Source: a virus
DNA: 31,272 nt
IMG/VR virus record: IMGVR_UViG_3300034102_001386
Coordinates: 1 to 31,272 of that record
Direction: 5' to 3' (one strand)
The notes under the pieces are model-generated. The model worked only from the letters and a program-made list of their open reading frames with translations. It made no database searches and was not told the DNA's origin. Made by a program: the position numbers and the translations under genes. Shown piece after piece: positions 1 through 31,272 of this stretch; the first letter of the stretch is position 1, and every line of letters starts with the position of its first letter.

Positions 1-400
1 TTGTTTCAAAATCTGTAACAACAGCTTGATCCGCAATATTTGCTTTCTGAATTTCAATTGAAAGAATTCCCCATTTTGAAAGCGTGTTCTTCAATAGTGC
101 TTTCATTGCCATTGCGTCAAAGTCTGATTTCCATGGTCCGTTGTTGAACGTTTGAGAAAAACGTTTTCCATGTTCGGCGGCTTGGTCTTTTGTCCAGTAA
201 GTCGTTTTTTCAAATCCATTAATCAGTTTGAAATACGCCGCGTAACCGATAACCGGACCTTCAGGCGCAAGGTTAAAGTCAGCGTCAAGTTCTTCATGTA
301 ATGCGCTAAATCTTTTAAACTGGTTTTCGTAAACTTTTACGACGTTAATTTTGCTGTATTGACCAGTTCTTTGTGCCAGTTGAACGTAACCTTTCCAACC
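1..400. repeat. Left copy of 400-bp imperfect terminal redundancy
   Basis: Bases 1-400 align without gaps to 30873-31272. The first 127 positions are identical and I count 15 substitutions after that, about 96% identity. The reading frame of recT is kept across the join. Thirteen of the 15 changes are synonymous. This marks the overlap of a circular assembly, giving a unit genome of about 30,872 bp, with two strain variants at the ends. Confidence 0.93.
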
Positions 401-658
401 CATTTGAAACTGCGCGTGACCTTTGTACGGAACAATCCAAGCAAAACCCAAATTTTGATTGATTGGAAGGTCAAGCGCGGCGGCTGTCATTGCGGCGTTA
501 TAAACTGACATGGGTTCGGCTTTTGATAAAAGCGCATTGTTTGACGTTACTTGCAAAACTGAAGTAACGAATCCAGTTGCGCGGCTTCCAAGTAATTCGT
601 TCATCTTGGATTTCACCGCGTCTTTTTCAAAGATTGATTTGATTGTTAAATTTGACAT
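1..658 (-). CDS. recT: RecT-family single-strand annealing protein, N-terminal part (cut by window start)
   Basis: This gene encodes the N-terminal 219 residues of a RecT-type recombinase, which binds single-stranded DNA and promotes annealing and strand invasion during phage recombination. It begins MSNLTIKSIFEKDAVKSKMN. Family-like segments include PINQNLGFAWIVPYKGHAQF (about 65-84), GWKGYVQLAQRTGQY (about 87-101) and the W-K-S-D-F-D-AMA-K-A block near 176-187. The reading frame is open to base 1. It continues in the homologous segment at 30706-31272, giving about 274 residues in all, a normal RecT length. The ATG at 656-658 has no Shine-Dalgarno. Its partner exonuclease lies directly downstream on the circle. 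The assignment rests on recalled family patterns. Confidence 0.88.
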   Translation of the reverse strand, partial: MSNLTIKSIFEKDAVKSKMNELLGSRATGFVTSVLQVTSNNALLSKAEPMSVYNAAMTAAALDLPINQNLGFAWIVPYKGHAQFQMGWKGYVQLAQRTGQYSKINVVKVYENQFKRFSALHEELDADFNLAPEGPVIGYAAYFKLINGFEKTTYWTKDQAAEHGKRFSQTFNNGPWKSDFDAMAMKALLKNTLSKWGILSIEIQKANIADQAVVTDFET

Positions 659-686
659 TTTTGTGATTTTTGGTTAATAAAAATTT

Positions 687-1037
687 TTAGTATTTTCGTG
701 GGTTTTTCGAGCGTAAAGTTTTTAAACTCGCAATGTTTTGAATTTGCTTTTCGTTCAGCATACCGCCAAAAGTAAACTGAATCGCTTTGACGCTTTCATT
801 TTCAAGAACTGAAAAATCATTGTCAAGACTTGAAAAGGTAACGCCATTCGTTGAATAGGAATAAATTGACGCTGAAGTACATTTGTTTTCGATTGAAAGA
901 ATAAATTCACCGAAAGACTTCAACGTGTTGAACGATTGCGACACTAAAGGCGTTTGAACCTTTAGCGATTTGTTAAGAATAACTGATTTATTCGCTTTCA
1001 ACCAGTTTTTCAGTTCGGAAATTGTCATTGAATTCAT
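687..1037 (-). CDS. Hypothetical protein, 116 aa, upstream of recT
   Basis: I do not recognise this protein. It is soluble by appearance, has no signal peptide or membrane segment, and is rich in Ser, Asn and Lys. It ends in a basic tail (LKTLRSKNPRKY). The ATG at 1035-1037 follows an A-rich leader; a second in-frame ATG at 1028 is a possible alternative start. The stop lies 28 bases before the recT start, so it is probably co-transcribed with recT and may serve recombination or replication. That role comes from position only. Confidence 0.72.
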   Translation of the reverse strand: MNSMTISELKNWLKANKSVILNKSLKVQTPLVSQSFNTLKSFGEFILSIENKCTSASIYSYSTNGVTFSSLDNDFSVLENESVKAIQFTFGGMLNEKQIQNIASLKTLRSKNPRKY

Positions 1038-1110
1038 GTCGTTTTGTTTAATTGTTTCGTCAAAAATAATTATTTCTAATTAATTACAAACATTTTTTTT
1101 AATTTTTTTT

Positions 1111-1869
1111 TCAGACCGAAATAAACTTGAATTGTTTTTTGACGCAATGGTCAACGTAAATGCGCGAAAAAATCTTTTGCCAACTCGGAACAAGTTCAAA
1201 TTGATTCTTTTCAGCGGCTTTTTGTCTTTGAGCAAACTCGATTTTGGCGCAACGCATGAATTCATTTTTGTCTTGTTGAATAAAACATTCGGAAAAGTTT
1301 CGCGCGATTGCGTCAGCTTGAAATTCGTCACCGATCCAGTGACCAGCTTCAAGCGATTTCAAATAAATTTCTTTTGCCTCTTGTCTAAACAAATGTTCCT
1401 GACGAATTGACTGAATTTCCTTTTCGTTTTTCTGTCGAATTAAATCAATTTCGTTCAACAAAATGACTTTATTCTTCCAATATTCAGAAATTGGTTGAAG
1501 AAGTTCGTCGCGTGTTAACGTTTGATACGCTTTTTTTTCGATTACAGCGTATCTAAACGAATTTTGAATGTCTGATATTGTTATCCCATTAAAACGTTCG
1601 CAAATCGAAGCAAATGAAATATTCCAAAGTTCAGGTGAAAGATTTTCAGCGCGAAGACCAAACAAAACTTCACAGCTTGAAATCAAAATTCGAATACATT
1701 CTTCACGCGATTCCTCAACTTTCGACGATTTCGACAGCATCAAAGGCGCTGTTATTCTCGCCATTGTGTGACCTTTGGCTGTCAACTGGTTCATTATTTC
1801 CGTAAAGAACTCTTTCAATATAGCTTCGCTTTCGTTCTTCGTTGTTAATTGGTTGTTGTGTGTTTCCAT
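1111..1869 (-). CDS. Hypothetical replication-region protein, 252 aa
   Basis: I recognise no family. The protein is mostly alpha-helical by appearance. Residues about 140-165 (LIRQKNEKEIQSIRQEHLFR and flanks) look like a coiled coil, and the C-terminus is charged. It lies between the DnaD-like gene and recT, so a replication role such as helicase loading is possible but unproven. The ATG at 1867-1869 is preceded by the leader TTTAAACACAAACAAAA, as at other genes here. That start makes it overlap the 3' end of the DnaD-like gene by 155 bases in another frame. Internal ATGs at 1764 and 1740 would shorten the overlap, so the start is uncertain while the C-terminal body is well supported. Confidence 0.7.
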   Translation of the reverse strand: METHNNQLTTKNESEAILKEFFTEIMNQLTAKGHTMARITAPLMLSKSSKVEESREECIRILISSCEVLFGLRAENLSPELWNISFASICERFNGITISDIQNSFRYAVIEKKAYQTLTRDELLQPISEYWKNKVILLNEIDLIRQKNEKEIQSIRQEHLFRQEAKEIYLKSLEAGHWIGDEFQADAIARNFSECFIQQDKNEFMRCAKIEFAQRQKAAEKNQFELVPSWQKIFSRIYVDHCVKKQFKFISV

Positions 1870-2524
1870 TTTTGTTTGTGTTTAAATTATTGATCCAAGA
1901 CGCGTCGAAACCGGACCAGCTTCTTTCGACGCAAATTTGCAAAATTTCATTTGCTGGTAAATTTGATTTTTTTATTTCACGAATAAAAGCTTTCAAAGCG
2001 GTTTCAGTATTCTTTGCTTTTTTGGCTTTACGGATTGACAGCCATTCGTCAACCAGTTGTTCGTCAAAATTTAAATTCAAAAGTTCATTTTTAAAAGAAA
2101 AAGATTTTTGAAGCGAAGCGACTTTATTCTTCTTCGTTTCTTCTTCTACTTCTACTTCGTTTCTTTCTACTTCAAGCGGCGCATTGCTGACAATTGTCCG
2201 CGCGTTGCTGTCAAGTTGCGGAAATTTGCTGTTCATTGTGCGCAAACGTTGACCAAAATCGACAATCTTTAAATATTTTTTTGAATCAACTTCGTATAAA
2301 ATAATTATTCCAGCTTCGACGCAATCGTTCAGCATTTTTTCCACAATTGATTGTTTAATTTCTTTCAGCGGAAACAACGCCGCTTTTAAAAGTTTTGGGT
2401 TTCCATGAAAACAACCAAAATCGTCAGCTTTCATTATCAAACGCGTAAAGAAAACTTCAGCTTCAAAATTCAGCGCGTCAACGTTTTCAGAAAATGTCCA
2501 GTCGCGTAATATTCGGTTTGCCAT
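1715..2524 (-). CDS. DnaD-like phage replication initiation protein
   Basis: This 269-residue protein resembles phage replisome organisers. The N-terminal half (about 1-115) has the winged-helix type sequence seen in DnaD-like phage proteins: MANRILRDWTFSENVD, then FFTRLIMKADDFGCF and a YLKIVDFGQR strand. An acidic linker follows near 115-135 (VERNEVEVEEE). The C-terminal part carries a DnaD-like helical segment ending in ERSWSGFDASWINN. The last 50 or so residues are polar and low in complexity, and they overlap the next gene by 155 bases. Its likely role is to remodel the phage origin and recruit helicase. It sits downstream of the structured element at 2541-2633, which suggests control by attenuation. 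Confidence 0.75.
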   Translation of the reverse strand: MANRILRDWTFSENVDALNFEAEVFFTRLIMKADDFGCFHGNPKLLKAALFPLKEIKQSIVEKMLNDCVEAGIIILYEVDSKKYLKIVDFGQRLRTMNSKFPQLDSNARTIVSNAPLEVERNEVEVEEETKKNKVASLQKSFSFKNELLNLNFDEQLVDEWLSIRKAKKAKNTETALKAFIREIKKSNLPANEILQICVERSWSGFDASWINNLNTNKNGNTQQPINNEERKRSYIERVLYGNNEPVDSQRSHNGENNSAFDAVEIVES

Positions 2525-2540
2525 TTGTTAAAAAATTAAA

Positions 2541-2597
2541 TAAAAAAAGCCTGACCAATTTACTTGCGGCTTCGACTTCGCGTTCAATTAATCAGGC
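2541..2597 (-). terminator. Intrinsic terminator or attenuator upstream of the DnaD-like gene
   Basis: On the minus strand GCCTGATTAATT (2597-2586) pairs with AATTGGTCAGGC (2560-2549), a 12-bp stem with two U-G wobbles. It closes a 25-base loop and is followed by seven Ts and then ATTT. This is a canonical intrinsic terminator. It lies after the VRR-NUC gene and 17 bases before the DnaD-like start, and also downstream of a promoter-like site. It can therefore end the previous operon, attenuate the next gene, or end a small RNA. Confidence 0.75.
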
Positions 2598-2633
2598 AAT
2601 AATATTTTCAGTTACTATATTGTCGAAGCGTAA
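2541..2633 (-). ncRNA. Candidate structured small RNA or attenuating leader, about 90 nt
   Basis: This segment runs from the predicted start site of the 2640-2647 promoter to the T-tract of the terminator and contains no ATG on the minus strand. Besides the 12-bp terminator stem, the 5' segment GCTTCGAC (2629-2622) is perfectly complementary to GTCGAAGC (2576-2569), which lies inside the terminator loop. The RNA could form a pseudoknot, or an alternative long hairpin that competes with the terminator. No known family was recognised. Expression is inferred. Confidence 0.45.
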
Positions 2634-2639
2634 CCTTTG

Positions 2640-2667
2640 CAAATATAAAAATTATTTTAGTGACAAA
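2640..2667 (-). promoter_or_regulatory. Bacteroidota-type promoter upstream of the structured leader
   Basis: The minus strand reads TATATTTG at 2647-2640, matching the TAnnTTTG -7 consensus. TTTG lies 16 bases upstream at 2667-2664, inside the 3' end of the nuclease gene. The spacing is slightly short. Its first product would be the 2541-2633 segment and then the DnaD-like gene. Confidence 0.5.
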
Positions 2668-3038
2668 TACCAGTCAATTAAAGTTTTTGTTTCCTCAAAT
2701 CCAACCGCAAACGTTGCGAAATAATTCATTTTGTTTAACTGGTCGATTGTTCTTTGTTGATTTGCCAAATGTTCAGATTTCAAAAGACAGCCGTCTTTTT
2801 TGAATGGTGAATTTGCTTTTAACTCAAGAAACAATCCATTGAATTTTGAATTTGGTTTAAAAATTATAATGTCAGGACAATGAAAACCGCGCTTTTGGAT
2901 CGTTGAATTTCTGACGCGTTGCGGAATTGTCAATTGTAAAAATGCGATTGTGTCGCTTAAATATAAAACGTCTTTGTATTTGATATTTAAATAATTGCAT
3001 ACTTGTTTTTGAAGCTGAAATTCAGGTTGATTTTTCAT
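2652..3038 (-). CDS. VRR-NUC-like nuclease, 128 aa
   Basis: This is probably a small phage endonuclease of the PD-(D/E)XK superfamily, VRR-NUC type. The visible core is KRGFHCPDIIIF (Asp56) followed by GLFLELKANSPFKK, where Glu72-Leu-Lys74 supplies the E-x-K half. A later Q94xxxIDQL helix and a GFEETKTLIDWYL C-terminus also match the family pattern. Such proteins occur in phage replication modules and cut branched or structured DNA. I chose the ATG at 3036-3038, 10 bases after the GNAT stop, because the longer frame would need a TTG start. It is the last gene before the terminator at 2541-2597. Confidence 0.75.
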   Translation of the reverse strand: MKNQPEFQLQKQVCNYLNIKYKDVLYLSDTIAFLQLTIPQRVRNSTIQKRGFHCPDIIIFKPNSKFNGLFLELKANSPFKKDGCLLKSEHLANQQRTIDQLNKMNYFATFAVGFEETKTLIDWYLSLK

Positions 3039-3048
3039 TTTTTTAGTT

Positions 3049-3612
3049 TTAATCAAATAAAGTGACAATATTTTTATTCAGTTCAATTTTCCATAAATTT
3101 ATGTCATTACTCGCTTTAAATCCGACATGATTAATTTTTCCCTTTTCCCAAACAGCGTAATTTTCAAAACCTAAAGCTTTCCAAAAATTATTGCTTTCTA
3201 AATCTTGTCGACAACGAAGAGTGAAACCAATTCGGTGAAATTGTTCGCAAAATTGCCTACAAACGTCAAGTAAAGCCGTACCATATTGTAACCGCCTTGC
3301 GTCATTTCTTACGGCAATCTGTTGAATTTTTGCATATTTATAAGAACCCCTTGCTGGTGTTATCAAAACATAACCGACAGCGTCATTATTTGCCTCACAA
3401 ATTAATACAATAAAATTTCTTTCGCCACCAAAAACGTACTTTTCCCAAACAGATTTTTGAATAAATCCGACAGCATTTGAATTTTCTTTTTGCAATTTGT
3501 CTATTAATAACATATCTTTTATAGTTGAAGTTCGAACAGAAATATTTTTGACAGAATCGTAATATAAAATATTAATCAAACCAGTTGAACAATCAAATTT
3601 TCCTAATTTCAT
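3049..3612 (-). CDS. GNAT-family N-acetyltransferase, 187 aa
   Basis: This protein has the GNAT fold pattern, which transfers an acetyl group from acetyl-CoA to an amine. Residues 78-85 (AVGYVLIT) fit strand beta-4. IQQIAVRNDARRLQYGTALL (about 94-113) fits motif A, with R-R-L-Q-Y-G-T in place of the usual Q/RxxGxG/A pyrophosphate loop. SNNFWKALGFENY (about 144-156) fits motif B. The substrate is unknown; phage GNATs may modify host or phage proteins. The ATG overlaps the preceding stop by four bases, so translation is coupled. The C-terminal extension after about residue 160 is unusual and unassigned. Confidence 0.82.
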   Translation of the reverse strand: MKLGKFDCSTGLINILYYDSVKNISVRTSTIKDMLLIDKLQKENSNAVGFIQKSVWEKYVFGGERNFIVLICEANNDAVGYVLITPARGSYKYAKIQQIAVRNDARRLQYGTALLDVCRQFCEQFHRIGFTLRCRQDLESNNFWKALGFENYAVWEKGKINHVGFKASNDINLWKIELNKNIVTLFD

Positions 3613-3893
3613 TTTTTTTGCATTACTAAAATTGTGAATTTATTGTTCGCTGGATTGTGACAAATGAAGTGTTCAAACTTTTTGCCATTGATTGCGTTTT
3701 GACTTGACGTAACGTGTTGAATCGTTCCGAATTGTTCAATCGTTAGTGTCGCGCATTTGTCAAGGCGTTCGCCGTTTAAATAACCAACGATTTTGTAATC
3801 GTTCAAATTCATTCCAGTCGGTAAATAATGAACAGCTTCAGGAATGGTTCTGAAGCGTTCTTGTTGTGGTTCGGTGAATGTTATTTTTTTCAT
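3609..3893 (-). CDS. Hypothetical protein, 94 aa
   Basis: I recognise no family. The sequence starts MKKITFTEPQQERFRTIPEA and is a compact, soluble, mixed alpha/beta protein without membrane segments. The ATG at 3891-3893 forms an ATGA overlap with the stop of the upstream 46-residue gene. Its own stop overlaps the GNAT start in the same way. This tight coupling supports real translation. A longer frame to 3923 has no ATG and is not needed. Confidence 0.72.
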   Translation of the reverse strand: MKKITFTEPQQERFRTIPEAVHYLPTGMNLNDYKIVGYLNGERLDKCATLTIEQFGTIQHVTSSQNAINGKKFEHFICHNPANNKFTILVMQKK

Positions 3894-4030
3894 AATTCTT
3901 TTTTTTGATTGTAAATATTGCACATTTGGATAAACTTTTTTCTTGGTAATTTTCTGAATTGCTCGTAAGTCAATCCGTTTGCTTTAGCAATTAGAACCAT
4001 TTTAGCGTTTAATTCTTCAATTGTTTTCAT
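3890..4030 (-). CDS. Small hypothetical protein, 46 aa
   Basis: This frame encodes 46 residues beginning MKTIEELNAKMVLIAKANGL and continuing with a Lys-rich C-terminal half. It looks like two short helices and could bind nucleic acid, but no family is recognised. The leader from 4031 to 4057 is A-rich (AAACACAAAACGAAACG) and follows a promoter-like site. The stop overlaps the next ATG as ATGA. Context and coupling are the main evidence for it being coding. Confidence 0.62.
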   Translation of the reverse strand: MKTIEELNAKMVLIAKANGLTYEQFRKLPRKKFIQMCNIYNQKKEL

Positions 4031-4057
4031 ATCGTTTCGTTTTGTGTTTCGCGTCTT

Positions 4058-4093
4058 ATTGACCTTACAAATGTAATTAAATTTAATTACAAA
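4058..4093 (-). promoter_or_regulatory. Promoter-like site of the TTACATTTGT family
   Basis: The minus strand reads TACATTTG at 4075-4068. The 18-base plus-strand string ATTGACCTTACAAATGTA (4058-4075) recurs exactly at 5859-5876. A TTTG at 4093-4090 is the only -33-like element, with spacing of 14, which is short. The first gene downstream starts at 4030. The exact repeat is stronger evidence than the -33 match. Confidence 0.5.
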
Positions 4094-4102
4094 AAAAGAT
4101 TT

Positions 4103-4351
4103 TTATTTTTTTTCATTCATTTTCGATTTGATAATTAAACAACGCTGTCCGTTTATAATTTCCTCGCGAAAATCAGATTCACTTTCAAGAACTTCAAATG
4201 AATATTCATAAATAGAACCAGCTATTGATTGACGTTCGTGTCGCTGGTGCTGTTTCGCCATTCCAAAAACTTTATTCAATACGAATTCCAGTTCATTAAA
4301 AGAATTGAATTCAATTTCAAGCGTTACTTTTTTTCTTGTTGGTTTTTTCAT
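4103..4351 (-). CDS. Hypothetical protein, 82 aa
   Basis: This small protein has a basic N-terminus (MKKPTRKKVTLEIEF) followed by alternating hydrophobic strand-like segments and a charged end. I recognise no family. It lies 25 bases downstream of the DnaA-like gene on the same strand and is probably co-transcribed with it. The ATG at 4349-4351 is preceded by an A-rich stretch and no Shine-Dalgarno. A promoter-like site follows its stop, so it ends a short transcription unit. Confidence 0.68.
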   Translation of the reverse strand: MKKPTRKKVTLEIEFNSFNELEFVLNKVFGMAKQHQRHERQSIAGSIYEYSFEVLESESDFREEIINGQRCLIIKSKMNEKK

Positions 4352-4376
4352 TTGATTTTTTTTAAAAAAAACAAGG

Positions 4377-4868
4377 TCACACGCCGCAACGAATGACCTT
4401 CTTACCTACTTTAATGGAATTACGAAAAGTTGAATTTACGAATTTTTCAACGTAGTTATGTTCTAAATAACGCAATGCAAGAATTTGGTTCTTTGAATGG
4501 TCTTCAGTTGCGTAAATGATAACGTCAGATAATGCGACAACTCGGTCAATTTTTTCTTTGAGTAACCAGTCAAAACCTTGAAGCGCGTTCATAACGTTTT
4601 TAAGCGCATACACGCAAGTCGAATGGTCTTTTCCAATATAGTCACCAACTTGTTCGAAAGTTGATCCTGAAGCGTATTTGTACGCGATTAAAATCTGTCG
4701 CCAGTGAACGAAATCTTTTTTACGCGTCTTTTGCTGTAATTCGGCAAAGGTGTAAGGACACGCCGTCAAAACTTCTTCAACGTCGAAATAATATCCGTCA
4801 GGAAAAAATGAACGCAATCTGTCAGCGTTTAAAATTGTGCGAAGGTCTTGTTTTTCTTTAGTGTTCAT
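4377..4868 (-). CDS. DnaA domain IV-like DNA-binding protein, 163 aa
   Basis: The protein contains a sequence typical of the C-terminal DNA-binding domain of DnaA: RQILIAYKYASGSTFEQVGD (about 57-76) followed by the signature GKDHSTCVYA (79-88), equivalent to G-R-D-H-S-T-V-x-x-A. It lacks any ATPase domain. It could bind DnaA boxes as a stand-alone initiator accessory or repressor. The C-terminal 70 residues are unassigned. The ATG at 4866-4868 was chosen over an upstream TTG because the previous gene stops at 4870-4872. A perfect DnaA box lies about 1 kb upstream at 5888-5896. The domain call is good; the function is inferred. Confidence 0.78.
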   Translation of the reverse strand: MNTKEKQDLRTILNADRLRSFFPDGYYFDVEEVLTACPYTFAELQQKTRKKDFVHWRQILIAYKYASGSTFEQVGDYIGKDHSTCVYALKNVMNALQGFDWLLKEKIDRVVALSDVIIYATEDHSKNQILALRYLEHNYVEKFVNSTFRNSIKVGKKVIRCGV

Positions 4869-4869
4869 A

Positions 4870-5028
4870 TTATTCAAATCTTGCGTTTTGTACTTTTAAA
4901 TAGTGTTCGACATTAAACGAACCGCCTTTGTCGTGTGAAAAGCTTTTTTCCTTCCACCAACGTGCCATTCTTAAAACTGGAATCGGAAGAGGAAAAAAGC
5001 TGTTTTGTTTTTTGGTTTTGGTTTTCAT
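4870..5028 (-). CDS. Small hypothetical protein, 52 aa
   Basis: The frame begins MKTKTKKQNSFFPLPIPVLR and continues with a Trp-rich segment (MARWWKEKSF) and a C-terminal HYLKVQNARFE. It is strongly basic. I recognise no family. Its ATG overlaps the stop of the 110-residue gene as ATGA, and its stop is one base before the DnaA-like ATG, so it sits exactly between two supported genes. That fit is the main evidence for coding. Confidence 0.66.
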   Translation of the reverse strand: MKTKTKKQNSFFPLPIPVLRMARWWKEKSFSHDKGGSFNVEHYLKVQNARFE

Positions 5029-5357
5029 ATTTCACGAATTACTTTATTTAAACTTTCGTAGTATTTGTTGATTAATCGTTCAACGCCTTGAATGTCTTGG
5101 TCGCGGTGAACGAACATAACACCAGCTTTTTCGTTGTGCGCTTTCATTTCACGCAATTCTTGCTGAAGGTCTTCAATACATTTTGCAATAAAAAGAATTG
5201 ATTCAGCGATTGTTTTTAATACTGGCAAGTCAGGCGTTGAATCTAAAGCTTCTTTTGCGCCTTCAACAACCGCTTTGCCTAAAATTGACTTTGTCATTTG
5301 TTCGTTGTCTTGTGAAAGGTCAACGATTAACTGGATCACTTGGTGTTTTGTTGTCAT
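5025..5357 (-). CDS. Hypothetical protein, 110 aa
   Basis: I recognise no family. The sequence is helix-rich with a likely coiled coil at about 58-75 (AKCIEDLQQELREMKAHNE) and a second amphipathic helix at the C-terminus. There is no signal peptide. The ATG at 5355-5357 is immediately preceded by TTTAAACACA, a leader element also found before two other genes. It is translationally coupled to the 52-residue gene downstream. Confidence 0.7.
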   Translation of the reverse strand: MTTKHQVIQLIVDLSQDNEQMTKSILGKAVVEGAKEALDSTPDLPVLKTIAESILFIAKCIEDLQQELREMKAHNEKAGVMFVHRDQDIQGVERLINKYYESLNKVIREI

Positions 5358-5367
5358 TGTGTTTAAA

Positions 5368-5457
5368 TTAAATTGTTGCTAAATAAATGATTGATAAAAT
5401 AATTGACGCGCCCATTAAAAGAGCCGCTGTCATTTCGAAGTGTTGATTTTGTTTCAT
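5368..5457 (-). CDS. Putative single-pass membrane peptide, 29 aa
   Basis: This short frame begins MKQNQHFEMTAALLMGASII and ends in a further hydrophobic stretch, making one membrane segment from about residue 9 to 28 with a polar N-terminus. It fills the gap between the terminator at 5481-5508 and the 110-residue gene. Its leader carries TTTAAACACAAAACAAAACA before the ATG region. No family is recognised; small phage membrane peptides often affect host envelope or superinfection, but that is speculation here. Confidence 0.45.
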   Translation of the reverse strand: MKQNQHFEMTAALLMGASIILSIIYLATI

Positions 5458-5480
5458 TGTTGTTTTGTTTTGTTTTGTGT

Positions 5481-5508
5481 TTAAAAAGTGTGCGTTACCG
5501 AGCCGCAC
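5481..5508 (-). terminator. Weak intrinsic terminator after the 98-aa gene
   Basis: On the minus strand GTGCG (5508-5504) and CGCAC (5494-5490) form a 5-bp stem with a 9-base loop, followed by ACTTTTTAA. It lies 11 bases beyond the stop of the 5520-5816 gene and would partly insulate it from downstream genes. The stem is short, so read-through is likely. Confidence 0.5.
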
Positions 5509-5519
5509 CCCTCATTTGT

Positions 5520-5816
5520 TTATTTAGATAAAGATTCTAATTCTTTATGAGCTTCACCAAGTTGTTTTGCTCTAATATCAGAAGTATGAATATGCAAATA
5601 AAACATTGTTAAGTCTCCAATAGACTTATAATAAATTGCTTGGTCATAAGAATAAATCATAGCTGCATGGAAGCGATTGATTTTTTCTGCACAAACTTCG
5701 ATAGAAGTTCTACGTTCGTAAACCATAAAGTCAGCAAATAAAAGACAACCACCAGCTTTAAGGTATTTTTTATAACCTACTTTGTTAGCCGAGAAAGAAG
5801 TTGGAAGAATAGACAT
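5520..5816 (-). CDS. Hypothetical protein, 98 aa, in its own promoter-terminator cassette
   Basis: The protein begins MSILPTSFSANKVGYKKYLK and contains GGCLLFADFMVYERRTS and an aromatic-rich middle (MIYSYDQAIYYKSIGDLTMF). It is soluble by appearance. I recognise no family. The ATG at 5814-5816 is preferred over an upstream TTG. It is the first gene after the best promoter in the window (5859-5899), and a weak terminator follows it. Its wording is less rich in GCG-type codons than its neighbours, which hints at separate acquisition as a moron-like gene. High early expression is inferred from the promoter. Confidence 0.72.
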   Translation of the reverse strand: MSILPTSFSANKVGYKKYLKAGGCLLFADFMVYERRTSIEVCAEKINRFHAAMIYSYDQAIYYKSIGDLTMFYLHIHTSDIRAKQLGEAHKELESLSK

Positions 5817-5844
5817 AGAAAAAAAATAAAGGTTAAACAAAAAT

Positions 5845-5862
5845 CAATGTTCGTTCACATTG
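5845..5862. repeat. Inverted repeat in the leader of the 98-aa gene
   Basis: CAATGT (5845-5850) and ACATTG (5857-5862) are perfect 6-base inverted repeats around a 6-base spacer. They sit just downstream of the -7 element, so the repeat could be an operator near the start site or a leader hairpin. No protein partner is known. Confidence 0.5.
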
Positions 5863-5899
5863 ACCTTACAAATGTACACAAGTTTTTTTATTCACAAAA
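5859..5899 (-). promoter_or_regulatory. Strong Bacteroidota-type promoter
   Basis: The minus strand has TTTTG at 5899-5895, an 18-base spacer, and TACATTTG at 5876-5869. This matches the Bacteroidota -33/-7 pattern closely. The plus-strand string ATTGACCTTACAAATGTA is shared exactly with 4058-4075. A perfect DnaA box (5888-5896) overlaps the -33 region, so binding of a DnaA-type protein could repress it. It drives the 98-residue gene and probably the early genes beyond. Confidence 0.72.
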
Positions 5900-5937
5900 C
5901 TTTTACACAATTTTTTTTAATTTTTTTTTCGGTCAAT
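5877..5937. other. Candidate replication origin: DnaA box plus AT tracts
   Basis: TTATTCACA at 5888-5896 is a perfect DnaA-box match (TTATNCACA). TTTTACACA at 5901-5909 differs by one base, and TTAAACACA at 5986-5994 also differs by one. Between 5910 and 5930 lies a run made almost only of A and T that could unwind easily. The region is the largest non-coding interval in the window, and the phage encodes DnaA-like and DnaD-like proteins. Origin function is inferred. Confidence 0.42.
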
Positions 5938-5971
5938 AAAAAAGCCGACTGAAATTAATTCAATCGACTTT
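5938..5971 (-). terminator. Second intrinsic terminator of the late operon
   Basis: On the minus strand GTCGATTGAA (5968-5959) pairs fully with TTCAGTCGGC (5953-5944) when U-G wobbles are allowed, around a 5-base loop. It is followed by TTTTTTATT. It backs up the terminator at 6041-6069 and separates the lysis genes from the next promoter. Confidence 0.75.
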
Positions 5972-6040
5972 CTTTTATCTAACAATTAAACACAATTCGA
6001 ACTGGCGTTCAAACTATAAACAAAACGAATCAAAGGTAAA

Positions 6041-6069
6041 TAAAAAAACCAACTCTTTTGAAGTTGGTT
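6041..6069 (-). terminator. Main intrinsic terminator of the late operon
   Basis: On the minus strand AACCAACT (6069-6062) and AGTTGGTT (6054-6047) form a perfect 8-bp stem with a 7-base loop, and the T-tract runs on into TTTTTATTTACC. It lies about 50 bases after the endolysin stop. The rest of 5972-6117 shows no gene. Confidence 0.85.
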
Positions 6070-6117
6070 CTTTAGGTCATTTTAGTAAGGTCCTTGGCAA
6101 GACTTGAACAAATGTAA

Positions 6118-6567
6118 TTAAACAAATGGAATATACGACGTTTTACCAGCTTTTTTAATTGCGCGTAATGCCTGACGTCGATTGTTGCCTTTTCGGTAGC
6201 TTAAATGAAACCAAAGCGCGTTGGAATCATTTCCAAACTCATAAATTGCTTGGTCGAATTCAACGTTCGCAATGATCCATTTAAAAAGTTCGCGGTCGTG
6301 AAGGTCTAAATCCATTGCTGCGCCATTAAGTGCGCAATGCTGACTTGACGCCGAACCCCCGGCTTTTTTATTTACAGCTGGTGAACGATAACCGCTGTTT
6401 ATTCTTACCGGACCGCCAACGTGTGCGCGTATCTTTTCAAATACATTTTCACAAAGGTCAACAGCAAAAGCCGTTTGACTTGAATTCATTTTGTTAGAAA
6501 TTCCGTGTTTCGTTGCAATGTCGCTTCTTTCGAATTCGGCAATTGTAACGTGTGCGCTTAATTTCAT
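6118..6567 (-). CDS. Endolysin: M15-family zinc peptidase
   Basis: This 149-residue protein is a peptidase M15A-type enzyme that cuts peptide bonds in the cell-wall peptide and releases phage progeny. The zinc-site pattern is visible: INSGYRSPAVNKKAGGSASS-Q-H77, then G-x-A-x-D86 (NGAAMDLDL), and W-F-H121 (ALWFHLSY). Arg61 of the GYRSP motif is also typical. There is no signal peptide, so it needs the holin-like protein encoded just upstream. It is the last late gene, followed by two terminators. The start ATG abuts the holin stop. Confidence 0.9.
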   Translation of the reverse strand: MKLSAHVTIAEFERSDIATKHGISNKMNSSQTAFAVDLCENVFEKIRAHVGGPVRINSGYRSPAVNKKAGGSASSQHCALNGAAMDLDLHDRELFKWIIANVEFDQAIYEFGNDSNALWFHLSYRKGNNRRQALRAIKKAGKTSYIPFV

Positions 6568-6774
6568 TTAGTCTTCTTTTGTTAATTGTGAAAGTGCGGC
6601 TGTCACCGATCCAGCGACAATCAAATAACCGCTAACTGAAACAATCGCGGCTGGTAACGCAATTGGTGCGCTTACAATCGCCGCGCCAACAATACCACAA
6701 GCAACACCGATTCTTTGGATTTTTTTCCAAAACTTGGGTGTTTTTCCATTCCAGCGTTCTTTTAATTCAAGCAT
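6568..6774 (-). CDS. Holin-like membrane protein, 68 aa
   Basis: The protein starts MLELKERWNGKTPKFWKKIQ, a basic cytoplasmic segment, and then has two hydrophobic stretches at about 22-38 and 40-60 (with PIALPAAIVSVSGYLIVAGS between), ending in the charged LTKED. This layout, and its position directly before the endolysin, fits a holin that forms membrane lesions at lysis time. The ATG at 6772-6774 is chosen; a longer frame to 6870 would overlap a supported gene and gives an implausible N-terminus. The call rests on topology and context. Confidence 0.78.
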   Translation of the reverse strand: MLELKERWNGKTPKFWKKIQRIGVACGIVGAAIVSAPIALPAAIVSVSGYLIVAGSVTAALSQLTKED

Positions 6775-6848
6775 AACTGATAAATAATAAATGCGGTTAC
6801 AAATAAACTTAATATAAACAATAAAAATTCTTCGCTGTTTAACTTCAT
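6762..6848 (-). CDS. Putative single-pass membrane peptide, 28 aa, in the lysis module
   Basis: This frame begins MKLNSEEFLLFILSLFVTAF and has one membrane segment from about residue 8 to 25. Its ATG overlaps the stop of the upstream 95-residue gene as ATGA, and its stop lies 13 bases inside the holin gene. Placement inside a tightly packed lysis cassette suggests a role in lysis timing, for example as a small holin or antiholin. No homologue is recognised. Confidence 0.5.
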   Translation of the reverse strand: MKLNSEEFLLFILSLFVTAFIIYQLCLN

Positions 6849-7132
6849 GCGCGTCGTGTCGTTTCGTCAATCAAACGCCTTACTTGTTGCGTAAGTTCAG
6901 TCACTTGTTCAGCCAAATGTTTAATTTCAGTTTGTGTTAATTCTTCAATTCTTTGAAGTTTTAAACGATTTTCTTGTTCAACAAGTTCAATTCGACCTCT
7001 ATTTTTTCCGTTTTCAGTAACTACTTTCTGAATGTCTTCACGAACCTTTTTTAAATCGCTGTGAACTTGCTTTAAAAAATAACCGATTATTGAAAAAACA
7101 ATCGAAAAAATTGGAATAATTAACTGGTCCAT
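6845..7132 (-). CDS. Membrane-anchored coiled-coil protein, 95 aa, lysis module
   Basis: Residues 4-21 (LIIPIFSIVFSIIGYFLK) form a single membrane anchor. The rest is a long charged coiled coil (QVHSDLKKVREDIQ onward) ending in arginines. The shape resembles XhlA-type lysis accessory proteins or inner-membrane spanin subunits. It lies between the Cys-rich virion protein and the membrane peptide and holin, so it belongs with lysis. No cysteine or lipobox is present. The exact role is inferred. Confidence 0.7.
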   Translation of the reverse strand: MDQLIIPIFSIVFSIIGYFLKQVHSDLKKVREDIQKVVTENGKNRGRIELVEQENRLKLQRIEELTQTEIKHLAEQVTELTQQVRRLIDETTRRA

Positions 7133-7140
7133 TCGTCAAA

Positions 7141-8316
7141 TTATTTATAATAAGTTCGTTGGTCTTTAAATTTGTCACCAGCGACACACTTTAAACTTGC
7201 TTCGCGTGAACCTTCGTAATATGTTATTTCAGGCGAACTTTCAACTATTGCTGGAAGGTCGTTGAAACGATACGAATGGTTGTGCGCGTTATAATCACAC
7301 AAAAATAAATCATTTTCACTTAAAAGCAAGTTGTCAGTCAATTTTCGAATGATTCCTTCGCAAGTTGGATCAGTTATAATTTCGTAAGTATTTAGATTTT
7401 CACGAATTACTTTCTTCATTTCGCGATTCTGATAAATTAAATTATCTGTTGACATATTTGGTTGACGATTACCAATAAAGCCGTTAAAACGACAGCTATC
7501 TTCAACCATTGAATTCGTAAAGTCAATTTGTTCGACCTCGTTGTAATCGTTATAAATTGCTCGAACTCGCGCTGTAAAGTTTGCCGTTTCTGTTGTGAAT
7601 GGTTTTAAGTCATAAATTCCCCATGTAAACGTAAGCTGAACGCCTGAAATGTCATAACTTATTTTTAGAGTATAGCAACCAGAGCCGTCAGAATTAAGTA
7701 CGTCGTTCCAGTTAATGGTCCAGTAAAAAGCGAAAGGTTCATTCACAAATGAAACCGCCGTCGGTGAATAAGCTGTTTCAATTCCGTCTTTGTAAAGTTT
7801 AGCTTCGGCAATGTCAGTAAGTGAAGACAATTTGATCCATGCTGAAGTTTTATCGTTTTTCCAAGTGTCAGAAGAACTTGACGCAAGAACTGGAACAACA
7901 CAACAGCAACGCGCAAAACCTCTATCTTCTTCTTCAAACACTCGCGGCAAACGAATTGAATCGTATTTTCTGAAAATTCTGTCTTCAACTTTTATGCAAC
8001 CTTCATTACATTCTTCAACAAGTAATTCTTCAATTTTAGGCGAAATAATTGACCAAATTTCAATTGGACAAGGCGGTTTTATTATTGCTTCGGCTGTTGC
8101 AATAACGCCAGTTTCAGCACCAACGCCGTCAATTGTAGCAATCCAACCGCCACCAAGTGAAGGTTTAAACCAAATTGTTATAATACCGCCGCCACTTCCA
8201 AAATAAGGAAATTCAAAATAATCAACACCTAAATATTCACCGACTGGCGTTAATTCATAAACTTGTGTCGATTCACCGCTTTCACGAAAAGTAACTACTA
8301 AACAATCACACGCCAT
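7141..8316 (-). CDS. Cys-rich virion-associated protein, 391 aa (function unknown)
   Basis: The protein starts MACDCLVVTFRESG and has a glycine-rich, beta-strand N-terminal domain (YELTPVGEYLG, then PYFGSGGGIITIWFKPSLGG). A Cys-rich middle follows (EECNEGCIKVEDR near 110 and ARCCCVVPV near 137), then a beta-rich C-terminal half. It has no enzyme motif I recognise. It lies between the fiber genes and the lysis genes, so a tail-tip or fiber-associated structural role is likely. The cysteine clusters suggest metal binding or disulfides in the virion. The ATG at 8314-8316 is clear. Confidence 0.72.
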   Translation of the reverse strand: MACDCLVVTFRESGESTQVYELTPVGEYLGVDYFEFPYFGSGGGIITIWFKPSLGGGWIATIDGVGAETGVIATAEAIIKPPCPIEIWSIISPKIEELLVEECNEGCIKVEDRIFRKYDSIRLPRVFEEEDRGFARCCCVVPVLASSSSDTWKNDKTSAWIKLSSLTDIAEAKLYKDGIETAYSPTAVSFVNEPFAFYWTINWNDVLNSDGSGCYTLKISYDISGVQLTFTWGIYDLKPFTTETANFTARVRAIYNDYNEVEQIDFTNSMVEDSCRFNGFIGNRQPNMSTDNLIYQNREMKKVIRENLNTYEIITDPTCEGIIRKLTDNLLLSENDLFLCDYNAHNHSYRFNDLPAIVESSPEITYYEGSREASLKCVAGDKFKDQRTYYK

Positions 8317-8328
8317 TTTTTAAGATAT

Positions 8329-8589
8329 TTAAAGACTTTTGTAATTGTCTTCAACCCATTGTGGCGCTAGAACATTTTTAATATATTCCCATGCCGCCGT
8401 TAAAGGTTGTGGTTTACCTGCCATTTCTAAATTAGGAACTGTAAACTCAACAACATCATTTAACATTTTTCCTTCAAGTTGAATTTCTTCAATTGTCGTA
8501 TCAATTATGCATTGTTGAATTAAATCTCCATTCTCTAATATTTGAGCGGTTCCAACCGCCGTTACATTTTTGTACACAAAATTTGCCAT
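8329..8589 (-). CDS. Hypothetical protein downstream of the tail fiber, 86 aa
   Basis: I recognise no family. The sequence begins MANFVYKNVTAVGTAQILEN and looks like a small beta-sandwich with a helical C-terminus (TAAWEYIKNVLAPQWVEDNY). It lies 18 bases beyond the fiber gene and is probably a fiber-associated or fiber-assembly protein. It carries one CTAG (8367-8370), a tetranucleotide otherwise found only in the neighbouring fiber gene, so the two may have been acquired together. Confidence 0.68.
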   Translation of the reverse strand: MANFVYKNVTAVGTAQILENGDLIQQCIIDTTIEEIQLEGKMLNDVVEFTVPNLEMAGKPQPLTAAWEYIKNVLAPQWVEDNYKSL

Positions 8590-8607
8590 TTTTTACTTAT
8601 TAATTTA

Positions 8608-11412
8608 TTAAAAATATATTACCTCTGTTGTTTCAATAGTAGCAACCCAACGTAAAACTTGCAACGGCACTGGTGAACCATTTGAAGTAATTCTTAAACC
8701 GCCATTTGCAGTGTCCGCTGTTAATGTTGGTGCGTTGTAATTTGGAATATTTGAAACTAAAGTCACATTACTAGAAACAAGGGTTGTTGAACCAGCGTTT
8801 GGACCTCTCACGATTAAACCTTCGATATCCCATGCCGCGCAATCCAAAGATCCTGGTCTTTTAACAACAATAGAACCTTTAAATCTAAAAGCGGACATAT
8901 TGGTTAAAATTACTTGATTGTTCGTGCTTGGAGTTAAACCATCACTTGTAAACGCAATGCTTGTTGACGCGGTGCTTAAACATCTTAAAATAATTTTACT
9001 ATATTGAGCGTCGCCATTGTTAGCAAATCTTCCGTTTGCATAAGTGTATTTTCCATAAATGCCTTGAGTGTCGGCATTTAAACCTATTGCAAAAGATTGA
9101 TTTCCCGAAGCAAGTGAACTTTGACCTATTGCAAAAGAATTAAAACCGTTAGAAGTATTTCCATATCCAATGGCGTAACACAACGTATTTGAGGCATTAT
9201 TGCTGTCCCCAATAGCAACAGAACGAGTTCCACCAGCCGTATTGTAAGACAATGTTCCAGCACCTAAAGCCAAAGAACTTGTTCCACTTGCATTATTTAA
9301 TCTTCCAACTGAATAACTACCAACTCCGTTTGAAAGGTTTTCGTTTCCTAAAGAGTATGAATTTGTGGTAGTTGAACTATTATTTTGACCAATAGCAACA
9401 GAAGCACCACCACCAGTAACACTATTATTTGAACCAGCCGCCAAACTATTTGCCCCAATTGCAGTATTATTTGAACCTCCTAAAATTGCAGAAAAATTAC
9501 CACTTGCAACCATCGCCGCACTTGAACGTGACATTTGTAAATCTAGCGCAAATTGACCTCTTTTATTACCACCAGCAAAAGTATTGTCGGGAATAGCCGC
9601 AAGGAAAGCACCTCCTGCTTTAGGAACTAAAGCCGCATCAATATTTGTCGTCGAACCAATTGCATTTAATGAATTTACAAATGTTGTTGTATTTGGACTT
9701 GAAGTGTTTTGACTTTGTGTAAAATATGCCGCTACATTTGGCGCATATTGTGGTACATTTAAAGTGTTTCCTATTAACGTAGATGCGCCACTCGTTCCCG
9801 TTGTGGTTAATATTATCGAGTCTTGTTTTAAATTTAAAGCCGTTTGCGTTGTGGTTGAAATTGGCTTGTTTAAATCACTTGTATTGTCAACGTTACCTAG
9901 ACCAACATCAGATTTTGTTAAATCAATATTTCCCGAACCTAACAACGATTGTCCCTCGATAGTTTTAATATTTGTGCCCGAAATTAAAACATTTTGTTTA
10001 TTGTTAAATGCAGTCCAATCGCTAGAGGATAAAGCCCCCCTATTTGCAGCGCTTGCCGTTGGCAAATTGAAAGAATGCGTGTCACCTGAAGAACTGATAT
10101 TGAAATCTGTTCCTAAAGTTCCAGTTTGAAAATATTGAACTTGGTCAGTTAAACCATTCAAAGCCGTTAAACCAGTTGAAATTGTTGTTACAACTTCAGA
10201 AAGGTTATTGTCTTGCGTGTGTAACGTTATCGTTCGTCCAGCGTGTGAAATAAAAACACGAATTGCGATTCTGTCCGTTGGTGTTAAAGTTGTTTCAGGA
10301 ATTGCAACAGCGGTATAATATAAATCAACAGCCGAACCAACAATGTTTTCAGGGTTTGTTGAATTGCTACCAAGAAGCGTGAAAGCTGTTCCGTCGTATT
10401 TGTAAATTTCACAATAAAAGTTCGGAACACCGCCGCCCGAAGACGCGCTAAAATAAAATTCAGTATGCCAGTTTCCCGCTGGAATATTAATAACATTCGG
10501 TTCATTAACGTCAGTTATAAATTGCGCAATTAATCCGTCAGCATTTAGAATGAAGTCAGCGCTCGGTCCAAGGTTCGCAATATTAGAAAGTTGGTAATAT
10601 TGACCGCCTAAAATTGTGCCTTGTGAAACGCCGCCATTCAAATAAAGTGAAACAGCCGAACCGCCACCAGTTAAAGTTGGAAAGTCAGCAAGTGTTCCGT
10701 CGCCTCGAATGTATTGTGACGCGATACCTTCAGGATCGTTTAATTTTGCGTCAAGTGCCGCTTGAAGGTCAGTTTGGTCAGCAAGTGTTCCAACAATGTC
10801 ACCCCAAGAAATAATTGTTGTTGCGCCGTCTTGCCACGAAGTGACACCAGCGCCGTCGGTTGTCAAGACTTGACCAGCTGTTCCGTCGGTGTTTGGTAAT
10901 GTGTACGAAGTATTTATGATAACGCCGTTTTCATTTGCTTCAACGCGATAATTTGTTATTCCGTCATTAAAATTTAAAGCCGAACCGACGTTTGTTATTT
11001 GAAGCGAAGTTGAATTTAATCCGTCGTTTAAAACTAATTTTGTATTTGTTGTATTAATGTCAAATTGAACGTCTTTGTCAGGTGACAAAAGATCCACAAT
11101 AGATAAATAAATTTGTGCTATACTTTGATTAAACGTACTTGTTGAAGTTGTTGAATCAGAAATAAGCGCGTTAAATTCACCAGCATTTATTGAATTAAAA
11201 GAAATAATATTTCCGTCTAAATCAACGCTTCTGTTTCCGTTCAAACTTCCGTCAGCGTTGTAAATGTTTTCAACAGCGGCTAAAATTCCAGCTTTGATAA
11301 CTGAACCAAGTATTTTTTTCGTTTGATAACCGCTTCCAGTAAAAAAATCAATGTCATAAAAATCGTCGTCTTGAAACGCGAAACTTTCGAGGGGGTATTG
11401 GTTAATTTCCAT
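8608..11412 (-). CDS. Tail fiber / receptor-binding protein with YadA-head-like repeats, 934 aa
   Basis: This is the likely receptor-binding fiber. The N-terminus (MEINQYPLESFAFQDDDFYD) would attach to the tail. Typical fiber-shaft strings follow: GTAGQVLTTDGAGVTSWQDG near 185 and KSDVGLGNVDNTSDLNKPIS near 500. From about 634 to 782 there are degenerate repeats of 14 or more residues of the form S-x-A-x-G-x-x-N-x-A-S/N-G, as in the left-handed beta-roll heads of trimeric autotransporter adhesins. The last 140 residues are a beta-rich tip. A trimeric fiber is inferred. The 3' half contains four of the five CTAG sites in the window, which suggests exchange of the tip. Confidence 0.82.
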   Translation of the reverse strand: MEINQYPLESFAFQDDDFYDIDFFTGSGYQTKKILGSVIKAGILAAVENIYNADGSLNGNRSVDLDGNIISFNSINAGEFNALISDSTTSTSTFNQSIAQIYLSIVDLLSPDKDVQFDINTTNTKLVLNDGLNSTSLQITNVGSALNFNDGITNYRVEANENGVIINTSYTLPNTDGTAGQVLTTDGAGVTSWQDGATTIISWGDIVGTLADQTDLQAALDAKLNDPEGIASQYIRGDGTLADFPTLTGGGSAVSLYLNGGVSQGTILGGQYYQLSNIANLGPSADFILNADGLIAQFITDVNEPNVINIPAGNWHTEFYFSASSGGGVPNFYCEIYKYDGTAFTLLGSNSTNPENIVGSAVDLYYTAVAIPETTLTPTDRIAIRVFISHAGRTITLHTQDNNLSEVVTTISTGLTALNGLTDQVQYFQTGTLGTDFNISSSGDTHSFNLPTASAANRGALSSSDWTAFNNKQNVLISGTNIKTIEGQSLLGSGNIDLTKSDVGLGNVDNTSDLNKPISTTTQTALNLKQDSIILTTTGTSGASTLIGNTLNVPQYAPNVAAYFTQSQNTSSPNTTTFVNSLNAIGSTTNIDAALVPKAGGAFLAAIPDNTFAGGNKRGQFALDLQMSRSSAAMVASGNFSAILGGSNNTAIGANSLAAGSNNSVTGGGASVAIGQNNSSTTTNSYSLGNENLSNGVGSYSVGRLNNASGTSSLALGAGTLSYNTAGGTRSVAIGDSNNASNTLCYAIGYGNTSNGFNSFAIGQSSLASGNQSFAIGLNADTQGIYGKYTYANGRFANNGDAQYSKIILRCLSTASTSIAFTSDGLTPSTNNQVILTNMSAFRFKGSIVVKRPGSLDCAAWDIEGLIVRGPNAGSTTLVSSNVTLVSNIPNYNAPTLTADTANGGLRITSNGSPVPLQVLRWVATIETTEVIYF
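9065..9510 (-). repeat. YadA-head-like repeat region inside the fiber gene
   Basis: On the minus strand this codes for about ten degenerate repeats such as SVAIGQNNSS, SYSVGRLNNAS, SLALGAGT, SVAIGDSNNAS and SFAIGQSSLAS. They are diverged at DNA level and recognisable mainly as protein, as expected of a beta-roll stack, and not a simple DNA tandem array. Confidence 0.75.
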
Positions 11413-11418
11413 TTTTTT

Positions 11419-11565
11419 TTAAATTAAAGTTCTTGTTTTTAAAATTCCGTCAGTTGTGGTTTTGTTTTCACCAGTTGTTGTTGTTTTGGCAAATGGGTTG
11501 ACTGGTGTCGAACCGCCGCCGAAAAACTTAATTGGATATAAAACCGAGTAAAAAAAGCCAAACAT
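11419..11565 (-). CDS. Small tail-region protein, 48 aa, with KTTTDG C-terminus
   Basis: The frame starts MFGFFYSVLYPIKFFGGGST, with a hydrophobic aromatic N-terminus, and ends in a Thr-rich segment NKTTTDGILKTRTLI. That end matches the C-terminus of the 755-residue tail protein (KTTTDGDIKTLAL). It fits exactly between the 94-residue gene (one base away) and the fiber gene (six bases away). The shared C-terminal motif makes it likely to be coding and part of the tail tip. The aromatic N-terminus could insert into a membrane or another tail protein. Confidence 0.68.
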   Translation of the reverse strand: MFGFFYSVLYPIKFFGGGSTPVNPFAKTTTTGENKTTTDGILKTRTLI

Positions 11566-11566
11566 A

Positions 11567-11851
11567 TTACAAAACTATTACAACGCTACCTGAAGACAAT
11601 TGAACCGAACTAAATTTGTTTGGAACGTCGAACGTATTCGGGTTCTTTGGTCGAATAATAGCACCAAGTTTAACAGCCGTTGAAGCGTTTGAAATGTATT
11701 CTGAAGTCACGTCAACTTCGTCAATTTTTATTGAATCAATAATTGTGTCTTCAAGAACAACAATTGCGTCAAAGTTTCCAGTAAATTCAGACGTGTCATT
11801 TAAAACAAATGAACCAGCACCGCCCGAAATAATTCTCAAATCATTTTCCAT
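11567..11851 (-). CDS. Small putative tail-tip or fiber-associated protein, 94 aa
   Basis: The sequence begins MENDLRIISGGAGSFVLNDT and is almost entirely beta-strand, with a repeated FDAIVVLEDT / DSIKIDEVDV character and a hydrophobic end (SSGSVVIVL). It resembles small beta-rich domains found beside fibers in Bacteroidota phages, though I cannot name a family. It starts two bases after the 755-residue tail gene stops. Structural function is inferred from context. Confidence 0.68.
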   Translation of the reverse strand: MENDLRIISGGAGSFVLNDTSEFTGNFDAIVVLEDTIIDSIKIDEVDVTSEYISNASTAVKLGAIIRPKNPNTFDVPNKFSSVQLSSGSVVIVL

Positions 11852-11852
11852 T

Positions 11853-14120
11853 TTACAAAGCTAAAGTTTTAATGTCGCCGTCAGTTGTCGTTTTATCGTC
11901 GCCGTCAGTCGTCGTTTTTTCAATTATAACAAAAGGCGCGTCGTTGCAACCTTTTATTTTTGTAGTAAATTTAACACCATTTTCTAAATTTATTCGTGTT
12001 GGATCAAAAAAACATTCCATTACCGCAACGTTATTAGTTGGATAACTGATATTTATCAATGAACCTGACAACGGATAAAGCGGATTATTTACGTTATTGT
12101 CGTAAGGAACAACCGACGAAAGAATCCAACGTTGACCGCTTTCAAAAGGTTCAATTGTAATCATTCCCCAAATTTCCGATTGATTCCAAGCTGTCGCGTT
12201 GTTAAGCGTGTGTGTCGCAACAACTCGCATTAATTGACCTTCGGTAACTATTCCAACGTTTTGGTTTGTTGAATCAACGTAAAGTTCAATTGTTTGGTCA
12301 ATTATTGGTTCGCTGTCGTAATCTTTAATTGTTATTTCTTCAACAAAGTCATGTGTTAAATCGTCAGTCAAAGTAATGCGAAGACGCGTTGACCAGTCAC
12401 CAGTGTTGTCGTAAGGTGTCCAGTTTTTATTTTGATTTGGGTAAAAATCAGTTGAAGCGTTTAATTGTTGCAACCAATATTCCCAACGCAAAAGAAAAGG
12501 TAAATAAACCGAAACGCCGTAATCGGTCATTGTGTCAAGCGAGGGCGCAAGTTGAAGCGTTGCGTTTCTTTTTACTGAAGTGTTCGGTAATGAAGAAATA
12601 ACGTTTTGCGTTTCGTTCAACAAATACCTTCCGTCACCTGAAATTTGCGCCGCTGAAAAATTAAAGTTTACTTCCAAAAGAGTAAACGCGTCTTCAGTTG
12701 TCGAATTGTAAGCTTCAATGACAGCTTGAACGCTTTGGTAAATATTGCCTTTAGTCAATAAGAAAGTGCTATAAAACGAAAGGTCGTCTTCAGTATTAAA
12801 TTCAAATTGTTCTTGAACGCCGCTTTGACTTGTTATATTTTCTGAATGGTCAAAATAAGCTGTTTTGTCAATCATTACCAACGGCGCACCAACTGGCGGT
12901 TCGCAAGTTAATTGGTCAGCGTATGCAAGTAAATTGCTATTTCCGCATTTGATCCATAAATAAAACAATCTGTCGCCAACTTCACGCGCTGACATAAACG
13001 CGTCGAATTGTGCATTTGGCACAAAGTCGAATTCGATTGTGTGTTCAGTTCCAGCCGTTACAATTGTAATGTTTTGAATTTCATATTGTGCGCCGCTGTT
13101 GTTTGAGTAACTTGTTTTATCACCTGAAAGAATGTCTTCAGACGGCACAATCATTGTCAAATTATTTTGACTTGAAAGCTGGTTTTTGTAATAAGTTTCG
13201 TCAAGTGAAACGTAAGCTGAACCGATTGATAAATCTGTTAAAGGTCCGTCAACGATAACTTTGTAACGCTTTGTTGTGCAATAATCCATTTCTGAAATAC
13301 CTTGAACAAGCGACGAATCTAAAATTGAAGTATTGTTCGGTTGATTAAACCAGCCAGTATTTGCGTCAGGATTAATGACCAAAGAAAAACGATTTGAAAG
13401 TTCACCAGTTGAAGCGGACCAAAGAATTTGCGTGTACGTTTTAAGACAGCCTGACGTGTCAAAAGAACTTTGTGAATATATTCCCGAATTAACAAATTGA
13501 ATCGTTATTTCGTAAGCTTTTTGATATGTCAACGGATTTGCAAGTCGTTCAAGTTCGACCGAAATAAGAAATTGACCTGACTGATTGCCAACCAACGAAC
13601 CAAGTAAATTACCGCTGACGGATAAAGCGTCAACACCAACGAAAACCGCGCGTGTTGCTTCGCCGTCAATAATGGAAAATTGATTTCCAGTCGTTGCGTT
13701 TTGAACATGGTTAAATAAAACGTCAAGGTCGTCGCGGTTTCTATTCGTTACTTCAATAACAATAAATTCACCAGCGGTTAAATTGTACCAATAAGGAACG
13801 GAATTCACGTCAAGAATGAAATCGTCAACGTAAGTGACAGCCGTTGTCCATTGGTGGGCGATTGTTCCAGTTGATTCGTAAATTGTAAATCTGACTAAAT
13901 CGTCAACACGAAAACCTTCAGTCAACCATGAAATCGAAGAACTTTGAATTGTATTGATTGACGGATCGAGAAACAATGGATTTGTTAAACTCGATATTCG
14001 AATATTGGTGTGTAAAGTGTGAACAACGCTGAACTTGTCACCAGCATTTGAAACATACGACGTAAACGGACCATTGCCGAAGTTATCGTAAAATTCAGTT
14101 TTTATCAGTTGAACTGGCAT
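11853..14120 (-). CDS. Tail / baseplate structural protein, 755 aa
   Basis: This large beta-rich protein follows the putative distal tail protein and precedes the fiber, the usual place for a baseplate hub or side-tail protein. It begins MPVQLIKTEFYDNFGNGPFT and contains no membrane segment or enzyme motif I recognise. Cysteines are sparse. The C-terminus carries a tandem heptad, KTTTDGD-DKTTTDGD, ending IKTLAL, and this motif recurs in the 48-residue gene. The ATG at 14118-14120 overlaps the previous gene by 26 bases. Which tail position it takes is uncertain. Confidence 0.72.
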   Translation of the reverse strand: MPVQLIKTEFYDNFGNGPFTSYVSNAGDKFSVVHTLHTNIRISSLTNPLFLDPSINTIQSSSISWLTEGFRVDDLVRFTIYESTGTIAHQWTTAVTYVDDFILDVNSVPYWYNLTAGEFIVIEVTNRNRDDLDVLFNHVQNATTGNQFSIIDGEATRAVFVGVDALSVSGNLLGSLVGNQSGQFLISVELERLANPLTYQKAYEITIQFVNSGIYSQSSFDTSGCLKTYTQILWSASTGELSNRFSLVINPDANTGWFNQPNNTSILDSSLVQGISEMDYCTTKRYKVIVDGPLTDLSIGSAYVSLDETYYKNQLSSQNNLTMIVPSEDILSGDKTSYSNNSGAQYEIQNITIVTAGTEHTIEFDFVPNAQFDAFMSAREVGDRLFYLWIKCGNSNLLAYADQLTCEPPVGAPLVMIDKTAYFDHSENITSQSGVQEQFEFNTEDDLSFYSTFLLTKGNIYQSVQAVIEAYNSTTEDAFTLLEVNFNFSAAQISGDGRYLLNETQNVISSLPNTSVKRNATLQLAPSLDTMTDYGVSVYLPFLLRWEYWLQQLNASTDFYPNQNKNWTPYDNTGDWSTRLRITLTDDLTHDFVEEITIKDYDSEPIIDQTIELYVDSTNQNVGIVTEGQLMRVVATHTLNNATAWNQSEIWGMITIEPFESGQRWILSSVVPYDNNVNNPLYPLSGSLINISYPTNNVAVMECFFDPTRINLENGVKFTTKIKGCNDAPFVIIEKTTTDGDDKTTTDGDIKTLAL

Positions 14121-14328
14121 ATTTTTGTGAAATTTCTTGAAGTTTATTAAAATCGCCTTCTTTCGCGGCTTTCATTATTTGATTGATTTCGCTGTTCACG
14201 AACTGAAGCTTTGCGCGTTCGGCTTCAGGCAAAGAATTAATCGTTTGACGTTGTATTTTTAACAACTTGTCAAGGTTTTTTTTAAGTGCTTCGGCTGTTT
14301 CCAGCGCATTTTTTGCGTTACTATTCAT
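14095..14328 (-). CDS. Small helical tail-region protein, 77 aa
   Basis: The sequence (MNSNAKNALETAEALKKNLD at the start) is predicted to be almost all helix with a coiled-coil feel and many Lys, Glu and Gln residues. It sits between two large tail genes and overlaps both, by 8 bases upstream and 26 downstream. No family is recognised. It may be a chaperone or small linker of the tail tip. Confidence 0.7.
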   Translation of the reverse strand: MNSNAKNALETAEALKKNLDKLLKIQRQTINSLPEAERAKLQFVNSEINQIMKAAKEGDFNKLQEISQKYASSTDKN

Positions 14329-16027
14329 TTATCGTTAGTGTTGTGACCTTACCAGTTGCGTAAGTGTCAGGTTGTCGATAATTTATCGTTGCATAACTTT
14401 TTTCGTCAATGTATTCAATTCGTAAAATTTCACAACGAACGCCATTAATTGTCGCATAGTTATTATTTAGCAAATCTACAAAATCGCTTTCTGAAATTCG
14501 CGTTCGAACGTCACTTCGAACTTGAAATTGATACAATTGGATTTGATTAATGAAGTGAAATTTGTTCCAAAGACCAGCCGCGCTAACAAATGAAGTGTAA
14601 TTTGCTGGTTGTTTATTACCAATTAAATACAAAAATTTTGTTTGTGTAAAGAATTGTTGACTGATTTGTAACATTCCGATTCTGTCGTCAATACTTCCAG
14701 CAAAATTAGTTCCGCTTCCGAAAATAGTCGAAACCGCGTCAATAAGAACAAAGAAAACTTTTGCTGTTTTTTCAACGAAATTCAGATTGTTTTTTCGAAC
14801 ACCCAAAGCGAAAGGAATGTTTACGTCTTGAAGTCCTTTAATTGAAACAAGGTCAGCATTTACAACGTTCGCTGGTTCGGTTGAAAATTCAGCGTCAGTT
14901 GGATCAAAGAAATCCATTGTGTGAATGTCTGACAAGTCATATTGATAATGAATGTAGTATCGTTTCCAAATGTCGGAAGTGTTCAATGTATATTCGTCTT
15001 GACGTTCAGCTTGAAGAACCAAAGCTGGAATAATTGCGTTCGGTGTCAAGTTTTGCCAGTAATCGCGGCGTTCAAGTTGAACAATTCCGTTTAAAACTTT
15101 TGTTTCAGCATTACATTGCGTTTCAATTGCTGAAATTAATGAACCGAGTGTTGGTGTGCTGTCTTGCGCTGTCGGATAACCTTTTGTAAAAGCTGTACCG
15201 CTTAATGAGTTTGAAAGATTGTCAAAGATTGAAACCTTTTCTTTTGTCAATGGAACTGGCAAAATCGTTGCGCCTGAAAAATTGTCAAGCAAATTTGACT
15301 GGAATTGATAACCTAAATATTGACAGCCTTTTGAAATAAGTTCTTTCACTTTACACGCTTTCAAATACCGAACGTTTGGAAAATAAACTTGAATTAATTG
15401 TGTTGCAAGTTCACCAACGGCAATTAATACGGCGGCGGTGTAAGCGGCTTGAATAATTACTTTAATTCCGAGTGAAATAATAGCACCTAAAGGCGGTATT
15501 GGCGAACCAACCGTTGCTTGAATAAAATCTGTTATTGCTGTTCCTAAATCTTTTGCCGCTTGAATCAATTCTTTGGTCATAACATACGTCGAAATTGCCA
15601 ACTGAACAAATGATTCTTCAAGGTTGTCACGAACAATTAAAAAAGGAACGTCGATAAATTGAAACTGAACACCTTTTGCCGCGAGTAATTCAAATGAAGT
15701 TCCGTCAGCTTGGTCAAAGAATGAATCCTTCGCGATCCGTCTTTTAATAGTCACTTCAATTTCAAATTCGCGAAAAATTGCATTTTCAGTTAAATCAACG
15801 TAATACTGAAGAACAACGCCTTGCGCCATTTCGACGCGGTAAGGAATACCTTCAAAGACACCTTGAGTTTGTAAATGGTTTTGAATAATGTCCAACGCCT
15901 CACGCGGTAAAATTAATTTGTCAACGTTCAATGAAAGTTCGTCAGGTCGATTTGTAAAGTCAGAAACAACACCAATGTCCAGCAAATTGCGCGGTGCGAT
16001 TTCAATATCATTTAAAAAGTGTCGCAT
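14321..16027 (-). CDS. Putative distal tail / baseplate protein, 568 aa
   Basis: The gene directly follows the tape measure, where Dit or Tal-type proteins are encoded. Its start, NLLDIGVVSDFTNRPDELSL with a LILPREALDII strand, has the look of a distal-tail protein N-terminal domain. Residues about 150-215 are unusually hydrophobic (DLGTAITDFIQATVGSPIPP, then IISLGIKVIIQ and AAVLIAVGELA), so part of the protein may contact membrane on injection or be buried in the tail. The C-terminal half is beta-rich. Stop and start overlap the tape-measure gene by one base (TAATG). Confidence 0.72.
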   Translation of the reverse strand: MRHFLNDIEIAPRNLLDIGVVSDFTNRPDELSLNVDKLILPREALDIIQNHLQTQGVFEGIPYRVEMAQGVVLQYYVDLTENAIFREFEIEVTIKRRIAKDSFFDQADGTSFELLAAKGVQFQFIDVPFLIVRDNLEESFVQLAISTYVMTKELIQAAKDLGTAITDFIQATVGSPIPPLGAIISLGIKVIIQAAYTAAVLIAVGELATQLIQVYFPNVRYLKACKVKELISKGCQYLGYQFQSNLLDNFSGATILPVPLTKEKVSIFDNLSNSLSGTAFTKGYPTAQDSTPTLGSLISAIETQCNAETKVLNGIVQLERRDYWQNLTPNAIIPALVLQAERQDEYTLNTSDIWKRYYIHYQYDLSDIHTMDFFDPTDAEFSTEPANVVNADLVSIKGLQDVNIPFALGVRKNNLNFVEKTAKVFFVLIDAVSTIFGSGTNFAGSIDDRIGMLQISQQFFTQTKFLYLIGNKQPANYTSFVSAAGLWNKFHFINQIQLYQFQVRSDVRTRISESDFVDLLNNNYATINGVRCEILRIEYIDEKSYATINYRQPDTYATGKVTTLTINE

Positions 16028-19000
16028 TACTTAATTTTATATTTGTTGTATGTCACTGAATTACCTTTTTTAACCGACTTTACAATTGACATTGTCGCAC
16101 CAACTATTTCACCAAGTTCAATGTTCGTTTCAGGTTTGCTTAAAATAGCTTTTTTAATGTTTTGAAGTTCGTCTTTCAATCCGTTCAGTTCAGTTAACAC
16201 ACCCAAATTTTCCCAACCTTTTGGTTGAATTTCATTCATTTTTGCACCTTGAACAATTTTCACAACCTCATCGTTTGACATTCCCATTAACGCGGCGTTT
16301 TGTTCTTTTGTCATTACGCGTTCGTTAGGGTGCAATACTGAAAGAAAACCGCCGTCAGCGTCTAAATTGCCACCGCGACCAGTGTCTTCAGTTCCTTCCA
16401 AGAATGTCGGAAGCGTTTCAATAATTGCGTCAAGTACAGCTTTGTCACCAAGTGCAATTGTAAGCGATTCACCAAGTGTTTTACCTTCGGCTCTCGCATT
16501 TGTGTAAGCATTTAAAAAAGCCGTTATAGATTGTAATTGTGCTTTCTTGCGTTCAAGTTTTTCTTTTCGGCGCAATGCTTCAACTTCAATTTTTTCTTGT
16601 TCGGCTAACGATTGCGACGCTTGAATGTTTCCATTTGCGGCAAGTTCTTGAAGAATTTGTTGTTGCTTTTGACTGGCTTCAATTTCTTTTTCAAGCAAAG
16701 CGATTCTTGCGTCAATGTTTTTTTCAAGGTATTTCGTCGTGAAATCAATATATTTTTGTTGATTTTCAGCGCGTTTTTTTAATTCGTCTTTTTGTGCTTC
16801 AGTTTCTTGTTGATCCAGTTGAAACGTTTTGTCGGCGTGTTCTTCTTGCGCTGTTTCAAGTTGTTTGTACACGTCTTTTTTAAGGTCAACACGTTCCTTT
16901 TCAAGTTTACCAAGTTCGAAAGAACGTCGTTTTCCAGCGTTAATAACTTCGTCTTCGGTAGTTGCTGAATCGACTTCTTCAAGAAAGTTTCTTTCAATGA
17001 TTGCTTTCTTCAATTCATATTCAGCGTCAATCCTTTGATTGATTAAATCAATTGAATACTGACCGCTTTCGTTTATTGAATCCAGTTGCGATTGAATCGC
17101 GCTTTGAACGTCGGCTTCAGCTTCATAAAGTGCGATTTCGTCTGTTAATTCTTGCGTCTGTTTCATTAAGTCAACCATGCGTTCGATTTCGTCGTTCGCG
17201 TCTTTCATGGTTTTAACCTTTTCTTCTTTCGCTTTTTTATTTTTCTTTTCTTCTTCTGTATTTTCTTCAAGTGCGTAAGTGTTCGCTTCAGTCAAATTAT
17301 TTTCCTCATTCAAATTTTGAAGTAATTCAAAACGAAATTTATTGTCAGCAATTACACCTTTTATATTTTCTTGAAGAACAATTATTTTTTCCCTTGCCGC
17401 CGCAATTCCAGCTTTTCGATTTGTTCCTTCCTTTTTTTCAATTTCTTGCAATTGATTGATTTCATTTCTTAAAAGATTAATTTGACTTTTATAAAATGAA
17501 ATTGTGTTTTTATTTCTTTCAAAAGCCGTAAGTCCTAAAGGATCACGCGCAAAAACTTGTTTCTTTAAATTGTCATTTAGTGCTTTTACACTGGCGTCGA
17601 TTTCTTTATTTACTTTTTTGGCGCTTTCGCCGTTTTGAAGTCGTTGTTGTCGTTCACGTTCCAATATTGTTATTTGATTGTCGACGCGTTCTTTTTCAGC
17701 AAGTAATTGTTTGCTTGTTTCAGCGTTGTCAGCTTTAACTTTTAAAGCAATTTCTTTTCTTTTGTTTTCGTATGAAATCATTGCATTTTCAGCAAACGCG
17801 TGACCATTTGCAACTTTTATAAGTGAAGTCGCCAATTCAATAGCTAAATCAATTGCAATAGCAAAACCGATTGATTTTAAAGCTGTACCAAAAGCTTTAG
17901 CCTTGTCTGAACCTTTTTCTAAAGCCTCACCAGTTTCTTTAATTGCTTGTTTTTGCGCTTTCCAAGCGTCGTAATTTTCCTTTAATTTTAACGCTTGTTG
18001 AACCGCTTTAAATTCAATGTATAAACGAATGACACGAATTAAAGCGTTTACAATTGTGTCAAGATTTTTCGAAAGAAAATCTAACGAAGAAATCAATCTG
18101 TTATTCATGTCAAGACCTTCTGAACCGCCTAAAACGTAAGCGTTCCAAGTTTCTTTCAAGGTGTTGAATGATTCAGCAAGTGTTTTTGAACGAATTTCAG
18201 CTTGTTTGAAAGCCGTATCTGTTCCAGTTACTTGTTTGTTTAATTCTTGTATTCTTGCGGTTGAGTCAATTAAATTTCTTGCGGCAACGGCGTTTTCCAT
18301 TCCAAACACTTTGACCAGCGCGGCGTTATCGTTTAGTAATGGTTTTAAGGCATTAAGGCGTTCAGAAAATGGTTTGCTTTTGTCTTGAAGGTCAGCAAAT
18401 GAAATTCCGAGTGCGTCAAGTCTTTCTTTCGCTTCTTTAGGCAAGGCGTCAGGTGCGGACAATTTAAGCATTACGTTTCGAAGTGCTGTTCCAGCTTCAG
18501 CACCTTTTAAACCGCGTTCGGCAAGTGCTTCAATTAAAGCGGTCGATTCTTCAATACTTACATTCGCCGACTTTGAAACAGCGCCAAATTTCAACAACGC
18601 TTCCGTTACTTGCGGAATTTCAGCAGCACCGAATTTTGAACCAGCGGCAAGAACGTTGATAAATTTAGCCGCTTCGTCAGACGACGCGCCGAACTGATTC
18701 ATTGCGTCAGTCAAAGCTGTTGCCGCTTCAGGTAATTCCATACCCGAAGCTTTTGATAATGTTCTTGCCGCTTCAGTAACTTGAATCAACGCGTCAGCAT
18801 TTTCAAGAAGTTCAGGTTTAGCCGAACCAATAAGTTTAAACGCCTCAACAACAGCTTTTGCACCGCCTTGTGTTGATTTTCCAAGTTCAATCGCCGCGCT
18901 TTTATATTTTTCAAGGTCTGGACCTGAAGCGCCAGTAATTGCTGAAAGGTCAGCAATTGATTGACCGAATTCTTTTATTGTGTCAATTGAACTTCGAAGA

Positions 19001-19641
19001 ATTTGAGCGCCACCGACAGCAAGACCAAGTTGACCAGCAACGGAAACTAAACTTTTCCATTTGCCTTTAAGACCTTCCCATGCCGAACCATAGTTTCCAA
19101 CGTTTCGCTGGTATTGTCCGACTGAAGCGTCAACACCTTTTAATTTTGCGTCAAGCTTTGTAATTTGTGCAAGTAAATCTTTTGCTTCTTTTGTATTTGT
19201 TTTTTCTTGAACAGCAAGGTCTTTGTAATCGTTTCGAAGTTTGTTTAAAAGTTTTGATTGTTCTTTGTAAGCTGAAGTTGTTCTTTGCGTTTCATTGTTC
19301 AACAACTTTTCAGTTCGAATTTGCGCTTGTTTATTGCGTTCAATCTGTAATTCAGTCTTTAGTTGTGCCTGACGAATTTTTTCTTGTTCAAGCAACAATT
19401 TATTTGCTTCGCGTTGCTTATTGTTTAAGTCATTCAGTTGTTTCGTGTCAGACGGATCAACTTTTTGAATGTCAACTTTCAAGCTTTTCGCGTCAGCTTT
19501 CAGTTTTTTCATTGCTTCGTCAATGGCAATTAAAGAAGCTTTTAAAAGGTCACCTTGTGCCTTTGTTTTTTCAAGCGACGAACGCAAGTCAGCTAAAACG
19601 TCACCTTGAACAATATCTATTTTTGAAATTTTCTTTGCCAT
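16027..19641 (-). CDS. Tail tape measure protein, 1204 aa
   Basis: This is the longest gene and sets tail length. The N-terminal 200 residues are charged coiled coil (LEKTKAQGDLLKASLIAIDE and onward). Residues about 225-480 match the TP901-type tape-measure core: SIADLSAITGASGPDLEKYK, AARTLSKASGMELPEAATAL and TALIEALAERGLKGAEAGTA. A hydrophobic stretch near 590-610 (SIGFAIAIDLAIELATSLI) is typical. Long Lys/Glu coiled coils fill about 630-1050. At the rule-of-thumb 0.15 nm per residue the tail would be about 180 nm. It is preceded by two small genes in the usual tail-chaperone position. Confidence 0.93.
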   Translation of the reverse strand: MAKKISKIDIVQGDVLADLRSSLEKTKAQGDLLKASLIAIDEAMKKLKADAKSLKVDIQKVDPSDTKQLNDLNNKQREANKLLLEQEKIRQAQLKTELQIERNKQAQIRTEKLLNNETQRTTSAYKEQSKLLNKLRNDYKDLAVQEKTNTKEAKDLLAQITKLDAKLKGVDASVGQYQRNVGNYGSAWEGLKGKWKSLVSVAGQLGLAVGGAQILRSSIDTIKEFGQSIADLSAITGASGPDLEKYKSAAIELGKSTQGGAKAVVEAFKLIGSAKPELLENADALIQVTEAARTLSKASGMELPEAATALTDAMNQFGASSDEAAKFINVLAAGSKFGAAEIPQVTEALLKFGAVSKSANVSIEESTALIEALAERGLKGAEAGTALRNVMLKLSAPDALPKEAKERLDALGISFADLQDKSKPFSERLNALKPLLNDNAALVKVFGMENAVAARNLIDSTARIQELNKQVTGTDTAFKQAEIRSKTLAESFNTLKETWNAYVLGGSEGLDMNNRLISSLDFLSKNLDTIVNALIRVIRLYIEFKAVQQALKLKENYDAWKAQKQAIKETGEALEKGSDKAKAFGTALKSIGFAIAIDLAIELATSLIKVANGHAFAENAMISYENKRKEIALKVKADNAETSKQLLAEKERVDNQITILERERQQRLQNGESAKKVNKEIDASVKALNDNLKKQVFARDPLGLTAFERNKNTISFYKSQINLLRNEINQLQEIEKKEGTNRKAGIAAAREKIIVLQENIKGVIADNKFRFELLQNLNEENNLTEANTYALEENTEEEKKNKKAKEEKVKTMKDANDEIERMVDLMKQTQELTDEIALYEAEADVQSAIQSQLDSINESGQYSIDLINQRIDAEYELKKAIIERNFLEEVDSATTEDEVINAGKRRSFELGKLEKERVDLKKDVYKQLETAQEEHADKTFQLDQQETEAQKDELKKRAENQQKYIDFTTKYLEKNIDARIALLEKEIEASQKQQQILQELAANGNIQASQSLAEQEKIEVEALRRKEKLERKKAQLQSITAFLNAYTNARAEGKTLGESLTIALGDKAVLDAIIETLPTFLEGTEDTGRGGNLDADGGFLSVLHPNERVMTKEQNAALMGMSNDEVVKIVQGAKMNEIQPKGWENLGVLTELNGLKDELQNIKKAILSKPETNIELGEIVGATMSIVKSVKKGNSVTYNKYKIK

Positions 19642-19643
19642 TT

Positions 19644-20078
19644 CTAATTATTTTTTCCGTATTCTTCGACCATTGTAAAAAATTCAAGAACTGAAATCGT
19701 TTCAGCGGTTATTCTGTAACCCATGAATTTGGATAAATGAATAAATGTAGTTGATATTTTCGCGTTCGGTTGGTCCGAAACGAATACACTGGACATTTCT
19801 TTTTCAATGTCGTCAATTTTATTTAAAATGAATTTGTCACCAGTTATTAATAAATCCATTCTTGCAAGTAAAAGTTCTTTTTGAAGCTGTAAATATCTGA
19901 CGTGTTTACGACTGACACCAAAAGTTTCAATGTAGTTTTGATTGACAAGTTCCCATGCGGAAAAATCCATTTCCTCACTTCCAACTTCAGCGTCAATTCG
20001 TAAAGCGGTTAAATCGCCGTCTTGACACCTCAACCAGCGATCCATTGTTAACTTGTCAATTGTAAGAAAGTAATTCAT
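19644..20078 (-). CDS. Putative tail assembly chaperone, 144 aa
   Basis: The gene sits directly upstream of the tape measure, the usual place of tail assembly chaperones, and stops two bases before it. The protein (MNYFLTIDKLTMDRWLRCQD) is helical, with a Leu-rich LQLQKELLLARMDLLITGDK segment and a C-terminal AETISVLEFFTMVEEYGK. I saw no slippery sequence or second frame that would give the classical frameshift product. It overlaps the upstream gene by 23 bases. The function is inferred from position; the downstream ATG at 20045 is an alternative start. Confidence 0.68.
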   Translation of the reverse strand: MNYFLTIDKLTMDRWLRCQDGDLTALRIDAEVGSEEMDFSAWELVNQNYIETFGVSRKHVRYLQLQKELLLARMDLLITGDKFILNKIDDIEKEMSSVFVSDQPNAKISTTFIHLSKFMGYRITAETISVLEFFTMVEEYGKNN

Positions 20079-20514
20079 TCAGCACAAATTTAATATAGTT
20101 TTCAAGAATCATTTCTTTAATATAGTTCATATTGTCGTCAGTCAATCCAAGAACGTCAACACCCCAAACTTCGAAAAGCGGTTTGTTGTATTTGCTTGAA
20201 TCGTCAGCGTCAATAATTATTTCGTTGACGTTTACTTTCACATTGAAGGAATTATAAAAGTCACCTTCGTCTTTCAAAGTTACATGGTCGTAACGTTGAC
20301 CTTTTCGCCTTTTGTATGCAATCGTTGAAGGCGCGTAATCGCCTAATTTACGACCGAGTGAATCAATTCCTTCTTCTTCAAGCTGGTCTTCAGTATTGAT
20401 TCGAATAATTTCGTCTTGAACGTCTTTGTCGACAGCAAACAACCAAATTTTATCTTCAGACAAATTGTCTAAAGCTGAAAATAAGCGGTCCAGTCTTGTA
20501 AAGTCAACAATCAT
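20056..20514 (-). CDS. Putative tail completion / minor tail protein, 152 aa
   Basis: The protein contains LGRKLGDYAPSTIAYKRRKG followed by HVTLKDEGDFYNSFNV, a pattern I associate with tail-completion or morphogenesis proteins of Bacteroidota phages (G-x-Y-x-x-x-T, then K-x-x-GDF-x-x-SF). It starts MIVDFTRLDRLFSALDNLSE. It lies after the tail tube region and before the putative chaperone. A hairpin just upstream may lower its expression relative to the tube protein. Assignment is tentative. Confidence 0.65.
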   Translation of the reverse strand: MIVDFTRLDRLFSALDNLSEDKIWLFAVDKDVQDEIIRINTEDQLEEEGIDSLGRKLGDYAPSTIAYKRRKGQRYDHVTLKDEGDFYNSFNVKVNVNEIIIDADDSSKYNKPLFEVWGVDVLGLTDDNMNYIKEMILENYIKFVLNELLSYN

Positions 20515-20531
20515 TCAATTTTTGGTTACAA

Positions 20532-20559
20532 AAAAAGGGTGCTTTTACACACCCTTTTT
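20532..20559 (-). terminator. Perfect 10-bp hairpin, likely partial terminator within the tail genes
   Basis: AAAAAGGGTG (20532-20541) and CACCCTTTTT (20550-20559) are perfect inverted repeats with an 8-base loop. The A/T ends make it a terminator shape in both directions. It lies 18 bases upstream of the 152-residue gene and downstream of the tail tube and its small neighbour, so it could set the ratio of abundant tube protein to rarer tail proteins. Confidence 0.7.
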
Positions 20560-20579
20560 GCCATTAAACACTATTTGTT

Positions 20580-20741
20580 TTATTTTTTTCCGTTTGCTCG
20601 TTTCCAAGCGTTTCGGATTTGTCCTTCGTGAACACCAAGCCGTTCGAAATGTTCAATCGCTTCTTTCAAAGTTACGCTTTTTAAGAATTCGACACTATAT
20701 TCAGAGCGACCAAGTTTAATTGTTAAAACTGGTTTGTTCAT
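20580..20741 (-). CDS. Small hypothetical protein, 53 aa, after the tail tube gene
   Basis: The frame begins MNKPVLTIKLGRSEYSVEFL and continues with KSVTLKEAIEHFERLGVHEG and a basic end (RNAWKRANGKK). It reads as a short strand pair followed by two helices. The ATG lies two bases after the tail tube stop, and the stop is followed by the hairpin at 20532-20559. No family is recognised. The exact fit between neighbours and the plausible composition support coding. Confidence 0.68.
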   Translation of the reverse strand: MNKPVLTIKLGRSEYSVEFLKSVTLKEAIEHFERLGVHEGQIRNAWKRANGKK

Positions 20742-20743
20742 TG

Positions 20744-21676
20744 TTAAGCTGGATCAACGTAGCTTATTACTGGAATTGCGTAACCATTCGCTGTAATTGT
20801 TAACTCAAAGTCATTTTGACCAGCAACCGCCGAATAAACCAAAGTGTAAGTTCCGTCAGGACCTTCAGTAACGCCAGTAATTGCAACTGGTGCGCCACCA
20901 GTAACGTCGAACAATGCAAAGTTAGCCAAAACTAAACCAGTAAGCGGTGTCGCATTTCCGAAAATTGCTGAATAAGCTGGTTTCGACAAAGCAACTTCAA
21001 CCCCCGTTGTTGTAATGTTTGACACAACGCTGTTAATTGGAACAAGACCTTTCAATTCTGTCGCTGAATAACCTAAATCTGAAGGTGTCAAATAATAGAT
21101 TTTTCCGTCGTTGAAATATTGCGTTTGGTCGAAAGACAACATAATTTTTTGAACCGCTGAATCAGTCGCGTACATTAAAATTGTATTGTACGTTGAAGTT
21201 TCCATTGGATAAGGATAAAATTCAGTGTCTTCAACGCTGTCTTTGTAACCTTCAAGTTTTCCTTCAATGTCAACAATGAAATAAGAAAGTTGTGAACAAC
21301 CGAATTTTTTCAATTCCGCTAACATACGAACCGAAGACGCTTTGTCCCAAAGTTCGAAAGCAATTGTACGAATTCCTTCTTTGATTTTGTACTTGTTTCC
21401 TGAAGGTCCAGTTTCATAAATTGTGTCGCTTTTTGTAATTACAAAGTTCTCACCAAATGGCAAAGGATAAAGTCTTTCTTGCGCTGGTGTTGAAAATTGT
21501 GTTAAAGCTTGAATGTCAGCACCGATTGTTGGTGAAGTCAAATCAATTTTGTTTAGTGTTCCGTCTTCAGCATATCTCGGAACGATAATAACATTGTGCG
21601 GTGTTCTTCCTATTACTGGACAGCCGTCAAGACCAGTTTCACCATAAGAAACGCCACAAGTGCAAAATTCTGCCAT
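20744..21676 (-). CDS. Putative major tail tube protein, 310 aa
   Basis: The gene lies after the neck proteins and before the tail assembly genes, where the tube protein is expected. It starts MAEFCTCGVSYGETGLDGCP, with three cysteines in 19 residues. The middle is mixed alpha/beta (SYFIVDIEGKLEGYKDSVED). The last 100 residues look like an Ig-like domain (VVSNITTTGVEVALSKPAYS to GTYTLVYSAV), a common decoration on tube proteins. No signature motif proves the call. A hairpin downstream would favour high relative expression. Confidence 0.7.
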   Translation of the reverse strand: MAEFCTCGVSYGETGLDGCPVIGRTPHNVIIVPRYAEDGTLNKIDLTSPTIGADIQALTQFSTPAQERLYPLPFGENFVITKSDTIYETGPSGNKYKIKEGIRTIAFELWDKASSVRMLAELKKFGCSQLSYFIVDIEGKLEGYKDSVEDTEFYPYPMETSTYNTILMYATDSAVQKIMLSFDQTQYFNDGKIYYLTPSDLGYSATELKGLVPINSVVSNITTTGVEVALSKPAYSAIFGNATPLTGLVLANFALFDVTGGAPVAITGVTEGPDGTYTLVYSAVAGQNDFELTITANGYAIPVISYVDPA

Positions 21677-21704
21677 TTTTTTTAGTTTTTAAAGTTGTTT
21701 AAAA

Positions 21705-22397
21705 TTAACAATTACATTCACTTAATTTATAAATCGGTAGTGACAACCGCAATTCGACACCAGTTAAATCGGCATCAATAATATTTGCCGTAAAGCCGTT
21801 CGTTGATTCAGTCCCAAATCGCGTAAAGTTTTTTAAATCGTATTCAGGCAAATTTCCGAAAATCGGATTATTCTGAATAGTTAAAATAAATTGTTCAACG
21901 CAATTATAAACGGATTGAAGTCTGTTTTCGTGAACTTCAGTCGTTAACCATTTACGCGCGAAATTGTCGTCAAGAAAAATTAAACGCAAATCACTTGTTC
22001 TTTCAAGTGAATTTTCTGACGTTGCAAATCTTTCAGACGTTGGTTCAACCAGCCAAATAAACGGAACTTTTTTCCTTTCGTCTTTATTGAATGCCTTCCA
22101 TTCTTCGTTAGTTGAAATCGGTGTTCCGACAAAAAACTTATAAGCTTGAATAATTCCGTTTCCTGACCATACAAACGAACCTACAACAATAATAGTGTTC
22201 GTCGTTGGATCAACTTCGCTTATAACAAAAGAATGATTCAATTCGTCAACAATAGTTAAACCTTTTCGCGCCCATTTTACAGAACAAACAACCAAAGCGT
22301 AAGTGTCAGGTGACACCAAAGTAACGCTTTCAACGTTGATTGTTAAATTCATTTTTGCGTGAATTTCGTCTTTTACTATTTGATAAATATCTTTCAT
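21705..22397 (-). CDS. Neck / head-tail joining protein, 230 aa (putative)
   Basis: The protein begins MKDIYQIVKDEIHAKMNLTI. Its N-terminal half is beta-rich, and a central segment KKVPFIWLVEPTSERFATSE looks like the tail-terminator or neck proteins found here in related siphophages. The end LTGVELRLSLPIYKLSECNC carries two cysteines. Its position between the connector-like gene and the tail tube supports a head-tail joining or tail-terminator role, but I recognise no family with certainty. Confidence 0.65.
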   Translation of the reverse strand: MKDIYQIVKDEIHAKMNLTINVESVTLVSPDTYALVVCSVKWARKGLTIVDELNHSFVISEVDPTTNTIIVVGSFVWSGNGIIQAYKFFVGTPISTNEEWKAFNKDERKKVPFIWLVEPTSERFATSENSLERTSDLRLIFLDDNFARKWLTTEVHENRLQSVYNCVEQFILTIQNNPIFGNLPEYDLKNFTRFGTESTNGFTANIIDADLTGVELRLSLPIYKLSECNC

Positions 22398-22400
22398 TCC

Positions 22401-22904
22401 TTACATTGATAACGCTGGAAATTCTCTTAAACCTTTAAAGGTTGGGTAATCAACTTCTTTGTTTAGTTCGACGTAATGCTGAATTGAATTGTATGTTTCA
22501 ACAGCTTCATTCCAACGCGCGTTCAAACCTGACATAACAAAAGTTGTGCTTTCTGAATTTTCACCTTTATTTTTTACCGCGCCCAACGTACTCATTTGAG
22601 TATATTGGTCACGAACGTAATAAAAATAAATCATTCCAGTAAGCAAGTCTTTCATTCCTTTCGATTCTAAAATGTCGCCGCGATCCGTTTGTTCGATAAA
22701 TGGCAAGAAAATCTTTTCATAAATCGGTGACGGAACTGGCAAAACAATATCGGTAATAAATAGATTGTAAAGTTCGACACCAAGTAATTTATTCAAAATA
22801 CTTGTTTCGTATCTGTCAATATATTCTTGAAGTTTGTCAGCGGTAAATTGACTAATATGAACTTCGTATTTACCAGTAAAATCGTCAGCAATGATTAAAG
22901 ACAT
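22401..22904 (-). CDS. Head-tail connector-like protein, 167 aa
   Basis: The sequence MSLIIADDFTGKYEVHISQF leads into a helix-rich body with LQEYIDRYETSILNKLLGVE and DLLTGMIYFYYVRDQYTQMS. These are typical of adaptor (gp6/gp15-like) proteins that dock under the portal in HK97-like phages. The ATG at 22902-22904 lies just after the previous stop; a longer frame would need a TTG start. It is followed four bases later by the neck gene. Family is inferred from layout and helix pattern. Confidence 0.7.
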   Translation of the reverse strand: MSLIIADDFTGKYEVHISQFTADKLQEYIDRYETSILNKLLGVELYNLFITDIVLPVPSPIYEKIFLPFIEQTDRGDILESKGMKDLLTGMIYFYYVRDQYTQMSTLGAVKNKGENSESTTFVMSGLNARWNEAVETYNSIQHYVELNKEVDYPTFKGLREFPALSM

Positions 22905-22905
22905 A

Positions 22906-23130
22906 TTAATAACCTTTTTTAGTAAACAAATCAAAAAGTTCAGCGGTCAATAAATAACGCTTTCCTTTTTTCAAATACTTTGACTTTCCTTTTGATTCAA
23001 ATTCGTAAAACTTACCTTTAACTGGTTTTGGTCTTACGTTAGAAATTTCAGCTTGTGCGGCTTCACGTTCTTTTTCAAGTTGTGCTTTTTGCGCTGACGC
23101 TGTTGTTTCTGTTTTTTTTGCTGTTGCCAT
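22906..23130 (-). CDS. Small basic protein after the capsid gene, 74 aa
   Basis: This Lys/Ala-rich protein starts MATAKKTETTASAQKAQLEK, a flexible or helical tail, and ends in a compact domain KGKSKYLKKGKRYLLTAELF with a C-terminal FTKKGY. Many phages have a short protein here between the capsid and connector genes. Its role could be head decoration or assembly, but no family is recognised. The ATG at 23128-23130 is preferred over an upstream TTG. Confidence 0.66.
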   Translation of the reverse strand: MATAKKTETTASAQKAQLEKEREAAQAEISNVRPKPVKGKFYEFESKGKSKYLKKGKRYLLTAELFDLFTKKGY

Positions 23131-23146
23131 TTTCAAAAGTTTTAAT

Positions 23147-23167
23147 AAGGGGGAATTGCACCCCCTT
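23147..23167 (-). terminator. Strong hairpin directly after the major capsid gene
   Basis: AAGGGGG (23147-23153) and CCCCCTT (23161-23167) form a 7-bp stem with five G-C pairs and a 7-base loop. On the minus strand the 3' flank is ATTAAAAC, so it lacks a T-tract. It is probably a partial terminator or an mRNA 3'-end stabiliser that raises capsid expression over downstream genes. Confidence 0.6.
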
Positions 23168-23180
23168 GTTATAAATCAAA

Positions 23181-24401
23181 TTAAATAGCAAGTGCCGCTT
23201 TCGCAACGTCAAATTCACCTTTGATTAAACAACCAACGTCGTTAGCTGAAGCGAATTGAACGATTCTTTTTTCAAGAAGCATTGTTTTTTTGTTGTTAAT
23301 GAAGTCATTTCCGTCAAGACCGATTTGAATTCCTAATTCTTCGCGAACAAGTACATTAAGGACTGACAAATCGCCACCAATAAAATTCTCACCAGTAACC
23401 GCTGTCGTTGGAATTACTCGCATACCTGAAACTTCAAGTCCGTTAGCCGTTGCGAAAACTGGCAAAACATACTGACCAACTGAATCCTTTGTTAACCTCA
23501 TTCTTGCAACAACCGCTGGATTAACGAAAATTGCTGTTGGCATACCAAAAGCAAGTTCAGTTTGAAGTGCTACCGACTCAACAACGTCGTAATCTGAAGG
23601 TGAAACGATTGATCCAGCCAAAATACCAGCTGACCAAGGTGTCGCAAGGTTGAAAGCGCCGTTCAAGTTATCACCAAGGTTGTCACCATTGAAGAAATTG
23701 TTTTCAAGAACGATGTCCAAACGCTTCATTAAGTTGTTCTGAATGTAAGAAATCAATTGCGGCAAGTCAGCCATCATTTCAGTCGTTACTTTTCCGTAAA
23801 CAGCTATTTTCTTAACGTTTGCTGTTCTTTCTTCGTAACGAACTGAAGCTTGTGGTTTTTCAGCACCTTCAGCTAACATTATTGGATTACCTTGTTCGTC
23901 AAGTTCTTCAATCCACAAAGCGCGGTTTCCAATTGTTGATCCAACAGAAACATTCGCCAAATATCGCAATTCGCGTTTTCTTATTGGTGAAATGATTCCA
24001 GTGTTGTCAGTAATTGTTACTTGCGTTGGTCCAGCGCCGATTGTGTCGTCAACTGACATTGTAACCGCAACTTTAATCGCTGTTTCTTGTTTTCCGTTGA
24101 TTGCTTTTTGAATGTCACCTTCAGCGGCTTTCAATGCAACAGCCAAAGCTTGACCGATTGTTTTTGAACCTTCAACTTTCGCTGGTGCTTCTTTCAATCC
24201 TTTCAAATCAACAGCAACGCTGTTTAATTCAGCTTTCAATGCTTCAAGTTCACCTGAAGTTTCTTTTTTAGCGTCAGCAATAGCCGCTTCAATTTCAGCT
24301 TTTCGAACGTTTAATTCGTGTGCTTTTTTTTCTGTAAGGTAAGTCGCTTGTTCAGTCATTGACATTGCGCTTACTTCTTCAATTGTTTTTTCTACAAACA
24401 T
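23181..24401 (-). CDS. Major capsid protein, HK97 fold, 406 aa
   Basis: This is the shell protein. The N-terminal 100 residues are a charged coiled-coil delta-like region (AELNVRKAEIEA-type segments, then ELEALKAELNSVAVDLKGLK). The HK97-type core follows: SPIRKRELRYLANVSVGSTI, AEGAEKPQASVRYEERTANV, then VYGKVTTEMMADLPQLISYI (E-loop and P-domain region) and the PSDYDVVESVALQTELAFGM and MPTAIFVNPAVVARMR A-domain segments. The prohead protease upstream probably removes the delta region. The ATG at 24399-24401 was chosen because the frame above it overlaps the protease gene. A strong hairpin follows. Confidence 0.92.
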   Translation of the reverse strand: MFVEKTIEEVSAMSMTEQATYLTEKKAHELNVRKAEIEAAIADAKKETSGELEALKAELNSVAVDLKGLKEAPAKVEGSKTIGQALAVALKAAEGDIQKAINGKQETAIKVAVTMSVDDTIGAGPTQVTITDNTGIISPIRKRELRYLANVSVGSTIGNRALWIEELDEQGNPIMLAEGAEKPQASVRYEERTANVKKIAVYGKVTTEMMADLPQLISYIQNNLMKRLDIVLENNFFNGDNLGDNLNGAFNLATPWSAGILAGSIVSPSDYDVVESVALQTELAFGMPTAIFVNPAVVARMRLTKDSVGQYVLPVFATANGLEVSGMRVIPTTAVTGENFIGGDLSVLNVLVREELGIQIGLDGNDFINNKKTMLLEKRIVQFASANDVGCLIKGEFDVAKAALAI

Positions 24402-24414
24402 TTTCTTTTTGTTT

Positions 24415-25254
24415 TTAGAGTAAATTAATAAATAAACTATTTGGTTTTTGAGTGTCAACGATTGACGGCTCATTTTTTTGAGTGTCATTAACTGACGGCT
24501 CAATATTTTTTTCTTCTATTGAAAGAACTGGTGTTGCGTAATTTGAACCCATAGGAACAGCCGAACCCTCAAGAAGTTTAGCTTCAAGAACTGGATAAAA
24601 ATAACCTTTTTCTTCAGCGTCTTTTCTGTTGACAACTTGGTCAATGTACTTGTTCCAAACTTTAAATTCTTCAGGATAACGTTCGTCGTTCACCGCAAGT
24701 TCGACTTTAACGTAACGCATACCAACTGAATGATTTTTAACGTAGCCGTTTTTATATTGCTCAAACATGAATTCATTTCTTTCTTCAGGAATTTCAACGT
24801 CAAAAATAAGCGCTTGTGTTTGACCAGCGGCTTTGATTCCAACGCTTGACCAGTCTAATAATTCAAGCGAAGTTTTGATATTGTCTGAAATGATTCCTTC
24901 GAAAGTCATGTTATGTTCTTGAAGCAAATACAAAAGGCGTTGTTCCTTTAATGTTTTATTCCAAAGTCCGTCGATATGAACGTCACAATGTGAATCCATG
25001 ATTCGCGTTGTATTCAAAACAAGACGCGCTTTCAAACGTGTTGGTTCTTCAATTAGTTCGTCTGAATTATTGAACATAGGTTCGTCGTAACCATTATAAA
25101 CAGCTTTTGAAGCGTCGTTTTTTTCGATTGTCGGTGTAAAATGAATCGCGTCAGTATGCTTATTTGACATTTTTTTTGTCGCAATTAACATTTCTTTGTT
25201 AGCAACAATGTAATCTATTTCTTCAGCTTTGCTGTTAAACTTTAGGTCGTTCAT
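24415..25254 (-). CDS. Prohead (capsid maturation) serine protease, 279 aa
   Basis: The protein has the layout of HK97-type prohead proteases. A strand-rich segment TTRIMDSHCDVHIDGLW spans about 82-98. The likely catalytic His175 lies in VKNHSVGMRYVKVEL and Ser231 in LLEGSAVPMGSNYATPVLS. It matures the head by cutting the delta region of the capsid protein encoded next. The C-terminal tail contains a 10-residue tandem repeat (EPSVNDTQKN, EPSIVDTQKP) that looks like a flexible linker. The start overlaps the 30-residue gene as ATGA. The portal usually beside it is here on the other strand. Confidence 0.85.
   Translation of the reverse strand: MNDLKFNSKAEEIDYIVANKEMLIATKKMSNKHTDAIHFTPTIEKNDASKAVYNGYDEPMFNNSDELIEEPTRLKARLVLNTTRIMDSHCDVHIDGLWNKTLKEQRLLYLLQEHNMTFEGIISDNIKTSLELLDWSSVGIKAAGQTQALIFDVEIPEERNEFMFEQYKNGYVKNHSVGMRYVKVELAVNDERYPEEFKVWNKYIDQVVNRKDAEEKGYFYPVLEAKLLEGSAVPMGSNYATPVLSIEEKNIEPSVNDTQKNEPSIVDTQKPNSLFINLL
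24445..24502 (-). repeat. 30-bp tandem repeat, two copies, in the protease tail
   Basis: Two copies with a period of 30 bases share TTTTTGAGTGTCA and TGACGGCTCA on the plus strand and differ in between. They encode EPSVNDTQKN and EPSIVDTQKP. This is a recent in-frame duplication in the protease C-terminus. Confidence 0.75.
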
Positions 25255-25343
25255 TTTTTAACAATTTCGTTGTTAATTACTTGTTTTTGCTTGACTTCTT
25301 TCAGCTTTTTTATTTCGTCAGCTGTCAAAATTACTTTTTTCAT
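25251..25343 (-). CDS. Small protein at the head of the late operon, 30 aa
   Basis: The frame starts MKKVILTADEIKKLKEVKQK and is a highly charged single helix. Its ATG at 25341-25343 lies only about 17 bases downstream of a TACATTTG promoter element, and its stop overlaps the protease ATG as ATGA. It may act mainly as a leader peptide that couples translation to the protease. The longer frame to 25484 is rejected because it would run over both promoters and into the portal gene. Confidence 0.6.
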   Translation of the reverse strand: MKKVILTADEIKKLKEVKQKQVINNEIVKK

Positions 25344-25359
25344 AGTAAAAATATTCTCA

Positions 25360-25367
25360 CAAATGTA
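25360..25367 (-). promoter_or_regulatory. Late-operon promoter -7 element (minus strand)
   Basis: TACATTTG on the minus strand matches TAnnTTTG and belongs to the same TTACATTTGTNA family as the sites at 4068, 5869 and 6109. No good -33 TTTG is visible at the usual spacing, which may mean that a phage activator is required. It heads the head-tail-lysis operon. Confidence 0.55.
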
Positions 25368-25397
25368 AGAATTTTCATATTTATTACTTAAAAAACT

Positions 25398-25405
25398 TAA
25401 TTTTG
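25398..25405 (+). promoter_or_regulatory. Portal promoter -7 element (plus strand)
   Basis: TAATTTTG matches TAnnTTTG on the plus strand, 24 bases before the portal ATG. It lies back-to-back with the minus-strand element at 25360-25367. The -33 region is weak. Since every other gene runs the other way, the portal needs a promoter here. Confidence 0.5.
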
Positions 25406-25416
25406 TTCGAAACAAA
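25402..25416. repeat. Inverted repeat, candidate operator between divergent promoters
   Basis: TTTGTT (25402-25407) and AACAAA (25411-25416) are perfect 6-base arms around CGA. The repeat overlaps the expected start site of the portal transcript, so a bound protein could repress it. Confidence 0.45.
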
Positions 25417-25428
25417 TATTTTTTTTGT

Positions 25429-26637
25429 ATGGATTTCACGCCTTTGTCACTTATAAATTCTCTTTTTGGTTTTTCGTACACCAAAACACCAAGAACACAA
25501 ACAGCACAAATTTTAACTGGACAACCACAATGGTTGTCACCTGATTCGTGGGACGCTTACAACGTTTATATTACAACGCCTCAACTATACGCTGTAATTC
25601 AAAGACGCGGTTATTTACTTGCGTCAGGTGTTTGGAAACATTATAAAAGTGACAAATTTGGAAACGTTCTTGAAGTTACTGATTCGCCAGTTGTAAAGCT
25701 TTTGGAAAATCCAAATCCTTTAGTAAATGGAAATGACCACATTCGACAATGGAACGAAAATAAATGTATCTACGGCAATAATTACGAATACATTCTTCGC
25801 GGTTTGCCGACTTCGTTTCCGCAAGGTTTAACAAATTTACCAGCGGCACAAATGCAAATCAACGTTTCTGGCAAATGGTACGCACAAACGACAATTGAAG
25901 GAATTATTACCGGATACGAATTTCTTGACGGAAGCGGCGTAAAGTTTCAAACAAATGAAATAAATCAAACGCGATATGTTTCTTCAAAGAATCCAGTAAA
26001 AGGTGAAAGTCCAATGACCTCGCTTTTTATGCCTATTTCAAACATTCGCGGCGCGTATGGTTTTAGAAACGTTATAATCAACCGAAAAGGTGCGTTAGGT
26101 ATTTTATCAAATCAATCAAAGGATCAGTCAGGTTCAATTCCATTGACTGAAAAAGAACGTCAAAGATTAAACGACGAATATCAACGTCTTTACGGAATTG
26201 AAGAAGGTCAAATGCATACAATAATGACAAACACCTCTTTGAACTGGCAACCAATGACTTTTCCAACGAAAGACTTAATGCTTTTCGAAGAAATCAACGA
26301 CGACTTTTTAACAATCATTGACGCTTACGGATTGAACGCGAACATTTTTTCAAGACAAACTGGTTCGACTTACGAAAATTTGAGTGAAGGAATTAAACAA
26401 GCGTATCAATCAACAATCATTCCTGAAGCTGAAGAACTCGCAATGAATCGTTCGCAACTTTTCGGTTTGATTTCTAAAGGTGAATGGTTAGAACTTGACT
26501 ATTCACACATTTCAGTTCTTCAAGAAAACGAACGTGAAAAAGCTGAAGTTCTTGAAAAGAAAGCGAACGCAATGAAAACATTGACTGAAATCGGAGCATA
26601 TTCAGTTGACGACCTGAAGCAAATAATCAATTTGTAA
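25429..26637 (+). CDS. Portal protein, HK97-type, inverted relative to all other genes
   Basis: The 402-residue protein resembles HK97-family phage portal proteins, which form the dodecameric DNA entry ring of the capsid. Typical segments are YNVYITTPQLYAVIQRRGYL (about 46-65), PVVKLLENPNPLVNGNDHIR, EYILRGLPT, GESPMTSLFMPISNIRGAYG (about 193-212) and the KDLMLFEEINDDFLTIIDAY to TYENLSEGIKQAYQSTIIPE block (about 283-330). It occupies the standard slot between terminase and protease but on the plus strand. It has its own promoter-like site and a strong terminator. Length and residues look intact, so it is not a pseudogene. Confidence 0.88.
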   Translation: MDFTPLSLINSLFGFSYTKTPRTQTAQILTGQPQWLSPDSWDAYNVYITTPQLYAVIQRRGYLLASGVWKHYKSDKFGNVLEVTDSPVVKLLENPNPLVNGNDHIRQWNENKCIYGNNYEYILRGLPTSFPQGLTNLPAAQMQINVSGKWYAQTTIEGIITGYEFLDGSGVKFQTNEINQTRYVSSKNPVKGESPMTSLFMPISNIRGAYGFRNVIINRKGALGILSNQSKDQSGSIPLTEKERQRLNDEYQRLYGIEEGQMHTIMTNTSLNWQPMTFPTKDLMLFEEINDDFLTIIDAYGLNANIFSRQTGSTYENLSEGIKQAYQSTIIPEAEELAMNRSQLFGLISKGEWLELDYSHISVLQENEREKAEVLEKKANAMKTLTEIGAYSVDDLKQIINL

Positions 26638-26698
26638 ACGATCCAGGTTTCGAAATCTAACTAAAAAATGAAAGTTTAGTGATTCTTTCGGTTTTTTG

Positions 26699-26724
26699 GC
26701 GCAAGAACATTGCGCTTTTTTTTT
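26699..26724 (+). terminator. Intrinsic terminator of the portal gene
   Basis: GCGCAA (26699-26704), loop GAACA and TTGCGC (26710-26715) form a perfect 6-bp stem followed by nine Ts on the plus strand. An imperfect stem with arms ACTAAA and TTTAGT, and outer arms CGAAA and TTTCG (26651-26691), followed by six Ts, lies just before it and may help. The two together stop portal transcription before it enters the convergent terL gene. Confidence 0.88.
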
Positions 26725-26725
26725 G

Positions 26726-28006
26726 TCATTCTTGCCACAAATAAGGGTGAAACGAACGCGCCATTGAACAAAGACCTTCTAACGCGTCAGGTGCGTCGTC
26801 GTGTTGCGCTTTTCCGTCAGCGGTAAATTCAAAAATGTTTTCAATAAATTTGTCGTAATCTGAACCAATTTCAATGTCGTTTCTGAAATAGCAATACTTT
26901 TTCATAAAACCTGAAAGTTGAATGATTCGACCGATTTTATTTGTCGTTGCTCGAATTGATAAAAGCGTAATGTCGTCTTGAACTTTAGGCTGTAAAAGCG
27001 AAAGGTACATTGAACCGCCGAAGTTTGATTCGATCCGGACAAATTCGGGTTTGTGTTCATTTAAAAACGACGCGGTCAAGTCAACGTTTATGTCAGTACC
27101 TAATTTAGTAAAAACAACGTCTTGAATATAAATTCTATTTCCTACAATTGTGCCAACTGGAACAGCGTGATTGTCTTCACCGGTGTCGGCAACGTCAATG
27201 AAAGCAATTTTACCAATTGATTCAGACCAGTCAACTTGCGCTGTATCGTAATAATTTAATTCTGAACGTTTGAATAATGCACCTTCTTGTTCATTAATCC
27301 AGCCACCAAGAACGACGTTTTTGTAAACTTCAGGTTCGTCAGCTTTCATTCTTTCGTAATCGCGACGAATGTTTTCAGGAATAAATTTTGGGTTTACGTC
27401 AAGGTAACTTGAATGAATGTAAAGAACGTTATCAACAACGCCGCAAAAACCTTCAGGAACGTTTTTTTTCTTGAATAGTTCTTTGTAAATCCAATGTGTT
27501 TTTATTGTTGGGTTTAAAATAAGAATTGAAATGTTTCTTTTGTGGACCGAACGAATTGAATAAAATACTTTTTTAAATGTTTCGTAACTCGGTATTTCTT
27601 CAGCTTCGTCAACGACAAAACAATTGAAACCTGACAATGATTTTAAATTTGCTGTTTGTCCTTTTGATCCAGTTTTGATTCCTTTGAATGAAATTGAACC
27701 TTCAGACACGCGTGAATCAATTCTGAACTGATTGTCAACAACTTTATTTTCGTAACCGAGTAATTCGATTTTGTCGCTTACTTCAGACTTTATGGAATCG
27801 CCTATTGACGTATTTGTAAAGCGTGAGTATAGAACTTTCCAGCTTTTTTCAACGACACCTATTAAAGTTAAAAGCGCAACGTTGAAAGACTTACTTGAAG
27901 CGCGACCGCCAGTTAAAACAATCGTATCGACTTGGTTAAAAGAATTGTCGTCAAGAAGGTCAAATAAAGGTTCAAATTTATGACTGATTTCGATTTCATT
28001 CGGCAT
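26726..28006 (-). CDS. terL: Terminase large subunit, 426 aa
   Basis: This is the packaging motor ATPase and nuclease. Walker A is GGRASSKS (33-40) and Walker B is CFVVDEAEE with Asp133-Glu134. SILILNPT (160-167) fits the coupling motif. The RNase H-like nuclease has Asp271 (IAFIDVADTGED), Glu326 (FVRIESNFGG) and Asp403/404 (HDDAPDAL). Length is normal for this family. The ATG overlaps the small-subunit stop by 11 bases. Its stop lies two bases from the portal terminator, and the two genes converge. Confidence 0.95.
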   Translation of the reverse strand: MPNEIEISHKFEPLFDLLDDNSFNQVDTIVLTGGRASSKSFNVALLTLIGVVEKSWKVLYSRFTNTSIGDSIKSEVSDKIELLGYENKVVDNQFRIDSRVSEGSISFKGIKTGSKGQTANLKSLSGFNCFVVDEAEEIPSYETFKKVFYSIRSVHKRNISILILNPTIKTHWIYKELFKKKNVPEGFCGVVDNVLYIHSSYLDVNPKFIPENIRRDYERMKADEPEVYKNVVLGGWINEQEGALFKRSELNYYDTAQVDWSESIGKIAFIDVADTGEDNHAVPVGTIVGNRIYIQDVVFTKLGTDINVDLTASFLNEHKPEFVRIESNFGGSMYLSLLQPKVQDDITLLSIRATTNKIGRIIQLSGFMKKYCYFRNDIEIGSDYDKFIENIFEFTADGKAQHDDAPDALEGLCSMARSFHPYLWQE

Positions 28007-28271
28007 TTGAATTGAATTTCTTAAATGAAATAATTGGTGCGGTTATGTCGTTGCCGTTGCTGGTCACGTCAACCATTTGACGCGGCATACCAAAACGATA
28101 TTTAAAGAACAATTCAACCGCCCATTTTTCACCAGCTTCAAGATTGTCTTTCAAAGCTTCAAAGGCGGTTTCGTCGAATGGCGTTAATCGTTCAACAAGT
28201 GCTTGTTCTTCGGATCTTTTTTTTCTTCCAGCGTTTTCACGCGCACCGCCGTTGTTTTGTCTTTTGTCCAT
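27996..28271 (-). CDS. terS: Terminase small subunit, 91 aa
   Basis: The protein begins MDKRQNNGGARENAGRKKRS, the G-G-A-R-x-N-A-G-R-K-K motif seen at the start of many Bacteroidota phage small terminases. It continues LVERLTPFDETAFEALKDNL and LFFKYRFGMPRQMVDVTSNG. It would bind phage DNA at the packaging site and present it to TerL. The ATG at 28269-28271 is preferred; an upstream TTG at 28295 is only an open-frame extension. It overlaps terL, as expected for a coupled pair. Confidence 0.85.
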   Translation of the reverse strand: MDKRQNNGGARENAGRKKRSEEQALVERLTPFDETAFEALKDNLEAGEKWAVELFFKYRFGMPRQMVDVTSNGNDITAPIISFKKFNSNAE

Positions 28272-28291
28272 AATTGAAAAAAATTGAATAT

Positions 28292-28564
28292 TCAAATTTT
28301 TGTTAATCTTTTAACAAGTAAAATTATCAGATTCAGTGCAAAGATTCCAGCATAAATAAGAATCGTAAACACGAAACCAAAGAACAAAATTAGCAAGAAC
28401 GAAACGATTGTTAAAATCATTACGCTGAAGTCGTCGCGTCGGTCGGTGTTGATCCAGTCTGTAAAGGTGTCAATTCGTCTTGTAAGAATAAAAAAGTGAC
28501 TGATTCTGTAAAGAACGTATAGAATTAAAAGCGCGAGTGTAGCAAATATTTCTTTAATTATCAT
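28292..28564 (-). CDS. Integral membrane protein, 90 aa
   Basis: The protein has hydrophobic segments at about 5-27 (EIFATLALLILYVLYRISHF), 49-66 and 66-85 (VMILTIVSFLLILFFGFVFT and onward), with a charged loop RRIDTFTDWINTDRRDDF between. Two or three membrane passes are likely. It overlaps the upstream gene as ATGA and precedes terS. A holin-type shape is possible, but the lysis genes are elsewhere, so its role, perhaps at the host membrane early in infection, is unknown. Confidence 0.7.
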   Translation of the reverse strand: MIIKEIFATLALLILYVLYRISHFFILTRRIDTFTDWINTDRRDDFSVMILTIVSFLLILFFGFVFTILIYAGIFALNLIILLVKRLTKI

Positions 28565-28656
28565 TTTCTGTCGTTTTTAGGCGGTAATAAATAAACAATG
28601 AAGGCAACCATTAACACAACCGCAACAATTGCCGTCAAAGCGATAAATTTAATCAA
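28561..28656 (-). CDS. Small single-pass membrane protein, about 31 aa (start uncertain)
   Basis: The frame ends KNDRK with its stop overlapping the next ATG as ATGA. It contains a clear membrane segment (FIALTAIVAVVLMVAFIVYL). An ATG at 28809 would extend it to 82 residues, but that part lies entirely inside the 79-residue gene in another frame and reads like an antisense-type shadow. A TTG at 28654-28656, overlapping the upstream stop, gives a compact 31-residue membrane peptide. I prefer the short form. Confidence 0.45.
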   Translation of the reverse strand: MIKFIALTAIVAVVLMVAFIVYLLPPKNDRK

Positions 28657-28888
28657 ATCGTTTATATTCGTAAATTCGGTCAAGTGTTTCCAGTTTTTGT
28701 TGACTGATTGTTTTGTCTTCAAACAAATCTTTTTCTTTTCCAAATTTAAACTTTTTAAATTGAACTTCGATTTGTTGAAGTTCTCGGTCGCGTTTAAGTT
28801 GGTAGTCATGCAATAATTTCAAAAAGAAAAAAAGCAATAATCCGCACCAAACAGAAAATAAACTAATTTCAATAAATATTCTTTTCAT
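28649..28888 (-). CDS. Membrane-anchored coiled-coil protein, 79 aa
   Basis: MKRIFIEISLFSVWCGLLLF begins a single N-terminal membrane anchor (about 5-25). A charged helical domain follows (DYQLKRDRELQQIEVQFKKF and onward). This shape is like an inner-membrane spanin or a tethering protein. It sits in a run of four small membrane or coupled genes between the nuclease and terminase genes. The start overlaps the upstream 57-residue gene as ATGA. No family is recognised. Confidence 0.62.
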   Translation of the reverse strand: MKRIFIEISLFSVWCGLLLFFFLKLLHDYQLKRDRELQQIEVQFKKFKFGKEKDLFEDKTISQQKLETLDRIYEYKRFD

Positions 28889-29058
28889 GTCGTCAAATTT
28901 TTAAAGTGTTGTTTTTTTAATTCGTTTAAATATTCCCAATGGTCAGGTCTTCTTGCCTTCCATTCTAATTTATTTCTGAATTCATTTTTTCGATTGTTTC
29001 TTGAATCAAAAATGTTCAGTCGGTGTTTGTTAGAAATTGAAATTCCAAATGCAATCAT
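28885..29058 (-). CDS. Small hypothetical protein, 57 aa
   Basis: The frame begins MIAFGISISNKHRLNIFDSR and continues with RNNRKNEFRNKLEWKARRPD and a basic helical end. It is very rich in Arg, Asn and Lys, so nucleic-acid binding is possible. Its ATG lies three bases after the upstream 24-residue frame and its stop overlaps the next ATG as ATGA. No family is recognised. Confidence 0.58.
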   Translation of the reverse strand: MIAFGISISNKHRLNIFDSRNNRKNEFRNKLEWKARRPDHWEYLNELKKQHFKNLTT

Positions 29059-29061
29059 TTT

Positions 29062-29136
29062 TTAAATGTTAAATATTAAATGCAACACGCCAAAAATTGC
29101 AAGTGCGTGAATGATTATTTTAAATAGTAGTTTCAT
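29062..29136 (-). CDS. Putative membrane peptide, 24 aa
   Basis: The frame begins MKLLFKIIIHALAIFGVLHL and is one membrane segment with two N-terminal lysines. The ATG overlaps the upstream nuclease stop as ATGA, and the stop is followed by the 57-residue gene three bases later. It fills the gap exactly, but its short length makes chance plausible. Confidence 0.4.
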   Translation of the reverse strand: MKLLFKIIIHALAIFGVLHLIFNI

Positions 29137-29618
29137 TTTACAGCGTAAAGTTTGTCAAGTGTTGTTGAATAAGTGTCAGCGCGAAATTGAAAAGTTTTGT
29201 TTCCGTCAAATTCACCTTTTCGTTTAAGCGTTGCTGTTTCAAAAAATAAATCTTTTGGAAGCCAACCAACAAGAAACGCTTTTGTCAAGTCTGAAAGAAC
29301 ATAAACGAACAAATAAATATCTGTTCGTTGTTTGGTGTTTACCGCTGGAATTGTCGCGTTGTGGTCCAGTTCGGGCGCGTTGTTAACTTTCTTTGTTTTT
29401 ACGTCAACGCGTTTGTCATAAACTCGAAGGTCGTAATCGAAAGAACCGACATAACTGGCGTTTAAACTTTCGCGGTTATAAAAGTCAAGCGCGACAATTT
29501 CACCAACCGCACCATAAATTTCGCTTTTCCCTTTTGTAATTGAATTATTCAAATTATTGAAGGAATAAAGATTTTTTGCGCGTTTGATTTGATTTTCTGA
29601 AATAAGTATTTCAATCAT
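29133..29618 (-). CDS. PD-(D/E)XK nuclease-like protein, 161 aa
   Basis: The protein has the restriction-endonuclease-like pattern: Glu40 in YGAVGEIVALDFYN, Asp61/Asp63 in SFDYDLRV, and Asp72-Val-Lys74 in KRVDVKTKK. A strand-rich half follows (TDIYLFVYVLSDLTKAFLVG). It could be a structure-specific or host-DNA-degrading nuclease in the recombination and packaging region. The start overlaps the HTH-like gene as ATGA. The fold call is moderately firm; the substrate is unknown. Confidence 0.68.
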   Translation of the reverse strand: MIEILISENQIKRAKNLYSFNNLNNSITKGKSEIYGAVGEIVALDFYNRESLNASYVGSFDYDLRVYDKRVDVKTKKVNNAPELDHNATIPAVNTKQRTDIYLFVYVLSDLTKAFLVGWLPKDLFFETATLKRKGEFDGNKTFQFRADTYSTTLDKLYAVK

Positions 29619-29839
29619 TTTTTAGATTTTTTTTTGTTGTTATCAATCAAATCAGAAATTAAACCCATTGTTCGCGAAGTTATTGATCCAGTACCTTCAA
29701 TAAAATCTTTGAATTTCTTCGAATTCGTGTTTCCTATTTCGCGCATAATTGCCGCTGGTGACATTCCTGAACGCGCCGCAAATTGATTGACGCGTTCAAT
29801 GAAGTCTTTTTCAAGTTTTGTTTGTTTGTTAATTCGCAT
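29615..29839 (-). CDS. Small HTH-like DNA-binding protein, 74 aa
   Basis: The sequence VNQFAARSGMSPAAIMREIG followed by TNSKKFKDFIEGTGSITSRT resembles a Cro/CI-type helix-turn-helix (helix 2 at ARSGMSPAAI, recognition helix near NSKKFKDFIEG). The ends are Lys-rich. It is the only repressor-like protein seen and may control the TACATTTG promoters, which is inference. It overlaps its upstream neighbour by 11 bases. Confidence 0.62.
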   Translation of the reverse strand: MRINKQTKLEKDFIERVNQFAARSGMSPAAIMREIGNTNSKKFKDFIEGTGSITSRTMGLISDLIDNNKKKSKK

Positions 29840-30716
29840 TTTTAAAGAAATTTATTTCGTTAGTATTGACATTTTCACAAATTGTTTCAAGTGAATTATA
29901 ATATTCTTGCGCCAGTGTGACGTATATTCGAATCAACTGAAAATGTTCTTGTGTACATTCGACGCGGTGAATTCTAACCCGGTCAGCAATGTTCGGAAAC
30001 TTACCTTCAAAATCGAATTCTTTTTCAACCTCAAGAAGAAACGATTCAGGTATTTCGTCGCTGTAATTGTTTCCAGCTTCAATCCATAAAAGACGCGCTT
30101 GTTTAAAGATTAGTTCCGCTGAAGGATTCATTAACGAACGAATGACCGCACCAGCTTCAATTGATCCGTTTTCAAGTTCATTGATTAACATTGCGTAACC
30201 GCGAATTTGCCATTCATAAACTGAAAGGTCTTTGTCATTGTCGAAAAGTTTTAAGCCTGAAGGCGACCAAACATTTTTTTGGTCAAAGACAAAATTCTTT
30301 ACTTTCCAGTCATAACCTGACGAACAAAGAAAATCGTTTTCAAGGTAGTTTTCAGGTGCTTTCGTTGCGAATGGATAACCGAGTAACGCGCCGACCTGAC
30401 GGATCGAACGTTCTTCAACCTCTTTGCCTTTTTCAATGAAACGATTTGTGAAACGAAAGCCGTAATCAAAACGTTCTTTCAAAAATTCTTCTTCAATGTA
30501 CGTTTTCGCACCTTCAGAAAGTTTCGGTTCGACTGGCGTGTCACGCTTTGAAATTAATTCGTCGCGTTTTTTTGCTTGAATATCTGTCAGTTTTACTTTT
30601 TCCAATAGTGTTGTAAGTTCTTTTTGTTGCGCTTCGGTCAGACGTGACGCGGTTGGAAGTACCGCGCCAGTCATTAAACGACCAAAAGACGAACAACGAA
30701 ATTTTTTAGTTTTCAT
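29829..30716 (-). CDS. YqaJ/RecE-like exonuclease, partner of RecT, 295 aa
   Basis: The protein starts MKTKKFRCSSFGRLMTGAVL, the R-x-S-x-x-G-x-L-M-T opening common in YqaJ-type phage nucleases. FIEKGKEVEERSIR (about 93-106) supplies the helix Glu. SSGYDWKVKNFVFDQKNVW gives Asp136 and the Asp145-Gln-Lys147 D-x-K motif. EWQIRGYAML (168-177) is the usual Q-x-x-x-Y-M helix. It would chew double-stranded ends to load RecT. The ATG at 30714-30716 overlaps the recT stop by 11 bases; another ATG at 30728 is possible. Gene order recT then exonuclease supports the pairing. Confidence 0.8.
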   Translation of the reverse strand: MKTKKFRCSSFGRLMTGAVLPTASRLTEAQQKELTTLLEKVKLTDIQAKKRDELISKRDTPVEPKLSEGAKTYIEEEFLKERFDYGFRFTNRFIEKGKEVEERSIRQVGALLGYPFATKAPENYLENDFLCSSGYDWKVKNFVFDQKNVWSPSGLKLFDNDKDLSVYEWQIRGYAMLINELENGSIEAGAVIRSLMNPSAELIFKQARLLWIEAGNNYSDEIPESFLLEVEKEFDFEGKFPNIADRVRIHRVECTQEHFQLIRIYVTLAQEYYNSLETICENVNTNEINFFKNAN

Positions 30717-31272
30717 TTGTAAGTTCATTAAGTTGTTCGTCAGTTAAATCAAATAAATTTGAAATGTTTTCGGCTGTTGTGTTTCCAGCTTTAATTTCGG
30801 CTTTTGCTTTCAATAGTTCGGTGTTCGATATTGTCGGCAAAGCTTCACCAGCGTCAACGTAATCAACGTCATTTGTTTCAAAATCTGTAACAACAGCTTG
30901 ATCCGCAATATTTGCTTTCTGAATTTCAATTGAAAGAATTCCCCATTTTGAAAGCGTGTTCTTCAATAGTGCTTTCATTGCCATTGCGTCAAAGTCTGAC
31001 TTCCAAGGTCCGTTGTTGAACGTTTGAGAAAAACGTTTTCCATGTTCGGCGGCTTGGTCTTTTGTCCAATAAGTCGTTTTTTCAAATCCATTAATCAATT
31101 TGAAATAAGCCGCGTAACCGACAACTGGACCTTCAGGCGCAAGGTTGAAGTCAGCGTCAAGTTCTTCGTGTAATGCGCTGAATCTTTTGAACTGGTTTTC
31201 GTAAACTCTAACAACGTTAATTTTGCTGTATTGACCAGTTCTTTGCGCCAGTTGAACGTAACCTTTCCAACC
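30706..31272 (-). CDS. recT: RecT-family single-strand annealing protein, C-terminal part (cut by window end)
   Basis: This is the C-terminal 188 residues of the same gene as 1-658, open to the window edge. The last 55 residues (from about TNDVDYVDAGEALP to the stop) occur only here. Earlier residues duplicate the other copy, with two amino-acid changes: Lys108 to Arg and Ile137 to Val. The tail after about residue 220 is acidic and ends LTDEQLNELTNEN, possibly a protein-contact tail such as those that bind single-strand-binding partners. Its stop overlaps the exonuclease start. Confidence 0.88.
   Translation of the reverse strand, partial: GWKGYVQLAQRTGQYSKINVVRVYENQFKRFSALHEELDADFNLAPEGPVVGYAAYFKLINGFEKTTYWTKDQAAEHGKRFSQTFNNGPWKSDFDAMAMKALLKNTLSKWGILSIEIQKANIADQAVVTDFETNDVDYVDAGEALPTISNTELLKAKAEIKAGNTTAENISNLFDLTDEQLNELTNEN
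30873..31272. repeat. Right copy of 400-bp imperfect terminal redundancy
   Basis: Matches 1-400 end to end with 15 substitutions and no gaps. The substitutions begin at the position equal to base 128 and are scattered from there on. The distribution, nearly all at third codon positions, is that of natural allelic variation. Confidence 0.93.

What the first reader, a model, noticed from the sequence alone, without database searches (positions are those of the whole stretch)
2541..2647. Promoter, structured non-coding RNA and terminator upstream of the replication gene
A TATATTTG element is followed about 90 bases later by a 12-bp terminator hairpin with a T7 tail, and there is no ATG between. 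An upstream GCTTCGAC is perfectly complementary to GTCGAAGC within the terminator loop. This allows a pseudoknot or a competing antiterminator fold. The layout is that of an attenuator or riboregulator for the DnaD-like gene, or of a free-standing small RNA. I recognise no known class.
Basis: partly seen in the sequence, partly recalled or inferred. Interest (0 to 1): 0.7.

Follow-up and report, generated by a model that had tools for sequence, protein, structure and literature searches.

The report
Phage leader RNA with kissing hairpins
Many viruses of Flavobacterium-type bacteria start their DNA-replication transcripts with a small folded RNA whose two hairpins lock together through a fast-changing 8-letter match and end in a stop signal just before the gene; it matches no RNA family in the public catalogue and probably controls how much of the replication gene is made.

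Summary
On the minus strand, window 2647-2542 holds a Flavobacterium-type promoter (TATATTTG), a ~94-nt RNA, and a U-tailed terminator, 24 nt before the replication-initiator ATG. The RNA is two hairpins. The loop of the first (K, GCUUCGAC) pairs with the loop of the second, the terminator hairpin (K', GUCGAAGC). A search blind to K found 57 distinct loci; 53 carry a K' complement in the right place (2.4 expected). In 66 distinct members K:K' is 95.6% paired, with double-sided changes at all 8 pairs (145 cells; 51 by shuffling; slid controls 31-40%). Cultured carriers are Flavobacterium phages snusmum and hattifnatt and Tenacibaculum phage Gundel. Anatomy (start at P1, U-tract after a G+C base, ATG a median 19 nt later) makes it a leader with a built-in terminator: downstream genes, mostly replication genes, are reached by read-through. 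A competing antiterminator fold is not supported, because K' is in the terminator loop, not its stem. K is the fastest-changing helix and changes independently of the downstream gene, which hints at specificity between RNAs. Function is inferred; no transcript was measured.

The parts
2640..2647 (-). -7 promoter element TATATTTG (Bacteroidota TAnnTTTG)
   Evidence: Sequence. TAnnTTTG within 22 nt upstream in 29 of 33 member RNAs found without a promoter requirement, background 1.7%. In F. johnsoniae the final G is at -5 (PMC6847099), which puts +1 at 2635.
2542..2635 (-). The RNA as predicted, about 94 nt, from inferred +1 to end of the U-tract
   Evidence: CM R1 match 2637-2543, 100.5 bits. 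The 5' and 3' ends are inferred, not mapped.
2630..2635 (-). P1 5' arm GGUUAC
   Evidence: P1 97.7% paired in 66 members; also found by RNAalifold unsupervised
2622..2629 (-). K: GCUUCGAC in the loop of hairpin 1
   Evidence: K:K' 95.6% paired, 8 of 8 pairs with double-sided changes
2616..2621 (-). A/U-rich 3' part of loop 1 (AAUAUA), usually 6 nt
   Evidence: Length and A/U content conserved in the parse
2610..2615 (-). P1 3' arm GUAACU
2598..2609 (-). A/U-rich linker (GAAAAUAUUAUU), median 12 nt in the family
2586..2597 (-). P2 5' arm (terminator stem) GCCUGAUUAAUU
   Evidence: 94.3% paired, all 11 counted pairs with double-sided changes
2582..2585 (-). Internal loop, 5' side GAAC (possible loop-E / sheared G-A motif with 2561-2565)
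   Evidence: GAA/AGUA in the window's subclass, GA-rich UGA/GGA or UGA/UGA in others; the motif assignment is inference
2579..2581 (-). P3 5' arm GCG
   Evidence: 99.5% paired, 3 of 3 pairs covary
2569..2576 (-). K': GUCGAAGC in the terminator-hairpin loop
2566..2568 (-). P3 3' arm CGC
2561..2565 (-). Internal loop, 3' side AAGUA
2549..2560 (-). P2 3' arm AAUUGGUCAGGC
2542..2548 (-). U7 tract of the intrinsic terminator
   Evidence: T frequency 0.79-0.91 at positions 1-6 after the last G-C pair, 0.40 at position 7 (53 members)
1715..2524 (-). Downstream replication initiator (DnaD-like / O-like), 269 aa, reached only through the RNA's terminator
   Evidence: PHROGs primosomal / replication initiation protein, E 6.7e-25

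Best explanation
It is a new family of phage 5'-leader RNA. Transcription starts at the base of hairpin 1; the loop of hairpin 1 (K) pairs with the loop of hairpin 2 (K') to form a compact kissing/pseudoknot fold; hairpin 2 is also an intrinsic terminator. Most transcripts would therefore end as a stable ~94-nt RNA, and the gene a median 19 nt downstream, typically the first of a replication operon, would be expressed from the read-through fraction. Shown by sequence comparison: promoter signature, the four helices, K:K' pairing, U-tract, fixed position before an ORF. Inferred: termination, partial read-through, any regulation of it, and the time of use in infection.
For: K-blind retrieval: 53/57 distinct loci have the loop-loop complement versus 2.4 expected, 25 different K sequences. 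K:K' in 66 members: 95.6% paired, 145 double-changed cells versus 50.6 shuffled, slid controls 31-40%, on an alignment whose model contains no K pairs. P1/P2/P3 96.1% paired, 18 of 20 pairs double-changed. Promoter signature 29/33 versus 1.7% background. Terminator signature: 50/53 have >=5 T in the 8 nt after P2, G+C at the stem base. ATG 10-48 nt after the hairpin in all 51 with a readable downstream ORF, and no further TAnnTTTG between RNA start and ATG in the 33 examined, so read-through is the simplest route to the gene. Downstream: replication initiators of several unrelated families, helicase, Prim-Pol, DNA methylase, HNH endonucleases, antirepressor. No Rfam match.
Against: No transcript, 3' end or expression measurement exists here; terminator efficiency is unknown and a few members have weak tails (Gundel GGUUUCUUGU; L009 GGCUUUAUUGUUU). 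The RNA has no visible switch (no alternative fold), so regulation of read-through is conjecture. The hairpin sits at the 5' edge of the ribosome landing site, so a role in translation or mRNA stability would fit the same anatomy.
Confidence: 0.6

Rival explanations
1. Trans-acting specificity RNA: the short terminated RNA pairs through K or K' with the nascent or read-through transcript of the same kind (its own phage or a co-infecting relative) and sets termination or translation, as plasmid copy-control RNAs, P4 CI RNA or IsrK do. K then diversifies to create new specificities.
For: K is the fastest-changing helix: in pairs >=85% identical elsewhere K differs at 15.4% of sites versus 5.1% for P1 and P2. 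L005 and the window's close relative L002 differ at 8 of 16 K/K' sites, all compensated, with ~4% difference elsewhere. L005 and L006 have 92% identical initiators but different K. Paralogues in one contig (L215, L243) have different K. Wobble pairs are rare in K (2 of 288 cells; P2 63 of 388). IsrK precedent: terminated short RNA plus read-through mRNA from one promoter, upstream of an antirepressor (PMC4825925); Gundel's RNA also precedes an antirepressor.
Against: Intramolecular pairing explains covariation without any trans step. Distinct K in paralogues is expected by chance with this many K types. No consistent second K or K' site was found elsewhere in the loci. The cultured snusmum/hattifnatt phages come from a set isolated as virulent (PMC7077304), which argues against lysogenic immunity.
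Confidence: 0.2
2. Structural 5' cap of the mRNA: the fold at the very 5' end protects the phage mRNA or positions the ribosome; the U-tract is only an A/U-rich ribosome landing site and little termination occurs.
For: Inferred +1 is at the base of P1; the hairpin ends a median 19 nt before the ATG; flavobacterial initiation disfavours structure near -20 to +20 (PMC6847099).
Against: T is concentrated in the 6 nt directly after a G+C-rich stem base and drops at position 7, as in an intrinsic terminator, rather than being spread through the landing region.
Confidence: 0.15
3. Antitermination or polymerase-modifying RNA: the folded leader binds RNA polymerase, like HK022 putRNA, and makes it resistant to terminators including its own.
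For: Two hairpins directly after a phage promoter, ~70-95 nt, tertiary contact (PMC9378689).
Against: put precedes the terminators it suppresses; here the second hairpin is itself the terminator. No sequence or family match.
Confidence: 0.07
4. DNA-level inverted repeats (protein-binding or single-stranded origin structures), not RNA.
For: Position before replication initiators; the pairing segments are inverted repeats in the DNA.
Against: Frequent conserved G-U pairs in P2 (63 of 388 cells) and a promoter/U-tract frame; K changes while the initiator stays, and the initiator N-terminus is swapped while K stays.
Confidence: 0.03

Closest known systems
IsrK RNA of Gifsy-1 prophage (PMC4825925)
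   Same: One phage promoter, short terminated RNA, terminator read-through into a downstream gene including an antirepressor.
   Different: No Rfam match to IsrK; kissing-loop fold with K:K' within one RNA; mainly replication genes; carriers known here are phages of Bacteroidota.
P4 CI RNA / c4 antisense RNA (RF01695)
   Same: Small phage RNA in the leader of a replication operon (P4) with short complementary segments; termination ahead of replication genes.
   Different: CI acts in trans on seqA/seqC and is processed; here both partners lie in one RNA with its own promoter and terminator; no Rfam match.
Plasmid rep attenuators and copy-control loops (pT181, pIP501, ColE1; from general knowledge)
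   Same: Terminator ahead of a replication initiator; rapidly diversifying loop complementarity.
   Different: Those use a counter-transcribed antisense RNA; none is evident here.
HK022 putRNA (PMC9378689)
   Same: Two-hairpin promoter-proximal phage leader RNA of ~70 nt.
   Different: Suppresses termination and contains no terminator; different fold.
phi29 packaging RNA (from general knowledge)
   Same: Two covarying complementary loops in one phage RNA; a dimer or ring cannot be excluded.
   Different: No packaging context; always directly upstream of an early-type ORF.

Membership tests
Any Rfam 15 family | Score at or above a curated gathering threshold | tested here: not met
   0 matches in the window and nine member loci; permissive search of window 2450-2750 gave only chance snoRNA/lncRNA hits
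Intrinsic terminator / attenuator leader | G+C-based hairpin followed at once by a U-tract, between promoter and gene | tested here: met
Intrinsic terminator / attenuator leader | Measured premature termination with regulated read-through | not testable with these tools
   needs RNA 3'-end mapping and reporter fusions
Classical switch attenuator (terminator/antiterminator) | Mutually exclusive alternative helix | tested here: not met
   K' lies in the terminator loop; P2 and K:K' are conserved together
P4 CI / c4 antisense RNA | Sequence/structure match to RF01695 | tested here: not met
   no match even at E up to 10
P4 CI / c4 antisense RNA | Trans pairing with a leader transcript | not testable with these tools
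   K diversification is suggestive only
IsrK | Short RNA and read-through mRNA from one promoter, acting in trans | not testable with these tools
   layout only
HK022 put RNA | putL/putR two-stem structure suppressing downstream terminators | not tested
   no put model or assay was used; layout differs

The most novel reading that the evidence does not exclude
A phage RNA identity system: each phage's leader terminator carries a hypervariable kissing helix whose sequence determines which short RNAs can act on which leader, so that replication of co-infecting phages is matched or excluded by RNA pairing, like plasmid incompatibility but in virulent phages.
Probability: 0.12. Interest if true: 0.92.

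Novelty: new variant of a known kind. Interest (0 to 1): 0.75.

Why it matters
It adds a compact, strongly covarying RNA family, absent from Rfam, to phages of Bacteroidota, whose RNA regulation is little known to me. It is unusual in that the intrinsic terminator is half of a kissing-loop fold and that the kissing helix is the fastest-evolving part. Cultured carriers exist (snusmum, hattifnatt, Gundel), so termination, read-through and trans specificity can be tested directly.

Tried and rejected
Antiterminator alternative fold: rejected, K' is in the loop. DnaD-specific autoregulation: rejected; identical RNAs precede different genes (L045/L046/L054; L242/L247/L255) and K changes while the initiator stays. 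Second target for K or K' in the same loci: none consistent. Origin reading: cumulative GC skew shows no clear switch at the RNA in window or snusmum and DnaA boxes are not enriched. Bacterial carriers: one genome-contig scan with the window-subclass pattern found only one unrelated hit; other subclasses were not scanned there. Plasmids: one member queried, none. A loose pattern gave mostly noise. The terminator scanner missed this hairpin because it allows loops of only 3-8 nt. Literature: no description found in ten searches of an open-access subset; a reported large catalogue of viral structured RNAs that I recall could not be found or checked.

Full report
OBSERVATION. Without pseudoknots the strand folds into the two hairpins at -22.5 kcal/mol, z = -2.0. 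Alone this is only moderately unusual.

FAMILY. Relatives of the initiator gene in viral contigs carried the same layout with different but complementary loop sequences. A pattern with nine free bases in place of K' gave further members, all with an exact 8-nt partner upstream. The cleanest test used a pattern for promoter and P1 only, leaving the loop, the linker and everything downstream free: 57 distinct sequences, 53 with a >=7-nt perfect complement to the loop in the downstream hairpin, against 2.4 expected from shuffled downstream sequence; the other four are plainly unrelated. The 53 carry 25 K sequences. A covariance model of P1, P2 and P3, without K, found these and three divergent second copies, in L215, L243 and L258.

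STRUCTURE. Three MAFFT or model alignments give the same result. In the largest, 66 distinct sequences aligned to a model that knows nothing of K, the K:K' helix is 95.6% paired, all eight pairs have double-sided changes (145 cells, 50.6 in shuffles), and sliding the partner by 1-3 columns drops pairing to 31-40%. The nested helices are 96.1% paired with 18 of 20 pairs double-changed; that part of the count leans towards the model by construction, but RNAalifold found the same P1, P2 and P3 unaided. Between P2 and P3 lies a purine-rich internal loop: GAA opposite AGUA in the window's subclass, which resembles a loop-E motif, and UGA/GGA or UGA/UGA in others. In L009 and L010 AGUA and GAA appear on exchanged strands; there K:K' is 7 bp and the gene is a 60%-identical relative of the window's initiator. 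K:K' and P2 can coexist, since K' is in the loop.

FRAME. TAnnTTTG lies within 22 nt upstream in 29 of 33 members against a 1.7% background. In F. johnsoniae its G is at -5 (PMC6847099), so the window's transcript should begin at 2635, the first base of P1. After the last G-C pair of P2, T frequency is 0.79-0.91 for six positions and then 0.40; 50 of 53 have at least 5 T in the 8 nt after P2. An ORF starts 10-48 nt later (median 19), leaving little room for another promoter. Hence the gene is most simply reached by read-through, from this promoter or from upstream genes.

GENES. Downstream proteins include several unrelated replication-initiator families (primosomal/O-like, DnaD-like loaders, DUF6291, Lin1244_N), SNF2-like helicase, Prim-Pol, BT4734-like, N6/N4 methylase, NUMOD4/HNH endonucleases, and a KilAC antirepressor in Tenacibaculum phage Gundel_1. 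In Gundel and in the Flavobacterium phages snusmum and hattifnatt the RNA is in cultured phages; the last two belong to a collection of virulent isolates (PMC7077304). RNAs identical over the compared region precede different genes (L045, L046, L054; L242, L247, L255), so the RNA is not tied to one gene product.

K EVOLUTION. In pairs at least 85% identical outside K, K/K' differs at 15.4% of sites, P1 and P2 at 5.1%, P3 at 3.2%. L005 and L002 differ at 8 of 16 K sites, as four compensated pairs, and at ~4% elsewhere. L005 and L006 share a 92%-identical initiator but not K; window and L006 share K but not the initiator N-terminus. Wobble pairs are rare in K: 2 of 288 cells, against 63 of 388 in P2. 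This could be neutral drift in a helix where only complementarity matters, recombination, or selection for specificity; the data do not decide.

MECHANISM. Best supported is a leader whose fold ends in an intrinsic terminator, giving a short RNA and a read-through mRNA. The trans-specificity model, for which IsrK and P4 CI are precedents (PMC4825925), is the most interesting rival. No measurement of RNA was available.

NOVELTY. No Rfam 15 match in the window or nine member loci, and no description found in the open-access library. That library lacks most subscription papers, so prior description is not excluded. I call it a new family of a known general kind (phage leader/attenuator RNA) with an unusual architecture.

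Noticed in passing
L294 (MN812234.1) 9791-9827: The annotated start of snusmum helicase gp033 (9791) lies inside the RNA's second hairpin; the ATG at 9827, just after the terminator, is the likelier start.
   Followed up: partly
window 1715-2524 versus L005/L006: Initiator gene mosaic: the C-terminal ~128 aa are 84-92% identical while the N-terminal part is unrelated; the exchanged segment begins right after the RNA, which may serve as a recombination seam.
   Followed up: partly
L215 1792-1888 (+) and 6725-6821 (-): One contig holds two convergent replication modules with related helicases, each led by its own copy of the RNA with a different K. Chimeric assembly was not excluded.
   Followed up: no
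L300, L309, L317, L322, L325: NUMOD4/HNH endonuclease genes carry the same promoter-RNA leader; in L309, L322 and L325 the next ORF looks structural, so RNA plus endonuclease may move as a cassette.
   Followed up: no
window 4377-4877; L294 8796-9134: In both the window and snusmum a gene with a DnaA-type C-terminal helix-turn-helix lies 0.6-1.8 kb upstream of the RNA.
   Followed up: no
window 1111-1869 and 1715-2524, minus strand: The 252-aa ORF overlaps the end of the initiator gene by 155 bases in another frame; its true start is probably internal.
   Followed up: no
L258 5560-5585 (-); L260 1336-1361 (+): A further divergent candidate before another ORF: promoter, GTCACGG/CCGTGAC loop complement, TTAGTAGGG...CCCGAACG hairpin and T8 tail.
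   Followed up: partly
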